Of a stretch of DNA of 64,000 bases, positions 1 to 64,000 are shown in pieces. Both the position numbers and the translations under genes were made by a program. The DNA is taken from positions 248,001-312,000 of the forward strand of contig JBBDYQ010000002.1 in assembly GCA_040901445.1 (NCBI GenBank), read 5' to 3'. Each line of letters starts with the position of its first letter. Position 1 is the first letter of the stretch. The notes below the pieces were generated by a model that did not search any database, was not told the DNA's origin, and worked only from the letters and a program-made list of their open reading frames with translations. This stretch comes from Thermoleophilaceae bacterium. Lineage in GTDB: Bacteria > Actinomycetota > Thermoleophilia > Solirubrobacterales > Thermoleophilaceae.

Positions 1-156
1 GAACAGGACGAGGTCGGGCTGCTCGCCCTCGTCGATGAAGATCGGCGTGAGGAACGCCACCGAGGCGAACACAACTGCCGCGCCGGCGGTGCCGGCGCCC
101 CAGCCCATCCATGTCAGGCGGAGCCGGATGTCGCGGACGAGGCCTTCGTGGCTCAC
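1..156 (-). CDS. N-terminus of a membrane protein, cut by the window edge
   Basis: Only the first 52 codons are visible. The reading frame opens with GTG at 156 and runs off the left edge without a stop. The visible residues are a short charged segment followed by one hydrophobic stretch (about residues 15-40), so the product is membrane-anchored or starts with a transmembrane helix. The GTG overlaps the TGA stop of the P450 gene by four bases (GTGA), which argues for one transcript and translational coupling. The function cannot be told from this fragment. A sensor or cyclase with an N-terminal helix is possible but unsupported. Confidence 0.6.
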   Translation of the reverse strand, partial: MSHEGLVRDIRLRLTWMGWGAGTAGAAVVFASVAFLTPIFIDEGEQPDLVLF

Positions 157-1487
157 GCTGCAACCGCCTCCCGCTCGCCCAGCACCACCCGGGCGCCCGC
201 CGCCGGGCGGATGGTGATGTTGCGCCGCCGGGCCAGCTCGACGTCGCCACCGGCGGGGCGCAGGTCGCACTCCGAGAGCACGGCGCGGAGCACGACCTTC
301 ATCTCCAGCATCGCGAAGCTCGCCCCCAGGCAGCGGCGCCGGCCGCCGCCGAAGGGGATCCACGTGTAGGTGCCCGGCGACCCGTCGAGGAAGCGCTCGG
401 GGCGGAACGCGTAGGGGTCCGGGTAGATGGCCGGGTCGTGGTGGATGAGGTAGGCGTTGGGCACCAGGCACACGCCCTCCGGGTATTGCCAGCCTCCCAC
501 CTCGATCGGCTTCGCCACCATCCGCGGGGCGTTGTTGGGCAGCACGGGGCGGCGGCGCAGCGTCTCGTGGATGGTGGCCGTGAGGTAGTCGTCGCCGTCG
601 CCGTCGCCGATCTCGGCGCCCAGCCTGTGCATCACGTCGGGATGATGGGGAAGGCGGGAGAAGGCCCAGGCGAGTGTGGACGCCGTGGTCTCGTGGCCGG
701 CCACCAGCAGGGTCATCAGCTCGTCTCGCAGCTCCTGCTCGGACATCGGCGAACCGTCCTCGTGGCGCGCCTCGAGCAACATCGCCAGGATGTCGTCACG
801 CTCGCCGCCGGCCTCGCGCCGGCGCTCCTCGATCAGCTCGAAGATGAGCCTGTCCGCCTGCTCCTGAAGGCGCAGGAACTTGGCGAACGGGCCGATCCGC
901 TGCCCCACCTTGGCCGCCAGGCTCTCCGGGGGCGGCGGCATGAGGCTGATCGGCTTGTCGCCGAACGCGAGGGTGGCCTGAAGCCGGTCGCGCAGCGCAT
1001 CGAGCCGCGGGCCCGGATCGAGTCCGAAGACGGCCCGCAGGATGATCTCCAGCGTGAGCGCCTGCGTGCGCGGATGCAGCTCGATCGGCGCGCCGCGCGG
1101 CCAAGCCGCCACCTCGCGCTCGGCCACCTCCTCCATCAGCCCGGTGAGCCGCGCCATCTTCTCGCCGTGGAAGGCGGGGAGCATGAGCTTGCGCTGCTCC
1201 ATGTGCGCGCCGCCGTCGAGCAGGATCACCGAGTTGCCGCCCACCACCGGCTCGAGCACCCGTGCCCCCTCGCCGGGGCGCAGCACGTCGGCCGGCGCCG
1301 TGAAGACCTCCTTCACCTCCGCCGGGTCGGCGAGCATCACGAACGGCGGAGCCAGCGGCAGGCGGATCGTGAAGCGCCTGCCGTAGCGGGCGCGGCAGCG
1401 CTCCAGGTAGGCGAGCGGCCGGGTCCAGAAGGCCATGCCCTGGACGGCGGACGGGTACGGCGGTCCCGGCGGAATGCCAGCGCGCAA
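153..1487 (-). CDS. Cytochrome P450
   Basis: A 444-residue heme-thiolate monooxygenase of normal P450 length. The I-helix oxygen-binding motif AGHETTAS lies near residues 260-267, the ExxR motif (ETLR) near 308, and the heme loop FGGGRRRCLG near 378-387 with the cysteine ligand near 385. There is no N-terminal anchor, as expected for a soluble bacterial P450. I chose TTG at 1487 because GAGAGG lies five bases upstream. The substrate is unknown. No ferredoxin or reductase gene is adjacent, so electrons must come from elsewhere. The gene is coupled to the truncated downstream membrane-protein gene by a four-base overlap. Confidence 0.93.
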   Translation of the reverse strand: MRAGIPPGPPYPSAVQGMAFWTRPLAYLERCRARYGRRFTIRLPLAPPFVMLADPAEVKEVFTAPADVLRPGEGARVLEPVVGGNSVILLDGGAHMEQRKLMLPAFHGEKMARLTGLMEEVAEREVAAWPRGAPIELHPRTQALTLEIILRAVFGLDPGPRLDALRDRLQATLAFGDKPISLMPPPPESLAAKVGQRIGPFAKFLRLQEQADRLIFELIEERRREAGGERDDILAMLLEARHEDGSPMSEQELRDELMTLLVAGHETTASTLAWAFSRLPHHPDVMHRLGAEIGDGDGDDYLTATIHETLRRRPVLPNNAPRMVAKPIEVGGWQYPEGVCLVPNAYLIHHDPAIYPDPYAFRPERFLDGSPGTYTWIPFGGGRRRCLGASFAMLEMKVVLRAVLSECDLRPAGGDVELARRRNITIRPAAGARVVLGEREAVAA

Positions 1488-1574
1488 GGCAACCTCTCCC
1501 TCGTCGCTCTCCTTGTTCAGGAGTGCCTACCCGCAAGGGTACGGCGACTGTGTGAGGCAGCGCACAGAGGCGTG

Positions 1575-1775
1575 TCAGACGCTCGCCCGCGGTGGGCTGA
1601 AGGCGTGCAGCGCGTTCGTGCGCTCGGTGCGGAAGACGAACGCCAGCTGACGCTCGGGCGCCAGCCCGCGCTCGGCGGGCCTGAAGGTCGGGCAGGGCCC
1701 GTCGCACTTCAGCGCACAGAGCATGTTCTGGTGGAAGAAGCAGTCCTTGCAGGTGACGCGCTTTGCCTTGGCCAT
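1575..1775 (-). CDS. Small cysteine-rich protein
   Basis: A 66-residue protein with five cysteines in the first 28 residues (C9, C12, C20, C24, C28), the first two as CxxC, followed by a basic, cysteine-free tail. This suggests a small zinc or iron-sulfur site. I chose ATG at 1775 because AGGA lies about eight bases upstream; an ATG three codons earlier is possible. It sits alone between the P450 gene and the divergent patatin gene. I do not recognise a named family, so no function is assigned. Confidence 0.6.
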   Translation of the reverse strand: MAKAKRVTCKDCFFHQNMLCALKCDGPCPTFRPAERGLAPERQLAFVFRTERTNALHAFSPPRASV

Positions 1776-1925
1776 GAGGGCCATCCTGCAACATTCGCCC
1801 CCCCTCTGCAGGGGCCGTTCTCGCAAATCGCAGCTTTTGGGTTTCCGACTTTCTCGCGGCCTTCGCACAGCTCCCGCTAGCTGCGATCTTTTTCTCGTCC
1901 GGGCGCGGGACGACCATGGGGCGAG

Positions 1926-3611
1926 GTGGATCCGAAGCAGCTCCCGCCGTGCGACCTCGTCATGAAGGGCGGGATCACCAGCGGGGTGGTTTACCCGGGC
2001 GCGGTAGCGGCGCTCGCGGAGCGCTACCGGTTCCGCAGGGTCGGCGGCTCGTCCGCCGGAGCCATCGCGGCGGCCGTGTGCGCGGCGGCCGAGTACGGCC
2101 GCCAGACCGGGCGCGGCCCCGGGATGCGCGTGCTCACCGAGATCGCACAGCGCCTCGGCGAGCCGGGCTTCCTGCTCGGCCTGTTCCAGCCTGCCCCGGG
2201 CGCCCGGCCGCTGTGGGAGGTGGCCATGGCGCTCGCCGAGCGGCGGGCGGCGGAGCCGGGCGCCCACACGCGCCGGCTCGCCCTGCGGGCCGCGCGGATG
2301 GCGCTCACCCGCCGCCGCAAGCCGCTGCGGCCGGCGGGACTCGCTCTGATCGCGCTCGCGGTGGCCCTGGCCGGCTTCGGCGCGGCGGGCGCCCTCAACC
2401 CGCTGGCCACGGTCCTGCTCGTGCTGCTCGGCCTGGTGGTCGTCGCGGCGCTCGCGGCCGTGGCCGCGGTGCGGGCGCTGCTCGAGCTCGGCCGCGAAGC
2501 GCTCGCCGCACTGCCGGACTCCGACTACGGCCTGTGCCCCGGCTCGCGGCAGCCCGGCGGCAGCGGCCAGGCGCTGGTGGAGTGGCTCCACGAGCGCATC
2601 CAGGAGGCGGCCGGGCGCACCACGGACGACCCGCCGCTGACCTTCGCCGACCTCGAGGACGAGGGCATCGGCCTGGCGATGACCACCACCGACCTCTCGT
2701 ACGCCGCCCCGGTGTCGGTGCCGCTGCCGGCCCGCACCTACATGTTCCACCCCGACGAGATGCGCGAGCGCTTCCCCGGATCGGTGGTGGAGCAGATGAT
2801 GGGCTCGCAGGAGGGGCCCTACCCGTGGATGCCCGACCGCGACCTCCCGGTGGTCGTGGGCGTGCGCCTCAGCCTGAGCTTCCCGCTGCTGCTCTCGGCC
2901 ATGCCGCTGCACGCACCCCGGCACGAGCCCGCGGGCGTCACGCGCAACCTCTTCTCGGACGGCGGCATCTGCTCGAACTTCCCGATCCACTTCTTCGACG
3001 CCTGGTTCCCGCGGCATCCCACCTTCGGCATCGACCTCGTGGGCGATGCCGGAGCGCGGCCTCACCTCGGCGACCCGGAGCGGGCCGAGCCGCCGCGCTG
3101 GCGCGAGGTGGCCGGCCTCGGGGCGTTCGCCCGCCAGGTCAAGGACGCCATGCAGAACTGGCGCGACGCCGCGCAGAGCCAGCTCCCCGGGTTCCGCGAC
3201 CGCGTCTGCCGGGTGCCGCTCGCAGCGGGCGAGGGCGGGCTGAACCTGCGCATGAGCCCCGAGCAGATCAGCACGCTCATCGCGCGCGGTGCCGAGGCGG
3301 GCCGGCTCCTGCGGGACGACTTCGACTCCGACCGCCACCGCTTCGTCCGCTACCTCACGCTGATGCAGCTCCTGCAGCGCAACATCGGCGCGCTCGGGGA
3401 CCCCGCCGCCTTCGCCGACTTCGCGGACGAGCTCGCGGCGGGCGTGCCCGGCGTGGACGTGTTCCGCGCCGGCGGCCTCCACGACGCCGATTGGTGCCGG
3501 CGGGCGGCGGCGGCCACCACGGACCTCACGGGCTGGCGGCCCGAGGTGGACCTGGACGGCGAGGGCAAGCCGCAGCCGGTGCCGGACCTGCGCGTGGTCC
3601 CGCCCGCGTGA
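1926..3611 (+). CDS. Patatin-like phospholipase with transmembrane insertion
   Basis: A 561-residue serine lipid acyl hydrolase of the patatin family. The oxyanion region GGITSGVVYPGA is at residues 15-26, the nucleophile elbow GSSAG at 41-45 (Ser43), and the catalytic Asp in a DGG motif near 345. Two hydrophobic helices at about residues 137-190 are inserted between these motifs, so the enzyme is probably membrane-attached. The start is a GTG preceded by GGGGCGAG. Patatin enzymes use a Ser-Asp dyad to release fatty acids from lipids; the natural substrate here is unknown. Neighbours give no pathway context. Confidence 0.85.
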   Translation: MDPKQLPPCDLVMKGGITSGVVYPGAVAALAERYRFRRVGGSSAGAIAAAVCAAAEYGRQTGRGPGMRVLTEIAQRLGEPGFLLGLFQPAPGARPLWEVAMALAERRAAEPGAHTRRLALRAARMALTRRRKPLRPAGLALIALAVALAGFGAAGALNPLATVLLVLLGLVVVAALAAVAAVRALLELGREALAALPDSDYGLCPGSRQPGGSGQALVEWLHERIQEAAGRTTDDPPLTFADLEDEGIGLAMTTTDLSYAAPVSVPLPARTYMFHPDEMRERFPGSVVEQMMGSQEGPYPWMPDRDLPVVVGVRLSLSFPLLLSAMPLHAPRHEPAGVTRNLFSDGGICSNFPIHFFDAWFPRHPTFGIDLVGDAGARPHLGDPERAEPPRWREVAGLGAFARQVKDAMQNWRDAAQSQLPGFRDRVCRVPLAAGEGGLNLRMSPEQISTLIARGAEAGRLLRDDFDSDRHRFVRYLTLMQLLQRNIGALGDPAAFADFADELAAGVPGVDVFRAGGLHDADWCRRAAAATTDLTGWRPEVDLDGEGKPQPVPDLRVVPPA

Positions 3612-3701
3612 GGCCGTGGCTGCGGACAGCGCGCGGAAATCGAACTGGCGGTCGTAGCGCTGGAGCGGACGGTGGCAGCAGCAGCTCGCGCTCGGCCGCG
3701 G

Positions 3702-4772
3702 TCACGCCGCGACGCGCTGCACGTGCGCGCGCGTGACGTGCTCGGGCGACGGGCAGCCGCAGAGCGCCAGAGCGAGCTCGATCTCGTCCCGCAAGAGCTC
3801 GAGCACCCTCCGTACCCCCGGCTCGCCGCCGGCGGCCAGGCCCCACAGCACCGCCCGGCCGGCCAGCGCCGCGCGGGCACCCAGCGCCAGTGCCTTCACG
3901 ACGTCGGTGCCGCGGCGGATGCCACCGTCCACGAACACCTCGCAGCGCCCGTCCACGGCCTCCACCACCTCGGGCAGGGCCTCGATCGTGGCCGCCACCG
4001 AGTCGAGCTGCCGGCCGCCGTGGTTGGACACCACGATGCCTTCCGCACCGTGCTCGCAGGCCAGCCGCGCGTCCTCCTCCGTCAGGATGCCCTTCACCAG
4101 CAGCGGCAGCCCCGAGGACGAGGCCAGCTCCTCCACGTCGCGCCAGGAGAGCGTCTGGTCGAGCATGTTGAAGACGTCGAAGATCGAGGCGGGCGCGGCC
4201 TCCCCCAGCGCCGCTGTGAAGCTCGGCACGCCGACGTTGGCGGGGATCTGGAAGCCGGTGCGCAGGTCGCGCTCGCGACGGCCCGGGCGCGGGGTGTCCA
4301 CCGTGAGAACGAGCGCCTCGTAGCCGGCCTCGACGGCCTGATCCACCAGCGCCCGGCTGACGCCGCGGTCCCTGTAGACGTAGAGCTGGAACCAGCGCGG
4401 CGCGCCGGGCGCGGCCGCGGCCACCTCGGCCGGAGTGGCCGTGGCGATGGAGGAGACGCACATGAGCGTGCCCGCCGCCGCCGCGGCCCGCGCCGTTCCC
4501 TGCTCGCCGTCGGCGTGGCACATGCGCTGGATGGCGGTGGGCGCCACCAGCAGCGGCATCGAGACCGGCGTGCCCAGCACGGTGGTCGCCGTGGTGGTCT
4601 CGCTCACGTCCACGAGCATGCGAGGGCGGAGCTTCAGGCGCGCGAAGGCGTCCACGTTCTCGGCCAGCGTGCGCTCGTCGCCCGCGCCGCCGGCGAAGTA
4701 GCCCAGGGCGCCCGGCTCGAGGCAGTCGGCCGCCAGGCGCTCGTAGTCGCCGACGCAGAGGGGCTCGGGCAT
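3702..4772 (-). CDS. FMN-dependent alpha-hydroxy-acid oxidase
   Basis: A 356-residue TIM-barrel flavoenzyme of the glycolate/lactate oxidase family. Members oxidise 2-hydroxy acids to 2-oxo acids using FMN. The C-terminal signature SNHGGRQLD carries the catalytic His and substrate-binding Arg, and DGGIRRG and GRAVLWG belong to the FMN phosphate site. The frame is open upstream to 4898, but the family N-terminus fits ATG at 4772. No SD sequence is evident. The acceptor (oxygen or quinone) cannot be decided from sequence. The gene diverges from the epimerase-like gene starting at 4873. Confidence 0.88.
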   Translation of the reverse strand: MPEPLCVGDYERLAADCLEPGALGYFAGGAGDERTLAENVDAFARLKLRPRMLVDVSETTTATTVLGTPVSMPLLVAPTAIQRMCHADGEQGTARAAAAAGTLMCVSSIATATPAEVAAAAPGAPRWFQLYVYRDRGVSRALVDQAVEAGYEALVLTVDTPRPGRRERDLRTGFQIPANVGVPSFTAALGEAAPASIFDVFNMLDQTLSWRDVEELASSSGLPLLVKGILTEEDARLACEHGAEGIVVSNHGGRQLDSVAATIEALPEVVEAVDGRCEVFVDGGIRRGTDVVKALALGARAALAGRAVLWGLAAGGEPGVRRVLELLRDEIELALALCGCPSPEHVTRAHVQRVAA

Positions 4773-4872
4773 GACGGCCGCGAGCCTAATCGAGCAGGCG
4801 GCGAGCCGGTGAGCCGGCCGCGACGGCGGCCGATCCGCCATCGTTGGGGTGGTGACGCCCCGGGCCCGCGAC

Positions 4873-5790
4873 ATGACCGAGCTCGTGACCGGCGCCACCG
4901 GCTACGTCGGTGGGCGCCTGGTGGAGCGCCTGCTGGGCGAGGGACGTCGCGTGCGTGGGCTCGCACGCGATCCCTCGCGCCTCGCGGCCCGCGACGGGCT
5001 GGAGCCCGCGCGCGGAGACCTGCTGAGCGGCGAGGGGCTGGCCGAGGCCCTCGAGGGCTGTGCCACCGCCTACTACCTCGTGCACTCGATGCAGGCCGGG
5101 CTCAACGGCGACTTCGCGGGCCGCGACCGCGCCGCCGCGCGCAACTTCGGTGAAGCCGCGCGCGCCGCCGGCGTGGAGCGGATCGTGTATCTCGGCGGGC
5201 TCCTGCCGGCGGGCGGCCCGCACTCGGTGCACCTGGCCTCGCGGCTGGAGGTCGAGGAGATCCTGCTCGACGCCGTGCCCGGCTCCACCGCGCTGCGCGC
5301 CTCGATCGTGATCGGCGCGGGGTCGTCTTCGTTCCGCGTGCTCGTCCGGCTGGTGGAGCGCCTGCGCTTCCTTCCGTTCCCCGCCTGGCACGAGAACCGC
5401 ACCCAGCCGATCGACGAGCGCGACGCCATCGAGTACCTAGCGCGCACAGCGCGGGTGCCGGAGGCGGCCGGCGAGTCCCTGGACATCGCGGGCCCCGACG
5501 TGGTCTCCTACGGCGCCATGATCGAGCGGATCGCCGACAGCCTGGGCGTGGCGCGCACCCCGGTGCGCCTGCGGGCGCGCCAGACCCCGGCCGCCAGCGC
5601 CGTCGTGGCCGCCGTCACGGGACAGCCGCTCGAGCTCGTGCGCCCGCTGATGGAGAGCCTGGAGCACGACCTGCTCCCGCGCGACGAGCGCGCCCGCGAC
5701 CTGTACGGCATGCGGCCGCGGCCATTCGACCGCGCAGTCGAGCGCGCCCTGCGCGAATGGGAACAGGTCGAGGAGCTCGCCGCCCGATGA
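4873..5790 (+). CDS. NAD(P)-binding epimerase/NmrA-like protein
   Basis: A 305-residue atypical short-chain dehydrogenase. The dinucleotide loop TGATGYVGG lies at the extreme N-terminus, as usual for the NmrA/epimerase branch. The family often acts as a nucleoside-sugar or quinone-related oxidoreductase, or as a redox-sensing protein, and nothing here fixes the substrate. I chose ATG at 4873, which puts the Rossmann strand at residue 2; an in-frame GTG at 4849 is an alternative. Its stop overlaps the start of the SRPBCC gene (ATGA), so the two are probably translationally coupled. Confidence 0.82.
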   Translation: MTELVTGATGYVGGRLVERLLGEGRRVRGLARDPSRLAARDGLEPARGDLLSGEGLAEALEGCATAYYLVHSMQAGLNGDFAGRDRAAARNFGEAARAAGVERIVYLGGLLPAGGPHSVHLASRLEVEEILLDAVPGSTALRASIVIGAGSSSFRVLVRLVERLRFLPFPAWHENRTQPIDERDAIEYLARTARVPEAAGESLDIAGPDVVSYGAMIERIADSLGVARTPVRLRARQTPAASAVVAAVTGQPLELVRPLMESLEHDLLPRDERARDLYGMRPRPFDRAVERALREWEQVEELAAR

Positions 5791-6227
5791 AGGTGGAGCG
5801 CGACATCGAGATCGACGCCGCGCCCGAGCGGGTGTACGAGGTGCTGATGGACCCGCGGCGCCTGGAGGATTGGGTGACCATCCACGCGGAGCTGAAGGCC
5901 GCGCCCCCGGGCGAGCTGTCGCAGGGCTCGGAGCTCAGCCAGTGCCTCAAGCTCGCCGGTCGCAAGTTCACCGTCCACTGGGAGGTGGTGGAGGACGACT
6001 GCCCCCGCCGCGTGGTCTGGGAGGGCCGCGGGCCGGTGGGCTCGAAGGCGCGCGTGGTGTACGAGCTCGAGCCCGGCGGCAACGGCAAGACGCGCTTCAC
6101 CTACGCCAACGAGTTCTCACTCCCCGGGGGCGCTCTGGGCAAGCTCGGGGGGCGCGCGGTGGCGCCCACCTCGCGGCGCGAGAGCGAGCGCTCGCTCGCG
6201 AAGCTCAAGAAGCTGCTGGAGCTCTAG
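5787..6227 (+). CDS. SRPBCC (START-like) family protein
   Basis: A 146-residue protein with the START/Bet v1-like fold pattern. It opens with the family's typical first strand (VERDIEIDAAPERVYEVLMD), then shows alternating strands and a C-terminal amphipathic helix ending KLKKLLEL. Proteins of this fold bind hydrophobic ligands or act as polyketide cyclases/aromatases; the ligand is unknown. It begins inside the stop codon of the upstream epimerase-like gene, so the pair probably forms a two-gene operon acting on the same metabolite. Transcription likely ends at the hairpin at 6245-6289. Confidence 0.85.
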   Translation: MKVERDIEIDAAPERVYEVLMDPRRLEDWVTIHAELKAAPPGELSQGSELSQCLKLAGRKFTVHWEVVEDDCPRRVVWEGRGPVGSKARVVYELEPGGNGKTRFTYANEFSLPGGALGKLGGRAVAPTSRRESERSLAKLKKLLEL

Positions 6228-6244
6228 AGCCCCCGAAGCGCGTC

Positions 6245-6289
6245 GAACGTCCCGCGCACCCCCGTTTGAAGGGGGGTTCCGGGACGTTC
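6245..6289. terminator. Long hairpin between convergent genes
   Basis: Perfect 10-base arms GAACGTCCCG (6245-6254) and CGGGACGTTC (6280-6289) enclose a second hairpin formed by ACCCCC and GGGGGGT around a GTTTGA loop. It lies exactly between the convergent ends at 6227 and 6294, so a bidirectional terminator is likely. No U-tract follows on either strand. Confidence 0.7.
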
Positions 6290-6293
6290 ATCG

Positions 6294-6692
6294 TCACAGG
6301 AGCTCGGTTATGCCCCGCGCGCCTATGCGGGCGAGGGTGGGCACGAAGTAACCGGCCTCGCGGACGCAGGCCAGGCACTCGAGCGCCGCTCCCCGGTCGA
6401 GCACGACGGCGTCCACGACCGGGCCCACTCCGTCGCCCGCCGCCCCGATCACGCGGCCCCGCGGGAAGAGCGTGTCGTGCAGCACGGCGCCGCACGTCTC
6501 GGCGTCACCGGTCACCACCACCACCGCCGCGGGCGCGCTCTGGGCGATCTCGGCAGAGGCGTGGCCGTCCGTCACCACGACCACGTGGGAGCCGCCCAGC
6601 TCGTGCACGCTCTCCACCACATCGGCGTAGTCACGTTCGGCAATCATCCGTGCAGCCTCATGTGCACCGATTACAGTTACCCTTCTACGCAT
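6294..6692 (-). CDS. Miniature malate/lactate-dehydrogenase-like pseudoenzyme
   Basis: A 132-residue protein that aligns by eye along the length of an LDH-like malate dehydrogenase but is less than half its size. The first strand (MRRRVTVIGA), the FPRxRVIGxAG segment and the closing GITELL peptide are recognisable. The NAD loop GAGxVG is replaced by GAHEAA. The substrate-binding Arg loop, the Asn of the NNP/TNP loop and the catalytic His of the GGHGD loop are all absent. It therefore cannot be a normal dehydrogenase. ATG at 6692 follows GAAAGTGA, a weak SD. It diverges from a winged-helix gene 29 bases away. Known family: LDH/MDH. Inference: a decayed or repurposed paralogue. Confidence 0.7.
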   Translation of the reverse strand: MRRRVTVIGAHEAARMIAERDYADVVESVHELGGSHVVVVTDGHASAEIAQSAPAAVVVVTGDAETCGAVLHDTLFPRGRVIGAAGDGVGPVVDAVVLDRGAALECLACVREAGYFVPTLARIGARGITELL

Positions 6693-6721
6693 AGTTCACT
6701 TTCAACTGTTCAGGAGTGCAC

Positions 6722-7081
6722 ATGGCGAACTTCCTCGCCGAGAAGCGCGCGGAGATCGACAGCCGGCTGAAGGAGCTTCGGCCACTGTATGAGGAGTATC
6801 TGATGTTGGAGCGCGCAAAGGAAGCGCTTGCCGGCGTGGACGGCGCCCCGCGCGCCCGCCGCGGAGGCGGCGGAAAAGGTGGCGGCCGGCGCCGGCGCGG
6901 TCGCCGGGGCGGCACCCAGGACGCGGTTCTCGCCCATCTGCGCCAGCACCCCGGCGCCTCGGTGCGCGAGATCGCCGACGCCCTCGGCATGAAGCACCCC
7001 AACTACCTCTACCGGGTGCTGCCGAGCCTGCAGGAGCAGGGCGCGGTCAAGAAGCAGGGCAAGGGCTGGGCCGCCGCCTGA
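6722..7081 (+). CDS. Winged-helix protein with Gly/Arg linker
   Basis: A 119-residue three-part protein. Residues 1-40 form a charged, probably coiled-coil helix (EKRAEIDSRLKELRPLYEEY). Residues 45-65 form a Gly/Arg-rich flexible linker. Residues 65-119 look like a winged helix-turn-helix, with ASVREIADALGM as the recognition region. This layout suits a small regulator or a nucleoid-associated DNA-binding protein. ATG at 6722 has a good SD (AGGAG, about five bases upstream). It is divergent from the miniature MDH gene, with both starts within 30 bases, so it may regulate that gene. Its target is not known. Confidence 0.75.
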   Translation: MANFLAEKRAEIDSRLKELRPLYEEYLMLERAKEALAGVDGAPRARRGGGGKGGGRRRRGRRGGTQDAVLAHLRQHPGASVREIADALGMKHPNYLYRVLPSLQEQGAVKKQGKGWAAA

Positions 7082-7086
7082 CGCAC

Positions 7087-9155
<2,069 letters not shown>

Positions 9156-9169
9156 CGGTTCCTTTCCGT

Positions 9170-9200
9170 CTCGCTCGATCCGATCGAGCGAGGCAGCATA
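9170..9200 (-). promoter_or_regulatory. icd-mdh promoter with start-site palindrome
   Basis: Reading the minus strand, a -10-like TATGCT occupies 9195-9200, which places the transcription start near 9187. A perfect 11-base inverted repeat with one central base covers 9170-9192 (arms CTCGCTCGATC and GATCGAGCGAG), overlapping the start site and leader. It could be a repressor operator or a 5' leader hairpin. The icd SD lies just downstream. Confidence 0.55.
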
Positions 9201-9330
9201 CGGACCGGGCGACCAGCCCGACTTCCTCAAACCGGAGGGGCAAGCATCCTGCCTGGTGGTCGTACTGCGACAGCAGGGCAGGACAGTGCGGAATGATCCC
9301 GCGCCGCGATTCGCGAACCTCCCGCCCCTT

Positions 9331-9336
9331 TACGAT
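9331..9336 (+). promoter_or_regulatory. -10 element of the M50 protease gene (leaderless)
   Basis: TACGAT ends six bases before the ATG at 9343. No SD sequence can fit, so the mRNA probably starts at or next to the start codon. Confidence 0.55.
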
Positions 9337-9342
9337 GGGGCC

Positions 9343-10488
9343 ATGCTCGGCGGCGGGTCCATCCAGCTGGCGCGTGTCTTCGGGATCCGCATCGGGGTGG
9401 ACCCGAGCTGGTTCATCGTCCTCTTCCTCATCATCTGGTCCCTGTCGGGCAGCTATGAGGACGTGCTGCCCGGCGAGGGCAACTCCGCGTTCATGCTCGC
9501 CGTGGTCAGCGCGCTCCTGTTCTTCCTGTCGATCGTGCTGCACGAGCTGGGCCACGCGGTGGTGGCCATGCGCAACGACATCGGCATCGTGGGCATCGAC
9601 CTGTGGCTGTTCGGCGGCATCGCGAAGATGCGCCGCGACGCCGACTCTGCCGGCGTGGAGTTCCGCATCGCCGCGGCGGGACCCGCGGTGACACTCTTGA
9701 TCGTGCTCGTCTGCTTCGGGCTCGGCGTGCTCGTGAGCGGTCTCGACGGATTCATCGATGCGGTTGGCCTCGATCCCGACAACGGCTTCCAGGCCGTGCT
9801 CGGCTTCGTGGCCTACATCAACGCGGCTCTGCTCGTGTTCAACCTCATCCCGGGCTTCCCGCTGGACGGCGGCCGCATCGCCCGCGCGATCGTGTGGTGG
9901 CGGACGGGCGACCGCGTCAAGGCCACCCGCTTCGCCGCGCGGCTCGGGCGCGGCTTCGCCTACCTGATGATGGGCGTGGGAGTCTTCTGGCTGCTGCAGG
10001 GCGTGCTCATAGCGGGAGTGTGGATGATCTTCATCGGTCTGTTCATCAACCAGGCCGCCCGCTCGGCGGAGGTGCAGACGCGTATCACGAGCCGCATCGA
10101 GGGGCTGCGCGTGGGCGACGTGATGGACGCCGAGCCGGTGGCGCTCCCGCTGGAGACCAAGCTCGACCGCGCCCTGGACGAGTACTTCCTGCGCTACGGC
10201 TGGCCGTGGTTCCCCGTCACCGACCTCGACGGGCGCTTCGTGGGCTACGTCACCCGCGACGCGCTGGAGCGGGTGCCGGAGGACATGCGGCCCGGCTCGA
10301 TGGTGGACGAGGTGATGAGCCGGGACGGCGGCAGCGTGAACGTGGAGGACCCGCTCGAGGCCCTGCTGGGCTCGGAGACGCTCCAGCGGCTCGGGGCGAT
10401 CATGGCGGTGGACCGCGAGGGGATCCTGCGCGGGGTCGTGACGCTCGAGCAGGTACGCCGGGCACTGCGGCCCGCGAGCTCCGTATAG
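9343..10488 (+). CDS. M50 site-2 protease with CBS domains
   Basis: A 381-residue intramembrane zinc metalloprotease of the S2P/RseP-like family. The HELGH motif is at residues 67-71, and the third zinc ligand lies in NLIPGFPLDGGR near 167-178. About six hydrophobic segments surround them. The C-terminal 130 residues look like a tandem CBS pair, which in this subfamily is thought to sense nucleotides. Such proteases release membrane-tethered regulators; the substrate here is unknown. ATG at 9343 is supported by the -10 element ending six bases before it. It precedes the sdh operon, which appears to have its own promoter. Confidence 0.93.
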   Translation: MLGGGSIQLARVFGIRIGVDPSWFIVLFLIIWSLSGSYEDVLPGEGNSAFMLAVVSALLFFLSIVLHELGHAVVAMRNDIGIVGIDLWLFGGIAKMRRDADSAGVEFRIAAAGPAVTLLIVLVCFGLGVLVSGLDGFIDAVGLDPDNGFQAVLGFVAYINAALLVFNLIPGFPLDGGRIARAIVWWRTGDRVKATRFAARLGRGFAYLMMGVGVFWLLQGVLIAGVWMIFIGLFINQAARSAEVQTRITSRIEGLRVGDVMDAEPVALPLETKLDRALDEYFLRYGWPWFPVTDLDGRFVGYVTRDALERVPEDMRPGSMVDEVMSRDGGSVNVEDPLEALLGSETLQRLGAIMAVDREGILRGVVTLEQVRRALRPASSV

Positions 10489-10508
10489 GGGTCAGCTTCG
10501 CGTTCGCA

Positions 10509-10514
10509 TAGAAT
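10509..10514 (+). promoter_or_regulatory. Putative -10 of the sdh operon
   Basis: TAGAAT lies 12 bases before the sdhA ATG at 10527. The start site would fall about five bases upstream of the ATG, giving a near-leaderless message. No clear -35 is visible. Confidence 0.45.
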
Positions 10515-10526
10515 CGCCCGCCGCTC

Positions 10527-12209
10527 ATGCCACAGCACGACATCCTCGTCATCGGAGCAGGACTCGCAGGCCAGCGCGCCGCTCTCGCCGCAGCGGAAGA
10601 AGGAGCTTCCGTCGGCATCATGTCCAAGGTCCATCCGGTGCGCTCGCACTCCAATGCCGCCCAGGGCGGCATCAACGCGGCGCTCAACCCGGAGGACTCC
10701 TGGGAGTCGCACGCGTTCGACACGGTCAAGGGCTCGGACTACCTGGGCGACCAGGACGCCATCGAGGTCATGTGCCGCGAGGCGCCGCAGGAGATCCTCG
10801 ACCTCGAGCACCTCGGCGTGACCTTCCACCGCGACGAGCAAGGCCGCCTGGGCACACGCGCGTTCGGCGGCGCCTCCGCGGCGCGCACCTACTACGTGGC
10901 CGACATCACCGGCCAGGCCATCCTCCACGTGCTCTACGAGCAGCTCATGAAGCACGACGAGGTGTACCGCTACGAGGAGTGGTTCGTCACGCGCCTCGTG
11001 CAGGACGACGACGGCCGCACGGCCGGCTGCGTGTGCCGCAACATCCGCGACGGGCGCATGGAGCTGTTCTCCGCCAAGGCCGTGATCCTGGCCACCGGCG
11101 GCAGCGGGCAGATCTTCAACCCCACCACCAACGCCCTCATCTGCACGGGCGACGGCATCGCCATGGCCTATCGCATCGGCGCCCCGCTGATGGACATGGA
11201 GATGGTCCAGTACCACCCCACCACGCTGCAGGGCAACGGCATCCTCATCACCGAGGGCGCCCGCGGGGAGGGCGCGCACCTCTACAACGCCAAGGGCGAG
11301 CGCTTCATGGAGAAGTACGCGCCCAACAAGATGGAGCTGGCCTCGCGCGACGTCGTGTCGCGCGCCGAGCAGACCGAGATCAACGAGGGTCGCGGCTTCC
11401 CCGACGGCACCGTGGCCCTGGACATCACGGTCGTTCCGCGCAAGCGCATCCACGAGGCGCTGCGCGAGATCGTCAACGTCGGGCGTGACTTCGCCGGCGT
11501 GGACATCACGCGCGAGCCCATCCACATCAAGCCCGGCAACCACTACGTCATGGGCGGAGTCAAGACCGACGTGGACGGGCAGACGCCCATCCCCGGGCTC
11601 TACGCCGCCGGCGAATGCGCCTGCGTCTCGGTGCACGGCGGCAACCGGCTGGGCGCCAACTCGCTGCTCGACACCCTCGTCTTCGGGCGCCGCTCCGGCC
11701 GCCACGCCGCTCGGATGGCGCGCGGCATGGCGATTCCCGAGGCCTCGGAGGCCGCGCTGGCCGACGAGGAGCGGACGATGCGCGAGATTGTCGGTCGCGA
11801 GCGAACCGGCCGCCGCGTGTCGGAGATCAAGCGCGAGCTCGGCCAGACCATGGACAGGCACGTGGCCGTCTTCCGCGACGACGCCGGGCTGCAGACCGCG
11901 CTCGAGATCGTCCGGCGCCTCGAGGAGGAGGCCAAGACGGTCGCCATCGACGACAAGGGCAGCGTCTTCAACCAGGACGCCCTCGGCGCGCTCGAGCTCC
12001 AGTTCATGCTCGACAACGCCGAGTGCACCGTGCTCGGGGCCATCGAGCGCAAGGAGAGCCGCGGCGCCCAGTTCCGCACCGACTTCCCGGAGCGCAACGA
12101 CGACGAGTGGCTCAAGCACATCGACATCACCAAGAACGGCGACGAGCCGGAGATCTCCTACTCCGAGGTCACGCTGACCCAGTGGGAGCCCGAGGAGAGG
12201 AAGTACTAG
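10527..12209 (+). CDS. sdhA: Succinate dehydrogenase/fumarate reductase flavoprotein subunit
   Basis: A 560-residue flavoprotein that oxidises succinate to fumarate, or the reverse. The FAD Rossmann loop GAGLAGQ is at residues 9-15. The segment HSNAAQGGI holds the flavin-contacting region (covalent attachment His by family knowledge). HPTTLQGNG and [13 protein letters not shown] (near 371) mark substrate and FAD sites. It is followed closely by sdhB (4 bases) and then a CCG-domain protein instead of cytochrome b anchor subunits, which points to a type E-like complex. Confidence 0.96.
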
Positions 12210-12213
12210 GGCC

Positions 12214-13308
12214 GTGGCCGATTACACCCTCAAGATCCGCCGCTTCGACCCCGAGTCCGGCGAGCCCGCGTACTGGCAGAGCTTCGACGTGGACCTCGCG
12301 CCGGAGCGCTCCGTGCTCGACGGCGTGCTGCGGGCGCGCGACGACGAGGACGGCTCGATCGGCATCCGCTGCTCCTGCCAGGCCGCCATCTGCGGCTCGT
12401 GCGCGGTCCGCATCAACGGCAAGACCGCGCTGGCGTGCAACACCAAGCTGTCGGACGCCCGCGCCGGCGCCAAGGCGGGCGAGATCGTGGTGGAGCCGAT
12501 GGGAAACTTCCCGGTGCTCAAGGACCTGATCGTGGACATGGACGCCGTCCACTGGAAGAAGGTCCAGCGCGTGGTGCCGTGGCTGCTGCCCGAGGGCGAC
12601 CCGCCCGAGCGCGAGTACATCGTGCCGCCCGAGTCGATGATCGACATAACCCAGTCCATGGCGTGCATCCAGTGCGGCGCCTGCGTGGGCGCCTGCCTCT
12701 CGCTCGAGGTGGACCCCGAGTTCATCGGCCCGGCGGCGCTCGCCAAGGCCTACCGCTTCGTGGGCGACCCGCGCGACGGCCAGACCGAAAGCCGGCTCCA
12801 GGACCTGGCCGAGGACCCGCACGGCATCTACGACTGCACCCACTGCTTCGCGTGCGTCGAGGTCTGTCCCAAGGACGTTGCTCCCATGGACCAGATCATG
12901 CGCCTGCGCCGCCGCGCCACCGGCGACTTCGGCATCAGGGATCAGAACAACGGCTACGGCCACGAGAAGGCCTTCGTCGACCTGATCGAGAAGTACGGCA
13001 CCCTCCACGAGGCGCAGCTGCTGCCGCGCTCCTTCGGCCAGGGCAGCCTCGTCCGCTCGCAGCTCGACCCCAACTCGGTCAAGCAGCTCGTCACCGCCCT
13101 CCCCGCCGCGGTCAACGGGCTCAAGAGCGGCAAGGTCTCGCCGGTCAAGGCGCTCTGGCACCACAAGCTGCCCGACCAGGACCAGGTCCGCCGCATCTAC
13201 AAGGAGATCGAGAGCAAGGACGAGCGCCTCGAGCTCAACCTCTACATCGTCGGCGAGTCCGGCGGCGAGGAGGAGGGCGCGATGGCCGAAGGGAGTCAGG
13301 AATCGTGA
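12214..13308 (+). CDS. sdhB: Succinate dehydrogenase iron-sulfur subunit, long form
   Basis: A 364-residue electron-transfer subunit. The plant-type [2Fe-2S] cysteines C53, C55, C60 and C63 (plus C75) are followed by two ferredoxin-like sets, C151/C154/C157/C161 and C208/C211/C214/C218. The protein is about 100 residues longer than canonical SdhB, and the acidic C-terminal tail ([12 protein letters not shown]) is extra. It starts with GTG four bases after sdhA stops. Its own stop overlaps the GTG of the CCG-domain gene (GTGA), so all three subunits are coupled. Confidence 0.95.
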
Positions 13309-14207
13309 AGGTCGCCTACTGGCCTGGCTGCGTCTCGCGCGGCTTCACCCCGGAGCTGCACGGCTCGATGGCGCTGGTCGCCCCCAAGCTCGACATCGAG
13401 ATGGTGGAGCTGGACCGCGCCAACTGCTGCGGCGCCGGAGTCATCGCCGAGCACAACCAGGAGCTCGTGGACACGCTCAACGCGCGCACGTTCGCCATGG
13501 CCCAGGGGGTCGAAGGCGCGGCGGGGATGATGAACATCTGCTCCACCTGCCAGGGAGCGCAGACCGAGTGCCGCGAGCGGCTCGACGCCTCGACCGATTA
13601 CCGCTCCGGGGTCAACGAGCACCTCAAGCCGGAGGGCCTGTCCTACGAATCCAACGGCGACTGGTGGAACAAGAACTTCCTCTGGCTGCTGGTGGAGGAG
13701 ATCGGCCTCGACACGCTGCGCGAGCGCGTGGTGCGCCCGCTCGAGGGGCTGCGCATCGCGCCCTTCTACGGCTGCTACATCGTCCGCCCCACCCGCCGGC
13801 TCGGCTACGCCGACCACCCGGAGCGCGACAGGTACATGGAGATGGTCATCGAGGCCATCGGCGCCAACCCGGTGGACTACGCGGGCAAGCACAAGTGCTG
13901 CGGCTTCCCGCTCATCACCATGAACCGCACCACCTCGCTGCGCCAGGCGGGCCGCCACCTCGCCGACGCCATCGACGCCGACGCGGACTGCCTCGTGACC
14001 CCCTGCCCGCTCTGCCACCTCAACCTGGACCTGCAGCAGCCCGACGCCGCCAAGTACGTCGAGCGCGACCTCGACATCCCCGTGCTGCACCTCCCGCAGA
14101 TGGTGGGCCTGGCCCTCGGGCTCGAGCCCAAGGAGCTGGGGATGAACAAGCACGTCGTGAAGACCGGCGACGTGCAGCGCAAGGTCGCGGCGCTGGCCGC
14201 CGCCTAG
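13305..14207 (+). CDS. CCG-domain subunit of succinate dehydrogenase (SdhE/HdrB-like)
   Basis: A 300-residue cysteine-rich protein with two CCG domains, as in heterodisulfide reductase subunit B and the third subunit of type E succinate:quinone reductases. The first domain has WPGC near residue 8, CCGAG at 41-45 and a CSTC pair. The second has FYGC, CCGFP at 198-202 and TPCPLC. These domains bind unusual [4Fe-4S] clusters. No transmembrane helix is seen, so the complex probably attaches peripherally and passes electrons to quinone through this subunit. GTG at 13305 is coupled to sdhB. Confidence 0.9.
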
Positions 14208-14234
14208 CGCCTCCGCCCGCTCTGTCTCCGAAAA

Positions 14235-14267
14235 CGAGAAAACCGGCCAGTGGCTGGCCGGCTCTCG
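14235..14267 (+). terminator. Terminator hairpin after the sdh operon
   Basis: Arms CCGGCCAG and CTGGCCGG around a TGG loop are extended by CGAGA (14235-14239) and TCTCG (14263-14267). It starts 28 bases after the last sdh stop codon. No U-tract follows, as is common in high-GC actinobacteria. The rest of the gap to 14475 shows no recognisable RNA or gene. Confidence 0.65.
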
Positions 14268-14474
14268 CGTTGCGTACCCCACTCCGCCCTGGGAAACTGT
14301 GGAAGTCCGTTTCCTACCCCCTGCGTCTGGCCCGGCCAGCTTCCCAACCACCGGGTTCGCACATGGTGCACGGCGGCGGGAACCAGCGCTTCCCCTCACG
14401 CGAGGGAAATTGGGAGGAGGTGACGGGGGAGTTGCAGTTCACCCTTCCATCCCCCGCCCTCCCCCTTACTGCTG

Positions 14475-14480
14475 TACCCT
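14475..14480 (+). promoter_or_regulatory. -10 element of the LuxR-type regulator gene (leaderless)
   Basis: TACCCT is followed by seven bases and then the ATG at 14488; there is no SD sequence. Confidence 0.55.
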
Positions 14481-14487
14481 GGCCCGC

Positions 14488-15156
14488 ATGGACCGCACCC
14501 CCGTGAGCGTGGTCACGGCGTCTTTCGAGGACCTCGTGGCTGTGGGCCTCCGCGAGCTCGTGAACGCCGATCCCAACCTCGAGCTGGTGGCGGCCGGCGT
14601 ACCGCTGGAGGGCATCGAGGACGCTCTCGGCAAGCTCGAGCCGGCCGTGGTGGTGCTGAACTTCGGCTCTCTCCCCACCCCGGCGTCCGTGTACCAGCTG
14701 CACCAGGCCCGCCCCGACACCCGGATCGTCGTGCTGGCCAACCGCCCGACCGCCGCCGAGTGCAACCAGATGCTGTCCTTCGGCGCCACCGCCTGCATCT
14801 CCAAGGAGACCCAGGCGCGCGACATCATCAACGCGATCCACCTGGCGTCACGCGGGATGCACGTGCTCCCGCGCAGCGCGAGCCTGAAGGGCGTGGGCGA
14901 GCGCCTGGACATCGGCGGCCCCGACGTGCTCACCCCCCGTGAGGCCGACGTGCTCGAACTGCTCCAGGAAAGCCGGACGAACGCGCAGATCGCACACGCG
15001 CTCTCGATCGGGGTCGAGACCGTGCGCACCCACGCGCGCAACATCTACCGCAAGCTGGGCGTGGCGTCGCGCCGCGAGCTCGCCACGCTCGGGCGCAACG
15101 GCGACCGCAACTCGGGCGAGCAGCGCTCCGCCGAGCCCGGCCAGGCCCAGCGCTAG
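14488..15156 (+). CDS. LuxR-type regulator with atypical receiver domain
   Basis: A 222-residue two-domain regulator. Residues 5-120 have the receiver fold, but the phospho-accepting Asp is replaced by Asn (VVVLNFGS), the N-terminal acidic pair is missing (VVTASFED) and the conserved Thr is Ala. Only the Lys (CISKET) remains. Residues 148-205 form a normal LuxR helix-turn-helix (LTPREADVLELL, then NAQIAHALSIGVETVRTH). It is therefore unlikely to be switched by phosphorylation. The gene is leaderless, with no partner kinase nearby, and its stop shares CTAG with the convergent asd gene. Confidence 0.88.
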   Translation: MDRTPVSVVTASFEDLVAVGLRELVNADPNLELVAAGVPLEGIEDALGKLEPAVVVLNFGSLPTPASVYQLHQARPDTRIVVLANRPTAAECNQMLSFGATACISKETQARDIINAIHLASRGMHVLPRSASLKGVGERLDIGGPDVLTPREADVLELLQESRTNAQIAHALSIGVETVRTHARNIYRKLGVASRRELATLGRNGDRNSGEQRSAEPGQAQR

Positions 15157-16175
15157 CGCGAAGCCGCGGCCGCGCCGCGCACCAGGCTGCGCTGCACGAG
15201 CAGCTCGGCGAGCTGGATCGTGTTGAGCGCGGCGCCCTTGCGGAGGTTGTCCCCCACGATGAAGAGGTTGAGGCCGCGCTCGTGCGAGGGGTCGCGGCGG
15301 ATGCGGCCGACGAGCACCTCGTCGCGGCCCGCGGCCTCGATGGCGAGCGGGTAGATGCCGTCTGCCGGGTCGTCGAGCACGCTGAGCCCGGGCGCGGCCG
15401 ACAGGAGCTCGCGGCACTCCTCCGGCGACAGCGGCTCGCGCGTCTGCACGTTCACCGACTCCGAGTGGCCGACGTAGACCGGCACCCGCGTGCAGGTGGC
15501 CGAGACGCCCAGTGAGGGCTCACCGAGGATCTTGCGCGTCTCGTTGACGAGCTTGTGCTCCTCGTCGGTGTAGTCGTCGCCCTCGGGGAAGCTGCCGGCC
15601 TGGGGCAGCACGTTGAACGCGATCCGGTGCGGATACACGCCGCGGTTCTCGGCCTGCTGCCCGTGCAGGAGGGCGTGCGTCTGGTCGCGCAGCTCGTCCG
15701 TGGCCTTCTGCCCGGTGCCGGATACCGACTGCATGGTGGTGATCACGAGCCGCTCGATGCCCACGGCGTCGAGGATGGGCTTGAGCGCGACGACCATCTG
15801 CATGGTCGAGCAGTTGGGGTTGGCCACGATGCCGTTGTGCTCGTCGAGCGCCTCCGGGTTGACCTCGCTGACCACCAGCGGGACGTCGTCCTGCATGCGC
15901 CAGCGCGACGAGTTGTCCACCACGACGGCGCCGGCCTCGGCGAAGCGCGGCGCCCACTCGCCGCTGGTGCCGCGGCCGGCGGAGAACAGCGCGATGTCGA
16001 AGCCCTCGATCGTCTCGCCGGTCAGTGGCTGGACCGTCATCCCGCGCAGCTCGCGCCCGGCCGAGCGCTCGGAGGCGAACGGGACGATCTCGTCCGCGGG
16101 GAAGGAGCGCTGCTCGAGGATGTCGAGCATCACCGAGCCGACCGCGCCCGTGGCCCCGACGACCGCGAGCCTCAT
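15153..16175 (-). CDS. asd: Aspartate-semialdehyde dehydrogenase
   Basis: A 340-residue enzyme that reduces aspartyl phosphate to aspartate semialdehyde with NADPH, the second step towards lysine, threonine, methionine and diaminopimelate. The NADP loop GATGAVG is at residues 8-14, and the catalytic cysteine is Cys122 in NPNCST. Its ATG overlaps the TGA stop of lysC (ATGA), so kinase and dehydrogenase are made together. The frame stays open far upstream into lysC, but homology begins at this ATG. Confidence 0.96.
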   Translation of the reverse strand: MRLAVVGATGAVGSVMLDILEQRSFPADEIVPFASERSAGRELRGMTVQPLTGETIEGFDIALFSAGRGTSGEWAPRFAEAGAVVVDNSSRWRMQDDVPLVVSEVNPEALDEHNGIVANPNCSTMQMVVALKPILDAVGIERLVITTMQSVSGTGQKATDELRDQTHALLHGQQAENRGVYPHRIAFNVLPQAGSFPEGDDYTDEEHKLVNETRKILGEPSLGVSATCTRVPVYVGHSESVNVQTREPLSPEECRELLSAAPGLSVLDDPADGIYPLAIEAAGRDEVLVGRIRRDPSHERGLNLFIVGDNLRKGAALNTIQLAELLVQRSLVRGAAAASR

Positions 16176-17467
16176 GACACCACCGGCCGGTGGTGGCCGA
16201 ACGGGTCCTCGCTCTGCACCGCGTCGGCGTCGAGCCCGAACGCGGTGTGCAGGCTGCGCACGGCTTCGGGCACGTCGGCCTCCGCCACCACGCAGGAGAT
16301 CTTGATCGGGGAGGTGGAGATCATCTCGATGTTCACCCCGGCCTCGCCGAGCACGCTGAACGCCTTCGCGGCCACACCCGGGTGGCTCTTCATCCCCGCT
16401 CCCACCAGCGAGACCTTGCCCATGCCCGGATCGCTGGCCACCTGGCCGATGCCGAGCTCGGCGCCCAGCGGCTCGAGCGCGTCGGTGGCAGCGCGGAGAT
16501 CGGCGCGCGGGACGGTGAACGACATGTCCGCGCGGGCGCCCTCGGACATGGGCTCGTTCTGGATGATCATGTCGACGTTCACGCTGGCATCGGCGAGCAC
16601 GGTGAGCACGCGCCCGGCCACGCCGGGATGGTCCGGCAGGCCCGTGAGCGTGATCCGGGCCTCGTCGGTGGAGTGCGTGACGGCGGTGACGAGCGGGCGT
16701 TCCATGGTCTCCTCCTCGGTCACGACGAAGGTACCGGTTCCGCCGTCGAAGCTCGATCGGCAGTGGATGCGGACACCGTGGTTGCGCGCGTACTCGACCG
16801 AGCGCAGCTGCAGCACGCCCGCGCCGGACGCGGACATCTCGAGCATCTCCTCGAACGAGACCATGGGGATCTTGCGGGCGCCGGACACGATCCGCGGGTC
16901 CGCGCTGAACACGCCCGCGACGTCGGTGTAGATCTCGCACACGTCGGCCTCGAGCGCCGCCGCCAGCGCCACGGCGGTGGTGTCGGAGCCGCCGCGGCCG
17001 AGCGTGGTGACGTCGTAGGCGGTGGACACACCCTGGAAGCCCGCCACGAGCACGACCTTGTCGTCGTCGAGCGCGGCGCGGATGCGATCGGCCTTGACCT
17101 CCACGATCTTCGCCTTTGTGTGCGAGGTGTCGGTGACGATGCCCGCCTGGGAGCCCGTGAGCGAGATGGCCTGGTGGCCGAGGTCGTTGATGACCATGGC
17201 GGCGAGGGCGCAGGAGATGCGCTCGCCCGTCGAGAGCAGCATGTCCATCTCGCGCGGGTGCGGGCGCTCGGAGACCTCGAAGGCCATCTCCACGAGCTGG
17301 TCGGTGGTCTTGCCGCGCGCGGACAGGACGGCCACGACGCGGTTGCCGGCCTCCCGCTGGGCCACGATCCGCCGGGCCGCGTTCTTGATGCGTTCCGCAT
17401 CCGCGACGGAGGTGCCGCCGAACTTCATGACGACGGTCTCGGCGAGGCCCTGGGCGGCGTCCGGCAT
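16172..17467 (-). CDS. lysC: Aspartate kinase
   Basis: A 431-residue kinase that phosphorylates aspartate, the committed step of the aspartate pathway. The ATP-site strand MKFGGTS is at residues 14-20. The C-terminal third has paired ACT regulatory domains (VTLTGLPDHPGVAGRVL-like and SLVGAGMKSHPGVA), so feedback inhibition by lysine and/or threonine is expected. ATG at 17467 is leaderless, with TATCCT eight bases upstream. The promoter overlaps that of the divergent GH3-like gene. Confidence 0.96.
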   Translation of the reverse strand: MPDAAQGLAETVVMKFGGTSVADAERIKNAARRIVAQREAGNRVVAVLSARGKTTDQLVEMAFEVSERPHPREMDMLLSTGERISCALAAMVINDLGHQAISLTGSQAGIVTDTSHTKAKIVEVKADRIRAALDDDKVVLVAGFQGVSTAYDVTTLGRGGSDTTAVALAAALEADVCEIYTDVAGVFSADPRIVSGARKIPMVSFEEMLEMSASGAGVLQLRSVEYARNHGVRIHCRSSFDGGTGTFVVTEEETMERPLVTAVTHSTDEARITLTGLPDHPGVAGRVLTVLADASVNVDMIIQNEPMSEGARADMSFTVPRADLRAATDALEPLGAELGIGQVASDPGMGKVSLVGAGMKSHPGVAAKAFSVLGEAGVNIEMISTSPIKISCVVAEADVPEAVRSLHTAFGLDADAVQSEDPFGHHRPVVS

Positions 17468-17475
17468 AGCGACGC

Positions 17476-17485
17476 AGGATAGCTT
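17476..17485. promoter_or_regulatory. Bidirectional promoter: overlapping -10 elements of lysC and the GH3-like gene
   Basis: On the minus strand TATCCT (17476-17481) lies eight bases before the lysC ATG. On the plus strand TAGCTT (17480-17485) lies seven bases before the TTG at 17493. The two hexamers share the TA at 17480-17481, so polymerase bound for one gene should exclude the other. Confidence 0.6.
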
Positions 17486-17492
17486 TCAGCCC

Positions 17493-18767
17493 TTGCCTCG
17501 CCCTCCTGCCCGTGTCCTCCTGTTCGCCCTCGTCGCCGTGGCCGCGATCGCTTACGCCGTGTGGGACAACGCCCGTGACGAGGCCCCCGCGCCCCTGCCC
17601 CCCGAGGCCTCGGGCGGGGGCTCCGGGCCGCGGGAGCGGACGTCGTTCCTCGCCCGGATGATCCCGCCCGAGGCCGCCGACCGCCGCTCGGGCGCAGGGC
17701 GGGCGCCGCGCAACGTGGGCGAGCTGGCGCGCCGGCTGCCGCTCGAGCGCAAGGTGGCGCAGCTGTTCGTCTGGGGGTTCGAGGGGCAGGACCTCACCGA
17801 CCCGATCTACGAGCGGCTGCGCGCGCTGGACCTGGGCGGCATCCTCATCCGCAGCCGCAACTACCTCGGGCCGGCGCAGCTCGCGGCGCAGTCCGGCGAG
17901 GCCGTGGTGATCTCCCAGCAGGAGGGCCACGTGCCGCCGTGGGTGTTCGCGTCCCAGGAGGGGGCGGAGTTCTCGAGCTTCCCCGACCTCCCCCCGAGCG
18001 GGGCGCCCGCCGACTACGAGACACCGGAGGGCGCCGCCGCCGCGGCCGGTGAAGCGGCGGATGCACTCCGCCCGCTCGGCGTGACCGCGCTGCTCGGACC
18101 CGTGCTCGACGTGGGGACCGAGGACGGCGGCGCGGTGGGCGCGCGCGCCTTCGCCGACGAGGCAGAGGCGGTGGCCGCATACGGCCGCGACGTGATCGAG
18201 GAGTACGCGGAGGCGGGCGTGCTCGCCGCGCCCAAGCACTTCCCCGGCCTCGGCGCAGCCAACCAGGACACCGCTGCGGGCCCGGCCAGCGTGGGTCTCA
18301 CCGTGGACGAGCTGGGCAGGCGCGACCTCGTTCCCTTCCGCGCCGCGGTGCGCGCCGGGACGCCGGCCCTCACCATCGGGCACGGGCTCTACGCCACCGA
18401 CGACTTCGTGACACCGGCGTCGCTCTCGCCCACCATCGCGGACGAGCTGCTGCGCGGGCGGCTGCGCTTCCGCGGAGTCGCCGTGACCGACGACCTGGCC
18501 GCGCCCGCCGTGACCGCCGTGATGTCGGTGCCGGACGCCGCCGTGGCGGCGCTGGACGCCGGCGCGGACCAGCTCGTGATCTCCGGCCCCCTCGGCGAGC
18601 AGGAGGCGGCCTACACGGCGGTGCTCAACGCCGTGCGCCGGGGCGACGTGTCGGTGCGGCAGGTGGACGTGGCGGTCACCCGCATCCTGAGCGCCAAGCG
18701 CGACCTGGGGCTGATCGCCGAGGATCGGGCCGCCGCCCCGGCGCAGGGTGCGCAGCCGGGACCCTGA
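17493..18767 (+). CDS. Glycoside hydrolase family 3-like protein, degenerate catalytic loop
   Basis: A 424-residue protein with an N-terminal hydrophobic segment (residues 7-20) that should export or anchor it. The domain resembles NagZ-type beta-N-acetylhexosaminidases: KHFPG near 245 and VTDDLA with the nucleophile Asp near 332. However, the catalytic His loop is altered. The usual PGHG followed by DSH reads PGLGAANQDTAAGPAS, so the His/Asp dyad is missing. Either another residue acts as acid/base or this branch has a different activity. TTG at 17493 is leaderless; the frame is open further upstream, antisense to lysC, where it is not real. Confidence 0.8.
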   Translation: MPRPPARVLLFALVAVAAIAYAVWDNARDEAPAPLPPEASGGGSGPRERTSFLARMIPPEAADRRSGAGRAPRNVGELARRLPLERKVAQLFVWGFEGQDLTDPIYERLRALDLGGILIRSRNYLGPAQLAAQSGEAVVISQQEGHVPPWVFASQEGAEFSSFPDLPPSGAPADYETPEGAAAAAGEAADALRPLGVTALLGPVLDVGTEDGGAVGARAFADEAEAVAAYGRDVIEEYAEAGVLAAPKHFPGLGAANQDTAAGPASVGLTVDELGRRDLVPFRAAVRAGTPALTIGHGLYATDDFVTPASLSPTIADELLRGRLRFRGVAVTDDLAAPAVTAVMSVPDAAVAALDAGADQLVISGPLGEQEAAYTAVLNAVRRGDVSVRQVDVAVTRILSAKRDLGLIAEDRAAAPAQGAQPGP

Positions 18768-18788
18768 GGTCGGCTGGACCGAGCGCGA

Positions 18789-19793
18789 CTACCGGCGCCG
18801 GCCTGAGGGCAACTCCGGCCGGCGTGCGCGCCGCGCCACCGCCCAGGGGCTGAGGTACCAGAGCCGGTCCGCGCCGGCCCAGGCCGCGAAGCACAGGCCG
18901 CCGACCGTGCCCGTCACGGTGAGCAGCACCCCGGCCGCGGCTGCCGCGGCCACTCCGTCGCTGCCGAGGATGAGCACCGCGGCCGCGGCGCCGACGCTCG
19001 GACCGACCGGAAGCTGACCGAGCGTGACCAGCGCGATCAGCACTGCGATCGCATCGAAGAACGAGGCATCCACGCCCACCGCGTGCAGCAGTATCCAGTT
19101 GCGGAAGATCTGCGCGAACACCGCCACCAGCACGTAGCCGATCACGCGGCCTCCACCCGACAGGCTGCGGAGCACCGCCAGGCCCAGCCACAGCTCGCGG
19201 CCCTTGCGGGCGGCGAGATGCCGCAACCCCGCGCTGGCCGTCCCGATCACCGCAAGGCAGACGATCGGCAGCCACCACGGCAGGCCGAGCGGCCCGACCA
19301 GGGTGAACGACGTGAGCGCCGCCAGGGTCGCCTCGACGGCGAGGATCGGGAACTCCGCGGCGATCAGCGTCGGCACCTGCGGGCTGACCTCCGGGGACGA
19401 GCGCCGCAGCGCGGCGATCCGCGCGGCGACTCCGAGATGCCCGTTGATCACGCCGCCCAGGACCTGCATGCTCGATGCCCGGTAGAGCACGCGGCGGGCG
19501 ACGGTCCCGCCGGCGGCCTCGATGGTCAGATGCCACGCCTCACTGCGCGCGACCAGCGCGACGATCTGCAGCAGCGCGGTGAGCGCGAGCACCCCGACGG
19601 CGGCGTCGGAGAGGGCGGTGGCGAACTCGTGGCGGCGCCCGGCGAGGAGATACGCGAGCAGCCCCGCCGTGGCCAGCGAGCCCACGACGGTGATGAGCGT
19701 GCGGTGGCGGCGACCGAAGGTGCGAACGCGGGCCGTCAGCTCGGACAACCGGCCCGCCGCCGGCCGCGGTCTCGCCGAGAGCTCCTCGGCCAT
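18789..19793 (-). CDS. Flippase-like polytopic membrane protein (LPG synthase TM-domain family)
   Basis: A 334-residue protein with about eight hydrophobic segments and little else. The pattern fits the UPF0104/AglD-like family related to the membrane domain of lysylphosphatidylglycerol synthase; members are proposed lipid or glycolipid flippases. No soluble catalytic domain is attached. I chose ATG at 19793 because TAGCTT ends seven bases upstream. That hexamer overlaps the TAG stop of the upstream gene. It converges with the GH3-like gene, leaving a 21-base gap. Confidence 0.75.
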   Translation of the reverse strand: MAEELSARPRPAAGRLSELTARVRTFGRRHRTLITVVGSLATAGLLAYLLAGRRHEFATALSDAAVGVLALTALLQIVALVARSEAWHLTIEAAGGTVARRVLYRASSMQVLGGVINGHLGVAARIAALRRSSPEVSPQVPTLIAAEFPILAVEATLAALTSFTLVGPLGLPWWLPIVCLAVIGTASAGLRHLAARKGRELWLGLAVLRSLSGGGRVIGYVLVAVFAQIFRNWILLHAVGVDASFFDAIAVLIALVTLGQLPVGPSVGAAAAVLILGSDGVAAAAAAGVLLTVTGTVGGLCFAAWAGADRLWYLSPWAVARRARRPELPSGRRR

Positions 19794-19800
19794 CGCAGCG

Positions 19801-19806
19801 AAGCTA
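19801..19806 (-). promoter_or_regulatory. -10 element built on an upstream stop codon
   Basis: TAGCTT (minus strand) begins with the TAG stop (19804-19806) of the gene at 19804-20202 and ends seven bases before the ATG at 19793. Confidence 0.5.
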
Positions 19807-20202
19807 CCAGCCACCGGCGCGCGAGGGCGCCTGGCGCGGCGCGCGCCCGACCAGCCCCGCGGCCACTGCCGCCGCTGCCGCCGCTAGCCCGACCCACGCC
19901 CCGACGCGGCGCTCCACAGGCACGTCGAGCCCGTCGAAGTCGAAGCCGAAGTCCGGTGGCAGCACAACCCGAGCGGCCACGAGCGCCAGGGCGAGCGCGG
20001 CGAGCGGCGCCGACCCCGCCGCGCGCCCGTCTGCCCGCACGCTCACGAGGTTGAGCGCCGCGAGCACCACCGCAGCCCGCAGCCAGAAGCTGGCGTCCCA
20101 GCCGTTTGGCTCATAGGCGCCGAGGCCGTACCACGGGAGCAGGAGGATGGACGCGGCGAGGAGCCCGCTCGAGGCGAGCGCAGCCCGGCGCGCCCAGGTC
20201 AA
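19804..20202 (-). CDS. Small four-helix membrane protein
   Basis: A 132-residue protein of about four transmembrane helices joined by short loops, with LPWYGLGAYEPNGWDASFW between the first two. It starts with TTG at 20202 overlapping the TGA stop of recR (TTGA), so it is probably translated by coupling to recR. I do not recognise a family and infer only an integral membrane location. Possible roles linked to recR or DNA repair would be guesswork. Confidence 0.65.
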   Translation of the reverse strand: MTWARRAALASSGLLAASILLLPWYGLGAYEPNGWDASFWLRAAVVLAALNLVSVRADGRAAGSAPLAALALALVAARVVLPPDFGFDFDGLDVPVERRVGAWVGLAAAAAAVAAGLVGRAPRQAPSRAGGW

Positions 20203-20798
20203 AGCGCCCTGCGCCCCTGGAACGCCTTGCCCAGCGTGATCTCGTCGGCGTACTCGAGGTCGGCGCCCACCGGCAGACCGCTGGCCAGGCGGGTGACCGC
20301 GGCGTCGGGCGCGCGCTCGCGCAGCACGTCGGCGATGTAGAGCGCGGTGGCCTCCCCCGTCGTGGTGGCATTGGTTGCCACCACGACCTCGCGGACGCCG
20401 CCGGCCTCGACGCGGCGGACGAGCTCCTCGATGTGGAGGTCCTCGGGATCGATGCCGTCGATCGGGGAGAGCGCCCCGCCGAGCACGTGGTAGCGGCCGT
20501 GGAACTCGTTCGTGCGCTCGATCGGGATCACATCGCCGGGCTCCTCCACCGCACACAGCACCGCGCTGTCGCGGCGCTCGTCCTCACAGATGCGACAGCG
20601 CGGCCCCACGGCCAGGTTGAAGCAGACCTCGCACTGGCCCACCGTCTCCTTGACCTCGCGGATGGCGTCGGCCAGCGGCAGCGCCTGGTCGGGCGGCATG
20701 CGCAGGATGTGGAAGGCCAGCCGCTGTGCGGTGCGCTGGCCCACCCCGGGCAGGCGGGCGAGCTCTGTGATCAGGCGGTTGACAGGGGGTGCAAACAC
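20199..20798 (-). CDS. recR: Recombination protein RecR
   Basis: A 199-residue recombination mediator acting with RecF/RecO to load RecA at gaps. It has the N-terminal helix-hairpin-helix (LPGVGQRTAQRLAF), the zinc finger CEVC...CRIC near 56-71 and the Toprim domain (with VVVATNATTTGEATA). In most bacteria recR directly follows ybaB and dnaX. Here a methyltransferase gene on the other strand separates them. GTG at 20798 has no SD; TACGCT nine bases upstream is a likely -10. Confidence 0.96.
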   Translation of the reverse strand: MFAPPVNRLITELARLPGVGQRTAQRLAFHILRMPPDQALPLADAIREVKETVGQCEVCFNLAVGPRCRICEDERRDSAVLCAVEEPGDVIPIERTNEFHGRYHVLGGALSPIDGIDPEDLHIEELVRRVEAGGVREVVVATNATTTGEATALYIADVLRERAPDAAVTRLASGLPVGADLEYADEITLGKAFQGRRAL

Positions 20799-20807
20799 GG
20801 ACCAGGC

Positions 20808-20817
20808 AGCGTACAGT
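20808..20817. promoter_or_regulatory. Bidirectional promoter: overlapping -10 elements of recR and the methyltransferase gene
   Basis: Minus-strand TACGCT (20808-20813) serves recR and plus-strand TACAGT (20812-20817) serves the gene at 20848. They share the TA at 20812-20813, repeating the lysC arrangement. Confidence 0.55.
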
Positions 20818-20847
20818 CGCCGTCAGCGATACCCAGGGGGGTGCAAC

Positions 20848-21636
20848 ATGACGGATGTCGTCGAGTTCAAGCAGCGCAACCGGGCGACGTGGGCGGCGGG
20901 CGACTTCGACGTGATCGCGGAGCGCATCTGGAAAGTCGGTGCGAGCTGCGTGAAGCATGCGGGCGTCCGCGAGGGGGACGACGTGCTCGATGTGGCCTGC
21001 GGCACCGGCAACGCCGCCCTTCGGGCGGCCCAGGCCGGTGGGCGTGTGACGGGCGGGGACCTCACGCCGGAGCTGTTCGAGGCCGGGCGCCGCCGAGCCG
21101 CGGCGCTGGGCGTGGAGGTGGACTGGGTTCAGGCCGACGCCGAGGACCTTCCGTTCGAGGACGCCGCCTACGACGCCGTCCTCTCGACCTTCGGCTGCAT
21201 GTTCGCGCCGCGTCACGAGCTCGCGGCCGGCGAGATCGCTCGCGTGCTCAGGCCGGGCGGCCGGATGGCACTGTGCAACTGGACTCCCGAGGGCGAGATC
21301 GGCGACTTCTTCCGCACCATCGGCGGGCACATGCCGCCTCCCCCGGAGTTTGCGCAGCCGCCGCTGCTGTGGGGCACCGAGGACCACGTCCGCGAGCTCT
21401 TCGACGGCACCGGCATCCAGCTCGAGTTCTCGCGCGAGGAGGCGGTCATGGAGTTCGGCTCTGCCGAAGAGGCAGTCGAGGAGTACGAGACCAAGTTCGG
21501 GCCGGTGGTCATGGCCAAGGCCGCACTGGAGGCCCAGGGCGCCTGGGAGCCGCTGCGCAACGACCTGCTCGCGCTGTTCCGCGATTCGCGCTTCGAGGCC
21601 GAGTACCTCGTCGTGCGCGGGACGAAGAGCGGCTAG
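20848..21636 (+). CDS. Class I SAM-dependent methyltransferase
   Basis: A 262-residue Rossmann methyltransferase. Motif I is [13 protein letters not shown] near residues 47-59; motif II and the acidic loop ([12 protein letters not shown]) follow; [16 protein letters not shown] is the post-motif strand. It resembles the UbiE/COQ5-like small-molecule group; the substrate is unknown. A G-rich SD (AGGGGGG) precedes ATG at 20848. It interrupts the usual dnaX-ybaB-recR order and shares its stop (CTAG) with convergent ybaB. Confidence 0.9.
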
Positions 21637-21989
21637 AGGCCCGGCAGGCCCAGCCCGCCGAGGCCGCCCACGCCGCCCGCCCCGCCCGCGAGCGGGCCGG
21701 CGGCCGCCTCCATCTTTCGAGCGGCCAGCTCCTGCGCCGAGCGCAGCGCCTCGTTGGCGGCGGCGAGCACCATGTCCTGCAGCATCTCGACGTCCTCGGG
21801 ATCCACCGCGTCGGGGTCGATCGCAACGTCCTTGAGCTCGAGGTCGCCGCTCACCTTCACGGTGACCATCCCGCCGCCCGCGCTGGCCTCCACGACCTCG
21901 TGCTTCAGCTCCTCCTGGGCCTTGGCCATCTCGGCCTGCATCTGCTGGACCTGCTTCATCATCTGGTTGAGGTTGGGCTGCTGCGGCAC
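21633..21989 (-). CDS. YbaB/EbfC nucleoid-associated protein
   Basis: A 118-residue DNA-binding protein. The N-terminal helix ([23 protein letters not shown]) and the strand motif [22 protein letters not shown] (partly quoted) are typical of the family, which binds DNA as a dimer. The C-terminus ends in a Gly-rich tail ([17 protein letters not shown]). GTG at 21989 lies two bases after the dnaX stop, so the two genes are co-transcribed. Confidence 0.95.
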
Positions 21990-21991
21990 GG

Positions 21992-23719
21992 TCAGGCCTC
22001 CGGTTGGTCAGGGTCGTCGTCGAGGATCTCGGTGGCGCCGAAGTCGCTGCGCAGGCGCTCCAGCAGCTCGGCCTCGCTGAGCGCGGCGGGGCGGGCGTCG
22101 GGCGCCGGCTCGCCGCCCAGCTCGCAAAGCGGGTCCACCGCCTGGCCGGTGAGGCCCTTGATGGCGCCGTGGAGCAGCTCGCGCTTGGACTCGACCTTCT
22201 TCTTGGCGAACTCCGAGCCGGTGGGGAAGGCCACGATCAGGCGGCTGCCCTCGAGCGTTGCCGGCCGGCCCTCGGCCAGCGACGCGCCGATCAGGCCGTT
22301 CTGCTCCATGACGGCGTCCACCACGGCGGGCCACAGCGTCACGAGGCGGTCGAAGTCGAGCACGGGCGCGGGCGACTCCTCCGGGGCGGCCTGCGCCACG
22401 GCCGCCACCGGCTCGGCGGCGGGGCGCTCGGCACGCGGCGCGGGGGCCTCCGGCCGCGACTGAGGCCGCGACGCCGGCTCGGCCGCCGGCGAGGCGGCGC
22501 GCTCGCGCTCATGCTCGGCCTCCGGCTTGGGCGCCGGCGGCGGCGCGGTGGGGGGCGCCACGGGAGCGCCGCCACCCTGCGCGAGCCGCTGCTCGAGCTG
22601 CTCGATCCGGAACATGAGCGCCTGCATGGTGAGGTCCGCCTGCGGCTGCGCCGCCTTGAGCAGGGCGATCTCGAGCTGGATACGCGGCTCGGCGCCGTCC
22701 TTGACCTTGCCGAGGGCGTCGGCCAGCAGGTCGATGGCGCGCACCACCTCGCCCTGGGCGAGCCGCTCGGCCTGGCCGGCCAGGCGGTCGGTGTGCTCGG
22801 CCGTGACGGCGAACGAGTCGGGCACGTCGCCGAGCGTCTGGACCACGAACAGGTGGCGCAGGTGGGCGGCGAAGTCCTTCATGAACTGGACGTAGTCGCG
22901 GCCGGAGGCGGCGAGCCGCTCGACGGCGAGAAGCGCGGCCTTGGGATCGTGCGCGCCGAGGGCGTCGGCGGACTCCAGCACGAGCTCGGCATCGGCCACG
23001 CCGAGCACCTGGAGCACGTCGTCGAGCTGGACCTCCTTGCCCCCGTAGGTCACGAGCTGCTCGAGCGTGCCCAGCGCGTCGCGGAAGCTGCCGGCGGCGT
23101 GCCTTGCCAGCAGGCCGACCGCGGCGTCCGGCAGCCCGATCTCCTCCTCCGCCGCCACCTTGCGCAGCACCCCCGCGATCTGCTCCAGCGAGGGCCGGTG
23201 GAAGTCGAAGCGGTGGCAGCGGTCCACGATCGTGGCCGGCACCTTGTGCGCCTCGGTGGTGGCGAGCACGAAGACCACGTGCGCGGGCGGCTCCTCGAGC
23301 GTCTTGAGGAACGCATTCCACGCCGCGGTGGAGAGCATGTGGGCCTCGTCGAGGATGTACACGCGGCTGCCGCCGCCCATCGGCGCGAGCGCCACGTTCT
23401 CGCGCAGCTCGCGGATGTCGTCCACCGAGTTGTTGGACGCGGCGTCCATCTCCACCACGTCGAGCGACGTGCCGGCCATGATCGCCTTGCAGGACGGGGC
23501 GTCGGCGGGGAAGTCCGCGCTGGGCCCGCCCTCGGCGTTCAGCGCGCAGGCAAGGAGCTTCGCCGTGCTCGTCTTGCCCGTGCCGCGCGAGCCCACGAAC
23601 AGGTAGGCGTGATGCACCTTGCCGAGCCCGATGGCGTTGCGAAGCGTGCGGACGATGTGCTCCTGGCCGACCACGTCCGCGAAGGTGCGCGGGCGGTGAC
23701 GGCGGTAGAGGGAGAGCAT
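21992..23719 (-). CDS. dnaX: DNA polymerase III subunit gamma/tau
   Basis: A 575-residue clamp-loader ATPase. Walker [10 protein letters not shown] lies near residues 44-52, followed by the DEAH box and the sensor [10 protein letters not shown] Pro/Ala/Glu-rich linker (about 375-450) joins the AAA+ part to a C-terminal domain like that of tau. Three of the four zinc-module cysteines are missing: the segment after LLACALN reads without the usual Cys spacing and keeps only SCK. I chose ATG at 23719 because TACGAT ends six bases before it; the longer frame to 23938 lacks homology. Confidence 0.95.
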
Positions 23720-23725
23720 CGGGGC

Positions 23726-23731
23726 ATCGTA
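23726..23731 (-). promoter_or_regulatory. -10 element of dnaX (leaderless)
   Basis: Minus-strand TACGAT ends six bases before the dnaX ATG; no SD sequence is present. Confidence 0.55.
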
Positions 23732-23754
23732 GCCGCGGGCTCCCCCGGCGAGGA

Positions 23755-25959
23755 CTACGACCGCGGAGCGTGCGGCTCGCGGGCCGCCGAGCCCGAGTCC
23801 TCGGCTCCCTCCGACTCCGCCAGGTAGCTCTCGCCCTGGGTGAGGATGACGGTGAGCCTGCGCACGAGGTCGAACACCCGGACCTGCCCCTCGCGCACGC
23901 GGGTGATGGTGCCGTTGCGGCAGTCCCGGGTCAGCCACTCGGTGCCGCGCACCGTCGAGGCGCTGTAGTTGCCGCGGGTGCGGAAGTTGGCGTCACCGTC
24001 GGTCTCGCCCCACAGCCTCTGGTCCTCGTCCCGGCACTCGTGCTCCTCGTCGCCACGGTGGGTGGCGGGCAGCATCGCCGGCTCATCGAGGTCGTCGCTC
24101 TTCAGGCGCAGCTCGGTGACCGGCGGCGTGCCCAGCTCCTGGGTGAGCACGAAGATGCCGTCGTGGAAGTCGCCCGTCTGCAGGGCGCCCGTGCGGTCCT
24201 TCACGGTGGTGATCCGGACCTCGCCCCGGCGCGTGTCGATGGTCGAACCCAGCGGGATCTCGACCGGGCCCGTGAGCTTCACGAGCTCGCCCGAGGGGAA
24301 CCGCACGAACACGGTGCCGCTCACCAGGCCGATCACGGCCGTCTCGCCCAGGACCGGCTCGAGACCGCCCGCCGTGGGGTCGCCGGCCGCGGGCGGGAGC
24401 CCGGCGCCCGGGAAGGAGGCTCCGAAGAACGAGGATCCGCCGGGACCATCGGGCGGGTTGTCGCCGTCGCCGGTCTCGCCGTCCTCGTCGAGGGGATCGG
24501 GGTCGGCGGGGGACTCGGGCGGATCGGAAGGCGGAGTCTGCGGGGGCGGCGGGGGCGCTGTGCCCGGCGGCGGCGGGGTGGTGCCGGACGGGGGCGGCTG
24601 TGACGCCGCGGCGGCCGTCAGCATCACGGTCGTCTGTGCGGCGCTGCCCTCGGCGGCGCCGGCTATCGCGGAGATGGTGTTCTCACCGGGGAGGAAGCTG
24701 CCGCTCAGCGGGGTGCTGAAGGCCCCGAAGAAGGTCCCAACCGGATCCAAGGGCGCCGGGACCGGGTCCCCGCCGTTCAGGCTCACGAGCACCTCGTCCA
24801 CGCCCAGGACGTTGAAGTCGGACAGCGTGGCGGGGTCGGCCACGGGCGTGCAGGTGCCGCCGGTGGCATCGGCGATGTCCTGCAGTGGGCCCTCGCCGCA
24901 GCCGCCCTCCGTGGCCTCTCCGAAGTAGAAGGTGAAGATCCGGATGCCGGCCTGGCGAGCGTCCTCGAGCGCGTCGTCGTAGTTGTCAGTGGAATCGCTT
25001 CCGTCGGAGAAGAAGAACGCGACCCTGGGCTGACCTGGGGGCCGGCCGTCGAAAGTGGCGGTGACCTCATCGAGCGCATCGCCGAAGCTCGCATCCACGA
25101 CCGCCGCGAGGAATGCGGGGCCCTCATCGAAGAAGCCTTCGCCGTGTAGGCCCCTGAGCGCATCCTCGACGTCGGGCACGTCGTTGCGGTTGTTGTCGGC
25201 CGCGGAGCCGGTGAAGTCCTGGATCCCGGCCGTGGGCTCATCCAAGTCCTTTACTTCGGGCTCCCCCTCGCCCTCGCCCGAGCCGAACGAGACGACGCCC
25301 ACCTCGATCCCTTCCCGCACGAAGTTGCCGTGGAGCTCGAGCGCCGCCGCGATCTGGCAGTCGAGCGCCCTTCTGGTCCCGTCGTGGTTCTGGTCCTCGC
25401 AGTCAGGTGCGGCCGTGATGGTGCTCCGCGACACGTCGATCACGAAGAGGCTGGCCACCCCCACGTCGAGCGGGCCGAGGCTCACCTCTCCGCTCACGGT
25501 CACCGTCTGCTCACCCGCCTCGATGGCCTCCCCGTCGACGGGCTCGTCGATGGTGACCACGAGCGGCTTGTCGGGTGTCTCCTCCTCGGTGGGCGGAGGA
25601 GGCGTGGGCGTGGTGTCGGTCGGCGTGGTCGCGGTGGTCTCGAAGGACTGCAGCGAGAGCTGCTGCGGGGCGCGATCCTCCTCGACCGGCGGCGGCGGAT
25701 CCTCCTCGACCGGCGGCGGCGGGGGCGGCTTCTCCTCAACCGGCGGCGGGGGCGGCTTGTCCTCGACCGGCGGCGGGGGCGGCTTCTCCTCGACCGGCGG
25801 CGGGACGGGTTCAGCCTCCGTCCCGGTCGGCTCCGGATCGGGCGCGGTGGCCGCAGCGGTGAGCGCAACCGGCCATGTTCCGCCGGCGAGCATCGCCGCC
25901 GTCAGCGCGCAGACCGCCCTCATGCCGGAACGCCGGCGCGCGACAAGACTGATGTGCAT
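23755..25959 (-). CDS. Secreted VWA-domain protein with FecR-like C-terminus
   Basis: A 734-residue exported protein. Residues 1-37 form a signal peptide. Residues 45-95 are a Pro/Glu repeat (PPPPVEEK-like units). Residues 140-400 form a von Willebrand A domain with the metal site DVSRS near 176 and FSDGSDS later. A second Pro-rich linker follows. The last 200 residues look FecR-like (RGEVRITTVKDRTGA...GIFVLTQ). VWA domains bind proteins through a divalent metal, so surface adhesion or scaffold assembly is likely. ATG at 25959 follows GGGGGGAA. No partner gene identifies a pathway. Confidence 0.75.
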   Translation of the reverse strand: MHISLVARRRSGMRAVCALTAAMLAGGTWPVALTAAATAPDPEPTGTEAEPVPPPVEEKPPPPPVEDKPPPPPVEEKPPPPPPVEEDPPPPVEEDRAPQQLSLQSFETTATTPTDTTPTPPPPTEEETPDKPLVVTIDEPVDGEAIEAGEQTVTVSGEVSLGPLDVGVASLFVIDVSRSTITAAPDCEDQNHDGTRRALDCQIAAALELHGNFVREGIEVGVVSFGSGEGEGEPEVKDLDEPTAGIQDFTGSAADNNRNDVPDVEDALRGLHGEGFFDEGPAFLAAVVDASFGDALDEVTATFDGRPPGQPRVAFFFSDGSDSTDNYDDALEDARQAGIRIFTFYFGEATEGGCGEGPLQDIADATGGTCTPVADPATLSDFNVLGVDEVLVSLNGGDPVPAPLDPVGTFFGAFSTPLSGSFLPGENTISAIAGAAEGSAAQTTVMLTAAAASQPPPSGTTPPPPGTAPPPPPQTPPSDPPESPADPDPLDEDGETGDGDNPPDGPGGSSFFGASFPGAGLPPAAGDPTAGGLEPVLGETAVIGLVSGTVFVRFPSGELVKLTGPVEIPLGSTIDTRRGEVRITTVKDRTGALQTGDFHDGIFVLTQELGTPPVTELRLKSDDLDEPAMLPATHRGDEEHECRDEDQRLWGETDGDANFRTRGNYSASTVRGTEWLTRDCRNGTITRVREGQVRVFDLVRRLTVILTQGESYLAESEGAEDSGSAAREPHAPRS
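25677..25803 (-). repeat. Tandem repeat coding for Pro/Glu-rich stalk
   Basis: About four to five imperfect 27-33-base units, each encoding PPPPPVEEK or PPPPPVEDK, lie within the VWA protein gene. Copy number is likely to vary between strains. Confidence 0.75.
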
Positions 25960-26098
25960 TGGCGTGTTCCCCCCAGCCCGAGCTCTCGGACGTCTGCTGG
26001 CTGACCCGTCTACACCACGGGTACCTCAGAAAGGGCAGTATGTCAATCGATTGGGTGGTCGGCGCCGATCGGGCCACCGTGCCCGGATGCCCGGCAGG

Positions 26099-26104
26099 TA
26101 GCTT
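26099..26104 (+). promoter_or_regulatory. -10 element of the membrane protein gene at 26113 (leaderless)
   Basis: TAGCTT is followed by eight bases and the ATG at 26113; no SD sequence is present. Confidence 0.5.
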
Positions 26105-26112
26105 CTCCCGCC

Positions 26113-27630
26113 ATGACCGCCCGCCGCCGGGCCCTGGTGGACGTGGTCGCGAGCGTCTGTGTGGCGGCCGCGATCTTCGCGTTCTTCGGCCACGCCTTCC
26201 TCAACTACGACTCGATGTACGCCCTCGTGTGGGGCGAGGACATCGTTGAGGGGCGCACGCCGCAGTACGACGCGCCTGTCGCGCCCACTCCCCATCCGCT
26301 GGCCACCGCGGTCGGCGCGGTCGTGGCTCCCCTCGGCGAGACCTCCGCCGAGACGGTCTTCATCGCGCTGGTGCTGCTGGGCTTCGGGGCGCTGGTGGTG
26401 GCGCTGTTCCGGCTGGGCTCCGAGTCGTACGGGGTGGCCGTGGGGGTGCTGGCCGGGCTGATCTTCGTCACCCGTGTGCCGCCGCTCAACTTCGGCATCC
26501 GGGGCTATGTGGACCTCCCCACGGTCGCGTTCATCGCCTGGGCCGCGGTGCTCGAGGCCCGGCGGCCGCGACGCGGCGCCGCGGTGCTCGTGCTGCTGGG
26601 CCTGGCGGGGCTGCTGCGGCCGGAGGCGTGGCTGTTCGCCGCGCTCTACTGGCTGTGGCTGGTGCTGCCGCTCTCCGCCGATCGGACGGCAGACCGGCTC
26701 CCCGCCTGGCTGCGGTCGATCGGCTACGGGCTGGCGGGCGTGCGGGCGCCGCGCCGGGACCTGCGTGCGCGCCTGGGCCTGGCGCTGCTCGCCGTGGCCG
26801 CCCCGGTGCTGTGGCTGCTCAGCGATCTCGCCGTGACCGGTGATTTGCTCTGGTCGCTGCACGGCACCAGCGACCTCGCCGCCGAGCTGGGCCGGCCCAC
26901 GGGCATCGAGCGCGTGCCCGAGCTGCTGCCGCGCCGCCTCGGTGAGATCCTGCGCCTGCCCGAGCTGCTTTGCGCCGTGGCCGGCACCACGGCCGGGCTG
27001 GTTTGGATGCGGCGGCGCACGATCGTGCCGCTGGCGGTGGCGGTGCTCAACGGCATCGCGTACGTGGCGTTCTCCATCGCCGGACTGTCGCTGCTCACGC
27101 GTTACCTGTTCCTTGCCGCGGCGATGCTGTCCGTGCTCGCCGCGGTCGCCGTGTTCGGCTGGCGGTCGCTGCCGGTCGAACATCCGGTGCGGGAACGCTG
27201 GCGGGCTGCCGGGCTCGCCGCTCTCGCGCTGCTGGTGCTGTTCAGCTGGCCCCAGGCACAGCGTCTCGGCGACCTGCGCGACGACATCGCCGCCCGCGAC
27301 CGCGTGCAGGCCGACCTCCACGACCTCGTGTCGGCGGACCGCGCGGAGGCGCTGCTGGACCGCTGCCCGGGCCCGGTCTTCGTCCCCAACCACCGGCCGG
27401 TGCCGTCGCTCGCCTACTGGACCGGGCGCCGCGTGACCGAGATCGTGTCCGCTGAGCAGGTTGCGCCCTCGGCGAACGGCCTCTTCATAGCCCCCCGCCC
27501 GGAGGTGGCCTCGCTCTCGATCCTCGACCCGGCGGACGAGTCGCTGCCGGTGGACGTCGTCCCGTCCGGCTATCGAGTGGCAGGCGAGAACCGCTCCTGG
27601 CGGCTGCTCGCCGGGCCGGGGTGCGGTTAG
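26113..27630 (+). CDS. Polytopic membrane protein, glycosyltransferase-39-like
   Basis: A 505-residue protein with roughly ten hydrophobic segments. The first extracytoplasmic loop is acidic (LNYDSMYALVWGEDIVEGRTPQYD, partly quoted), as in GT-C fold enzymes such as protein mannosyltransferases, where Asp residues in this loop bind metal and sugar-lipid. The final 130 residues are a soluble extracytoplasmic tail. GT-C membership is inference from topology and the loop; donor and acceptor are unknown. The gene stands alone and ends four bases before the SRP RNA gene on the other strand. Confidence 0.65.
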   Translation: MTARRRALVDVVASVCVAAAIFAFFGHAFLNYDSMYALVWGEDIVEGRTPQYDAPVAPTPHPLATAVGAVVAPLGETSAETVFIALVLLGFGALVVALFRLGSESYGVAVGVLAGLIFVTRVPPLNFGIRGYVDLPTVAFIAWAAVLEARRPRRGAAVLVLLGLAGLLRPEAWLFAALYWLWLVLPLSADRTADRLPAWLRSIGYGLAGVRAPRRDLRARLGLALLAVAAPVLWLLSDLAVTGDLLWSLHGTSDLAAELGRPTGIERVPELLPRRLGEILRLPELLCAVAGTTAGLVWMRRRTIVPLAVAVLNGIAYVAFSIAGLSLLTRYLFLAAAMLSVLAAVAVFGWRSLPVEHPVRERWRAAGLAALALLVLFSWPQAQRLGDLRDDIAARDRVQADLHDLVSADRAEALLDRCPGPVFVPNHRPVPSLAYWTGRRVTEIVSAEQVAPSANGLFIAPRPEVASLSILDPADESLPVDVVPSGYRVAGENRSWRLLAGPGCG

Positions 27631-27634
27631 AAGC

Positions 27635-27909
27635 GGACCGTGCACCCGCCTTCGAAGTGAGCTCTCGAGCGTGCCCGTCGGCGTCCGGCTCCGGCCAGGC
27701 TTCCCCGCGGCGCATGACCGGGACCGCTTAAGGCTGCTTCCTTCCGGACCTGACCTGGTTCACGACCGACCATCGCGCGGGACCTGACCATCAGCGCCTG
27801 ACACCGGCGTACTGACCCCGAGAACCGGCACCCCTCGGACGGGGATTCGGCCTCGCTAGAGCGGATTGCGAGCGACAGGGCACCGCTACCTCCCCGCCTA
27901 GCACGGTCC
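27635..27909 (-). ncRNA. ffs: Signal recognition particle RNA, large type with Alu domain
   Basis: The minus strand carries the universal S-domain core around CAGGTCAGGTCCGGAAGG followed by AAGCAGCC (about 27733-27758). Unlike the ~110-base small form, a long 5' part is present, including GGGGAGGTAGCGGTGCCC and CGCAATCCGCTCTAGC, which match the Alu-type 5' domain of large bacterial SRP RNAs. The 5' end GGACCGTGC (27901-27909) pairs perfectly with 3' GCACGGTCC (plus strand 27635-27643), which sets the ends at 275 bases. The RNA scaffolds Ffh in membrane-protein targeting. Confidence 0.9.
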
Positions 27910-27916
27910 TACGTGA

Positions 27917-27922
27917 AGGCTA
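27917..27922 (-). promoter_or_regulatory. -10 element of the SRP RNA gene
   Basis: Minus-strand TAGCCT lies seven bases before the inferred RNA 5' end at 27909. Its first three bases are the TAG stop of the small gene upstream. Confidence 0.55.
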
Positions 27923-28165
27923 GCGCGGCGGGATGGCCGCGGCCACCCGCTCGAGCAAGGGGGCCACCTGCGGCCAGTCCTCGGGCTCGACCTTGAACGA
28001 GGCGCCCCCGCCCGGACGCGGCCGCACGACGGCGAAGTCCACCTCGCGCCGCCCCTTCCGGTCGGGCTCGCCGATGCGCAGCTCGATGGCCTGCAGCGGT
28101 AGGCGCATAGTGTCGACCTCGGTCATCGTGAGACCCCAGATCTCCACGACCCGGCCGTCGAACAT
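27920..28165 (-). CDS. Small hypothetical protein
   Basis: An 81-residue protein (MFDGRVVEIWGLTMTEVDTM...) with alternating strands and a C-terminal amphipathic helix. It contains an RREVDFAVVRPRPGGG turn. I do not recognise the family; a small PH-like or beta-sandwich fold is possible but not shown. The start could be ATG 28165 or TTG 28168. The SD is weak (AGG about ten bases upstream). It is followed immediately by the SRP RNA gene, whose -10 element uses its stop codon. Confidence 0.5.
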   Translation of the reverse strand: MFDGRVVEIWGLTMTEVDTMRLPLQAIELRIGEPDRKGRREVDFAVVRPRPGGGASFKVEPEDWPQVAPLLERVAAAIPPR

Positions 28166-28228
28166 CAACAGCAGCCTGCCCGCCCAGACCTCTCCACATC
28201 GCGACCCTACCGTCCCGCCCGGAGCTTC

Positions 28229-28234
28229 TAGACT
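28229..28234 (+). promoter_or_regulatory. -10 element of tRNA-Val
   Basis: TAGACT ends 13 bases before the mature 5' end. The same hexamer precedes tRNA-Pro at 50288. Confidence 0.5.
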
Positions 28235-28247
28235 TCGCGTCGCTCTC

Positions 28248-28319
28248 GGGCGCGTAGCTCAGTGGGAGAGCGCTCGCTTCACACGCGAGAGGTCGCTGGT
28301 TCGAAACCAGCCGCGCCCA
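28248..28319 (+). tRNA. tRNA-Val (anticodon CAC)
   Basis: A complete cloverleaf of 72 bases: acceptor GGGCGCG pairs with CGCGCCC, the anticodon stem CTCGC/GCGAG encloses loop TTCACAC (anticodon CAC), and the T arm is GCTGG-TTCGAAA-CCAGC. The discriminator is A. The 3' CCA is not encoded. Confidence 0.96.
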
Positions 28320-28648
28320 TCCACGTGAAGTCCCTGCATATGGCGGGACCTCGCGGCCCGGCAGCAGCAGACGCGAAGGCCGGGGCGGCACCGCTTCGGC
28401 GCTCCGGTGCCCGTCGGTGCCCAATCGACCGCGACGACCAGGACCCAAACCCCGAGTTCGACCCAACGGGAACCCCGGCCGAAGCCGCCGCCCCGCGCCG
28501 CCTCCGAGCGCGCCGGCCGGCCGGGGCGGCCCGACCGCGCCTCCGGACGCAGCCGTGGCGGAGTTCGGGCCGTGAGCGCCAACCCGTAAAGCTCTGCCGC
28601 CGCGCGGCCGATGGAGGACTGGATACCCGTCCCAACGGAGGACTCGAC
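28320..28648. other. Non-coding gap between tRNA-Val and the beta-repeat gene
   Basis: No convincing gene was seen in this 329-base gap. A GTCCC/GGGAC hairpin near 28330-28350 may terminate the tRNA transcript. Open frames crossing here run through the tRNA and are not believable. The last 20 bases contain the GGAGGA SD of the next gene. Confidence 0.5.
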
Positions 28649-31000
28649 GTGCACCGCTTGACTCTCACTGTGCTCGCCTGCATCGCCGCCGCGCTTGCCA
28701 CTGCGCCTGCCGCGTTCGCGGCCACCAACATCACGGTCGTCGCCGGCGGCGGCACGGTGAACAACAGCGGCGCCCCGAACTTCACGCCGACGGGCCCGGA
28801 CTCGCAGGTCGGCGCCGACCTCATCAACGCCCAGCTCAACGCGGGTACGGATGTCACGCTCGACACGAGCCCGGACAACCTCGAGGCCGGGACGATCACC
28901 GTGAACGCCGCGATCAGCTCGGCGGGCACCGGCGATCTGACCCTCGACGCGGATGACCCGATCACGCAGAGCGCGAGCATCACGGTCGGCGACCTGTCGG
29001 TGATCACGAACACCCTCGACGACGTCGTGCTCACGAACGCCCTGAACGACTTCGGGAGCGTCACCACAGGTGCCGGCCTTGTCGCCACCCTGCAGTTGAC
29101 CGACCAGGACGGGCTCTCGCTTGGCCCACTCTCAGCCAACTCGTCGGCGACGATCGACGCGGGCGGCGCCGTCACCCAAACCGGTGCCGCAATGGTCTCG
29201 GGCACCGTGCGCTTCGACGTGGGCTCGGCCAACGACGTCACGCTGACCAACGCCGGGAACCTCATTGGCGCACTCGCCATCGACAGCGCGGACGACGTGG
29301 ACATCGTCACCACGACGGCGCTGTCGTTGGGCACCAGCGTCATCAGCGACGATCTGTCCGTGACTGCCGGCAGCTTCATCGGGCAGACCGGGGCGGTCGA
29401 CATCGCGGGAACAGCGACGCTCGACGCGGGCGCCGCCAGCGACATCACGCTGAACAACGTGGCAAACGACTTCACGAGCGTCGTGATCGCCGAGGCACAC
29501 GACGTGTCGCTCACCGACGGGAGCGATCTCGCGCTCGGCACGAGTGCCGTGGGCGGCAACCTGACCGCGATCGCGACTGGCGCCCTCACGCAGTCCGGCG
29601 CGTTGACGGTCGCCGGAACCGCGACCGCCACCGGACAGCCGGTCACGCTCGACCAGCCGGGGAACGACTTCGCCGGAGCCGTTCGGATCACCAGCAACGG
29701 CGGCAGCCCGGCGGTCGTGATCGACGCAAACGACCTGACGCTGGCCGACTCGACCTCGGGTGGCGCGCTGACGGCGTGGGCGGGCGACGATCTGACGGTC
29801 ACCGGCGGCGAGACCGTGGCCGCCACGGGTGCCCTCCGGCTGGTGGCCGACAACCAGAGCCCGGCGGCTCCCGCGATCGGCACGGGCGGGATCACCGTCG
29901 GCACGAACGCGGTGCTCACCGGCACCGGCGCGGTGCTGCTCTACGCGGCGCGGCGCGGCGACAACGCGATCGACCCGACCGCGACGTTCAACGCGTCCAC
30001 CTTCACCCCCGGGCCGCTGTTCGTTCCCAGCGCGAGGGAACAGTGGGGCGTCTACTCGCCCGGCGGTACGGCGACTGCGCCGTTCACGTTCTTCTACAAG
30101 GACGCAGACACCTCGCTTCCGCAGGCGGCGATCACGACGCCCACCGACGGCGCGACCTACGAGCAGGGCCAGGTGGTGAACGCGGCCTACTCGTGCAGCG
30201 ACAACGCCGGCGGCTCGGGCATCGCGACCTGCGCGGGCACAGTCGCGAACGGCAGCCCGGTCGACACCGCGACCGCGGGGCAGAAGACCTTCACCGTCGA
30301 GGCGGTGGACGGAGCCGGCAACCGGCGCACGACGAGCGTGACCTACACGGTCGCCGCGCCGTCCGCGGCGCCGCCACCGCCGCCACCGGGGGGCGGCGGG
30401 AATCCCGCAGGCAGCGCTGCGCTGCACGTCAACCGCGGCACGATCGCCTACGGCGGCCTGCTGCGCCTCTCCGGACACATGGGCAACCAGCCGGGCCAGC
30501 CCATGACCATCGAACGACGGCCGGCCGACCAATCACGCGCCGCCCAGACCGACTTCCGCGCCTTCCAGCAGCTCACCACCGGCGGTGACGGCGGCTTCGA
30601 AACCGCGTTCCGCATCGGCACCTCCCAGCAGTTCCGCATCACCGGCCCCGACGGCACCAGCCAGATCCGCGAGATCGCCGTCCGCCCCCGCGTCGCCACC
30701 CTCCTGCGCGGCGCAAACCTGCGCAGCGGCCGCAACTACACGGCCCGCCCCGGCGAGGCGCTGCGGCTCGCCCTGCGCGTCACTCCGATGAAGCGACAGC
30801 TCGTCTTCCGCGTTGAGCGCCGCGGCAACGACGGCGAGTACCACGCCACCCAGCGCCGCGTCGTCCGCACCCGCCGCGGCCGCGCCAACATCAGCTTCGC
30901 GATCGCCGAACCAGGCACCTACCGCATCCGCGTGCTCAGCTTCGGCGACCGCCTCCACGCAGCCGGCAGAAGCCACCCCATCACCGTCACCACTCGTTAG
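28649..31000 (+). CDS. Long secreted beta-strand repeat protein
   Basis: A 783-residue exported protein. Residues 1-26 form a signal peptide ending AFA. Residues about 60-440 consist of imperfect units in which phrases such as DVTLTNxxNDF, DLTLxxxxxLTQTG and GTATLDAG recur, as in filamentous-haemagglutinin-like beta-helices. Residues 500-580 look like an immunoglobulin-like domain with one cysteine pair, followed by a PPPPPPGGGG linker. The last 190 residues are Arg-rich beta structure. A surface adhesin or wall-associated fibre is likely. GTG at 28649 has a strong SD (GGAGGA). No cell-wall sorting motif was seen. Confidence 0.75.
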   Translation: MHRLTLTVLACIAAALATAPAAFAATNITVVAGGGTVNNSGAPNFTPTGPDSQVGADLINAQLNAGTDVTLDTSPDNLEAGTITVNAAISSAGTGDLTLDADDPITQSASITVGDLSVITNTLDDVVLTNALNDFGSVTTGAGLVATLQLTDQDGLSLGPLSANSSATIDAGGAVTQTGAAMVSGTVRFDVGSANDVTLTNAGNLIGALAIDSADDVDIVTTTALSLGTSVISDDLSVTAGSFIGQTGAVDIAGTATLDAGAASDITLNNVANDFTSVVIAEAHDVSLTDGSDLALGTSAVGGNLTAIATGALTQSGALTVAGTATATGQPVTLDQPGNDFAGAVRITSNGGSPAVVIDANDLTLADSTSGGALTAWAGDDLTVTGGETVAATGALRLVADNQSPAAPAIGTGGITVGTNAVLTGTGAVLLYAARRGDNAIDPTATFNASTFTPGPLFVPSAREQWGVYSPGGTATAPFTFFYKDADTSLPQAAITTPTDGATYEQGQVVNAAYSCSDNAGGSGIATCAGTVANGSPVDTATAGQKTFTVEAVDGAGNRRTTSVTYTVAAPSAAPPPPPPGGGGNPAGSAALHVNRGTIAYGGLLRLSGHMGNQPGQPMTIERRPADQSRAAQTDFRAFQQLTTGGDGGFETAFRIGTSQQFRITGPDGTSQIREIAVRPRVATLLRGANLRSGRNYTARPGEALRLALRVTPMKRQLVFRVERRGNDGEYHATQRRVVRTRRGRANISFAIAEPGTYRIRVLSFGDRLHAAGRSHPITVTTR
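28850..29720 (+). repeat. Degenerate beta-helix repeats within the surface protein gene
   Basis: Units of roughly 55-65 codons repeat phrases built on ND(V/I)TLTN..NDF and GALTQTGA. The DNA copies are diverged, so the repeat is seen better in protein than in DNA. Confidence 0.55.
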
Positions 31001-31024
31001 ATCTCATCCTGCGGCTGCCGACGA

Positions 31025-31042
31025 TCGGGCACCGGTGCCCGA
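31025..31042. terminator. Perfect palindrome after the surface protein gene
   Basis: TCGGGCACC and GGTGCCCGA are directly apposed, forming an 18-base perfect palindrome 25 bases after the stop at 31000. It is a likely terminator hairpin; a protein-binding site is the alternative. Confidence 0.5.
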
Positions 31043-31146
31043 CATCGGAAGGCATCCACGCCGATCCGGTGGCATCCGGACTGCGCACTGACGAGGCGAT
31101 GTGAGCTCGCCGCCGGGCCCGCGAATTGCGGTCCGGCGAGCGCTCT

Positions 31147-31428
31147 TCAGGTCGCCGATGTCTCGATCCGAGGATCCGGATCGCAGCGCGGACAGACCTT
31201 GATGACGCTGTAGCCGATGATCGACTGCTGCGTGCCCCGAGCCTTCTGGAGGAGGGGGCGGCGCACTGCGTCGCGGCGCCCGCCGCAGGTCGTACACGCC
31301 CAGGGATCGTGCGTCCATTCGTGACCGCAGCCGTGGCAGGTGATGTGGACGACGTCGTCCTCGCGGCGCCCCCGCAGGTTCTTCTGCTCGCCGCACGAAG
31401 CGCAGGCGAAGTCCGGAGTCGTGCTCAC
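31147..31428 (-). CDS. Four-CxxC zinc-ribbon protein
   Basis: A 93-residue protein with four CxxC pairs (C9/C12, C31/C34, C45/C48, C79/C82), enough for two zinc ribbons. The first pairs sit in CASCG and CHGCGHEW, which resemble transcription-factor and ribosomal zinc ribbons. A basic stretch (RRDAVRRPLLQKAR) lies between the third and fourth pairs. It is probably nucleic-acid or protein binding. GTG at 31428 is leaderless, with TACCCT seven bases upstream. An operator-like half site lies just beyond its -10. Confidence 0.7.
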   Translation of the reverse strand: MSTTPDFACASCGEQKNLRGRREDDVVHITCHGCGHEWTHDPWACTTCGGRRDAVRRPLLQKARGTQQSIIGYSVIKVCPRCDPDPRIETSAT

Positions 31429-31435
31429 GCGAGAG

Positions 31436-31441
31436 AGGGTA
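31436..31441 (-). promoter_or_regulatory. -10 element of the zinc-ribbon gene (leaderless)
   Basis: Minus-strand TACCCT, then seven bases, then GTG at 31428. Confidence 0.55.
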
Positions 31442-31466
31442 GCCAGACGTGAACGTACAGACGACA

Positions 31467-31484
31467 CTCACGTAACGGTAGACT
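31467..31484 (+). promoter_or_regulatory. MerR-operator-like site A
   Basis: CTCACGTAACGGTA (31467-31480) runs directly into a -10-like TAGACT (31479-31484). The 14 bases match site B at 32393-32406 exactly. The left arm of the palindrome is poorly conserved here, so this is a half site. Confidence 0.45.
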
Positions 31485-31565
31485 CATCCTTGGTGACTCG
31501 CCGAGACAGACTGGCGATATCGTCCCATCCTGGCCGCGAGGGTATCCAGGGCAGCTCCGCCATGC

Positions 31566-31787
31566 CTACCCGGCGCCGGCGCCCACCGGCACGTCGGGGA
31601 TGTGGGCCCAGATGTCGCGGAGGTGCGCGAAGCGACGCTCCCCCGGCAGCTCCTCGAGGAGCGAGACGATCTCCCCCCGAGCACCCTGGCGCTCCGCGAG
31701 CGCGACCATCTCCGGGCGGCTGGCGGGTCCTGATTTGAATGCATCGCGAACGGCCTCCGCGATCTCGAGGCGAGTGACGTCGATCAA
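31566..31787 (-). CDS. DUF2795 family protein
   Basis: A 73-residue protein with the DUF2795 layout: an N-terminal helix-turn-helix-like segment and the signature LPGERRFAHLRDIWAHIPDVPV. The function of the family is unknown; small size and acidic/basic patches suggest a regulator or nucleic-acid-associated protein. It starts with TTG at 31787, with the SD AGGAG seven bases upstream. It is divergent from the MerR gene at 31882, and operator-like site C lies between the two starts, so MerR control is likely. Confidence 0.8.
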   Translation of the reverse strand: MIDVTRLEIAEAVRDAFKSGPASRPEMVALAERQGARGEIVSLLEELPGERRFAHLRDIWAHIPDVPVGAGAG

Positions 31788-31811
31788 GATCTACTCCTGT
31801 CCTGCCTGACT

Positions 31812-31835
31812 TACCCTTACGTGACTGTAGAGTAG
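31812..31835 (-). promoter_or_regulatory. MerR-operator-like site C
   Basis: TACCCTTACG (31812-31821) equals the left arm of site B. The second arm (31826-31835) is degenerate. It lies between the divergent DUF2795 and MerR starts. Confidence 0.45.
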
Positions 31836-31869
31836 CAGCGCCCCGGCCCGGGAGCGCCGGAGGGTTCGC

Positions 31870-31875
31870 TAGGTT
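31870..31875 (+). promoter_or_regulatory. -10 element of the MerR gene at 31882 (leaderless)
   Basis: TAGGTT ends six bases before the ATG at 31882. Confidence 0.5.
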
Positions 31876-31881
31876 GAGAAG

Positions 31882-32340
31882 ATGAGCGAGAACCGTCGAA
31901 CAGAGGCGGCGGAGCCCGAGGGCGCGAGCGGGGACGTCCTGCAGATCGGCGAGGTCGCCGAGCGGCTGGGCCTGTCACTGCGGACGATCCGCTACTACGA
32001 AGAGCTGGGGCTGGTCACGCCGTCGGCCCGCAGCCCCGGAGGGTTCCGGCTCTATTCCGAGGCGGACGTCAAGCGCCTCGAGCTCGTGCGGGAGATGAAG
32101 CCGCTCGACCTCACGCTGACGCAGGTCAGTGACCTGCTCGACGCCCTGGACCGCCTGGAGGAGGCCGCCGCGGGCAGCACCGAATTCGACGACGCGCTCG
32201 AGCGCCTGTCGTCGCACGCCCGCTCCGCCGCCGAGCGCTGTGCCGACCTCGAACAGCGCGTAGGACGCGCCCGTGCCTTCTCCGACCGGCTGAAGCGCGA
32301 AGCCCGCCGCTACCGCCGGCTGGCCAACGGCGGCCGCTGA
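31882..32340 (+). CDS. MerR-family transcriptional regulator
   Basis: A 152-residue regulator. The N-terminal winged helix is at about residues 20-90, with the canonical IGEVAERLGLSLRTIRYYEELGLV and GFRLYSEADVKRLELV. A long dimerisation helix follows (100-145). There is a single Cys (in AAERCADL) and no metal-binding loop, so it is not a metal sensor of the CueR type. Its effector is unknown. Three copies of an operator-like motif lie within 600 bases on both sides. The gene is leaderless. Confidence 0.9.
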   Translation: MSENRRTEAAEPEGASGDVLQIGEVAERLGLSLRTIRYYEELGLVTPSARSPGGFRLYSEADVKRLELVREMKPLDLTLTQVSDLLDALDRLEEAAAGSTEFDDALERLSSHARSAAERCADLEQRVGRARAFSDRLKREARRYRRLANGGR

Positions 32341-32382
32341 ACCGCCGTAGGGCCGAGTGGCCGTAGCGACGGCTGCTGCTGC

Positions 32383-32410
32383 TACCCTTACGCTCACGTA
32401 ACGGTAGTGT
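32383..32410 (+). promoter_or_regulatory. MerR-operator-like site B, full palindrome
   Basis: Arms TACCCTTACG (32383-32392) and CGTAACGGTA (32397-32406) form an inverted repeat with one mismatch around CTCA. The right arm ends in a -10-like TAGTGT (32405-32410). It lies immediately downstream of merR and upstream of two tiny ORFs. Confidence 0.55.
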
Positions 32411-32412
32411 CT

Positions 32413-32592
32413 ATGCCCCATCGCTCACCTCCATCCGCCAAGACGGAGCGCCGCATCCAGCGCGTTCGGACGGCCCTGCGCGGACACGAAGCCGGCGCCA
32501 GGCCGCGCGGCGCGGCGCGCGGGTCTGCCACCGCCCGAGCCAGCCTGACGACTCGGGCGGCCCGGGTGCGCTACGTCCTCGCCGGGCGGTAG
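32413..32592 (+). CDS. Possible small basic protein downstream of operator B
   Basis: A 59-residue frame beginning ATG at 32413, rich in Arg and Ala (MPHRSPPSAKTERRIQRVRT...). No family is recognised and no SD is visible. The case for it being real is its position two bases after the -10-like TAGTGT and the directly adjacent second ORF (TAGATG junction). If the transcript starts seven bases after TAGTGT, this ATG would be missed, so translation is uncertain. Confidence 0.3.
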   Translation: MPHRSPPSAKTERRIQRVRTALRGHEAGARPRGAARGSATARASLTTRAARVRYVLAGR

Positions 32593-32703
32593 ATGCACGC
32601 CGTCGACACGTCCCGTGTAGCCGGCCGGGGCGCCACCTTCCGCGTCTTCGCCCTCGCGATCATCGTCGTGCGGATCTGGTTTGAGCGCACCTCGTCGCGG
32701 TAA
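32593..32703 (+). CDS. Possible 36-residue single-helix membrane peptide
   Basis: ATG at 32593 abuts the TAG of the preceding tiny ORF. The predicted peptide has a basic N-terminal half, one short hydrophobic helix (FRVFALAIIVVRIWF) and a basic tail. It is too short for routine gene callers. It could be a small membrane regulator or chance; only its context supports it. Confidence 0.28.
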   Translation: MHAVDTSRVAGRGATFRVFALAIIVVRIWFERTSSR

Positions 32704-32829
32704 GGCGTCGCGGCAATTCGCCGGCGCCTCGGCTGCGCGAGGACTTCTCACTGGGCGGTCAACCGGCGACCAGCAACGCGGCGACCGCGATGATGCCGAG
32801 GTGCAGGCCTGGTCGCGCCAGATGCGTCC

Positions 32830-34494
32830 TTAGATCTCCACCACGACCGGCAGGATCATCGGCCGTCGCTTCAACCGCCGGTAGACGAACTTCGCCAGAT
32901 CGTCGTGGAGGATCTGCTGGATCAGCTCAGGCTCGTGGATGTCGTCGTCGGAGGCGCGGTCGAGCGAGTCCTCGATCGCCTCTCGGATGTCATCGAGGAG
33001 AGGGTCCTCGTCCTCCGTGAACGGAACGCCCCGGAGCACGATCTCGTGCGGAGCGAGCGTCTCGCCGTCCTGAGCCGACACCGTAGCCACGACGAACATG
33101 ATCCCGTCCGACGACAGCTCGCGCCGGTCGCGCAGGGCCACTTCGGTCGGGTCGCCGAGCTCGATGCCGTCGATGAGGACCATCCCCGCCTGCACCCGCT
33201 CTCCGAGGCGGGCTCCCTTCGCATCGATCTCGAGCGGGATGCCGTTGTCGGCCCTGAAGATGTGATCGGCGGGGATGCCCACCGCCTCTCCGAGCTCGGC
33301 ATGGAGCCGGATGCGCTTGTGGTCACCGTGGACGGGCATCAGGTAGCGCGGACGTGTGAGGTTGAGCATCAGCTTGAGCTCCTCTCGGTGCCCGTGCCCA
33401 GAGGTGTGGATCGGCGCGTCGCGACCTGTGACGACGTTGCAGCCGATCCGGAACAGGTGATCGACGGTCTCGTTGACCGCGCGCTCGTTGCCCGGGATCG
33501 GCGTGGCCGAGAAGACGACGGTGTCGCCGGCGTGCAGCCTCACCTGGCGGTGTTCGCGGTAGGCCATCCTCCGCAAGGCCGACAGTGGCTCTCCCTGCGA
33601 GCCGGTGGTGACGATCACAAGCTCCTCGTCCGGTACCTTCTCGATGCCCTTCCCGTCGACGAGCGTCCCCTCGGGGATCCGGATGTGGCCGAGATCGCGG
33701 CCGATCTTCACGTTCTTGACCATCGAGCGGCCCAGCAGGGCCACTCGCCTGTCCAGAGCGACCGCGGCGTCGACGACCTGCTGGACGCGATGGATGTTCG
33801 AGGCAAAGCTCGTCACGACGATCCGGCCCTCGCAGCGCGCGAAGACCTCGCGGAGCCGCGGCCCGATCTCCGACTCCGACAGCGCAAATCCGTCGCGGTC
33901 GGCATTGGTCGAGTCGCCGCACAGCAGCAGCAGGCCGTCCTCGCCGAAGCGGGCCAGACGCCCGACGTCGGCCGGCTTGCCGTCGACCGGAGTCTGGTCG
34001 AAGCGGTAGTCGCCGGTGAAGAGCACGGTGCCGAGCTTCGTTGTCAACGCGACGGCCGCCGCGTCCGGGATCGAGTGGGTGAGATGGACCAGCTCGATGC
34101 CGAACGGGCCGGCCGTGACCGGCGCTCCCGGCTCGAGGCGCTTCACCGGGCATTTCTGGCGATGCTCGTCGAGCTTCGAGCGGGCCATGGCGGCGGTCAG
34201 CCGGCGCCCATAGATGACGGGCACGGCATCCTCGCCGAGCTGGCGGATGAGCCACGGGAGCCCGCCGAGATGGTCCTCGTGGCCGTGGGTCACGACGACC
34301 GCCGCGATCCTGTCGCGACGCTCGAGCAGGTACGAGGCGTCCGGCACCACGAGGTCGATGCCGTGCTGGTCCGCCGTGGGGAAGCGGACCCCCGCGTCGA
34401 TCACGACGATGGCCCCGTCGTACTCGACGACGGTCATGTTCTTGCCGATCTCGCCCAAGCCGCCCAGCGGCAGCACACGAAGCGTCGAACTCAC
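32830..34494 (-). CDS. rnj: Ribonuclease J
   Basis: A 554-residue metallo-beta-lactamase/beta-CASP nuclease that performs 5'-3' exonucleolytic and endonucleolytic RNA decay. The zinc motif HGHEDH is at residues 70-75, the loop FTGDYRFDQTPVDG follows, and the beta-CASP region has TTGSQGEP and a downstream SGHGHREELKLM, PVHGDHKR. The C-terminal domain mediates dimerisation. GTG at 34494 has no SD. It lies downstream of release factor 3 on the same strand, with a 187-base gap that holds operator-like site D. Confidence 0.94.
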   Translation of the reverse strand: MSSTLRVLPLGGLGEIGKNMTVVEYDGAIVVIDAGVRFPTADQHGIDLVVPDASYLLERRDRIAAVVVTHGHEDHLGGLPWLIRQLGEDAVPVIYGRRLTAAMARSKLDEHRQKCPVKRLEPGAPVTAGPFGIELVHLTHSIPDAAAVALTTKLGTVLFTGDYRFDQTPVDGKPADVGRLARFGEDGLLLLCGDSTNADRDGFALSESEIGPRLREVFARCEGRIVVTSFASNIHRVQQVVDAAVALDRRVALLGRSMVKNVKIGRDLGHIRIPEGTLVDGKGIEKVPDEELVIVTTGSQGEPLSALRRMAYREHRQVRLHAGDTVVFSATPIPGNERAVNETVDHLFRIGCNVVTGRDAPIHTSGHGHREELKLMLNLTRPRYLMPVHGDHKRIRLHAELGEAVGIPADHIFRADNGIPLEIDAKGARLGERVQAGMVLIDGIELGDPTEVALRDRRELSSDGIMFVVATVSAQDGETLAPHEIVLRGVPFTEDEDPLLDDIREAIEDSLDRASDDDIHEPELIQQILHDDLAKFVYRRLKRRPMILPVVVEI

Positions 34495-34640
34495 CGGGCC
34501 CGGGCGACCTATCGCCGCGATGCCGACATGGGATGGGTACTGGCCGCGAAGCTCGAGGCTGGCTGCTCCACTGGCCGCCCCCGCTCGGAGCTGAGCTCAA
34601 GCGGTCCGGAGCCGGAGCAGCACCTGCGAGCTGGAACTCT

Positions 34641-34663
34641 CACCCTCACGTCGCGGAAGGGTA
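34641..34663 (-). promoter_or_regulatory. Possible MerR-operator-like site D
   Basis: CACCCTCACG and CGGAAGGGTA surround TCG. The right arm differs from the half site in site C at one of ten bases. It lies in the gap between prfC and rnj. The match is weaker than for sites A-C. Confidence 0.3.
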
Positions 34664-34681
34664 GCAGTGGGCCGGAGGCCC

Positions 34682-36295
34682 TCAGCGAACCAGAAAGCGG
34701 TCCAGCCGGACGTCCGGCTGCTCTTCGCTGAAGCGCCTGAGGCGGAAGTCGCTCGAGAACGCCGCGACGTTGGTGCCGTCCGCCCGCAGGAGGAGGTCGG
34801 CGTGAGGTGAGCGCGTCACGGCGTCCGCGTCCGTGTCCCGGATGCGCCGCGCCACCCGGTAGGGCGCCTCCTCCAGCGAGACCTCCGCGCCGAACTCACT
34901 GGCCAGCCGGTGCTTGGCCACCTCGAACTGCATCGGCCCGGCGCCGGCGAGGATCGGGCCCTGGTCGCCGAGCTGGGGGTCGCGCAGCACCTGGACGACG
35001 CCCTCCTCGTCCAGCTGCGCGAGGCCGCGGCGGAACTGCTTGTAGCGGGCCGCGCCGCGGTTGCGTGCGCGCACGAAGTGCTCCGGCGCCAGCACCGGAA
35101 TCGGCGGATAGCGCACGCTGGAGTCGCAGTAGAGAGTGTCGCCGATCCGCAGATCGCCCAGACCCGTGAGCCCGACAACGTCGCCGGGATAAGCCACGTC
35201 GAGCGTCCGCCGCTCCTGGCCGAAGACGTGATGAGCGTAGTTGAGCGCCAGCGGGCGGCCCGTCCGGGCGTTGACCACGCGCATCCCGCGATCGAAGCGT
35301 CCCGAGCAGACGCGCAGGAACGACAGCCGGTCGCGGTGCCGTGGATCGACGTTGGCCTGGAGCTTGAACACCAGCGCGGAGAACGGCGAGTCCAGCGGCC
35401 GCTCGCCCCCGTCTGCTCCCCTCCATGCCGACGGGCCCGGCGCGAGCTCGACGAGGGCGTCGAGGATCAGCCGGACGCCGAAGTTCGAGAGCGCCGAGCC
35501 GAAGAAGACGGGCGTCGCCTCCCCGCGGAGGAACGCGTCCGGGTCGAGCTGCGCATCCACCTCGTCGAGCAGGGCGAGCTCCTCCCGGCAAGCCGCCCAG
35601 GAGCCGTCCCCCTGGACGGCCGCGTCCTCGAGCGCGATCCGCTCCTCCGGTGCCTCGGAGGCGCCGCCCGGCGTCCGCGAATAGCGGTGGAACACGCCGT
35701 GTCGGCGGTCGACCACGCCCTCGAAGTCGGTCCCCATCCCGACGGGCCAGGTGACCGGTGCCGCGCGCAGGCCCAGCTCGCGCTCGATCTCGTCGAGGAG
35801 CTCCAGAGGCTCGAGAGCCGGCCGGTCGAACTTGTTCACGAACGTGAGCAGGGGGACGCGGCGCTCATGGGCGACCTGGAAGAGCTTCAGGGTCTGCTCC
35901 TCGATGCCCTTGGCCGCATCGAGCAGCATCACCGCCGCGTCGGCCGCCGCCAGCACTCTCAGGGTGTCCTCGGAGAAGTCCCGGTGGCCGGGCGTGTCGA
36001 GCAGGTTGAAGACCGTGTCGCCGACCTCGAACCGCAACACCGTCGAACTGATCGAGATGCCGCGCTCGCGCTCCATCTCCATCCAATCGGAGACCGCCGC
36101 CCGCCCGCTGCGCCGTGCCCTCACCGCACCGGCTTCGGCGATCGCGCCGCCGTAGAGCAGCAGCTTCTCCGTCAGCGTGGTCTTGCCCGCGTCCGGGTGG
36201 GAGATGATGGCGAACGTGCGTCGCCGCGCCGCCTCTGCCACCACCGCGCGCGTCGCTGCCGACCTGGCGGTCGAGTTTGTCAGCGCCACCGGCAT
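34682..36295 (-). CDS. prfC: Peptide chain release factor 3
   Basis: A 537-residue translational GTPase close to the usual RF3 length. G1 is SHPDAGKTT at residues 32-40, G3 is DTPGHRDF and G4 is NKFD; the SDWMEMERERGISI switch segment is present. RF3 recycles RF1/RF2 after peptide release. ATG at 36295 gives the standard N-terminus; the frame continues to 36442 without homology. RF3 is not universal in actinobacteria, so horizontal acquisition is possible, but base composition gives no clear sign. Confidence 0.92.
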   Translation of the reverse strand: MPVALTNSTARSAATRAVVAEAARRRTFAIISHPDAGKTTLTEKLLLYGGAIAEAGAVRARRSGRAAVSDWMEMERERGISISSTVLRFEVGDTVFNLLDTPGHRDFSEDTLRVLAAADAAVMLLDAAKGIEEQTLKLFQVAHERRVPLLTFVNKFDRPALEPLELLDEIERELGLRAAPVTWPVGMGTDFEGVVDRRHGVFHRYSRTPGGASEAPEERIALEDAAVQGDGSWAACREELALLDEVDAQLDPDAFLRGEATPVFFGSALSNFGVRLILDALVELAPGPSAWRGADGGERPLDSPFSALVFKLQANVDPRHRDRLSFLRVCSGRFDRGMRVVNARTGRPLALNYAHHVFGQERRTLDVAYPGDVVGLTGLGDLRIGDTLYCDSSVRYPPIPVLAPEHFVRARNRGAARYKQFRRGLAQLDEEGVVQVLRDPQLGDQGPILAGAGPMQFEVAKHRLASEFGAEVSLEEAPYRVARRIRDTDADAVTRSPHADLLLRADGTNVAAFSSDFRLRRFSEEQPDVRLDRFLVR

Positions 36296-36575
36296 GGCCG
36301 ATATCCCCGCCGACCCGGGCAAGCGCCGGAGGAGACCGGGTGCAGTGTGCTGGCGCGCAAGGACTTCATCGAAGAAAAGGCAGCGGGACGGTCCACCGGG
36401 CAAGTTCTGAAAGAGGCTGGCGAGCGGGTCGACGGTGCCCACGGAACTCGAGGCCTGCCCCGCTCAACGGAGGGCCCTCAGGCTAGCAAGGGGAACTCTT
36501 ACGGAAGGGTCGGTATCGACGTCCAGGCCGCGCCCATCGTCTCAGCGGAGGAAAAGAGCAGGGAGGGTCCCGGTT

Positions 36576-36944
36576 GTGGAGCCGCGGACGGCCGGTCTAG
36601 CGTCGGTGGTGTACGTCGCGCCGGCCAGCGCCGGCCAGCGCCGGCCAACACTGGGGGTCTCCATGAGATTCGACACGACATCGAGCTCGTTCGGCGGGTT
36701 CGTGCTGCCCGGGGCACCCGCGTGGGGGCTCGTGGGTCGCGTCGGGAGCGGGCCCTGGGTTCAGGTCGGGAGCGGGCCGACGTTGCTCGCCGGCAGCGGT
36801 GACCTCGTGTTCGCCGTCAACGACGACCTCTTCAGCGACAACACGGGGAGCTTCACCGCGACCGTGTCGCACACGTGCCACCCCGGCAACGGACACGGGG
36901 ACAAGAACCACTACCACTGCGGACCTCCCGGGCCACGGCGATGA
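36576..36944 (+). CDS. Secreted-lectin-like domain fragment (LecA/PA-IL-like)
   Basis: A 122-residue frame whose second half resembles the end of a PA-IL-like beta-sandwich (LVGRVGSGPWVQVGSGP, LVFAVNDDLFSDNTGSFTATV). This region binds calcium and sugar in that family. A His/Gly-rich tail follows (CHPGNGHGDKNHYHC). The N-terminal half does not look like the family, and no signal peptide is evident, so it may be a truncated copy. GTG at 36576 has the SD GGGAGGG; ATG 36663 is the alternative start. Its stop overlaps the next gene (ATGA). Confidence 0.5.
   Translation: MEPRTAGLASVVYVAPASAGQRRPTLGVSMRFDTTSSSFGGFVLPGAPAWGLVGRVGSGPWVQVGSGPTLLAGSGDLVFAVNDDLFSDNTGSFTATVSHTCHPGNGHGDKNHYHCGPPGPRR
36621..36648 (+). 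repeat. Short tandem repeat CCGGCCAGCG
   Basis: Three near-identical 10-base units (two perfect, the last partial) lie in the early part of the lectin-like frame. A 10-base unit shifts frame with each copy, so copy number changes would alter the reading frame. Confidence 0.6.
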
Positions 36945-37645
36945 GGCGCTGGATCGGAGCGTTGCTCCTGACGGCAGGGACCATCCTGAGCGGCGGCCCG
37001 AACGTCGACGACGCAAGAGCAGAGACCTTCGTCGGCCGCGTGCCGGGCTCCAACGCATACATCGCCATCGTCAAGGATGGCCGCAAGGTCGGCGGCTATG
37101 TCTGCGACAACGCCGGCGGCAGCCAATGGCTCGAGTACACCTGGCTGCGAGACGGCCGAGCTCCGCTGCGTGCGGGCACCGGCGAGCGCGTGGGGTCGGT
37201 GAGGATCGCCGGCAGGCGGGCCACCGGCACGATCAGGGTCCGCGGCCGCAAGCGGCGCTTCCGCGCCACACAGATCCGCAGGGGCCGTGATGCCGGGCTC
37301 CACTTCGCGATCGGCAAGCAGACGAACCGCCTCCTGGTGGGTGGCTGGATCCTCCACCCCGACGGCACTCAGAGAGGCGCGGTCTCCCGCGTGAACATGG
37401 CGACGCTCGAGCGGCTCGAGACCGTGAGGGCGCCCAGGCTCGACCCCGACGCCTCGACGATCGAGATCGGAGGCGATACGGGGGTGCCACCGGCTGAAGC
37501 CGAGCCCCAGCAGCTCGTCGTGATCAACATCATCGCGATCCTGATAGGCCTCCTCCTTCCCGCCGTGCAAAAGGAACCGAGCGGACAGGAAGAGGCCGTG
37601 CCGGCGGCTGCCCCGGCGATCTACTCAGGCCGATCCGCTCGCTGA
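36941..37645 (+). CDS. Secreted protein with prepilin-like hydrophobic C-terminus
   Basis: A 234-residue protein. Residues 1-27 form a signal peptide; residues 30-170 are beta-rich and basic (FVGRVPGSNAYIAIVKDG...GGYVCDNAGGSQWLEY). Near the C-terminus, INIIAILIGLLLPAVQKE strongly resembles the N-terminal helix of DUF1559/type II prepilin-like proteins (AIIAILIGLLLPAVQK). Here it sits about 40 residues from the end and may anchor the protein. ATG at 36941 overlaps the upstream stop. Its function is unknown; pairing with the lectin-like frame suggests a surface role. Confidence 0.65.
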   Translation: MRRWIGALLLTAGTILSGGPNVDDARAETFVGRVPGSNAYIAIVKDGRKVGGYVCDNAGGSQWLEYTWLRDGRAPLRAGTGERVGSVRIAGRRATGTIRVRGRKRRFRATQIRRGRDAGLHFAIGKQTNRLLVGGWILHPDGTQRGAVSRVNMATLERLETVRAPRLDPDASTIEIGGDTGVPPAEAEPQQLVVINIIAILIGLLLPAVQKEPSGQEEAVPAAAPAIYSGRSAR

Positions 37646-37797
37646 CGCCGGACACGCACCGGCGAGGTAACTGAACCGAACAAAGGTGCGGCCATCAGTA
37701 CGTGGTCACGCGGGCGATCGCCGGTTCGCACGCGATCGCGATTTGCGTCGGGGACACCCCGGCACGGATACTCGCGCCGGGAGGTCCTGGGTCGCCA

Positions 37798-38730
37798 ATG
37801 GAAGACAGCTCCACGTTCGCAACGATCGCGCTGCCGCTCGCCCTCGTGCTCATCATGGGCAGCCTCGGGCTGTCCCTCACGCCGGGCGATTTCCGGCGGG
37901 TGTTCACACAGCCGCGCGGAGTGCTCATCGGGTTGGGGAACCTCGTCCTCCTGTCGCCGCTGCTGGCCTTCGGCGTCGCCGAGGCGTTCGGCCTGGCCGC
38001 CGTGCTCGCTGTCGGCCTCGTCCTGCTCGGCTCGTCGCCCGGCGGGGCCACCGCGAACCTCTTCACCCACCTGGCGAAGGGCGAGACCGCGCTCGCGGTG
38101 TCGATGACCGCGGTGTCGAGCGTGCTGGCGGCGATCGTCATCCCGCTCTACCTCGGGCTCGCGATCACGCACTTCGACGCGCCCGGCCTCACCGACGACG
38201 TCGAGGTCATCGGCATCAGCGCGCGGGTATTCGCGATCACAGTCGTCCCGCTGACGATCGGCATGTGGATCCGGCGGCGCCGCACGGAGTGGGCCCGCCG
38301 TCACGAGGACCGCGCCAAGATCATCGCGATATCGGCGCTGGCCATCGTGATCGTGATCGCGGTCATCGACGAGTTCGAGCTGATCCAGGAGAACTTCACC
38401 ACGCTCGTGTTCGCCGCGCTGGCCTTCAACGTCGCCGCGATGACGATGTCCTACACCATCTCGCGCGTGGCCCGGCTCACGGAACGTCAGGCCACCGCCG
38501 TCGCCCTCGAGCTGGGCATCCACAACGGCACGGTCGCCATTGCGGTGGCCGCCCTCGTGGACACCCGGCTCGCCGCCCCCGCCGCGGTGTACACGCTGCC
38601 GATGTTCATCAACGGCGCACTGTTCGCCCGCGCGATGGCGCGGCGCAACGCCGCGGCGCTCGCGCAGGCGGAGGCCGGCGCGGCCGCAGCGGGTGAGCCG
38701 GCGGCGGCGGGCGCCGCCCCGAGGATCTAG
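37798..38730 (+). CDS. Bile acid:sodium symporter (BASS) family transporter
   Basis: A 310-residue polytopic protein with nine to ten hydrophobic segments. It carries GSSPGGATANLFTHLAKG, with the conserved crossover region, and LELGIHNGTVAIAVA, corresponding to the EXGXQNXXLA-type motif of the family. Members couple sodium to uptake of organic anions; the substrate is not predictable. I chose ATG at 37798, which has GGAGG upstream; the frame continues to 37702. The Ala/Glu-rich tail (residues 280-310) is likely disordered. Confidence 0.88.
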   Translation: MEDSSTFATIALPLALVLIMGSLGLSLTPGDFRRVFTQPRGVLIGLGNLVLLSPLLAFGVAEAFGLAAVLAVGLVLLGSSPGGATANLFTHLAKGETALAVSMTAVSSVLAAIVIPLYLGLAITHFDAPGLTDDVEVIGISARVFAITVVPLTIGMWIRRRRTEWARRHEDRAKIIAISALAIVIVIAVIDEFELIQENFTTLVFAALAFNVAAMTMSYTISRVARLTERQATAVALELGIHNGTVAIAVAALVDTRLAAPAAVYTLPMFINGALFARAMARRNAAALAQAEAGAAAAGEPAAAGAAPRI

Positions 38731-38793
38731 GCGCCCCGGCGGCGGGGTAATCGAACCGGCTGACGCCGGCCAAGCCCCAAGCCGCTCAGGGCC

Positions 38794-39015
38794 TCAGCGG
38801 GACGGGCTGTCCTGGTCGCGCGTCCGGCTGCCCTGCTCGGGACCCGGCGCCCCAGGGTCCTTCAGCGCCTCGGCCGCCTCCTTGGCCTTGTCGGTCGCGC
38901 GGCCCTGGCCGGACGCGATGTCCTTGAGCTCGTTGACATCCTCCTTGAGGGCATCGGTTCCTCCGCGCTTCTCGATGATGCCCTTCGCCTTCTCCTTGAT
39001 CCTGGAGAAGTCCAC
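38794..39015 (-). CDS. MT0933/Rv0909-like antitoxin family protein
   Basis: A 73-residue charged helical protein (MDFSRIKEKAKGIIEKRGGTDALKEDV..., partly quoted) with a Pro/Arg-rich tail. It resembles the small MT0933-like antitoxin family of actinobacteria. No toxin gene is adjacent, so an independent role is possible. GTG at 39015 has GGAG six bases upstream. CsbD-like stress proteins are the alternative. Confidence 0.55.
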   Translation of the reverse strand: MDFSRIKEKAKGIIEKRGGTDALKEDVNELKDIASGQGRATDKAKEAAEALKDPGAPGPEQGSRTRDQDSPSR

Positions 39016-39096
39016 GTGAGGCTCCAATCATTCGGGATCGAGTCCCCCACCGCCCGGCGCGACCGTACCACCTTGCCCCCGGCCCGACGCAGGCGA

Positions 39097-39102
39097 TACG
39101 GT
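39097..39102 (+). promoter_or_regulatory. -10 element of the gene at 39111 (leaderless)
   Basis: TACGGT, then eight bases, then GTG at 39111. Confidence 0.5.
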
Positions 39103-39110
39103 CGCCCACT

Positions 39111-40445
39111 GTGAGGGCAGGGGCCCCAACCTTCGTGATCGCCCTGTTGGCGGCGGCGCTCGCCCTCGTGGCCGCGCCCCAGGCAGCCCGCGCCGCCGGC
39201 ATGACCACCCACGCCTGGATGGCCGACGTCGGCATCGACCGAGTCGAGGACCAGGCGCTGCGCGAGCTGCTGAGCACCCAGCGCGCCACCGTCGGCAGCG
39301 GCGCCTCCTACCCCGACTCGGGCTACTACCTCGGCGCGGTCCACCCGGGCGCGGACTTCGGCGAGATCACCCACTGGGAGCAGTTCATCAACGCCTACGT
39401 GGCCCACATCCGCTCCAAGCCCGGCTGTGAGGGAACGCTGACCGACCCGCGCGGACCCTGCGCGCAGCTCGTCGCCCACCTGATGGGCGCCGCGGCCCAC
39501 GGGCTGGGGGACGAGACGTGGGACTGGATGTTCGAGTCGCAGATGCCCGACCACGGCGAGCACCCGCACGACCGGCGGCGCGTGGACGACCAGCCCGGCT
39601 GGGCCGAGCTCGGGACCCTGCCGGCAGGCGGCAGCGAGCTCCAGTCCCTGCTCATCGGCCTCGACGACGCGACCGTCGGCGATGACGACCACCCGCTGTT
39701 CGGGGTGATCAACTCGCCCGAGTACAACATGGACGTCGTCGCCATCAACGACCACGGGCGGGTGTGGTTCGACAGCCTCCCGCCGCCGGTCTCAGACCTC
39801 GTCGAGGTCTACCGCGACATCGGCCGCGACGACGTGACGGCGGACGGCATCACCGTGGCCTGGGCGGGCATCACGGCCATCCTCGCCGCTGAGCGCGCCA
39901 GCATCCTCGATGCCCAGGGCGTGCGCAACGACATGCCGTGGTCGGCCGCGAACATGACCACGAGCCAGGGCGGGGTCTTCCACAGCGCCGAGATGATCGC
40001 CGGCTACTACGAGGCGCTCTGGCACAAGCTGCTCGACGACGAGCATCCCGCGCCGCGGGTGGTGGGCACGGCGCCGTTCGACGGGACCGAGGGCGTCCCC
40101 ACCGACTGGGCGGGCGCGCAGACCTTCGCGGGACCGCACGGCGACGGCGACAAGCGCATCATCGCGGTGCTCTCCAACGGGCTGGCCTACGACGCGCCAC
40201 GGCACCGGCCCGGGGCCATGCGGCTGTTCGACGAGCACGGCAACGAGGTGCCGCCGCGGGCCGGCTTCCCACAGACAGGCCCCTACGGCGGGCCGGGCGT
40301 GCACTCCATCGCGTTCTTCCCGGCGGGCGACCTCGCCGCCTGCACGACCTACACGGCCGAGGTGACCACCGAGCTCGCCGACCACGCGGGCGTGAGCCTT
40401 GCCGAGCCGTACCGGTGGAGCTTCACCACCGGCGGCTGCCCGTAG
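39111..40445 (+). CDS. Secreted zinc-dependent phospholipase C-like protein
   Basis: A 444-residue exported protein. Residues 1-28 form a signal peptide. The next 250 residues follow the Zn-dependent phospholipase C/S1-P1 nuclease pattern: HAW near residue 34, YPDSGYY, HWEQFINAYV and HLMGAAAHGLGDETWDW, giving the spaced His/Asp ligands. The C-terminal 110 residues look like a bacterial Ig-like (Big_5) domain ending WSFTTGGC. Phosphodiester hydrolysis of lipids or nucleotides outside the cell is expected. GTG at 39111 is leaderless. Confidence 0.75.
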   Translation: MRAGAPTFVIALLAAALALVAAPQAARAAGMTTHAWMADVGIDRVEDQALRELLSTQRATVGSGASYPDSGYYLGAVHPGADFGEITHWEQFINAYVAHIRSKPGCEGTLTDPRGPCAQLVAHLMGAAAHGLGDETWDWMFESQMPDHGEHPHDRRRVDDQPGWAELGTLPAGGSELQSLLIGLDDATVGDDDHPLFGVINSPEYNMDVVAINDHGRVWFDSLPPPVSDLVEVYRDIGRDDVTADGITVAWAGITAILAAERASILDAQGVRNDMPWSAANMTTSQGGVFHSAEMIAGYYEALWHKLLDDEHPAPRVVGTAPFDGTEGVPTDWAGAQTFAGPHGDGDKRIIAVLSNGLAYDAPRHRPGAMRLFDEHGNEVPPRAGFPQTGPYGGPGVHSIAFFPAGDLAACTTYTAEVTTELADHAGVSLAEPYRWSFTTGGCP

Positions 40446-40448
40446 CAG

Positions 40449-40664
40449 CTACTTCCCGTCGTGCTGGTGCAGCGCCTCGGCCATCTCGCGGCCCTCGGCG
40501 GCACGGCGTGCCTGGACCCTGACGCGGTCCTCGACGCCCCGGCGCTGCCGGGCGGCCTTGCGCGCCTGCTCGTTGCGGGCGGCGATGGCGTCTCGCTGCT
40601 CCTTCCACGCGGCCTCGCCGCGCTTGGGGGCCGGCGCGTCCTGCTTGTCGGTTCCGTCGTTCAA
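40449..40664 (-). CDS. Small charged hypothetical protein
   Basis: A 71-residue, highly charged, probably helical and partly disordered protein (EAAWKEQRDAIAARNEQARKAA...). No membrane segment or cysteine is present. TTG at 40664 has AGGA about eight bases upstream. I cannot assign a family. It ends three bases after the convergent phospholipase-like gene stops. Confidence 0.55.
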   Translation of the reverse strand: MNDGTDKQDAPAPKRGEAAWKEQRDAIAARNEQARKAARQRRGVEDRVRVQARRAAEGREMAEALHQHDGK

Positions 40665-40764
40665 GGACTCAGTCCTGACTGCTCCCCGGTGTGCTGAGCC
40701 ACAAAGGGATGCGGGGAGCGCGGCATCCGGCGGTGGGTACGTCTACAAGAAGGTTAGCTCGCCG

Positions 40765-40992
40765 CTACGGGACGGCGACGACGAGCAGCTCGTCATCGCC
40801 CACCCGCACGCTGTCCCCGGGGTGGAGCTGGCGGCCGCGGCGCGCCTCGGGCTCACCGTTCACGAACACGCCCTCCTCGGCGAGGAAGGCCTTCATCTCA
40901 CCGCCTGCCTCGACCACCCCGCTGAGCTTCAGGAGCTGACCGAGCCGGATCATGTCGCCGGTGATCGGCACCTCTTGCGCGTCTCCCGCCAT
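40765..40992 (-). CDS. S4-domain RNA-binding protein (YbcJ/YaaA-like)
   Basis: A 75-residue protein consisting of one S4 fold: IRLGQLLKLSGVVEAGGEMKAFLAEEGVFVNGEPE (partly quoted) and a VRVGDDELLVV strand. Stand-alone S4 proteins bind structured RNA, often ribosomal. ATG at 40992 is leaderless, with TACGGT six bases upstream. Confidence 0.85.
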   Translation of the reverse strand: MAGDAQEVPITGDMIRLGQLLKLSGVVEAGGEMKAFLAEEGVFVNGEPEARRGRQLHPGDSVRVGDDELLVVAVP

Positions 40993-40998
40993 GGGCTC

Positions 40999-41004
40999 AC
41001 CGTA
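40999..41004 (-). promoter_or_regulatory. -10 element of the S4-domain gene (leaderless)
   Basis: Minus-strand TACGGT ends six bases before the ATG at 40992. Confidence 0.5.
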
Positions 41005-41094
41005 CTCTTCGCCCGTGGCTCGCGCGCGAATCCCCGGCTGGGGCCGAGGGCGCCTCGGACTGGCAGGCACCCCGGCCCGGTCGTCGGGCGTGAG

Positions 41095-41322
41095 TCAGGC
41101 GGCGATGCGCCCGGCGAGCATCTGCTTGCCCTGCTCGCCGCCCTTGCGGCTCTCGGCCTGGGCCTTCTTGAACAGCGTGGCGAGCTCGTCGTCGCCCTCG
41201 CGCTCGGCGTCCTGGATGTAGGTGTCGAGCCGCAGCGCGTTCTGGAGGCACTGCTCCACGAACCAGACCAGGTTGTAGTCCTTGTCCTTCGTGCCCGTGA
41301 TCTCGCCGGTCTCCTGCGTCAT
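41095..41322 (-). CDS. Small helical hypothetical protein
   Basis: A 75-residue helical, charged protein (YNLVWFVEQCLQNALRLDTYIQDAEREGDDELATLF..., partly quoted). The pattern resembles one pair of helices of ferritin-like proteins, but ligand residues are incomplete. ATG at 41322 has a strong SD (GAGGAG, five bases). It is divergent from the M23 peptidase gene. The function is unknown. Confidence 0.65.
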   Translation of the reverse strand: MTQETGEITGTKDKDYNLVWFVEQCLQNALRLDTYIQDAEREGDDELATLFKKAQAESRKGGEQGKQMLAGRIAA

Positions 41323-41487
41323 GGTGCTCCTCCTCGGATAGTGGGGACTTGGCCGCCATTTCCCGCTACGGCCAGGCTCACACCTGCGTGACGCAGAGCA
41401 CACGAGGGGTTGGCGCGGCCTCTAGCCTCCTCCAGACGCTCGCCCTGGACCGCATTCGCCGCGGGCGCGAAAGGAACCGACTCCCCG

Positions 41488-42135
41488 ATGCACTCCCACC
41501 CGCGCGCGGGCAGGCTCGCGTGCGTCACCGCCGCGCTGGGCGTGGCTGCCACCGCATCGGCCGGGCTGGCCTCGGCCGCGCCCGAGGAACGTCCGGCGCG
41601 TCCCGGCACGCTGCGCGCTCTGCTCGACGCCCCCGCCCCGGCGGGGCCCGTGCGCGGCGAGCGGCTGCTGGCCGGATTGCCGCCCCGCGCCGGCGCACGC
41701 CGCGAGCCGCGCCGCGAGCGGGCGGTCCATCCGGTAAAGGGCCGCGTGGGCTACGGCGAGGCGATCGCGCGCTTCGGCGTCTCACGCCCCGGCCACGTGC
41801 ACCAGGGACAGGACGTCTTCGCCGCGGCCGGAACGCCGCTGCGCGTGGTGCGCGACGCGCGGGTGGTGGACGCCGGCAGCGGAGACGGCCGCGGCAACTG
41901 GGTGGCGCTGCACAGCCGCCGTGACAGGCGCACGTACGTCTACTTCCACATGCAGCGCCCCGCTGAGGTCGAGCCGGGTGAGCGCGTGCGCGCCGGGCAG
42001 CGCATCGGCCGCCTGGGCTGCACGGGCAGCTGCTTCGGCGATCACCTGCACTTCGAGGTGCACCGCGGCCGCGGGACGAGCCGCGGCGCGGCGATCGATC
42101 CGCTGCCGCTGCTGCGGCGCTGGTCGCGCGGGTGA
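41488..42135 (+). CDS. Secreted M23 metallopeptidase (LytM-like)
   Basis: A 215-residue exported peptidoglycan endopeptidase. Residues 1-30 form a signal peptide. The zinc motif HxGxD (HQGQD) is near residue 105, and HLHFEV lies near 190, so all three LytM ligands are present. A CTGSCFGDHLHF loop carries two cysteines, probably a disulfide. Its role would be cell-wall remodelling. ATG at 41488 was chosen for the signal peptide; AAGGAA is 13 bases upstream. An ATG at 41410 is in frame but adds no recognisable sequence. Confidence 0.88.
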   Translation: MHSHPRAGRLACVTAALGVAATASAGLASAAPEERPARPGTLRALLDAPAPAGPVRGERLLAGLPPRAGARREPRRERAVHPVKGRVGYGEAIARFGVSRPGHVHQGQDVFAAAGTPLRVVRDARVVDAGSGDGRGNWVALHSRRDRRTYVYFHMQRPAEVEPGERVRAGQRIGRLGCTGSCFGDHLHFEVHRGRGTSRGAAIDPLPLLRRWSRG

Positions 42136-42138
42136 CGA

Positions 42139-42921
42139 TCAGCCGCGCGAGCGCCGGCGGCGCACGCCCGCCGTGCGCGACGGCGCACCACGCTCCAGGC
42201 GCGCAACCTCGCGACCCACCTCGTGGTCGATCGCGTCGTTCATCGCCAGTCCGAACATGGCCACCAGCGACTCCCCGGCCAGCGGGCGCAGGCGTTCCAG
42301 CGCGGAGCGCACCTCCGGCCAGCGCTCCTCCGGTGAGCCGTCCGCCTCGAACGGCTTCCACACGTGCTCGAGGAAGAGCTTGGCGTACACGTGCGCGACG
42401 CGGTCGGCGTGCTTGCGCAGCTCGGCCGCGAGGTCGAGCGCCTGCTCCTGGGAGAGCCCGAGCGCGGTGAGCTCATCCGCGGCGTGCTGGAGGCGGGGGC
42501 TGGCGATCTCGAAGGTGCCGTCGGTGAGCGGACGCAGCAGCCCCAGCTTCACGGAGCGGTCGAGCATGGCGGGATCGACGTCCTTCCAGCGCTGCGCGAG
42601 CTCCTCCGCGGTCACGATCTCGGGGGCCTCGTCCTCGAACGGCTCCCGCAGCACCCGCGTGAAGCGCAGGATCTCGGCGCTCGAGCCGTTCGCCCGCTCG
42701 ATCAGCCGCCTGATGGCCTCGAGCGTGAAGCCCTCGTCCTGGAGCTCGCGGATGAGCTGGATGCGGGCCACGTGCTCGGCGCCGTAGTAGCCGGTCCGGC
42801 CGCGCATCTCAGGCGGCGGCAGCAGCCCGCGCGACTGGTGCGCGCGGATGTTGCGCGCCGTCATGCCGGTGCGGTGCGCGATCTCGTCGATCGTCAGGTC
42901 GTCGTTTGTGACGTCGCTCAC
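42139..42921 (-). CDS. MerR-family regulator of the adjacent membrane protein
   Basis: A 260-residue regulator. The winged helix is N-terminal (IDEIAHRTGMTARNIRAHQSRGLLPPPEMRGRTGYYG, partly quoted). A 150-residue C-terminal ligand-like domain follows, larger than in metal-sensing MerR proteins and with no Cys pair. GTG at 42921 is leaderless, with TAGGAT six bases upstream. A near-perfect palindrome sits in the divergent promoter and covers the expected -35 of this gene, so self-control and control of the membrane-protein gene are both likely. Confidence 0.9.
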   Translation of the reverse strand: MSDVTNDDLTIDEIAHRTGMTARNIRAHQSRGLLPPPEMRGRTGYYGAEHVARIQLIRELQDEGFTLEAIRRLIERANGSSAEILRFTRVLREPFEDEAPEIVTAEELAQRWKDVDPAMLDRSVKLGLLRPLTDGTFEIASPRLQHAADELTALGLSQEQALDLAAELRKHADRVAHVYAKLFLEHVWKPFEADGSPEERWPEVRSALERLRPLAGESLVAMFGLAMNDAIDHEVGREVARLERGAPSRTAGVRRRRSRG

Positions 42922-42927
42922 GGGGTA

Positions 42928-42966
42928 ATCCTAACATCTTGATTGTTACATCGATCGGTGTAACAT
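42928..42966. promoter_or_regulatory. Divergent promoter with MerR-type operator
   Basis: Plus strand: -35-like TTGATT (42939-42944), a 16-base spacer, then -10 TAACAT (42961-42966). A 20-base palindrome (GTTACA ... TGTAAC, 42945-42964, one imperfect central base pair) fills the spacer, the classic place for MerR operators. Minus strand: TAGGAT (42928-42933) is the -10 of the regulator gene. Confidence 0.65.
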
Positions 42967-42997
42967 GCGCCGTGCAATCGACTTTGGAGAACCCTCG

Positions 42998-44932
42998 ATG
43001 ATGCGCCCACGACGACTTGTCACGCTGACCGCCGCCCTCGGCGGGTCCCTCGTGTCCGCCACGGCAGCGGCCGGCCCGGCGCTCGCGGCGGTCGAGACCA
43101 AGCCCGCCGGCGGCGCCGCGCTCGACCAGGTGATCATCGCCACCGCCGGCGCCGTCATCGCCACCAGCGTGCTCATGTGGCTGGTCACCGCCCATCGTCG
43201 CCGCAGCGGGACCATCCTCGAGCGCACGGCGAACTTCGCGGCCCGCATCGGCCGGCTGCCGTCGTGGGCGGCGCTGCCCGCCGCCATCGCCGGAGGCGCG
43301 CTGCTGATCGCGCTGCTGGGGATGATGTGGGACATCGCCCTCCACGCCGGCGACGGGCGTGACGAGGGCCCGCTGGCCAACCCCGCGCACTACCTCATCC
43401 TCGTCGGCCTCTTCGGCGTCTTCGCCGCCGGGGTGCTGGCCATGACGCTGCCGAAGGGCGAGCGCCCCGGCAGGGCCGCCGTCAAGCTCGGCAAGGACTG
43501 GTACGCGCCGGTCGGCGGCGTGCTGATGGCGGCCGCGGGCGGGTTCGCGCTGCTCGGCTTCCCGCTCGACGACGTGTGGCACCGCATGTTCGGCCAGGAC
43601 GTCACGCTCTGGGGCCCCACCCATCTCATGCTCATCGGCGGCGCCGGAATGACGCTCGTCGGTCAGGCCATCCTGCTGGCCGAGGGCATGCGGGCGCAGG
43701 GACGCGACCGGAAGGCCGGGGACAGCGGCGACACCCCGCCGGTCGTGGTCATGCTCCGGCGCGTGGGGCTCATGGGAGGGCTGCTGCTCGGCCTGTCCAC
43801 CTTCCAGGCCGAGTTCGACTTCGGCGTGCCGCAGTTCCAGGCCATCTTCCACCCCATCCTCATCGCGCTCGCCGCGGGGATCGGGCTCGTGGCCGCGCGC
43901 ATCTGGATCGGGCGCGGCGGGGCCGTGGCCGCCGCCGCGTTCTTCCTCGTGATCCGCGCGGGCGTGGCCGTCATCGTCGGCCCGGTCCTCGGGGAGAGCA
44001 CGCCCTACTTCCCGCTCTACATCGGCGGAGCCGTGGCCATCGAGCTCGTGGCGCTCGCCATCGCCGCGCGCGAGCGGCCCTTGGCCTTCGGCGCGGCCGC
44101 CGGCGTGGCGCTCGGCACCGTCGGATTCGCCACGGAGTACGCGTGGACCCAGGTCTTCATGCCGATCGCCTGGAACGAGGCCCTGCTGCCCGGGGGCATG
44201 CTCCTCGCGCTCGCGGCCGCGGTCGCGGCCGGCCTGATCGGCGCGCTGCTGGGCTCGGGCCTGCGCGGCGAGCTCGCCCGGCCGGGAGTGGCGCGGCCGG
44301 TGTTCATCGGCTCGCTGCTGGTGATCGGCGCGCTCGTGGCCAATGGGCTCGTGACCACCGAGCCCGAGGGCCTGCGCGCGCAGGTGCAGCTGCAGGAGGT
44401 CGACGGCGACACCGAGCGCGACGTGCTTGCCACCGTGCGGGTGGACCCGCCGGACGCCGCCGAGGGCTCCCACTGGTTCAACGCGCTCGCGTGGGGCGGC
44501 GGCGGCAAGATCGTCGTGGACAAGCTCGAGCGAGTGGGCGAGGGCGTCTACCGCTCCACCGAGCCGCTGCCCGTGGGCGGCTCTTACAAGTCGGCGATCC
44601 GCCTGCACGACGGCCGCGCCATGCTCCTCGCACCCGTGTACGCACCGGAGGACCGGGCCCTGGATGCGCCGGAGATCCCGGCCACGGCGGGCTTCACGCG
44701 CCCCTTCGCGGACGAGACGCAGTTCCTTCAGCGCGAGCTCAAGGAGGACACTCCGGCCTGGCTCTGGACGGTGTCGTCGCTGGTGGTGCTCCTGATCTCC
44801 CTCGGCTTCGTCTGGACGCTGGCGTGGGGGGTGGCGCGCGTGTCGCGCCTCGACACCGCGCCGCCCGCCGGCCCTGGACGGCGCGAGCGCGCCGAGCCGG
44901 TGGCCACCGCCAGCCCGATCGGGGCGAGTTAG
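42998..44932 (+). CDS. Polytopic membrane protein with duplicated His/Asp motif
   Basis: A 644-residue protein with a cleavable-looking signal (1-30), about 12 hydrophobic segments, a 150-residue extracytoplasmic beta-rich domain (RAQVQLQEVDGD...YRSTEPLPVGGSYKSAIRLHDGRA, FixH/YtkA-like) and a final helix. Two membrane-proximal stretches repeat one pattern: MWDIALHAGDGRDEG...NPAHYLILVG and LDDVWHRMFGQDVTLWGPTHLMLIG. The paired His and Asp suggest a metal or heme site. I chose ATG 42998, which has GGAG seven bases upstream; 42965 would fall too close to the promoter. Regulated by the divergent MerR gene. Function unknown. Confidence 0.7.
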   Translation: MMRPRRLVTLTAALGGSLVSATAAAGPALAAVETKPAGGAALDQVIIATAGAVIATSVLMWLVTAHRRRSGTILERTANFAARIGRLPSWAALPAAIAGGALLIALLGMMWDIALHAGDGRDEGPLANPAHYLILVGLFGVFAAGVLAMTLPKGERPGRAAVKLGKDWYAPVGGVLMAAAGGFALLGFPLDDVWHRMFGQDVTLWGPTHLMLIGGAGMTLVGQAILLAEGMRAQGRDRKAGDSGDTPPVVVMLRRVGLMGGLLLGLSTFQAEFDFGVPQFQAIFHPILIALAAGIGLVAARIWIGRGGAVAAAAFFLVIRAGVAVIVGPVLGESTPYFPLYIGGAVAIELVALAIAARERPLAFGAAAGVALGTVGFATEYAWTQVFMPIAWNEALLPGGMLLALAAAVAAGLIGALLGSGLRGELARPGVARPVFIGSLLVIGALVANGLVTTEPEGLRAQVQLQEVDGDTERDVLATVRVDPPDAAEGSHWFNALAWGGGGKIVVDKLERVGEGVYRSTEPLPVGGSYKSAIRLHDGRAMLLAPVYAPEDRALDAPEIPATAGFTRPFADETQFLQRELKEDTPAWLWTVSSLVVLLISLGFVWTLAWGVARVSRLDTAPPAGPGRRERAEPVATASPIGAS

Positions 44933-44935
44933 CGC

Positions 44936-45778
44936 TCAGCCGTAGCTCGCGGCCAGGCCGGCGAAGGAGTCGAGCTCGCGTTCGACGTCGCCGGCCTCCG
45001 CGGGCGTGAGCCAGAAGACGGTGCGGTCGCCGCCGGCGCCCTCCAGCCGCTCGATCGCCGCGGGGTCCGCAGGGGCGCCGAAGAGCGTGACCGGGATGCG
45101 GCCGCGTCCGGCCTCCTCGCCGCGGCGCTGCAGCTTCTCGATGCGCCCGGCCAGGCGCTCCACGTCGTCGAAGCGGTTGGGCATCCAGGCGTCGCCGTAG
45201 GCCAGCACCCGGTCGAGCGCGCCCTTCCCCAACCCACCCACGAGCACGGGCGGATGCGGCCGCTGCACCGGCTTGGGCCACGACCAGAGCGGGCCGAAGT
45301 CCACCCGGCGGCCGTGGTAGGCGGCCTCGTCCTCGGTCCAGATGACCTTCATCGCCTCGATCCGCTCGCGCATCAGCCCGAAGCGCCGCGACGGGTCCGT
45401 GCCGTGGTTGCGCATCTCCTCGAGGTTCCAGCCGCCGCCCACGCCGAACAGGAAGCGGCCGCCCGAGAGCTGGTCCACGCTCGCCACCTCCTTCGCCGTG
45501 GTGATGGGGTCCCGCTCCACCACGAGGCAGATGCCGGTGCCCAGCAGCAGCCGCTCGGTGACCGCTGCCGCGGCGCCGAGCGCGACGAAGGGATCGAGCG
45601 TGTGGCTGTACTCGCGCGGCAGCTCGCGGCCGTCGAGGTAGGGCGTCTCGCGGCTCGCGGGGATGTGGGTGTGCTCCGGGAAGAAGAGCGACTCGAAGCC
45701 GCGCTCCTCCGCCATCCGCGCCAGCTGCGGCGGGCTCACTGCGTAGTCCGTGGGGAACATCGCGACGCCGAAGCGCAT
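44936..45778 (-). CDS. LLM-class F420-dependent oxidoreductase
   Basis: A 280-residue TIM-barrel enzyme of the bacterial-luciferase-like family. It starts directly with the first strand (MRFGVAMFPTDYAV) and carries GFESLFFPEHTHIP, LLGTGICLVVERDP and GRFLFGVGGGWNLEEMRNHG, the F420/FMN site. Actinobacterial members usually take hydride from coenzyme F420; the substrate is unknown. The gene is leaderless at ATG 45778 and ends three bases from the convergent membrane-protein gene. Confidence 0.9.
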   Translation of the reverse strand: MRFGVAMFPTDYAVSPPQLARMAEERGFESLFFPEHTHIPASRETPYLDGRELPREYSHTLDPFVALGAAAAVTERLLLGTGICLVVERDPITTAKEVASVDQLSGGRFLFGVGGGWNLEEMRNHGTDPSRRFGLMRERIEAMKVIWTEDEAAYHGRRVDFGPLWSWPKPVQRPHPPVLVGGLGKGALDRVLAYGDAWMPNRFDDVERLAGRIEKLQRRGEEAGRGRIPVTLFGAPADPAAIERLEGAGGDRTVFWLTPAEAGDVERELDSFAGLAASYG

Positions 45779-45786
45779 TGCCGGAA

Positions 45787-45792
45787 AGCCTA
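45787..45792 (-). promoter_or_regulatory. -10 element of the LLM oxidoreductase gene (leaderless)
   Basis: Minus-strand TAGGCT, eight bases, then ATG at 45778. Confidence 0.5.
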
Positions 45793-45876
45793 GCCGGCGT
45801 TCAAGTCCAGCGGCCCCCGGTCGATGATCTGGAGAGCGCGGTCGGCCCAGCACCCCGCAGACCGTCTGGACGAACG

Positions 45877-47007
45877 ATGAGGCTAATCGCCACGAGACGC
45901 CTGACGCCCGGAACCCGGCTCGGACGGGACATTCCGGCGAGCGGCGGCGGCACGGTGCCGCTCCTGCGAGCGGGCGTCGAGATCACCGCGCGCCACCGCG
46001 ACGCTCTCATCTCGGCCGGCATCAACGCCGTCTACGTGGACGACGAGCTGAGCCGCGGCATCAACGTCCCGCGCGCGCTCAGCGACGAGACGCGGCACGA
46101 GGCCCGCGTCGCCCTGGACCGCGCGATCGGCCAGGCCCGCCCCAAGCTCGACCGCCCGCTCCCGGACGAGAGCATGACCGATCTCCAGCGGGTGGCCGGC
46201 CTGATCGCCGCCGAGGTCGCGGGCTCGGGCGATGCCGCGCTGGCGCTCAGCGACCTCGCCGGCGCGGACGCCTACACGATGGAGCACTCGATCGACGTGA
46301 CCGTGGTCGGGCTCCTGATCGCGCGCAGGCTCTTCCGCGAGCGCGGCCGCGTGGACTTCCGCGGCGAGCGCGCGTTCGACCGCGTGGAGCACCACCTGAC
46401 GCAGCTCGGCGTGGGGCTGATGCTGCACGACATCGGCAAGCTGGCCATCCCGATCGACGTGCTCAACAAGCCGGGCGCCCTCGACCAGGAGGAATGGGAG
46501 CTCATGCGCCGGCACCCGCTCACCGGGGTGGAGATGCTGCCCGGCTCCGCCATCGGCGCGCGGGCGAAGAGCGTGGTGCGCTCCCACCACGAGCGCTGGG
46601 ACGGCGCCGGCTACCCGGACGGCATCGCGGGCGAGGCGATCTCGCAGTTCGCGCGGATCGCGAGCGTGGCCGACGTCTTCGACGCGGTGACCAGCGAGCG
46701 CCCGTACGCGCGCGCGGCGGTCCAGAACGTGGGCGTGTCGATCATCCGCTCGGGCTCGGGCGCGGCCTTCGACCCCGAGGTCGTGGAGATCTTCCTCGAC
46801 GTGGTGCCGCCGTATCCGCCGGGCAGCGAGATCACGCTGAGCGACGGGCGCCGCGGCGTGGTCGTGTCCGCCGAGGCGGGACGCTTCGAGCTGCCGCTCG
46901 TGCGCGTGCACCACGATGCCGGCGGGCGGTCGGTCACGCCGTACGAGGTCGACCTGGTCGAGCACCCGGAGCTCACCCCGGGGCCGGGCGCACCTGCCGC
47001 AGCCTGA
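45877..47007 (+). CDS. HD-GYP domain protein (probable cyclic-di-GMP phosphodiesterase)
   Basis: A 376-residue protein. Residues 1-120 are a small N-terminal domain of the kind often preceding HD-GYP. The metal motif HDIGK is at residues 184-188, with the upstream His in MEHSIDVTVVG; HHERWDGAGYPDG near 236-248 is the GYP signature. The residues needed for c-di-GMP hydrolysis to pGpG or GMP appear intact. No GGDEF protein is in the window. ATG at 45877 has no SD. A 60-residue tail follows the catalytic domain. Confidence 0.9.
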   Translation: MRLIATRRLTPGTRLGRDIPASGGGTVPLLRAGVEITARHRDALISAGINAVYVDDELSRGINVPRALSDETRHEARVALDRAIGQARPKLDRPLPDESMTDLQRVAGLIAAEVAGSGDAALALSDLAGADAYTMEHSIDVTVVGLLIARRLFRERGRVDFRGERAFDRVEHHLTQLGVGLMLHDIGKLAIPIDVLNKPGALDQEEWELMRRHPLTGVEMLPGSAIGARAKSVVRSHHERWDGAGYPDGIAGEAISQFARIASVADVFDAVTSERPYARAAVQNVGVSIIRSGSGAAFDPEVVEIFLDVVPPYPPGSEITLSDGRRGVVVSAEAGRFELPLVRVHHDAGGRSVTPYEVDLVEHPELTPGPGAPAAA

Positions 47008-47010
47008 CGG

Positions 47011-49884
47011 TCAGCGGGCGCTTCGCCTCGCCCGCGTCCCGCGCACCCGGATGCCCACCGACCTGCGCGCCGCGTCCTGGCCGCTCGGCGACGCCGTGGC
47101 GCGCACCCGCAGGGTGCGGCGCGTGCGGATGTACCCGCGCGAGGCGCGCCGCATCTTGACGCGCACGACCCTCCTCGTGCCCGCCGCGATCGAGTAGCGC
47201 TTGCGGCCCAGCGTCACGCTGCGCACCCGACCGCGAACACGTTGGCGGGTGGTGAGGGCGAGGGTCCCCGCGCAGCGGTCGGGCGCCGTGACGCCCGGGC
47301 AGCTGAGCCGCACCGAGATGGTGTTGCGGCGGCTGGCACGCAGGCTGCGGCGGCTGATGCGCACCGAGCGGGCGCGCCGCTCCGCCGCGCTGAACGGGGC
47401 GATGGCCGCGGGCGCGCACGCCTGGCCGACGTTGAGCGCCTGGCCACGCGCCACGAACAGCTGGCGCCGCGCGATCTCGGTGCCCTCCGCGCTCTCGCAC
47501 GTGAGCGTCCACGCCTCGGGCCCGCTGCCCGGCACGGTGCGCACGCCCGTCACGCCGTTCAGCGTGGCGGTCATCGTCCACTCCTGGCTGACCGACGCGA
47601 AGTTCACCACCCGCAGCACGTAGGTGGCCGGCGCCGGGGCTTCGATCGTGGCGGTCTCCTTCTGGCCCGGCGGGTTGCCCGACCCGCCGACGCTGGTGAG
47701 TGAGCCGTCGGCCTCGCGGCGATAGACCTCGAGGTCGTAGTCGTCGGGCGTGGGCCAGTCGAGCTCCACCACGAGCTGGTCGGCCTGCTCGCCCTCGTTG
47801 ACCACGAACTCGCGATCGAAGGTGCTGTCGGCGGGCTGCGACACCTCGTCGGTGGAGTTCGTGAACGTCGCCGTGCGCAGCTCGCCCGTCTCCGGGAAGC
47901 GGCGGTCCTGCACGGCGGGCCGCGTGGACGGGTTCACGTGCCATTCGAAGGTGTTCGAGGGCCCCACCGTGAGCGTCGTGTCGAGCGTGTCCTCGAACGT
48001 CTGCCTGTCGAGCTCGGTGCCGGTGGGATCCTCCACGACGTCGGGCTCGAGCGGGCGCACCGGCGAGGTCTCCGTGAGGAAGGACTTCTTCAGCCGCAGC
48101 ACCGTGCCCGCCGGCGCGCGCCCCGCCACGAGGGAGTGGTGCGCCGGATTTGCCGCGGTCTCGAGCGCGAGCAGGTAGGCCTCGCGGTTGCCACCGCCGC
48201 CACGGGCGGCGGCCGTCGTGCCCTCGTACTCGGCCACGACCTCCTCGAACGGCGGATGGAACTCGTTCGGCCCGATCTCGAACGTGTAGCCGTAGCCGCC
48301 GGTGACGTTGTAGCTCCAGTCCTCGGTGGTGCCGGTGGTGTCGTAGAGGCCGAAGCCAGGCTGGCTGGTGTAGCCGTTCTCGGCGGCCATGGCGTCCCCG
48401 AGCGCCTTCATCGACTCCTCATCGGGCGGCAGGCCCTGAGCCTGCACGCCCGGCGGGCGCAGCACGAGGTTGCTGAACGTGTGGTTGGTGATCAGCGTGG
48501 TCACGTGCCGGCCGGACACGAGCGACTGGATGTTGCGCGTCTCGGGCTCCGAGAACGGGCCGGAGCCGCGATAGGTGTCGTAGAGCGGCAGCGCGCTGGC
48601 GCCCGGTCCGCCCCACAGCGCGCCGTAGTTGCGGTTGAGGTCCACGCCGGTGAAGCGGAAGAGCGGCAGCGCACACAGTCCGGGCGCCGACGGCAGCGAC
48701 CCGGCGATGCGGCAGTTGCGCCGCTTGTACGCCACGAACGGGTCGGCGAGGGAGACGACGGCATAGCCCGTGCCCCCGCCCAGCTCGGTGCCCACGTCGC
48801 CCAGGTCGACGGCGGCCTCGCGCGAGACGTTGAAGCCGTCCGCGTTGACGACCGGGACGACGATCACGCGCGCGCGCTTCAGGAGGTCGGTGATCCGCGC
48901 GTCGGACCCGAAGCCGTTCACGAGGTCGAACGCGAACTCCATCGTGTGCTCGCCCGAGGGCCACTCGCGCGCGTGGTGCAGGCCGAGCATGACGAACACC
49001 GGCTTGCCGTCGCCGGCGGCGTTCACGGCATCGCTGATCTCGATGCCGAAGACCTGACGGCCCTCCACCGTACGCTCGGGCAGCGTGATCGACCGGACGA
49101 GCTCGGGGTGCTCGGCGGCCAGCCGCTTCATGTCGCCCTCGTAGTCGGCGAGGTGGCGGTAGGAGTCGCGACCGCTCGGGAGCGCCGAGGCGCGACGGCC
49201 CGCGGCGAACTCCGCGTTCTGGCGGGCATTGGCCCGGGCGTGGCGATCGAGGTCGGCGATCTCCACGTCCCAGGTGAAGCCGCCCCGGCGCAGGCGGCGC
49301 TCGTCCTGCGCGCCGTAGAGCACGGCCTCGACGTAGTCGTGACCGGCATGCTCGGTGAGGTCGACGTCCAGCCGGCTCAGGCGCTCCTTGTCCTCGCGCG
49401 TGGGGGTGGAGACCTTCACCACCTGCGCCTTCTCGACCGGCCCGCTCGCGCTGGGAAGCGCGACCGTCGTCACGTCCACGCGCGCGGAGCGGGCGCGGCC
49501 CGACACGCGGCAGGCCTGGACGAGCAGCGTGCGGCCGCCGCGCGCGAAGCCCTCGGCCACCTCGACCGAGTTGAAGCCGGAGGAGGCGCCCACGAGGTCG
49601 CGGCTGCGGGCGTCGAAGACCGCCACGTCCCAGTCGCCGCGGGGGGCCGCGAGGCGTGCCACCACGAGGCCGTCGGCCGGCATGCGCACGCGGCGGGTGA
49701 CCACGCCGTCGCCGGCACGGGGGGCGTCCTGGCAGCGGCCGTCTTCGACGTTGTCGGGCGCGGCCACGTGTGTGGAGAGGATCTCGGCGGCCGAGGCGCC
49801 CGGCGCAGCCACGGCGAGGATGGCGATGCCGGCGAGCGCCGGGCGAAGCAGGCTCGTGACCACGGTGCGAGTTCTCCCTTGCAT
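47011..49884 (-). CDS. Large secreted M14 zinc carboxypeptidase
   Basis: A 957-residue exported peptidase, more than twice the size of a basic carboxypeptidase. Signal peptide 1-33. The M14 domain (about 230-560) has zinc motif LHHAREWPSGE (HxxE, near 300), VNADGFNVSR, GVDLNRNYG (substrate Arg), TNHTFSN (third zinc His) and YTFEIGP (catalytic Glu). Two beta domains follow, the last ending in a basic tail (RRSLRASRRNTISVRL...). It should trim C-terminal residues from extracellular peptides or wall material. ATG 49884 gives the best signal peptide; GTG 49863 is an alternative. Confidence 0.88.
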   Translation of the reverse strand: MQGRTRTVVTSLLRPALAGIAILAVAAPGASAAEILSTHVAAPDNVEDGRCQDAPRAGDGVVTRRVRMPADGLVVARLAAPRGDWDVAVFDARSRDLVGASSGFNSVEVAEGFARGGRTLLVQACRVSGRARSARVDVTTVALPSASGPVEKAQVVKVSTPTREDKERLSRLDVDLTEHAGHDYVEAVLYGAQDERRLRRGGFTWDVEIADLDRHARANARQNAEFAAGRRASALPSGRDSYRHLADYEGDMKRLAAEHPELVRSITLPERTVEGRQVFGIEISDAVNAAGDGKPVFVMLGLHHAREWPSGEHTMEFAFDLVNGFGSDARITDLLKRARVIVVPVVNADGFNVSREAAVDLGDVGTELGGGTGYAVVSLADPFVAYKRRNCRIAGSLPSAPGLCALPLFRFTGVDLNRNYGALWGGPGASALPLYDTYRGSGPFSEPETRNIQSLVSGRHVTTLITNHTFSNLVLRPPGVQAQGLPPDEESMKALGDAMAAENGYTSQPGFGLYDTTGTTEDWSYNVTGGYGYTFEIGPNEFHPPFEEVVAEYEGTTAAARGGGGNREAYLLALETAANPAHHSLVAGRAPAGTVLRLKKSFLTETSPVRPLEPDVVEDPTGTELDRQTFEDTLDTTLTVGPSNTFEWHVNPSTRPAVQDRRFPETGELRTATFTNSTDEVSQPADSTFDREFVVNEGEQADQLVVELDWPTPDDYDLEVYRREADGSLTSVGGSGNPPGQKETATIEAPAPATYVLRVVNFASVSQEWTMTATLNGVTGVRTVPGSGPEAWTLTCESAEGTEIARRQLFVARGQALNVGQACAPAAIAPFSAAERRARSVRISRRSLRASRRNTISVRLSCPGVTAPDRCAGTLALTTRQRVRGRVRSVTLGRKRYSIAAGTRRVVRVKMRRASRGYIRTRRTLRVRATASPSGQDAARRSVGIRVRGTRARRSAR

Positions 49885-49980
49885 AGGTCTGGCCCCTGCG
49901 GGCTCCCGACCCGCTGGGTGTTCATCCGCACAAACGCTACTCCCGGGCGAGAAATTTCGTCGCGCGTCCCGTCCCCAGGC

Positions 49981-49986
49981 TACGAT
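49981..49986 (+). promoter_or_regulatory. -10 element of the gene at 49995 (leaderless)
   Basis: TACGAT, eight bases, then ATG at 49995. Confidence 0.5.
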
Positions 49987-49994
49987 CCGCCGCC

Positions 49995-50264
49995 ATGGAC
50001 ATGCGCCGCGAGCCCATCGTGATCGAGACCGTGCGCTACCGGATCGAGGGCACCCTCACGCTCCCCCGCGAGGGCTACCGCAGCCGGCTGTCGGACTTCG
50101 TCAACCAGCGCGACCGTGACTTCTTCGCGATCAGCGACGCCACCGTCACCGTGCTCGACAGCACCGACGCCCCCTGGCAGGTGGGCTTCGTGATGGTCGC
50201 CCGCAGCCAGATCGTCCTGGTGCGCCCCGCCGAGGGCCCGGCGGGCGACGGCGGCAGCGAGTAG
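49995..50264 (+). CDS. Conserved small hypothetical protein (DUF6812-like)
   Basis: An 89-residue all-beta protein: EPIVIETVRYRIEGTLTLP, then LSDFVNQRDRDFFAISDATVTVLD and FVMVARSQIVLVRP (partly quoted). The pattern recalls a small conserved family of unknown function in actinobacteria; my family label is tentative. There is no signal peptide or cysteine. It precedes tRNA-Pro by 23 bases. Confidence 0.65.
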   Translation: MDMRREPIVIETVRYRIEGTLTLPREGYRSRLSDFVNQRDRDFFAISDATVTVLDSTDAPWQVGFVMVARSQIVLVRPAEGPAGDGGSE

Positions 50265-50271
50265 GCCGTAC

Positions 50272-50277
50272 TAGACT
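50272..50277 (+). promoter_or_regulatory. -10 element of tRNA-Pro
   Basis: TAGACT ends ten bases before the mature tRNA 5' end; it is the same hexamer as for tRNA-Val. Confidence 0.5.
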
Positions 50278-50287
50278 CGGATTCGCT

Positions 50288-50361
50288 CGGGGCGTGGCGC
50301 AGCCTGGTAGCGCGCACCGTTCGGGTCGGTGAGGTCCCCGGTTCGAATCCGGGCGCCCCGA
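50288..50361 (+). tRNA. tRNA-Pro (anticodon CGG)
   Basis: A 74-base cloverleaf: acceptor CGGGGCG pairs with CGCCCCG, anticodon stem CACCG/CGGTG with loop TTCGGGT (anticodon CGG), T arm CCCGG-TTCGAAT-CCGGG, discriminator A. CCA is not encoded. Confidence 0.96.
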
Positions 50362-50428
50362 TATATCTCACCCGTCGCGCGGCCCGGCCCCCGCGCACGA
50401 CACGCCCCACCGGGCAACCTCCACCCTG

Positions 50429-50471
50429 CCGTCCTGCCCTGGGCCGCGATGCGCAGCCCCAGGCAGGACGG
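50429..50471 (+). terminator. Hairpin downstream of tRNA-Pro
   Basis: Arms CCGTCCTGCC (50429-50438) and GGCAGGACGG (50462-50471) are perfectly complementary, with TGGG/CCCA extending the stem inward. It probably terminates the tRNA transcript. Confidence 0.6.
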
Positions 50472-50539
50472 TGACCCTTCAGCGACGGCCAGGCCGGGCG
50501 GCGCGCCTGTGCGCCTCCCGCGCTACCGTCTCAGCGGTC

Positions 50540-52108
50540 ATGGGGCGTCGTGTGGGAGTGGTGTCCACCGTGGTCGCGATCGCGTGCGCGCTCGCGGCCG
50601 CCGCGCCCGCGCAGGCAGCCAGGAGCTGTGAGGCGCCCGACCGCCGCTGGGAGCGCGCCACTCCCGCCGAGGCCGGGATGGACGCCGCCGGGCTGCGGGA
50701 TGCGATGGACTACGGCACGTCGCAGCTGGCGTTCGCGGTGCGCGTGTACCGGCACGGCTGCCTGGTGGCCGAGGACGGGCTCGCGGAACTGAACCGCAAC
50801 GCGCAGTACGAGAGCTGGTCGCTGGCCAAGTCGGTCACCTCGCTCGTCTTCGGCCGCGCGATGACCCTCGGGCTGATCTCGCCGGACGACCCGGTTGGCG
50901 CACTGGTGCCGGCGGCGGACCGCGAGCACGGCGCCATCACGATGCGCGACCTCCTCACCATGACGTCGGGCCTGCGCTGGAACGGCCTGCGCGACTACAA
51001 CGTCTTCACCATGCCCGACCGCATCCGGGACGCGCTCACGCTCGGCCTCGCCCACCCGCCGGGCACATACTTCGAGTACGCGCAGAGCGCGGTGTCGCTG
51101 CTCGCGGAGGCGGTCGAGCGCGCGGCCGGCGTGGACTTCGAGCGCTGGGCCCAGCTGAACTTGATGAGCAAGCTCGGCATCAAGGGCGACTCCTGGTTCT
51201 GGGTGCGTGACAAGGCCGAGAACGCCGGCGGCTTCTACGGGGTGAACATGCGCCCCGACGACTTCGGCCGCCTGGGCGAGCTCATCCGCCGCGACGGCGT
51301 ATGGCGCGGCGAGCGGCTGCTGTCGCGCGAGTATGTGACCCGGGCGATCACCCCCACCGAGACCAACGGCTGCTACGGCTGGCTGATCTGGCTCAACTCG
51401 GGCGCCCCCTGCATGGGCCCGCGCATCACCGAGCGCCCGGTGTCCGACGAGCGCCAGTTCCCGGGCCTCCCGTCCGACATGTTCCGCTTCTCAGGGCTCT
51501 TCGGCCAGCTCGTCGCGGTGTTCCCGAGCCAGGGCATCGTGATGGTGCGCACCGGCCAGGACCCCAACCTCGTGTTCAGCGGCGGTCAGGGCTGGGAGCA
51601 CGAGCTGTACCGCCGGATCCTCGGCTCGGTCACCGACCAGGAGATCGCCGCGCCGGACGAGCCGCAGCGATTCGAGCCCAGCCGTGAGAACCCGGACGCC
51701 GGCTTCCAGAACGCCCTCGCGGAGCCCGACCAATACTCCAAGGGCGTCGTGCAGGACCCGCTGCCGCCCGCGGGGCCGGCGCGTGCCCGGGCAGCGCGGC
51801 TGCCGGTCCGCACGCGCCGGGTCAGCCGGCGGGGCACCGTGGCCATGCGGCTGGTGTGCCCGGAGCGACTGCCCGATCGCGAGCCTCAGCCGTGCAGCGG
51901 CGAGGCCGTGCTCGAGGGGGCGCGCAGCGCCGTGGGCTACGACGCCGCACCGGGCGAGACGGTGGTGCTGCGCTTCCGCGTTGCTGCGGGCGAGCTCCGG
52001 GCACTGCGAGCCGAAGGCAGTGACCGGCTCACGCTCACCGCCGTGAACCGCGATGCCACGGGCGGCACGCAAACCAACGCCACCTACACGGTGCGCCCCC
52101 CGCGCTGA
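50540..52108 (+). CDS. Secreted serine hydrolase (class C beta-lactamase-like)
   Basis: A 522-residue exported protein. Signal peptide 1-28. The SxxK motif SLAK lies near residue 94, YAQS follows as the Tyr motif, and FSGLFGQ stands where the HxG/KTG strand is expected. The family covers esterases, D-aminopeptidases and DD-peptidases. The last 120 residues are a basic beta domain (RTRRVSRRGTVAMRLVCP) like the tail of the M14 peptidase in this window. It is followed six bases later by the ceramidase gene, so the two secreted hydrolases likely share a transcript. Confidence 0.85.
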   Translation: MGRRVGVVSTVVAIACALAAAAPAQAARSCEAPDRRWERATPAEAGMDAAGLRDAMDYGTSQLAFAVRVYRHGCLVAEDGLAELNRNAQYESWSLAKSVTSLVFGRAMTLGLISPDDPVGALVPAADREHGAITMRDLLTMTSGLRWNGLRDYNVFTMPDRIRDALTLGLAHPPGTYFEYAQSAVSLLAEAVERAAGVDFERWAQLNLMSKLGIKGDSWFWVRDKAENAGGFYGVNMRPDDFGRLGELIRRDGVWRGERLLSREYVTRAITPTETNGCYGWLIWLNSGAPCMGPRITERPVSDERQFPGLPSDMFRFSGLFGQLVAVFPSQGIVMVRTGQDPNLVFSGGQGWEHELYRRILGSVTDQEIAAPDEPQRFEPSRENPDAGFQNALAEPDQYSKGVVQDPLPPAGPARARAARLPVRTRRVSRRGTVAMRLVCPERLPDREPQPCSGEAVLEGARSAVGYDAAPGETVVLRFRVAAGELRALRAEGSDRLTLTAVNRDATGGTQTNATYTVRPPR

Positions 52109-52114
52109 CCGCCG

Positions 52115-54424
52115 ATGTCGCCGCGGGGTGTCAGAAATCGCCGTGCATCGGGGGCCTTCGGCCCGAGTTCCACTGCGCGGCGATACGTGACACCCCTTGC
52201 CGCGCTGATGGTCCTCCTGGCGTTGGCCGCGGTAGCCGCTTCTCCCGCTGCCGCGCAGGACGCGCTCCGCGCCGGCGTGGGCGAGGCCGACGTCACCCCG
52301 CAGCAGACGCACTACTACCTCGGTGGCTACACGCGGGCCGACCGCTTGGCGCGCGGGCAGCACACGCGGCTGTTCGCCAACGCGCTCGTGCTCGAACGGG
52401 GCGGTCGCAAGGTCGCGCTCGTGGCGGCGGACATCTTCATGATGCCCGCCGGCCTCCACAAGCACATCGCCGAGGCATCCGGCTTCGCGCCCTCGGACGT
52501 GCTCATCTCGGTGTCGCACACCCACTCGGGTCCCGGCGGCTTCGCGAACTTCCCCACCTACAACTCGTCGGCGCCGAGCATCGACACGGTCACGAGCCCG
52601 GAGACCTTCGTCAACTTCTTCTTCACCCCCCAGCCTGCGGACCCACAGCTCTACGGCTTCCTGGTGCGGCAGATCTCTGCGGCCATCCGCCGGGCCGAAG
52701 ACGACCTCGCGCCGGCCGCGGCCGGCTGGGGCGAGGCGCGGATCACGGGGCTCACCCGCAACCGCAGCGTCGAGGCCCACCTGGCCGACCACGGGATCAT
52801 CGAGCCGCGCGGCGACGGCAGTCCCGAGCAGGATCCGGACGGGCCGCTCCACACGATCGACCCGAACGTCGACGTGCTGCGCGTGGACAAGCTCGTGCGC
52901 CGCCGCGGCCGCACACGCCGGGTGCCGATCGGCGCGTGGTCGAACTTCGCCAACCACGGCACGGTCACCAAGGCGGTCTTCGAGGCCTACAACGGCGACC
53001 ATCACGCCTCCGCCAAGCGGGTGTTCGAGCAGAAGGTGCGCCGCATCGGGCGCGTCCCCGACGGCCAGACGGTGGTCAACGTCTACGGCAACTCCAACGA
53101 GGGAGACCAGTCCGCCGGGCTCGACCATGGCGGCCCGGCGGGCTCCGACTACGTGGGCCGGATCGAGGCCGCGGCCATGCTGCGGGCCTGGCGGCGCGCC
53201 GGCCGCTCCCTCTCCCGCGAGCCCGCGCTGGACCTGCGCTGGACGCGCGCCTGCTTCTGCGGCCGCGAGACCGAGGGCGGCACGGTGGCCGAGACGGGGC
53301 GCGCGGGCCTGCCCTTCTTCACCGGCTCGGAGGAGGAGCGCGGCCCGCTCTTCGACATCACGCAGGTGCCGTTCGAGGGCGTGCGCAGCCCGGGCGAGGG
53401 CTTCGACTCCCAGGGCCACAAGATCACGGTCCCGGCCGGCGAGTTCCCGCCCGCCGCCCCGCTGATGGTGGTGCGCGTGGGCGATCGCATCATCGCCTCG
53501 CTCCCCGGAGAGGCCACGAAGGAGGTCGGCGCCCGGGTGCGGCGCGCTGTGCTGGACCAGACGGGCGGCACGGGGGTGGAGAAGGTCGTGATCGCGGGCC
53601 TGGCCAACGAGTTCCTGAGCTACATCACCACGCCCGAGGAGTACGAGCGCCAGCACTACGAGGGCGGCTCCACGCTGTTCGGCCCCTATACGTCCAACTT
53701 CCTGCGCGACCGCCTGGTGGAGCTCACCCGCGCGCTGGTTGGCGGCGGCCCCGCGCCGGAGCCCTATGAGCTCGACGTGACCCGGGGCGTGGAGCCCGAG
53801 GGCCCGCCCTACCCGGAGGGCGCGGCGGAAGGCACGACCGTCTCCCAGCCCGACGCGGAGGTGCCGCGCCTGGGCCACGCGGGGATCGTCTGGGACGGCG
53901 GCCCGCTGGGACACGACCGCCCGCTGGGCCGCGCCTTCCTGGTGGCCGAGCGCAAGGTTCGGGGCCGCTGGCGCGAGGTGGACTCCGACCTCGGCCTGGC
54001 CATGCTCTGGCGGGTGGACGAGCAGGGCCGCTACGACGCCTACTGGGAGGTGCCGCGCGACGCACCCGCCGGCGTGTACCGCCTGCGCGTGGACGCCACG
54101 CGCTACCGGCTGGAGTCGAGCGAGTTCCGCGTGGTGCCGTCAACCTCGCTGACGGTCGAGGAGATGCGCGCGCCCGACGGCCGGGTGGCCGTGCGGCTGG
54201 ACTACCCGCCCGCGCGCGAGAACATCGACCTCACCTACCGTCCGCGCAGCGCGAGCGGCGGGGAGGTGCGCTTCATGGTGGACGGCCGTTCGGTGACGGC
54301 GGAGGCCTCACCCGGCGGCGTGTTCGAGGTGACCGCGGCGGCGGGCGCTGAGGTGACCGTGCCGGCCGGCGCCGCGCAGGACCGTCACGGCAACGTGAAC
54401 GACTCGGCGGTCTCGCTGCGCTAG
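52115..54424 (+). CDS. Secreted neutral/alkaline ceramidase-like hydrolase
   Basis: A 769-residue exported enzyme that, by family, cleaves the amide bond of ceramide. After a long positively charged signal region (1-48) come AGVGEADVTP, LGGYTRADR and the zinc/active-site segment VSHTHSGPGG near residue 134; NFANHGTVT and GNSNEGDQS follow. The C-terminal 160 residues form a beta-sandwich as in known bacterial enzymes. ATG at 52115 begins six bases after the serine hydrolase stop. Together they may process lipids or amides outside the cell. Confidence 0.88.
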   Translation: MSPRGVRNRRASGAFGPSSTARRYVTPLAALMVLLALAAVAASPAAAQDALRAGVGEADVTPQQTHYYLGGYTRADRLARGQHTRLFANALVLERGGRKVALVAADIFMMPAGLHKHIAEASGFAPSDVLISVSHTHSGPGGFANFPTYNSSAPSIDTVTSPETFVNFFFTPQPADPQLYGFLVRQISAAIRRAEDDLAPAAAGWGEARITGLTRNRSVEAHLADHGIIEPRGDGSPEQDPDGPLHTIDPNVDVLRVDKLVRRRGRTRRVPIGAWSNFANHGTVTKAVFEAYNGDHHASAKRVFEQKVRRIGRVPDGQTVVNVYGNSNEGDQSAGLDHGGPAGSDYVGRIEAAAMLRAWRRAGRSLSREPALDLRWTRACFCGRETEGGTVAETGRAGLPFFTGSEEERGPLFDITQVPFEGVRSPGEGFDSQGHKITVPAGEFPPAAPLMVVRVGDRIIASLPGEATKEVGARVRRAVLDQTGGTGVEKVVIAGLANEFLSYITTPEEYERQHYEGGSTLFGPYTSNFLRDRLVELTRALVGGGPAPEPYELDVTRGVEPEGPPYPEGAAEGTTVSQPDAEVPRLGHAGIVWDGGPLGHDRPLGRAFLVAERKVRGRWREVDSDLGLAMLWRVDEQGRYDAYWEVPRDAPAGVYRLRVDATRYRLESSEFRVVPSTSLTVEEMRAPDGRVAVRLDYPPARENIDLTYRPRSASGGEVRFMVDGRSVTAEASPGGVFEVTAAAGAEVTVPAGAAQDRHGNVNDSAVSLR

Positions 54425-54458
54425 ACGGTTGGGCGGCGCGCGTGGACCCTCCACCGTC
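54424..54458 (+). terminator. Hairpin after the ceramidase gene
   Basis: GTGGA-CCC-TCCAC with flanking GACGGT and ACCGTC forms a two-part stem. It starts at the final G of the ceramidase stop codon. Confidence 0.5.
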
Positions 54459-54597
54459 CGGGGCGCAAGGCCGAGCATTGCGGACTTAGCCACCCATACG
54501 GTGGTCAACTCCGCACGGTAGTGAGCTACTCGGCAGTGCCGGCGTACGCGTCGTGGATCGAGCCGAGTTGGCCTTCCCGACCCGCAACCGGGCCTGG

Positions 54598-54639
54598 GTT
54601 CCGCGGAACACTGGTCCGCGGGGTGTTCCGCGGAACACC
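54598..54639. promoter_or_regulatory. Paired GTTCCGCGGAAC palindromes
   Basis: GTTCCGCGGAAC occurs at 54598-54609. Thirteen bases later an 18-base perfect palindrome (GGTGTTCCG then CGGAACACC, 54622-54639) repeats the same core. Both lie just upstream of the small gene at 54677. A third copy is at 57482-57503. They look like operators for a dimeric regulator. Confidence 0.5.
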
Positions 54640-54676
54640 GGGGCGAACTTCGCACCCCCGCCGCCTTAGCCTCGGC

Positions 54677-54928
54677 ATGTACTTCACAGTGGAACCGCGG
54701 GACGGCCAGGAGCTGGACCGCCTCATCACCGCCATGCTCAACCTGACCGGGACGGTGCGCCGCGTCGTCGAGGCCGACGACGACGAGTGCGCCGGCGATC
54801 TCGATGGCGAGCAGGTCATCGGCGTCTGTGCCGAGCGCCTGCGCGGCATGCTCACCTTCGTCGCCGAGCACCACAGCGACGAGGAGCTGGCGCTCGTCAC
54901 GCAGGTGCAGGAGCGAGCGCGCTCCTGA
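54677..54928 (+). CDS. Small acidic hypothetical protein
   Basis: An 83-residue, acidic, mainly helical protein (MYFTVEPRDGQELDRLITAMLN...). No family is recognised. TTAGCC precedes the ATG but too closely for a standard leaderless start, and no SD is clear. It lies downstream of two operator-like palindromes and 53 bases before the DUF4160 gene, so it may be the first gene of that unit. Confidence 0.55.
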   Translation: MYFTVEPRDGQELDRLITAMLNLTGTVRRVVEADDDECAGDLDGEQVIGVCAERLRGMLTFVAEHHSDEELALVTQVQERARS

Positions 54929-54981
54929 TCGCCCAGGACCTGGGGCTGGATGGCTTCTCCGGAACTGGATAGGGAGACCGT

Positions 54982-55212
54982 TTGCCCACGGTCAGCCGCT
55001 TCTTCGGCATCGCCATCGCGATCTTCTTCGACGACCACGAGCCACCCCACTTCCACGCCCGGCATGCCGGGGACAGCGCCAAGGTCCGGATCGACAACCT
55101 CGAGGTGATCGACTGCACGCTTCGCCGGCGCCAGCTCAGACTGGTGCTCACCTGGGCGGAACTGCATCAGGAAAGAGTTGGCCGACAACTGGCGGCGAGC
55201 GCAGGCAGGTGA
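54982..55212 (+). CDS. DUF4160 protein with probable 3' frameshift
   Basis: A 76-residue frame starting with TTG (SD AGGGAG, six bases). The start MPTVSRFFGIAIAIFFDDHEPPHFHARHAGDSAKV (partly quoted) is the DUF4160 signature. After WAELHQE the family C-terminus is not in this frame but in the next: ELADNWRRAQAGETPLAIDPLR, ending at TGA 55241-55243. One extra A in the AAA at 55172-55174 explains this. The restored gene would overlap the DUF2442 start by four bases (ATGA). DUF4160-DUF2442 pairs are a predicted toxin-antitoxin-like module. Mutation, slippage or sequencing error are all possible. Confidence 0.8.
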   Translation: MPTVSRFFGIAIAIFFDDHEPPHFHARHAGDSAKVRIDNLEVIDCTLRRRQLRLVLTWAELHQERVGRQLAASAGR

Positions 55213-55239
55213 AACACCCTTGGCGATCGACCCACTCCG

Positions 55240-55503
55240 ATGATCGGCCTCACACCTGACATCACCGACGTTGCCGTTCTCCGTCACGGGACCTTACGCT
55301 TGACCTTTGCCGACGGGCTCACCGGGGAAGTCGACATCCTGGATCGCATGCGCGGCCCGGTCTTCACGGAGGCGCGGACTCCCGCCGGTTTCGCGAAGGT
55401 CACCGTGGATCCGGAGACGGGGACCGTCGCCTGGCCGGGCGGAGCGGACCTCGCGCCGGACACGCTTTACGAGCGTGTGCGCACCGGCTCCGGGTCGGCC
55501 TGA
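55240..55503 (+). CDS. DUF2442 family protein
   Basis: An 87-residue protein with the typical pattern of the family: VLRHGTLRLTFADGLTGEVDI, GPVFTEARTPAGFAKVTVDPETGTVAWPGGADLAPDTLYE (partly quoted). It commonly accompanies DUF4160 and is thought to act as its partner. ATG at 55240 overlaps the restored stop of the DUF4160 gene. Its last 37 bases overlap the end of the convergent acyl-CoA oxidase-like gene. Confidence 0.85.
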   Translation: MIGLTPDITDVAVLRHGTLRLTFADGLTGEVDILDRMRGPVFTEARTPAGFAKVTVDPETGTVAWPGGADLAPDTLYERVRTGSGSA

Positions 55504-57446
55504 CTACGGAGCGAGGCCGTCACAGGCCGCTCGGCCCGCCGGCCGTCCACGGCCCCCAGCTGCCGCTCCGGCACCCCGAACGCCTCCACCAGCATCCCGG
55601 CATGCTCGCGCAGCTCGGCGCAGAGCGTGTTGACCGCCTTGATGACCGCCTTCGACCGGGTGGAGGACAGCCGGCCGTGCTCCTGGTACCAGCCGCGTTC
55701 CTCCTCCACGCGCGACAGTGCGTACAGGCTGCAGAGCGGGTCGAGAACGGCGGTGACCTCCGCGTCCTCGCAGCGCTCCACCGCGCCGGCGAAGGCCTCG
55801 AGCACCACGAGATCAACCCACGCGCGGGCGGCGGCGATCACGTGGTCCTGGCAGTCCACAAGAACCGCGAACGGCTCCGCCCCGCTGTCGATGCCGCCCT
55901 TCAGCCGCCGCGCCACGCCCTGAAGCACGTGCTCCTGGCGCCAGTGGAACAGCTCGAGCTGGGTTGAGCGGTCGAGCAGGTCGGCGTCGTCGTCGCGGCC
56001 GGGCAGCAGGTCGTCGGCCAGGCGGGTGAGCACCTCGCGCACCGCGGTGCGCTCCGCGACCGTGCCGAGCACCTGGCCCGCGAAGAACTGGGCGGTGCCG
56101 AGGGGGTCGAGCTCGCCGAAGGAGTCGCGGAAGTCGGTGAGCAGGTTCTTCGCGCACAGCTGGAGCAGGACGGTGTTGTCGCCCTCAAAGGTGGTGAACA
56201 CGTCGGTGTCGGCCTTGAGTGCGGCGAACCGATTAGAGCGCATGTAGCCGGCGCCGCCGCACGCCTCCCGGCACTCCTGGATCGTGGCGGTGGCGTGCCA
56301 GGTGGCCACGGCCTTGACGCCCGCGGCCAGCGTCTCGAGCTCGCGGCGGCGGCGGTCGCCGGCCTCGTCCTCGGCGTGGGCGGTGAACACCTCGTGCAGG
56401 TGGTCGCGCAGCCGAGCCTGGGCGAAGTGCAGCGCGTAGGTATGGGCCAGCGGGCGCAGGAGCCGCCGCTGGTGTGTGCGGTAGTCGAGCAGCAGCGCTT
56501 CCTCGTCCTCCCCCGGCGGACCGAACTGGCGGCGCTCGAGCCCGTGGCGCACCGCGATCGTGAGCGCCACCTTCGACGCCCCGATGGATGCGCCGCAGAT
56601 GCTCACCCGCCCCTGGATCAGCGTGCCGAGCATGGTGAAGAAGCGCTTGGTGTCGTTCTCGATCGGGCTGCTGTAGACGCCGTCCTCGTCCACCTGGGCG
56701 TAGCGGTCGAGCAGCGCGTCGCGCGGCACCCGGACGTGGTCGAACCAGATGCGCCCGTTGTCCACGCCGTCGAGGCCGAGCTTGGGTCCGCAGTCCTCGA
56801 TGCGAATGCCGGGCAGGACGGTCCCGTCGTCATCGCGCAGCGGCACGAGCAGGGCATGGACGCCGTGCTCCTCGCCCGCCACCACGAGCTGGGCGAACAC
56901 CGCGGCCATGCGCCCGTCGCGCGCCGCGTTGCCGATGTAGTCCTTGCGGGCATCGTCGTCGGGCGTGTGCACCACGAACTCACCGGCTGCCGGGTCGTAC
57001 GTGGCGGTTGTGCCCAGCGCCTGCACATTCGAGCCGTGTCCTGTCTCGGTCATGGCGAAGCAGCCGGGGAGCTCCATCGAGGTGATGGCGCGCAGGTGGC
57101 GCTCGTGGTGGCGCTCGGTGCCCAGGTGGAGCACCGCGCCGCCGAACAGGCCGAACTGCACGCCGCACTTGACCAGCAGGGAGAGGTCTCCGAACGCCAG
57201 TGTCTCGAACGCCGCGATCGACTGGCCCACCGCGTCCTGGCCGCCGTACTCCACCGGGAAGCCCATCGCCGGGTCGCCTTCCGACGCGAGCTCCTTGGCC
57301 CACGCCAGAACCTGCGCGCGGTATTCCTCCGTGGGAAGCCCGTCCGCCGGCTCGTAGCCGGGACGGGAGAGCCCCTCACGGACGCGGTCGCGGATCTCGG
57401 CGTGCTCGCCGTCGAGCAATGCGCGCAACGAGGCGGTCGCGGTCAT
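55467..57446 (-). CDS. Acyl-CoA dehydrogenase/oxidase family protein
   Basis: A 659-residue flavoenzyme closer in size and motifs to acyl-CoA oxidases than to 380-residue dehydrogenases. AMTETGHGSNVQALGT holds the flavin-contact region; CGGAGYMRSNRF and TDVFTTFEGDNTVLLQLCAKNLL are oxidase-type signatures. It introduces the first double bond in fatty-acid breakdown. I chose ATG at 57446 because TAGCTT ends eight bases upstream; the frame extends to 57509. The enzyme gene lies between two toxin-antitoxin-like modules and has a large palindrome at its promoter. Confidence 0.9.
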   Translation of the reverse strand: MTATASLRALLDGEHAEIRDRVREGLSRPGYEPADGLPTEEYRAQVLAWAKELASEGDPAMGFPVEYGGQDAVGQSIAAFETLAFGDLSLLVKCGVQFGLFGGAVLHLGTERHHERHLRAITSMELPGCFAMTETGHGSNVQALGTTATYDPAAGEFVVHTPDDDARKDYIGNAARDGRMAAVFAQLVVAGEEHGVHALLVPLRDDDGTVLPGIRIEDCGPKLGLDGVDNGRIWFDHVRVPRDALLDRYAQVDEDGVYSSPIENDTKRFFTMLGTLIQGRVSICGASIGASKVALTIAVRHGLERRQFGPPGEDEEALLLDYRTHQRRLLRPLAHTYALHFAQARLRDHLHEVFTAHAEDEAGDRRRRELETLAAGVKAVATWHATATIQECREACGGAGYMRSNRFAALKADTDVFTTFEGDNTVLLQLCAKNLLTDFRDSFGELDPLGTAQFFAGQVLGTVAERTAVREVLTRLADDLLPGRDDDADLLDRSTQLELFHWRQEHVLQGVARRLKGGIDSGAEPFAVLVDCQDHVIAAARAWVDLVVLEAFAGAVERCEDAEVTAVLDPLCSLYALSRVEEERGWYQEHGRLSSTRSKAVIKAVNTLCAELREHAGMLVEAFGVPERQLGAVDGRRAERPVTASLRSQADPEPVRTRS

Positions 57447-57454
57447 CGGTGCGG

Positions 57455-57503
57455 AAGCTACCCCCGGATGGACCTCGTCAAGCGCGGTTCCGCGGAACCG
57501 CGC
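57455..57503 (-). promoter_or_regulatory. Acyl-CoA oxidase-like promoter with 22-base palindrome
   Basis: Minus-strand TAGCTT (57455-57460) is the -10, and TTGACG (57476-57481) is a possible -35 with a short 15-base spacer. A perfect 22-base palindrome (57482-57503, core GTTCCGCGGAAC) abuts the -35 and lies inside the end of the HEPN gene. Confidence 0.5.
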
Positions 57504-57780
57504 GGTCAAGCGGCTTCGCCGGCGGCCCAGTCCAGGACGTCGGCCACGGCACGCCCGCGGCCTCGATACGACGCAGCAAAAGCTGGAGATCGTGGGTCCA
57601 CGGGAAGTCCTCCCCTCGACTTGCCAGGACGGCTTTCATCGCCTTCTCGACCGCCTGCTGCGCATGGAAGCCGAGCACCGCATCCGCAGCGCCCGGATCG
57701 CCGGCCAGGGCAATCAGGACGTGCTGGTCATCGCGGGCCTTGCGCAGCAGCAGGTCCGCCTGTTCCTTGTCAGGGCTCAA
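57478..57780 (-). CDS. HEPN-domain protein, short or frameshifted
   Basis: A 100-residue protein with the HEPN pattern: ADLLLRKARDDQHVLIAL, then FHAQQAVEKAMKAVLASRG and WTHDLQLLLRRIEAAG. HEPN domains act as RNases or AMPylation targets in toxin-antitoxin pairs. The last 24 residues (after GVP) do not fit; the next frame reads VADVLDWAAGEAA followed by a stop, so a frameshift is possible. The catalytic RxxxxH motif is not evident. TTG at 57780 overlaps the MNT gene by 11 bases. Confidence 0.65.
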   Translation of the reverse strand: MSPDKEQADLLLRKARDDQHVLIALAGDPGAADAVLGFHAQQAVEKAMKAVLASRGEDFPWTHDLQLLLRRIEAAGVPWPTSWTGPPAKPLDRAVPRNRA

Positions 57781-58087
57781 CGAGGACCCGGCCCTCCGCC
57801 AACGCCCGGCGCACGAGCGAACCGGGGCGCATCCTGACGCGTTCAGCCTCTTCCCTTGACACCACCACGACATCCACCGGGACGTCGAGCTCAGCCAGGG
57901 CGTCGCGTAGCCGCACCATCTCGTCCAGCTTGCTGTCGACGCGCTCCTCGATGACCAGGAAGTCGAGATCGCTGTCAGGCCGGCCCTCGCCCCGGGCGCG
58001 CGAACCGAAGAGCAGCACCCGCGCCGGCGAAGCTGCGTGCGACGCAAGGGTCCGGCCGGCCCTCACGATCGCGGCGTCATCTATCAC
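57770..58087 (-). CDS. MNT-type minimal nucleotidyltransferase
   Basis: A 105-residue protein of the pol-beta superfamily. LLFGSRARGEGRPDSDLDFLV supplies the GS motif and the two catalytic Asp, and a third Asp lies in VPVDVVVV. In HEPN-MNT pairs this protein modifies and neutralises the HEPN toxin by adding AMP. GTG at 58087 is leaderless (TACGGT six bases upstream). It overlaps the HEPN gene by 11 bases, in the usual MNT-HEPN order. Confidence 0.85.
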   Translation of the reverse strand: MIDDAAIVRAGRTLASHAASPARVLLFGSRARGEGRPDSDLDFLVIEERVDSKLDEMVRLRDALAELDVPVDVVVVSREEAERVRMRPGSLVRRALAEGRVLVEP

Positions 58088-58093
58088 GAAGCC

Positions 58094-58099
58094 ACCGTA
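58094..58099 (-). promoter_or_regulatory. -10 element of the MNT-HEPN pair (leaderless)
   Basis: Minus-strand TACGGT ends six bases before the GTG at 58087. Confidence 0.5.
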
Positions 58100-58143
58100 C
58101 CGCGCGCCGCGGACCGGCTCGAAGGACCTGCAAGCGAGGAGAA

Positions 58144-58233
58144 CGGAGAGGGAGGGATTCGAACCCTCGAGGCGGGTTAACCCCGCCCACGCGATTTCCA
58201 GTCGCGCTCCTTAAGCCACTCGGACACCTCTCC
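58144..58233 (-). tRNA. tRNA-Ser (anticodon GGA)
   Basis: A 90-base type II tRNA. Acceptor GGAGAGG pairs with CCTCTCC; anticodon stem CGCGA/TCGCG with loop CTGGAAA (anticodon GGA); a long variable arm GGGCGGGGTTAACCCCGCC typical of Ser; T arm with TTCGAAT; discriminator G. CCA is not encoded. Confidence 0.96.
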
Positions 58234-58244
58234 GGGCCCGCGTA

Positions 58245-58250
58245 AGGCTA
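58245..58250 (-). promoter_or_regulatory. -10 element of tRNA-Ser
   Basis: Minus-strand TAGCCT ends 11 bases before the mature 5' end. Confidence 0.45.
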
Positions 58251-58265
58251 GCGTCAGGCTGGGCG

Positions 58266-58841
58266 TCAGAGGCCGAGGCCGCGGACCCCGTGCTCGTTCC
58301 AGCCGAGGTGGTGGGCCACCTCGTGGAAGAGGGTGCGCTCCACCTGCGCGGCCAGCAGCCCGGGGTCGTCGCCGAAGTCGCGCTCGAGGGTGTCCTGGTA
58401 GAGGACGATGCGGGCCTCGTGGTTGCGGCGCGCCACGGTGTCGCCGAAGTAGTGGCCGTAGGCGCCCACCTCGCCGCCGATGCGCGACACCACCACCGGC
58501 GTGGTCTCGAGCAGCTCCTGGAACTCCTCCGGCAGGCGGTCGATGGCGTCGGCCACGAGGATGTCGAACTCCGTGGCCTCGGCGGCAAGCTGGGGGTGCT
58601 CGGCGAGCTCCTCGCTGCGGCGCACCAGCCGCTCGAACTCCTCGTCGCCGGCGGAGTCCCAGCCCGCGAGGGTGACCGTCAGCCAGGCGGTGACGAGGAT
58701 CAGCGCGGTGGCGACCATCACGATCGTGAGCAGGTCCTCCGCGCCCGACAGCGAGGGCGGGTTGAGCAGCACCGCGAGCGTGCCGAGCAGGAACGCGGTG
58801 AGGGCTGCGGCGCGCAGTATCGAGCGGAGCGTGTCCCCCAT
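58266..58841 (-). CDS. Membrane-anchored minimal metallopeptidase
   Basis: A 191-residue protein. Two transmembrane helices (about 8-26 and 38-58) precede a small zincin domain with IVLYQDTLERDF and the active motif HEVAHHLGWNE (HExxHxxG) near the C-terminus. The domain matches the possible zinc metallopeptidase family (DUF1025-like), usually soluble and about 120 residues; the membrane part is an addition. ATG at 58841 is leaderless. Confidence 0.85.
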   Translation of the reverse strand: MGDTLRSILRAAALTAFLLGTLAVLLNPPSLSGAEDLLTIVMVATALILVTAWLTVTLAGWDSAGDEEFERLVRRSEELAEHPQLAAEATEFDILVADAIDRLPEEFQELLETTPVVVSRIGGEVGAYGHYFGDTVARRNHEARIVLYQDTLERDFGDDPGLLAAQVERTLFHEVAHHLGWNEHGVRGLGL

Positions 58842-58848
58842 GGGAATG

Positions 58849-58854
58849 AGCGTA
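58849..58854 (-). promoter_or_regulatory. -10 element of the metallopeptidase gene (leaderless)
   Basis: Minus-strand TACGCT ends seven bases before the ATG at 58841. Confidence 0.55.
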
Positions 58855-58896
58855 GCGCCGCGTTTGCCCCGGGCCGCGGGGGGTAGCCGCACCGTC

Positions 58897-59130
58897 ATGG
58901 CTACCTGTGAGGTCTGCGGAAACGAGTACGACAAGGCGCTCGAGGTCACGCGCGGCGGCGAGTCGCACGTCTTCGACTCCTTCGAATGCGCCATCCACGC
59001 GCTCGCCCCCAGCTGCGACCACTGCGGCTGCCGGATCGTGGGGCACGGCGTCGAGTCCAACGGCTCGATGTTCTGTTGCGCGCACTGCGCGAGCGCGGAG
59101 GGCGTCGAAGGGATCGCCGACCGGGCGTGA
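58897..59130 (+). CDS. Small metal-binding protein (TRASH/metallothionein-like)
   Basis: A 77-residue protein with cysteines in CEVC, FECA, CDHCGC and FCCAHC plus nearby His, consistent with a treble-clef or metallothionein-like metal site. The pattern FDSFECAIHALAP...CCAHCA recalls TRASH/MYM-type zinc sites. No membrane segment is present. Its stop overlaps the GTG of the DUF72 gene (GTGA), so the two are coupled. Confidence 0.7.
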   Translation: MATCEVCGNEYDKALEVTRGGESHVFDSFECAIHALAPSCDHCGCRIVGHGVESNGSMFCCAHCASAEGVEGIADRA

Positions 59131-59846
59131 GCAAGCCGGTCCGGGTCGGTTGCTCGGGCTGGAACTACGCCGACTGGCGCGAGGCCTTCTACCCGAAGGG
59201 CCTGCCCCCGAGCCGCTGGCTCGAGCGCTACGCCGAGGTGTTCCACACCGTCGAGGTGAACAGCACCTTCTACCGGCTCCCAAACCGCGACGCCGTGGCG
59301 CGCTGGGTGGAGCAGACGCCCGACCGCTTCATCTTCACGATCAAGGCCAGCCGCTACCTGACCCACATCAAGCGGCTCACCGAGATGGGCCGCGGGACCG
59401 AGCTCTTCTACGAGCGGATCGAGCCGCTCGCGCAGACGCCGAAGATGGGGCCGGTCCTGTGGCAGCTGCCGGCCAACTTCCGCCGCGACGACGAGCGGCT
59501 CGCCGGCGCGCTCGGGCAGCTCCCCCCGGGACGCCACTGCTTCGAGTTCCGGCACGAGAGCTGGTTCACCCGCGACGTGTACGCGCTGCTGCGCGAGCAC
59601 GGGGCGGCGCTGGTGATCGGAGACCACCCGGAGCGGCCGTTCCAGACCCACGAGCGCACGGCGGACTGGACGCTGGTGCGCTTCCACCACGGCCATCGGG
59701 GCCGCGGAGGCAACTACTCCGACAGCGAGGTGGACACCTGGAGGCGGCGCATCGCAGCGTGGCGCTCGCGCACCGAGGTGTTCGCGTACTTCAACAACGA
59801 CTGGAAGGGCTACGCGATCCGCAACGCGCGGCGCCTGGCGGGCTAG
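59127..59846 (+). CDS. DUF72 (YecE-like) protein
   Basis: A 239-residue TIM-barrel-like protein of the DUF72 family, whose biochemical role is unknown. It has the typical N-terminus VGCSGWNYADWREAFYP, then VEVNSTFYRLP and FEFRHESWF, and the ending AYFNNDWKGYAIRNA. GTG at 59127 overlaps the upstream stop. Its own stop shares CTAG with the convergent small gene. Confidence 0.9.
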   Translation: MSKPVRVGCSGWNYADWREAFYPKGLPPSRWLERYAEVFHTVEVNSTFYRLPNRDAVARWVEQTPDRFIFTIKASRYLTHIKRLTEMGRGTELFYERIEPLAQTPKMGPVLWQLPANFRRDDERLAGALGQLPPGRHCFEFRHESWFTRDVYALLREHGAALVIGDHPERPFQTHERTADWTLVRFHHGHRGRGGNYSDSEVDTWRRRIAAWRSRTEVFAYFNNDWKGYAIRNARRLAG

Positions 59847-60043
59847 GAGCCCTCGTCGGGCTGGGCGCCCGGGACGTCTGCGTCCTCGCGCTTGCGCTCC
59901 CAGTCGCGGTCGGTCTTCTCGATCTCCTCCTCGAGCTCTTCGGAGCGGCGCTCCATGTCGTCCGCCGCCGGCTCGGTCTCCTCGATCGCCTCACGCATCT
60001 CGTCCTCGGCCTCGCGCGATTCGCGGTGATGCTCTTCGGTCAT
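59843..60043 (-). CDS. Small highly charged helical protein
   Basis: A 66-residue protein made almost entirely of Glu, Arg, Asp and Lys in heptad-like order (EEETEPAADDMERRSEELEEEIEKTDRDWERK-like, partly quoted), so a single coiled coil is likely. No SD or -10 is convincing before ATG at 60043. No family is recognised. It shares CTAG with the DUF72 gene end. Confidence 0.6.
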   Translation of the reverse strand: MTEEHHRESREAEDEMREAIEETEPAADDMERRSEELEEEIEKTDRDWERKREDADVPGAQPDEGS

Positions 60044-60095
60044 GGCCCGCGCTTACCCGCGCGGGCGCGCGCGGGAAACCCGAGCCGCCGGGACA

Positions 60096-60101
60096 TAGGC
60101 T
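60096..60101 (+). promoter_or_regulatory. -10 element of the alpha/beta hydrolase gene (leaderless)
   Basis: TAGGCT, six bases, then GTG at 60108. Confidence 0.5.
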
Positions 60102-60107
60102 TGGCCC

Positions 60108-60986
60108 GTGCTCGAGCCCGAGCGACTCGACGTTCCCGCCGCCGGCGGCCCCCTGCGCGTGTGGCGCTGGCCGGGCGACAGCCCGCTCGTGCTGGCGGCC
60201 CACGGCATCACATCGAACGGGCTCGCCTGGGCAAGCGTGGCCGAGGCCCTCGCCGGCGAGATCACGCTCGTCGCGCCGGACCTGCGCGGCCGCGGGGACA
60301 GCCGCGACCTCCCCGGGCCCTACGGGATGGCTCGCCATGCGGACGACCTGATGACCGTGCTCGACCATCTGGGCGCCGAGCGCGCCGCGGTGGCCGGGCA
60401 CTCGATGGGCGGCTTCGTGGCCGCGGTCGCGGCGGTCCGGCATCCCGACCGGGTGGCCGCAGCCGTGCTGGTGGACGGTGGAGTGGCGTTCGACATCCCG
60501 GCCGGGGACCCTCAGGCCGCCCTCGAGGCCACGCTCGGCCCCGCGATGGAGCGCCTGCGCATGACCTTCCCCGACGCCGCCGCGTATCGTGCGTTCTGGC
60601 GGCAGCACCCGGCGCTGGCCGGCGCGTGGTCGCCCGCCGTGGAGGCCCACATCGACCACGACACGGTCCCGGCCGGCGGCGGCACCGTGCGCTCGGCATG
60701 CGCGATCGATGCGGTGCGCGAGGACGGCGCAGCAATTCTCACCGACGACGAGGCCACCACGGCGGCGCGCCGGCTGCCGTGTCCCGCCACCCTGCTGTGG
60801 GCGCCGCGCGGGATGCTCGGCGAGCCGCCCGGCCTCTACACCGGCGGCCGCCTGTCAGCCGCCGGCCTCGACCCCGAGCGCGTGGTGGTGGAGCAGGTGC
60901 CCGGCGTCAACCACTACACGGTGCTGCTGGGCGGATCCGGCGCCGCGGCGGTGGCCGGCGCGATCCGGGCCGGCGCGAGCCGGTAG
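60108..60986 (+). CDS. Alpha/beta hydrolase
   Basis: A 292-residue hydrolase. The oxyanion strand is VLAAHGITSNG, the nucleophile elbow is AGHSMGG near residues 98-104, the acid lies in the LLWAPRGML region and the catalytic His in VNHYTVL near 270. The fold covers esterases, lactonases and C-C hydrolases; the substrate is unknown. GTG at 60108 is leaderless. It converges with the VOC gene. Confidence 0.88.
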   Translation: MLEPERLDVPAAGGPLRVWRWPGDSPLVLAAHGITSNGLAWASVAEALAGEITLVAPDLRGRGDSRDLPGPYGMARHADDLMTVLDHLGAERAAVAGHSMGGFVAAVAAVRHPDRVAAAVLVDGGVAFDIPAGDPQAALEATLGPAMERLRMTFPDAAAYRAFWRQHPALAGAWSPAVEAHIDHDTVPAGGGTVRSACAIDAVREDGAAILTDDEATTAARRLPCPATLLWAPRGMLGEPPGLYTGGRLSAAGLDPERVVVEQVPGVNHYTVLLGGSGAAAVAGAIRAGASR

Positions 60987-60996
60987 GGCGCGATGC

Positions 60997-61398
60997 TCAG
61001 GCGTCGGAGACCCGCGGCGCGTAGCGGTGGTGGAGCATGAGAGCGTTCCCATCCGGGTCCGCGAAGAAGGCCATGTGACAGACGCCGGTGTCGAGGGTGT
61101 CACCGGCGAACTCCACGCCGCGCTCGGCGAGCGCTGCTCGCGCGGCCTCCACGTCCTCGACGTGCAGGGCGAGCGGGTTCGGGTTCGGGTGATACCCGAA
61201 CGGGAAGTTCTCCGCCACGACCACGCTGAGCGTGACTGCGCCCGTCTCGAACTCGGCGAAGCTGCGTTCGGGCCTGTACGTCGAGCGCAGCAGCCCGAGT
61301 GTGGTGCCGTAGAACTCGACGGCGGCTTCGAGGTCGTTGGTGGGGACGGTGACGAAGTCGACGCCGGCCACGATCTGCTGCTCTTGCGCGGAGGTCAT
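60997..61398 (-). CDS. VOC-family (glyoxalase-like) protein
   Basis: A 133-residue protein of paired beta-alpha-beta-beta-beta modules. VDFVTVPTNDLEAAVEFYGTTLGL begins the first module, and HMAFFADPDGNALMLHHRY ends the second with the usual metal-binding Glu position changed to Leu/His. Such proteins are metal-dependent lyases, dioxygenases or resistance proteins. I chose ATG at 61398 (TAGAGT seven bases upstream); the frame continues to 62148 without homology. It diverges from an LLM oxidoreductase gene. Confidence 0.88.
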   Translation of the reverse strand: MTSAQEQQIVAGVDFVTVPTNDLEAAVEFYGTTLGLLRSTYRPERSFAEFETGAVTLSVVVAENFPFGYHPNPNPLALHVEDVEAARAALAERGVEFAGDTLDTGVCHMAFFADPDGNALMLHHRYAPRVSDA

Positions 61399-61405
61399 GC
61401 GCGGA

Positions 61406-61451
61406 ACTCTACGGGCGAGGAATAGTTGCTCGCGCAACCACTTGCTACCCT
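61406..61451. promoter_or_regulatory. Divergent promoters of the VOC and LLM genes
   Basis: Minus-strand TAGAGT (61406-61411) lies seven bases before the VOC ATG; plus-strand TACCCT (61446-61451) lies seven bases before the ATG at 61459. Both genes are leaderless. Confidence 0.55.
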
Positions 61452-61458
61452 CTCTCGG

Positions 61459-62511
61459 ATGGAGCTCGGACTCGCCACCTTCGCCGACGTCAGCTCCGGG
61501 GTCAGTGCCGAGCAGCGCATGCGCGACCTCATGGAGGAGGTCGAGCTGGCCGATCAGCTCGGACTCGACGTCTTCGGCATCGGCGAGCACCACCGCCCCG
61601 ACTTCGCCGTCTCCTCCCCCGCTGTTGCGCTGGCGGCCGCCGCGGTCCGCACGGAGCGCATCCGCCTCACCAGCGCGGTCACCGTGCTCAGCTCGGCGGA
61701 CCCGGTGCGCGTCTTCGAGGAGTTCGCCACGATCGACCTGCTGTCCGGCGGCCGCGCCGAGATCATGGCCGGGCGCGGCTCGTTCATCGAGTCCTTCCCG
61801 CTGTTCGGCTACGACCTCGAGGACTACGACGAGCTCTACGCGGAGAAGCTGGACCTGCTGCTCGCCATCCGCGAGCGCAATCCGGTCACGTGGTCCGGGC
61901 GCCACCGGCCGCCGCTCGAGGACGCCGGCGTCTGGCCGCGGCCTGTGCAGGAGCCGCTGCCCGTCTGGGTGGCGGTGGGCGGCTCGCCCCAGTCGGTGGT
62001 ACGCGCGGGCAAGCTGGGCCTGCCGCTGACGATCGCGATCATCGGCGGGCAGCCCGAGCGGTTCGTGTCGCTGGTCGAGCGCTACCGCGAGGCCGCGGCG
62101 CGCGCCGGCCACGATCCGGCGGCGCTGCCGGTGGGCATCAACACACACGGCTTCGTGGCCGCCGACCCGGCCCAGGCCAGCGCGGCGTTCGCCTCCTCAT
62201 ACACGGCGATGATGGGGCGCATCGGCCGCGAGCGCGGCTGGCCGCCGATGACCCGCGACCAGTACGAGGGGCTGCGCTCGCCCCGCGGCGCGCTGGCGGT
62301 GGGCAGCCCGCACGAGGTGGCCGAGAAGATCCTCTTCCAACACGAGCTCTTCGGCCATCGGCGCTATCTGGCGCAGATGAGCGTGGGCGCCGTGGCGCAC
62401 CGCGACGTGCTGCGCTCGATCGAGCTCTTCGGCACCGAGGTGGCTCCGCTCGTGCGCGCGGAGATCGCGCGGCGCGAGCCCGACCCCAGCCCGGCCGCAA
62501 CGGCCTCTTAG
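61459..62511 (+). CDS. LLM-class flavin-dependent oxidoreductase
   Basis: A 350-residue luciferase-like TIM-barrel enzyme that starts at its first strand ([14 protein letters not shown]). [33 protein letters not shown] and [12 protein letters not shown] are flavin-site signatures. [22 protein letters not shown] and the C-terminal barrel closure follow. Whether it uses FMN or F420 is not decided. It may act with the divergently transcribed VOC protein. No substrate is predicted. Confidence 0.9.
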
Positions 62512-62530
62512 CGGACCACGTCCACCGGCC

Positions 62531-63793
62531 TCAGCGCGCGCAGTCCGCGGCGCGCTCGAGCAGCAGCTCGCGCTCACGGGTGTTCCGCGTGAGCGACGCC
62601 GCGCGCTCGAACTCCGCGCGGGCCTCGTCGTGACGGCCGAGCTTCACGAGAAGCTGGCCGCGCACGCTGGGCAGGAGGTGGTAGCCGTGCAGCGACGGAT
62701 CGGAGGTCAGCTCATCGACGAGCTCGAGGCCCGCCTCCGGGCCGAACGCCATCCCGACCGCCACGGCGCGATTGAGCTCCACGACGGGCGACTGCATGAG
62801 TTGGGCGAGCGCATCGTAGAGGGCCACGATCCGCTTCCAGTTCGTCTCCTCCGGCGTCCGCGCCCGGGCGTGACAGGCGGCGATCTCGGCCTGGAGCGTG
62901 TACGTGCCGAGCCCGCCGCCGAGCTCCTCGGCGCGCTCGAGCGCCGCGAGCCCGCGGCGGATGAGGAGATGATCCCAGCGCCCACGATCCTGGTCGAGCA
63001 GCAGCACGGGCTCTCCCGACGGGCCCACCCGCGCACGCAGCCGCGACGCCTGGATCTCCATAAGCGCGACGAGGCCTTGCACCTCCGGCTCCTTGGGCAC
63101 GAGCCCGGCCAGGATCCGGCCGAGGCGGAGCGCGTCCTCGCACAGCGCGGGCCGGATCCAGTCGTCGCCGGCGGTGGCCGAGTAGCCCTCGTTGAACACG
63201 AGATAGACGACCTCGAGCACCGACGACAGGCGATCGCCCCACTCGCCCTTGCCGGGGACCTCGAAGGGAACGCGCGCCTCGGCGAGCGTGCGCTTGGCCC
63301 GGACGATCCGCTGGGCGACAGTTGCCTCGGGCACCAGGAACGCGCGCGCGACCTCCCTGGTGGTCAGCCCTCCGAGCAGGCGAAGGGTGAGCGCCACGCG
63401 CGCGTCGGTGGAGAGGACCGGGTGGCAGCAGATGAACACGAGGCCGAGGAGGTCGTCGCCGATGTCGTCGTCGATCGCGGCGTCGAGATCCGCCACGGCT
63501 CCGTTCTGCCGGATCAGCAGCCCGTGCCCGAGCTCCTCCTGCTTGCGCCCGAGCCGCTCCCTGCGACGCAGCAGGTCGATCGCGCGGTGCTTCGCGGTGG
63601 CCATGAGCCAGGCGCCCGGGTTTTCCGGGACGCCCGACTCTGGCCACTGCTCGAGCGCGGCGACGAGGGCATCGTGCGCCAGCTCCTCCGCGACCCCGAC
63701 GTCGCGCACGATCCGCGCGATGCCGGCGATGAGCCTGGCCGACTCGATCCTCCAGACCGCGTCGATCGCACGATGGGTGGTGGAAGCCGTCAC
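62531..63793 (-). CDS. ECF42-type RNA polymerase sigma factor
   Basis: A 420-residue sigma factor. Sigma-2 (about 10-80, with PGAWLMATAKHRAIDLLRR) and sigma-4 (about 130-190, LRLLGGLTTREVARAFLVPEATVAQRIVRAK, partly quoted) are followed by a 220-residue C-terminal extension of helical repeats, the hallmark of group ECF42, which uses no classical anti-sigma factor. ECF42 genes sit beside DGPF/YCII proteins, as here. GTG at 63793 follows the YCII stop by 12 bases. Confidence 0.92.
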   Translation of the reverse strand: MTASTTHRAIDAVWRIESARLIAGIARIVRDVGVAEELAHDALVAALEQWPESGVPENPGAWLMATAKHRAIDLLRRRERLGRKQEELGHGLLIRQNGAVADLDAAIDDDIGDDLLGLVFICCHPVLSTDARVALTLRLLGGLTTREVARAFLVPEATVAQRIVRAKRTLAEARVPFEVPGKGEWGDRLSSVLEVVYLVFNEGYSATAGDDWIRPALCEDALRLGRILAGLVPKEPEVQGLVALMEIQASRLRARVGPSGEPVLLLDQDRGRWDHLLIRRGLAALERAEELGGGLGTYTLQAEIAACHARARTPEETNWKRIVALYDALAQLMQSPVVELNRAVAVGMAFGPEAGLELVDELTSDPSLHGYHLLPSVRGQLLVKLGRHDEARAEFERAASLTRNTRERELLLERAADCAR

Positions 63794-63805
63794 CGCGAGG
63801 GGCTG

Positions 63806-64000
63806 CTACTGCTGGTTGGCGGCCGCCTGCGCCCGAATCCGCTCCTCCTGCTCCCTGAGCTCGGGCGTGAACTCGTCGCCGAAGTCCTCCGCCTCGAACA
63901 CCTGGCGGATCTCGATCTCGGCCTCCTCGTCGAGCGGGTTGGGGCAGCGCTTGACCCACTCGATCGCCTCGTCGAGCGACTTCGTCTGGATCAGCCAGTA
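63806..64000 (-). CDS. YCII/DGPF-domain protein, cut by the window edge
   Basis: The last 64 residues of a YCII-related protein are visible, ending in a TAG at 63806-63808. The segment YWLIQTKSLDEAIEWVKRCP and IEIRQVFEAEDFG are family signatures. These proteins accompany ECF42 sigma factors and are thought to take part in their control. The start lies beyond the right edge. It is followed by the sigma gene after 12 bases, so they form an operon. Confidence 0.9.
   Translation of the reverse strand, partial: YWLIQTKSLDEAIEWVKRCPNPLDEEAEIEIRQVFEAEDFGDEFTPELREQEERIRAQAAANQQ

What the first reader, a model, noticed from the sequence alone, without database searches (positions are those of the whole stretch)
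6294..6692. A 132-residue malate-dehydrogenase-like protein with every active-site motif replaced
Seen: the protein opens with MRRRVTVIGA, keeps an FPRGRVIGAAG segment and ends with GITELL, all in the order found in LDH-like malate dehydrogenases. The glycine loop reads GAHEAA, the substrate Arg loop and the Asn loop are gone, and the catalytic GGHGD region reads LDRGAA. Known: those motifs carry NAD binding, substrate binding and catalysis in the family. Inference: this is a shrunken paralogue kept for a non-enzymatic role, such as a regulator or partner of the true Mdh encoded about 400 bases away, or of the divergent winged-helix protein.
Basis: partly seen in the sequence, partly recalled or inferred. 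Interest (0 to 1): 0.75.

Follow-up and report, generated by a model that had tools for sequence, protein, structure and literature searches.

The report
Shrunken dead malate dehydrogenase, still kept
A bacterium carries a 132-residue remnant of an old malate dehydrogenase that has lost its whole active site but still reads as a folded protein, and related bacteria keep similar remnants under strong selection, which suggests the old enzyme had a second, non-enzymatic job.

Summary
The ORF is real (minus strand, 6692-6294, 132 aa) and derives from an LDH-like malate dehydrogenase (MDH). It is not a paralogue of the neighbouring Mdh. It descends from an MDH that other genera still encode at this locus, divergent from the same winged-helix gene. 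Twenty of 20 genomes with that MDH intact lack the second MDH (mdh2, PRK05442 type); 12 of 13 with a degenerate copy have it. All 13 degenerate copies lack both substrate arginines and the Asn. In two genera where related copies can be compared, they are under strong purifying selection (omega 0.02-0.09). AlphaFold2 folds the 132 residues as an MDH core (pLDDT 92; Z 19.5 over 132 of 132 residues). Best reading: a pseudoenzyme left after enzyme replacement and kept for a non-catalytic role, perhaps with the winged-helix protein. That role is inferred. Selection on the window's own copy is also inferred, because no close relative was found.

The parts
6294..6692 (-). pMDH: degenerate LDH-like malate dehydrogenase, 132 aa, start ATG 6692-6690, stop 6296-6294
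   Evidence: ORF; MDH homology; fold
6432..6692 (-). Residues 1-87: what is left of the Rossmann (NAD) domain; G-loop GAHEAA, substrate-Arg loop and Asn missing, FPRGRVIGAAG kept (residues 76-86)
6297..6434 (-). Residues 87-132: C-terminal beta-sheet of the MDH (profile positions 231-280), joined directly to the Rossmann part; catalytic segment about 147-230 deleted
6722..7081 (+). Divergent winged-helix protein (basic linker and C-terminal wHTH); 29 bp between its ATG and the pMDH ATG
   Evidence: divergent neighbour in 12 of 13 pMDH loci by search and in the 13th, G004, by eye at the contig end
7087..8079 (-). mdh2: second malate dehydrogenase, PRK05442 / TIGR01759 type, taken to have replaced the old one
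   Evidence: 557 bits against cut-off 271
8076..9155 (-). icd: isocitrate dehydrogenase
   Evidence: PF00180
5784..6227 (+). SRPBCC / polyketide-cyclase-like protein, convergent with pMDH
   Evidence: PF10604; same side in 10 of 13 pMDH loci
4873..5790 (+). NAD(P)-binding SDR-like protein of the conserved neighbourhood
   Evidence: PF13460
6245..6289 (.). Hairpin between the convergent SRPBCC and pMDH stops, probable two-way terminator
   Evidence: -37 kcal/mol, z -4.2 and -5.0

Best explanation
This is a pseudoenzyme, the retired LDH-like MDH of the locus. A second MDH (mdh2, PRK05442 type) stands between the winged-helix gene and icd and is taken to have replaced it. The old gene then lost catalysis. 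The order suggested by the copies is: single residues (the catalytic His to Tyr in G011), then the substrate-Arg loop and the Asn, and in the shortest copies the whole catalytic segment. What stays is a compact folded core (Rossmann sheet plus the terminal beta-sheet) with no NAD loop and no active site. Shown: the descent, the losses, the exclusion pattern between intact old MDH and mdh2, and purifying selection on post-loss copies in two genera. Inferred: that the window's own copy is also under selection, and that the function is binding rather than catalysis. Most likely (about 0.35 within this reading) it acts through the winged-helix protein encoded divergently 29 bp away, for example by modulating its DNA binding, a role the active MDH would already have had. 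Confidence: about 0.85 that a retained pseudoenzyme family exists; about 0.65 that this holds for the window copy as well. The ligand-sensor and mdh2-partner rivals below share this core and differ only in the job.
For: Homology: three collinear segments, E=1.4e-10; family profile to solved MDHs E=9.1e-41. Fold: pLDDT 92.1, pTM 0.88; Z 19.5, rmsd 1.4, 132 of 132 residues on 4ply_C; Foldseek best E 4.6e-7, an LDH. With truncated relatives alone as alignment: pLDDT 77.7, pTM 0.74, Z 16.8, rmsd 1.9-2.0, 132 of 132. Synteny with the intact MDH of sister genera. Exclusion: 20 of 20 intact-MDH genomes lack mdh2; 12 of 13 degenerate-MDH genomes have it. Active site: both loop Arg and Asn kept in 0 of 13 copies, against 17 of 17 intact MDHs checked. 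One clade for the 13, support 99/96. Selection after the loss: omega 0.076, 0.047, 0.022 (G102, G107, G106) and 0.090 (G204-G209), each LRT p<1e-20; all nine thirds of three pairs at or below 0.12; 60 neutral simulations give median 1.03, lowest 0.56. Window copy: of six frames only its own has positive codon log-odds (0.18; shuffles mean -0.55, sd 0.095). It keeps the same ancestral residues as its relatives (23 of 32 against 15 of 46, Fisher p 0.00065).
Against: No same-genus relative of the window's genome turned up, so omega could not be measured on its own branch. G000-G004 gives omega 0.48 (p 0.013), and G000-G145 has saturated dS. Copies are patchy: a tree of 61 mdh2 rows needs 8 changes of presence (G011 counted as present), so the gene is often lost and cannot be essential. 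An open frame of 132 codons is only mild evidence at 71% GC (about 0.07 by chance). The divergent winged-helix pairing exists with the intact enzyme too, and the winged-helix gene is present without pMDH in 36 of 39 further mdh2 loci. Branches in the MDH tree are long and the tool warned of joins between long branches. No expression, binding or knockout data were available.
Confidence: 0.68

Rival explanations
1. A slowly eroding pseudogene: after mdh2 took over, the window's copy is on its way out and its open frame is a leftover.
For: Patchy presence and many outright losses; slightly lower GC3 (0.84) than the neighbours (0.88-0.98); long terminal branch of 1.45.
Against: Strong purifying selection on equally dead copies in two other genera; five or six internal gaps all in frame; coding-like codon usage in this frame alone; retained residues match those of relatives; confident compact fold.
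Confidence: 0.18
2. A neofunctionalised small Rossmann protein that binds a different ligand or nucleotide and works as a sensor or a new enzyme, unrelated to the old MDH's partners. (Shares the pseudoenzyme core of the best explanation.)
For: Fold kept while the MDH sites are lost; divergence between copies is high (27-50% identity between genera).
Against: No new invariant polar cluster appears; the invariant residues of the 13 copies (M1, V60, P77, R78, G124, G127) are also invariant in the alignment with intact MDHs; only 4 of 13 copies keep the second and 5 of 13 the third Gly of the NAD loop.
Confidence: 0.2
3. The DNA, not the protein, is kept: the 5' end of the old gene holds promoter or operator sequence for the divergent winged-helix gene.
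For: Only 29 bp lie between the start codons; an AT-richer stretch with TACAGT inside the first MDH codons is seen in the window, in G004 and in 7 of the 8 intact loci printed (the eighth reads TACGGT).
Against: Selection acts on all thirds of the gene at the codon level; G203, G204 and G209 have over 100 bp between the genes yet keep the protein; 36 of 39 further mdh2 loci keep the winged-helix gene without pMDH; no sigma-70-like promoter found in 6200-7100.
Confidence: 0.08
4. A subunit-like partner or inhibitor of the active mdh2 enzyme (hetero-oligomer). (Shares the pseudoenzyme core of the best explanation.)
For: mdh2 present in 12 of 13 pMDH genomes, and within 4 kb in the 11 loci where it could be seen.
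Against: mdh2 is another MDH subfamily; the excised segment carries most of the known dimer contacts of this fold (recalled general knowledge of LDH/MDH, not tested); in G100 mdh2 lies 3.5 kb away while the winged-helix gene stays adjacent.
Confidence: 0.12

Closest known systems
LDH-like malate dehydrogenases (PF00056 + PF02866; PRK06223/NF004863)
   Same: Descent, order of segments and fold
   Different: No G-loop, no substrate Arg loop, no Asn, no Asp/His pair, no catalytic segment; 132 instead of about 310 residues
Plastid NAD-MDH of Arabidopsis, moonlighting in a non-enzymatic role with the FtsH12-FtsHi complex (Schreier et al. 2018, seen only as cited in passages of PMC8564385)
   Same: An MDH protein needed for something other than catalysis; a non-functional variant rescues
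   Different: There the protein is a full enzyme with a second role; here the active site is gone and the protein is shrunken; other organism and partners
Human UEVLD/UEV3 LDH-like domain (2i6t, 3dl2; passages of PMC12513931)
   Same: LDH/MDH fold in a protein not known to me for the enzyme's reaction (recalled)
   Different: Full-length LDH domain fused to a dead E2 domain in man; unrelated lineage

Membership tests
LDH/MDH superfamily by descent | Significant, collinear profile similarity | tested here: met
   E=1.4e-10 in three collinear segments against a profile of 8 relatives, 7 intact and G011; family profile E=9.1e-41 against solved MDH. P0002 alone misses Pfam; 5 of the 13 copies match Ldh_1_N and 5 of 13 Ldh_1_C
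LDH/MDH superfamily by descent | LDH/MDH fold | tested here: met
   Predicted model, Z 19.5, rmsd 1.4, 132 of 132 residues; with truncated relatives only, Z 16.8
Active LDH-like malate dehydrogenase | GxGxxG NAD loop | tested here: not met
   GAHEAA; first Gly only
Active LDH-like malate dehydrogenase | Two substrate-binding Arg in the mobile loop | tested here: not met
   Loop deleted; 0 of 13 copies keep either Arg, 17 of 17 intact MDHs checked have both
Active LDH-like malate dehydrogenase | Catalytic Asp/His pair and third Arg | tested here: not met
   Segment about 147-230 deleted
Pseudoenzyme | Homologous to an enzyme family with catalytic residues lost | tested here: met
Pseudoenzyme | Maintained by selection after loss of catalysis | tested here: met
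   For relatives in two genera; for the window copy only indirect
Pseudoenzyme | No enzyme activity; a non-catalytic function shown | not testable with these tools
   needs protein and mutants
Neutral pseudogene | Frameshifts or stops | tested here: not met
   Open frame in the window and in 13 of 13 degenerate copies; the search may favour intact frames
Neutral pseudogene | dN/dS near 1 | tested here: inconclusive
   0.02-0.09 in relatives; the window copy has no close relative, and its pair with G004 gives 0.48

The most novel reading that the evidence does not exclude
Replacement of one malate dehydrogenase by another freed the old enzyme from catalysis and unmasked a hidden second job: its folded, active-site-free core still regulates, or is regulated with, the divergently encoded winged-helix protein. 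The series from an otherwise intact His-to-Tyr enzyme (G011) through full-length dead copies to 131-132-residue cores maps which part of an MDH the moonlighting function needs.
Probability: 0.3. Interest if true: 0.78.

Novelty: new variant of a known kind. Interest (0 to 1): 0.58.

Why it matters
Moonlighting by central-metabolism enzymes is hard to separate from catalysis. Here nature appears to have done the separation: in two families of one bacterial order (probably Solirubrobacterales, from the names of two matching MAGs) an MDH seems to have lost its reaction to a replacement enzyme, yet where it can be measured it keeps evolving under strong constraint, in some copies with about half of the protein gone. 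That gives a ready set of catalysis-free variants to find what else an MDH does. It also shows that automatic annotation can miss such remnants, since plain Pfam and PDB searches with this protein find no MDH.

Tried and rejected
Single-sequence searches (Pfam, NCBIfam, PDB) gave no MDH match. The weak NCBIfam hits (SseF, StyD and others, E about 4e-4, 20 bits or less against cut-offs of hundreds) were rejected as compositional; no test was made beyond the cut-off.

Chance ORF: rejected.

Convergent, repeated excision of the catalytic segment: looked likely from the tree, but holding the 8 truncated copies as one clade is not rejected (AU p 0.187), so it is left open. The two f1 copies as a clade are not rejected either (p 0.234). 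The three g31 copies are rejected as a clade (p 0.039), but long branches are in play, so I do not lean on it.

Comparisons dropped: SRPBCC and wHTH for G204-G209 (wrong or tiny pairings: 30% identity, 20 codons), G104-G102 and G000-G145 (dS saturated). G000-G004 (0.48) is reported as against.

Class-wide search (399 genomes drawn from a larger group, match list cut): most listed matches outside the order span the profile at full-gene length. Some are partial, and at least G379 and G409 are in two pieces on one contig, which could be broken genes or assembly errors. None of these sequences was read, so a degenerate copy outside the order is not excluded.

In one search further matches were set aside as LDH/MDH-family proteins not at this locus. 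I read those of G148 (C256), G160, G153, G022, G221, G223 and G200 (C301). Not read: G158 (C15), G014 (C10), G115, G117 (C30), G105 (C110), G145 (C102), G148 (C7), G107 (C3:239754), G009 (C161, C35) and G089 (C21). Of the 20 genomes called intact (480 bits or more), 17 were checked by residue; G012, G036 and G045 were not.

Papers (search listings with starts of abstracts): MDH+pseudoenzyme (7 listed), Thermoleophilia+MDH, UEVLD, MDH+moonlighting+enzymatically inactive, FtsH12 (6 of 21 listed), pseudoenzymes+Rossmann. None of the listed titles and abstract starts describes this. Passages were read of two papers. Only an open-access library was searched.

Full report
OBSERVATION. The ORF lies on the minus strand, 6692 to 6294, and gives the quoted 132-residue protein. 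Its upstream neighbour is the divergent winged-helix gene (ATG at 6722), 29 bp from its own ATG. The window order is SDR(+), SRPBCC(+), pMDH(-), winged helix(+), mdh2(-), icd(-), M50 protease(+). mdh2 is a PRK05442-type MDH (557 bits against a cut-off of 271). The own genome holds no intact LDH-like MDH that NF004863 can find: nothing is over its cut-off, and the best match is mdh2 itself.

HOMOLOGY. P0002 alone finds no MDH in Pfam, NCBIfam or the PDB. A profile of eight LDH-like MDHs from related genomes (seven intact and the His-to-Tyr copy of G011) hits it at E=1.4e-10 in three collinear segments: positions 2-31, 102-146 and 231-280. About 80 residues carrying the catalytic residues are deleted, together with a stretch after the second strand, the substrate-Arg loop and the last helix. 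The profile of all 13 degenerate copies hits solved MDHs at E=9.1e-41; taken one by one, 5 of 13 match Ldh_1_N and 5 of 13 Ldh_1_C in Pfam.

FOLD. AlphaFold2 with the 13-row alignment gives pLDDT 92.1 and pTM 0.88. Against solved structures all 132 residues superpose on MDH/LDH (Z 19.5, rmsd 1.4, 4ply_C residues 3-292). As a control against templating by full-length rows, the eight truncated copies alone give pLDDT 77.7 and pTM 0.74 with nearly the same elements, and Z 16.8, 132 of 132 residues. In both lists the 50 rows shown are LDH, MDH or LDH-domain chains; these are re-alignments of Foldseek's own best matches.

WHERE IT COMES FROM. In the window's GTDB family (f1; 31 genomes) a winged-helix homologue is found in 29 of 31, though some hits (for instance L052, L061) are not at this locus. 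In 13 of the loci fetched by that search it stands divergent from a full-length LDH-like MDH. A profile search of the whole order (232 genomes) gave 20 genomes with an LDH-like MDH of 480 bits or more (17 of them checked by residue and intact), 13 with a degenerate one at the locus, and G011. The LDH-like MDH of G011 is intact at 11 of the 12 checked sites and has Tyr for the catalytic His. It lies at a contig edge: 5' to it is the reversed start of a winged-helix gene (read by eye), 3' are SRPBCC and SDR; another contig of the genome begins in the winged-helix gene with mdh2 and icd behind it. A search for mdh2 in the same 232 genomes found it in 194, among them 12 of the 13 with a degenerate copy and G011, and in none of the 20. 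The five of family f4 are read from their absence in the list of positives. The 13th degenerate-copy genome, G004, is 89% complete and its contig ends inside the winged-helix gene, so mdh2 may be missing there only from the assembly.

THE FAMILY. The 13 degenerate copies (window, G004, G043, G203, G099, G145, G104, G106, G204, G107, G209, G102, G100) have 131-286 residues. They form one clade with 99/96 support, sister to the G011 enzyme, though branches are long and the tool warned of it. None of 13 keeps either substrate Arg or the Asn; 2 of 13 keep the catalytic His and 2 of 13 the Asp partner; 17 of 17 intact MDHs keep all. The shortest, the window and G100, are about 43% of the full length. 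A search of 399 genomes of the class listed mostly full-length matches outside the order, with some partial ones that were not read. The divergent winged-helix gene is next to the copy in 12 of 13 loci by search and in the 13th, G004, by eye at the contig end. SRPBCC and SDR lie on the other side in 10 of 13; in G203, G204 and G100 other genes stand there (in G204 an SRPBCC-like gene lies beyond the winged-helix gene). So the copy stays with the winged-helix gene even where the other flank has changed.

LOSS. Forty further mdh2 regions were fetched; one was G100 again. In the other 39 no MDH-like gene other than mdh2 was found nearby (weak profile hits at E 0.4-0.7 were ignored), while the winged-helix gene was seen in 36 of 39; several contigs end too early to see the whole locus. 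On a tree of 61 mdh2 rows presence of a copy needs 8 changes. The gene is therefore dispensable in many lineages.

SELECTION. Copies of one genus that all lack the active site were compared with a codon model. Omega was 0.076 (G102-G107), 0.047 (G102-G106), 0.022 (G106-G107) and 0.090 (G204-G209), each with LRT p below 1e-20. For G102 against G107 and G106, neighbouring SDR and SRPBCC genes gave 0.018-0.087, the winged-helix gene 0.11 and 0.15 (61 codons), and mdh2 0.037 and 0.032. The estimate is at or below 0.12 in each third of the gene for three pairs, and 60 neutral simulations modelled on G102-G107 gave median 1.03 and minimum 0.56. dS is high (1.6-8.6), so exact values are soft, but rejection of omega=1 is clear. 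Since all members compared lack the active site, this selection follows its loss. For the window copy no close relative was found in the collections searched. Indirect support: of six frames its own alone has positive codon log-odds; it keeps the ancestral residues that relatives keep (23 of 32) far more than those they lose (15 of 46), p=0.00065; and its internal gaps relative to intact MDHs are all in frame. Against: G000-G004 omega 0.48; an open frame of this length has about 7% chance at this composition; its GC3 (0.84) is a little lower than that of its neighbours (0.88-0.98).

MECHANISM. Shown: descent, loss of the catalytic features, mutual exclusion of the intact old MDH and mdh2, selection in relatives. 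Inferred: that mdh2 replaced it, and that the remaining core serves as a binding module. The strongest lead is the divergent winged-helix protein, because that pairing is the one constant of the locus. The lead is weak in that the pairing also exists with the intact enzyme and the winged-helix gene survives without the remnant elsewhere. A known parallel is the plastid NAD-MDH of Arabidopsis, whose non-enzymatic role is described in passages of PMC8564385. None of the papers listed by the six searches describes this family, judged by titles and starts of abstracts.

VERDICT. It is a new variant of a known kind (pseudoenzymes): an MDH reduced to its fold, most likely after enzyme replacement. 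The main gap is function.

Noticed in passing
L004:153-1094 (G011): Full-length LDH-like MDH with all 12 checked active-site residues except the catalytic His, which is Tyr (GGYGD), in a genome that also has mdh2: a likely first step of the series.
   Followed up: partly
window 6245-6289: Strong hairpin between two convergent genes (about -37 kcal/mol on either strand, z -4.2 and -5.0), probably a two-way terminator without a T run.
   Followed up: partly
window 5784-6227: SRPBCC protein scores 96.6 bits against NCBIfam 'type II toxin-antitoxin system Rv0910 family toxin', just under the cut-off of 100; it is a conserved neighbour of an SDR gene and I doubt a toxin role.
   Followed up: no
window 6640-6721 and the loci printed: AT-richer stretch inside the first MDH codons (TACAGT) in the window, in G004 and in 7 of 8 intact MDH loci printed; could be part of the promoter of the divergent winged-helix gene lying inside the MDH coding sequence.
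   Followed up: partly
G203 and G204 (L064, L071): Two genomes given the same genus code carry a full-length and a truncated degenerate MDH; their mdh2 genes are sisters but their degenerate MDHs are not: transfer or long-branch error.
   Followed up: partly
G379:C159 and G409:C286: LDH-like MDH matches in two pieces on one contig in another family of the class; broken genes or assembly errors, sequences not read.
   Followed up: no
window 3702-4841: FMN-dependent alpha-hydroxy acid dehydrogenase family protein (PF01070, E=3.8e-131) close to the MDH locus.
   Followed up: no

What the first reader, a model, noticed from the sequence alone, without database searches (positions are those of the whole stretch)
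42139..44932. MerR regulator and a His/Asp-rich membrane protein sharing a palindromic promoter
Seen: a 20-base palindrome (GTTACA to TGTAAC, 42945-42964) occupies the spacer between TTGATT and TAACAT, and the membrane protein repeats a DxxxH...G(R/Q)D...P(A/T)HxL pattern twice (WDIALH...PAHYL and DDVWH...PTHLM), with a FixH-like extracytoplasmic domain at the end. Known: MerR operators sit in promoter spacers. Inference: an inducible membrane complex, possibly metal- or heme-binding, with function not yet described.
Basis: partly seen in the sequence, partly recalled or inferred. Interest (0 to 1): 0.72.

Follow-up and report, generated by a model that had tools for sequence, protein, structure and literature searches.

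The report
Single-chain relative of methane monooxygenase
An unannotated membrane protein found in many soil actinobacteria is a distant, one-piece relative of the copper enzymes that oxidise methane and ammonia, with their copper-binding residues kept in every copy examined, so it may be an undescribed oxygen-activating enzyme.

Summary
A Cys-free MerR regulator and a 643-aa polytopic membrane protein are divergent and share a promoter-embedded inverted repeat, which recurs upstream of the membrane gene in MerR-linked relatives. The two D-x3-H...(R/Q)D...P-x-H motifs are invariant in 70 of 70 homologues. The interpretation can be sharpened. The N-terminal third is homologous to subunit C (PmoC/AmoC) of the copper membrane monooxygenases: folded alone, its five best PDB matches are all PmoC/AmoC, and a divergent actinobacterial branch aligns with PmoC (E 2.8e-4, 0 of 300 shuffles) with the Cu(C) and Cu(D) ligands in register. 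The middle third has the fold of subunit A (Z about 14), without sequence support. The C-terminal third is an outward beta-sandwich between two helices, placed like subunit B but with no conserved copper ligands. It is thus a single-chain C-A(-B?) protein, present in 20 of 149 sampled actinobacterial genomes and without a Pfam or NCBIfam model. Neighbours (flavin monooxygenases, alpha/beta-hydrolases, acyl-CoA dehydrogenases, cupredoxins, one CopC) favour a copper-dependent oxidase or monooxygenase for hydrophobic compounds, which is untested. It is not a canonical CuMMO: one gene, no CuB ligands.

The parts
42139..42921 (-). MerR-family regulator, 260 aa, no cysteine, divergent from the membrane gene
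   Evidence: PF13411 MerR_1 E 2e-21; homologue divergently adjacent or nearby in 27 of 66 family loci
42939..42944 (+). -35-like TTGATT
   Evidence: sequence
42944..42966 (+). Operator TGTTACATCGATCGGTGTAACAT, fills the spacer and overlaps the -10
   Evidence: 0 expected; element enriched in MerR-linked loci
42961..42966 (+). -10-like TAACAT; in many relatives an ATG follows 6 nt later, so the transcript is probably leaderless there
43001..44932 (+). Single-chain CuMMO-like membrane protein, 643 aa (ATG 42998 or 43001; the ORF from 42965 starts in the promoter)
   Evidence: SD-like GGAG upstream
43109..43735 (+). PmoC/AmoC-like N-terminal domain (aa 37-245)
43331..43390 (+). Repeat 1, Cu(C)-like site: D111-x3-H115-x4-R120-D121-...-P-x-H130
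   Evidence: 70/70 conserved; Cu(C) ligands D156/H160/H173 with R165 in the second sphere
43568..43624 (+). Repeat 2, Cu(D)-like site: D190-x3-H194-x11-P206-T-H208
   Evidence: 70/70 conserved; same spacing as N227/H231/H245
43736..44269 (+). PmoA/AmoA-like membrane region (aa 246-423)
   Evidence: Z 13.9-14.4 to PmoA/AmoA chains; sequence support lacking
44363..44710 (+). Extracytoplasmic beta-sandwich (aa 455-570), no conserved His, Met or Cys
44756..44857 (+). C-terminal transmembrane helix (aa 586-619)

Best explanation
The membrane protein is a single-polypeptide, deeply divergent relative of the copper membrane monooxygenases (pMMO/AMO/HMO). Its PmoC-like first third carries two Asp/His/His metal sites on the outer face of the membrane, equivalent to Cu(C) and Cu(D). 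Its middle third takes the place of PmoA. A beta-sandwich between its last two helices takes the place of PmoB but has lost, or never had, CuB. It most likely binds copper and uses O2 to oxidise a small hydrophobic compound. In related loci a flavin (Baeyer-Villiger/FMO-type) monooxygenase, esterase-like alpha/beta-hydrolase or acyl-CoA dehydrogenase would then process the product, and a cupredoxin lipoprotein may deliver electrons or copper. In the window, a cysteine-free MerR activator bound to TGTNACAT-N7-TGTAACAT in the promoter spacer switches the gene on, probably in response to an organic ligand. Shown here: homology to PmoC, invariant ligands, topology, and operator conservation. Inferred: copper as the metal, catalysis, substrate, and the activator mechanism.
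For: Structure: the N-domain folded alone (pLDDT 85) has PmoC/AmoC as its five best PDB matches: 7s4h_C Z 10.5 (183 aligned, 4.4 A, model 1-207 to chain 83-280), 9cl2, 7s4m, 9cl6_C and 7yzy_C. Foldseek gives 7yzy_C prob 0.99. In the full model (pLDDT 84.9, pTM 0.86), aa 246-423 match PmoA/AmoA: 3rfr_B Z 14.4, 9cl6_B Z 14.3 at 2.8 A over 168 residues. Sequence: a divergent branch reads WDVAWHIDLGRDxxLFTPSH, against PmoC QDASWHQVVIRDTAFTPSH. hhalign gives E 2.8e-4, score 34.9 against a best shuffle of 25.1 (0 of 300), with both sites in register. Among 7,834 frames, the first non-family hits of the family HMM are four PmoCs, and the listed hits below the PmoCs of the PmoC HMM are all family loci. 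Ligands are 70/70; Cu(C) = D156/H160/H173 and Cu(D) = N227/H231/H245, second-sphere R165 (PMC12576850). The two-site motif hits only the family (95) and PmoC (6) in 5,829 frames. Positive-inside counts put the sites outside. Context: FMO-type monooxygenase beside the gene in five loci; hydrolases and acyl-CoA dehydrogenases; cupredoxin-like lipoprotein downstream in four loci; CopC on the JOB5 plasmid. Operator enrichment.
Against: No experiment shows copper or catalysis. The CuB ligands are absent. The middle region and the C-terminal domain have no convincing sequence similarity to PmoA/PmoB. Z about 10 for a helical domain is not decisive alone: designed helical bundles reach 10.0, and an ECF S-component scores Z 14.5 for the middle region. 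No Pfam AmoC hit. Ligand distances could not be measured. Neighbourhoods vary, and most loci have no catabolic neighbour.
Confidence: 0.6

Rival explanations
1. A PmoC-fold copper-handling protein (copper resistance, storage or transfer across the membrane) without oxygenase activity.
For: Next to CopC in a copper-island-like region with DUF305, a cytochrome oxidase assembly protein and a BlaI/CopY regulator on the Mycolicibacterium vanbaalenii JOB5 plasmid; cupredoxin-like lipoprotein downstream in four loci and elsewhere on that plasmid; beta-domain resembles CrdA, a copper-resistance determinant (Z 6.7); CuB absent.
Against: No copper-homeostasis gene stood out among immediate neighbours in the Solirubrobacterales; the MerR has no cysteine and so is not a CueR-type copper sensor; flavin monooxygenases, hydrolases and acyl-CoA dehydrogenases point to catabolism; the second-sphere Arg near the proposed pMMO active site is conserved.
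Confidence: 0.2
2. The same fold with a different metal (Fe or Zn), acting as a membrane hydroxylase, desaturase or hydrolase; copper is assumed only from pMMO.
For: Asp2/His4 ligand sets also suit Fe or Zn; CuB lost; Asn227 replaced by Asp, a harder ligand.
Against: The homologue with known metal is the copper site of pMMO; cupredoxin and CopC neighbours.
Confidence: 0.12
3. Independent metal- or haem-binding membrane protein whose resemblance to PmoC/PmoA is convergent.
For: Helical-bundle Z-scores alone are ambiguous; the main-branch profile against PmoC is weak (P 0.039).
Against: Independent convergence on subunits C and A of one enzyme in operon order; reciprocal HMM ranking; E 2.8e-4 in register over both sites; no haem motif noted and the conserved residues match copper ligands.
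Confidence: 0.06

Closest known systems
PmoC/AmoC/HmoC, subunit C of copper membrane monooxygenases (PF04896)
   Same: Fold; D-x3-H...RD...P-x-H and [N/D]-x3-H...P-x-H sites with matching spacing; second-sphere Arg; outward-facing sites
   Different: Fused into one 600-700 aa chain; Cu(D) Asn replaced by Asp; one to two extra residues before the third ligand of site 1; not detected by the Pfam AmoC model
PmoA/AmoA, subunit A (PF02461)
   Same: Fold of aa 246-423 (Z about 14) and position directly after the C-like part, as in xmoCAB
   Different: No reliable sequence similarity: a weak main-branch signal was not reproduced with the divergent branch
PmoB/AmoB, subunit B (PF04744)
   Same: Two transmembrane helices and an extracytoplasmic beta domain at the end of the C-A-B order
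   Different: One beta domain instead of two; no conserved His, so no CuB; not among the structural matches; no sequence support
MerR-family activators (CueR, SoxR, MerR)
   Same: Winged-helix HTH; operator in a promoter spacer next to the divergent target
   Different: No cysteine in 24 of 26 homologues; long C-terminal effector region; operator overlaps the -10 and the spacer is 16 bp

Membership tests
Copper membrane monooxygenase (CuMMO) superfamily | PmoC/AmoC fold of the C subunit | tested here: met
   Five best PDB matches of the N-domain are PmoC/AmoC, Z 10.1-10.5
Copper membrane monooxygenase (CuMMO) superfamily | Cu(C) ligands Asp/His/His with second-sphere Arg | tested here: met
   D111, H115, H130, R120 all 70/70, aligned with PmoC; ligands from PMC12576850
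Copper membrane monooxygenase (CuMMO) superfamily | Cu(D) ligands Asn/His/His | tested here: inconclusive
   Both His invariant at identical spacing, Asn replaced by invariant Asp190
Copper membrane monooxygenase (CuMMO) superfamily | PmoA/AmoA subunit | tested here: inconclusive
   Fold match Z 13.9-14.4; no reliable sequence match
Copper membrane monooxygenase (CuMMO) superfamily | PmoB with CuB His ligands | tested here: not met
   No conserved His in the C-terminal third; profile vs PmoB equal to shuffles, 26/100. Verrucomicrobial pMMO lacks this site too
Copper membrane monooxygenase (CuMMO) superfamily | Three separate genes xmoC, xmoA, xmoB | tested here: not met
   One 643-aa ORF; no AmoC match in the host genome
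Copper membrane monooxygenase (CuMMO) superfamily | Match to the Pfam AmoC model | tested here: not met
   No AmoC hit at E 1 in 43 members
Copper membrane monooxygenase (CuMMO) superfamily | Oxidation of CH4, NH3 or short hydrocarbons | not testable with these tools
   needs assay
MerR family | MerR HTH domain | tested here: met
   PF13411 E 2e-21
Metal-sensing MerR (CueR/MerR/ZntR) | Cys ligands in the effector region | tested here: not met
   0 Cys in 24 of 26 homologues
MerR family | Operator within the promoter spacer | tested here: met
   Spacer 16 bp filled by TGTNACAT-N7-TGTAACAT, enriched in MerR-linked loci; binding not tested
FixH/YtkA domain | Pfam match of the C-terminal domain | tested here: not met
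   Only 2 of 43 members each, at E 0.39 / 0.021, below significance

The most novel reading that the evidence does not exclude
A whole unrecognised branch of the copper membrane monooxygenase superfamily exists as a single chain in about one in eight sampled actinobacterial genomes. It is an O2-activating copper enzyme without CuB, with its own induction system and an unknown, probably organic, substrate, and would show that Cu(C)/Cu(D) alone suffice for catalysis.
Probability: 0.45. Interest if true: 0.93.

Novelty: new variant of a known kind. Interest (0 to 1): 0.82.

Why it matters
In the papers read here, CuMMOs are defined by three genes and three subunits, and the copper sites of pMMO, including the putative active site Cu(D), are still being argued over. 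A one-chain natural homologue that keeps the Cu(C)/Cu(D) ligands and lacks CuB would be a simpler system for testing which site activates O2. A large unannotated protein family in soil actinobacteria would gain a probable role in oxidising hydrocarbons or related compounds.

Tried and rejected
Pfam and NCBIfam give no family for the membrane protein. Direct PDB sequence searches found nothing useful. The Pfam AmoC model finds nothing in the host genome. The first hhalign with the main branch against PmoC was not significant (E 0.093) and only suggestive with 70 sequences (1 of 100 shuffles reached it); significance came with the divergent branch. A middle-region match to PmoA sequence (P 0.021, 0 of 100 shuffles) was not reproduced with the divergent branch (E 0.54) and is discounted. 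C-terminal domain against PmoB: no signal; PmoB was also not listed among the structural matches. A haem site was rejected because all four invariant histidines belong to the two PmoC-like motifs. A MerR thiolate metal sensor was rejected for lack of Cys. tblastn of an AmoC motif in phages gave nothing. Literature searches found no single-chain CuMMO, but only open-licence papers are held.

Full report
WHAT WAS CLAIMED AND WHAT IS THERE. The window (72% GC) lies in a 3.5 Mb draft genome (G000); named relatives are Thermoleophilaceae, Solirubrobacter and Conexibacter. The MerR gene (42139-42921, minus) and the membrane gene are divergent. TTGATT (42939-42944), the palindrome (42945-42964) and TAACAT (42961-42966) are as described, except that the palindrome overlaps the -10 by four bases. 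TGTNACAT-N7-TGTAACAT is expected 0.00 times in shuffles of the window. The ORF start at 42965 is inside this promoter, so translation probably begins at ATG 42998 or 43001.

THE OPERATOR IS REAL. Of 66 non-redundant family members, 27 have the MerR homologue adjacent or nearby. Of these, 10 have an exact TGTAACAT upstream and 21 have it with at most one mismatch. Of the 39 without it, 0 are exact and 9 have one mismatch; mononucleotide shuffles give 0.0008 exact and 0.022 with one mismatch. In many relatives an ATG follows TAACAT by six bases, the geometry of leaderless transcripts. The MerR has no cysteine in 24 of 26 homologues, which argues against CueR-type metal sensing. Operator binding itself is inferred.

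THE FAMILY. Homologues occur in 36 of 61 relatives and in 20 of 149 genomes sampled across the phylum (17 of 140 good-quality ones). Several genomes have two copies, including the window's own. No Pfam or NCBIfam model covers the protein. In 70 aligned sequences D111, H115, R120, D121, H130, D190, H194, D200 and H208 are invariant. No cysteine is conserved and no histidine in the C-terminal third is conserved. Positive-inside counts (15 K/R in 83 inner-loop residues, 1 in 50 outer-loop residues, the beta-domain loop left out) put both motifs and the beta domain outside.

WHAT IT IS RELATED TO. The resemblance to AmoC was first a lead from memory, then tested. (1) Structure: the full model (pLDDT 84.9, pTM 0.86) matches PmoA/AmoA over aa 246-423 at Z 13.9-14.4, best rmsd 2.8 A. 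An ECF S-component also scores 14.5, but at 4.5 A. The N-domain folded alone has PmoC/AmoC as its five best matches (Z 10.1-10.5). Designed helical bundles reach 10.0, so this is supportive, not decisive. (2) Sequence: real PmoC sequences from public plasmids carry D-x3-H-x4-RD-..-FTPSH and N-x3-H-..-P-x-H. The divergent branch of the family, found by homology and by a WDxxWHxxxGRD pattern, reads WDVAWHIDLGRDVVLFTPSH. Profile comparison with PmoC gives E 2.8e-4 and score 34.9 (best of 300 shuffles 25.1), aligning both sites in register. Reciprocal HMM searches over 7,834 frames rank PmoC first outside the family and the family first outside PmoC, although single E-values are modest, 2e-4 to 0.09 and 0.026 upward. 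(3) Ligands: Cu(C) of pMMO is D156/H160/H173, Cu(D) is N227/H231/H245, and R165 is in the second sphere (PMC12576850). The window has D111/H115/H130, R120 at the same +9 spacing, and D190/H194/H208 at spacing +4/+18, identical to N227/H231/H245. The two-site motif was written after seeing the family, but it finds only the family and PmoC in 5,829 frames. The order C-like, A-like, then two helices flanking an outer beta domain mirrors xmoCAB. The B equivalence is positional only.

HOW IT PROBABLY WORKS. Shown: homology of the N-third to PmoC, invariant ligands, predicted outward topology, MerR-linked operator. Inferred: copper; O2 activation; an organic substrate. Context: an FAD monooxygenase is directly adjacent, or one small gene away, in five loci (L004, L111, L119, L109, L124). 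The three sequences of this type that were checked (L004, L111, L119) have an F-x-G-x3-H-x3-W motif, close to the Baeyer-Villiger fingerprint. Alpha/beta-hydrolases are adjacent in L036, L038 and L042, and acyl-CoA dehydrogenases lie near L125, L042 and L100. Together these resemble hydroxylation, Baeyer-Villiger oxidation, ester cleavage and beta-oxidation, although no single locus holds the whole set. In L096-L099 the gene is followed by a cupredoxin-like lipoprotein (PF13473 E 1.7e-4 in L097, below the curated cut-off) and a 430-440 aa membrane protein. On the M. vanbaalenii JOB5 plasmid the gene follows CopC, and relatives of the other two lie 8-9 kb away.

MEMBERSHIP AND NOVELTY. Published CuMMOs are three-gene, three-subunit enzymes (PMC6215863). 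This protein fails that criterion and lacks CuB (a site also absent in verrucomicrobial pMMO, same paper), and the AmoC model does not find it. It is therefore a CuMMO-like single-chain relative rather than a canonical member. No description of such a protein was found in the held literature, which excludes most subscription journals.

LIMITS. No model coordinates were available, so ligand distances are unmeasured. The predictions used 26-27 sequences. Phyla beyond Actinomycetota were not sampled systematically. Function is untested.

Noticed in passing
L004 (G000:C22:43000-57000), 5999-8011: A second family member in the same genome, 45% identical, with a divergent TetR and an overlapping downstream FAD monooxygenase instead of MerR.
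   Followed up: yes
L096 9242-10953, and the stretch after the family gene in L097, L098, L099: A cupredoxin-like lipoprotein with a conserved DELHVHxxPEH-like motif and a 430-440 aa membrane protein without any Pfam match follow the gene; relatives of both also lie 8-9 kb away on the JOB5 plasmid (L065).
   Followed up: partly
L007, L048, L006, L023, L014, L028, L030, L024: TAACAT followed by ATG six bases later suggests leaderless transcripts for this gene in many relatives.
   Followed up: partly
L066 4117-4890, L067 4096-4911, L072 4117-4890: Orphan amoC/pmoC genes on Methylocystis and Nitrosomonas plasmids without annotated xmoA or xmoB beside them; hypothetical genes lie downstream.
   Followed up: no
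genome G029, contig C172: Family member split over several frames and with an in-frame stop, possibly a decaying copy or assembly errors.
   Followed up: no
window 44936-45853 and 45778-47007: The converging downstream neighbour is an F420-dependent LLM oxidoreductase (TIGR03619), whose ORF overlaps the start of an HD-domain protein; neither was seen to be conserved next to the family.
   Followed up: no
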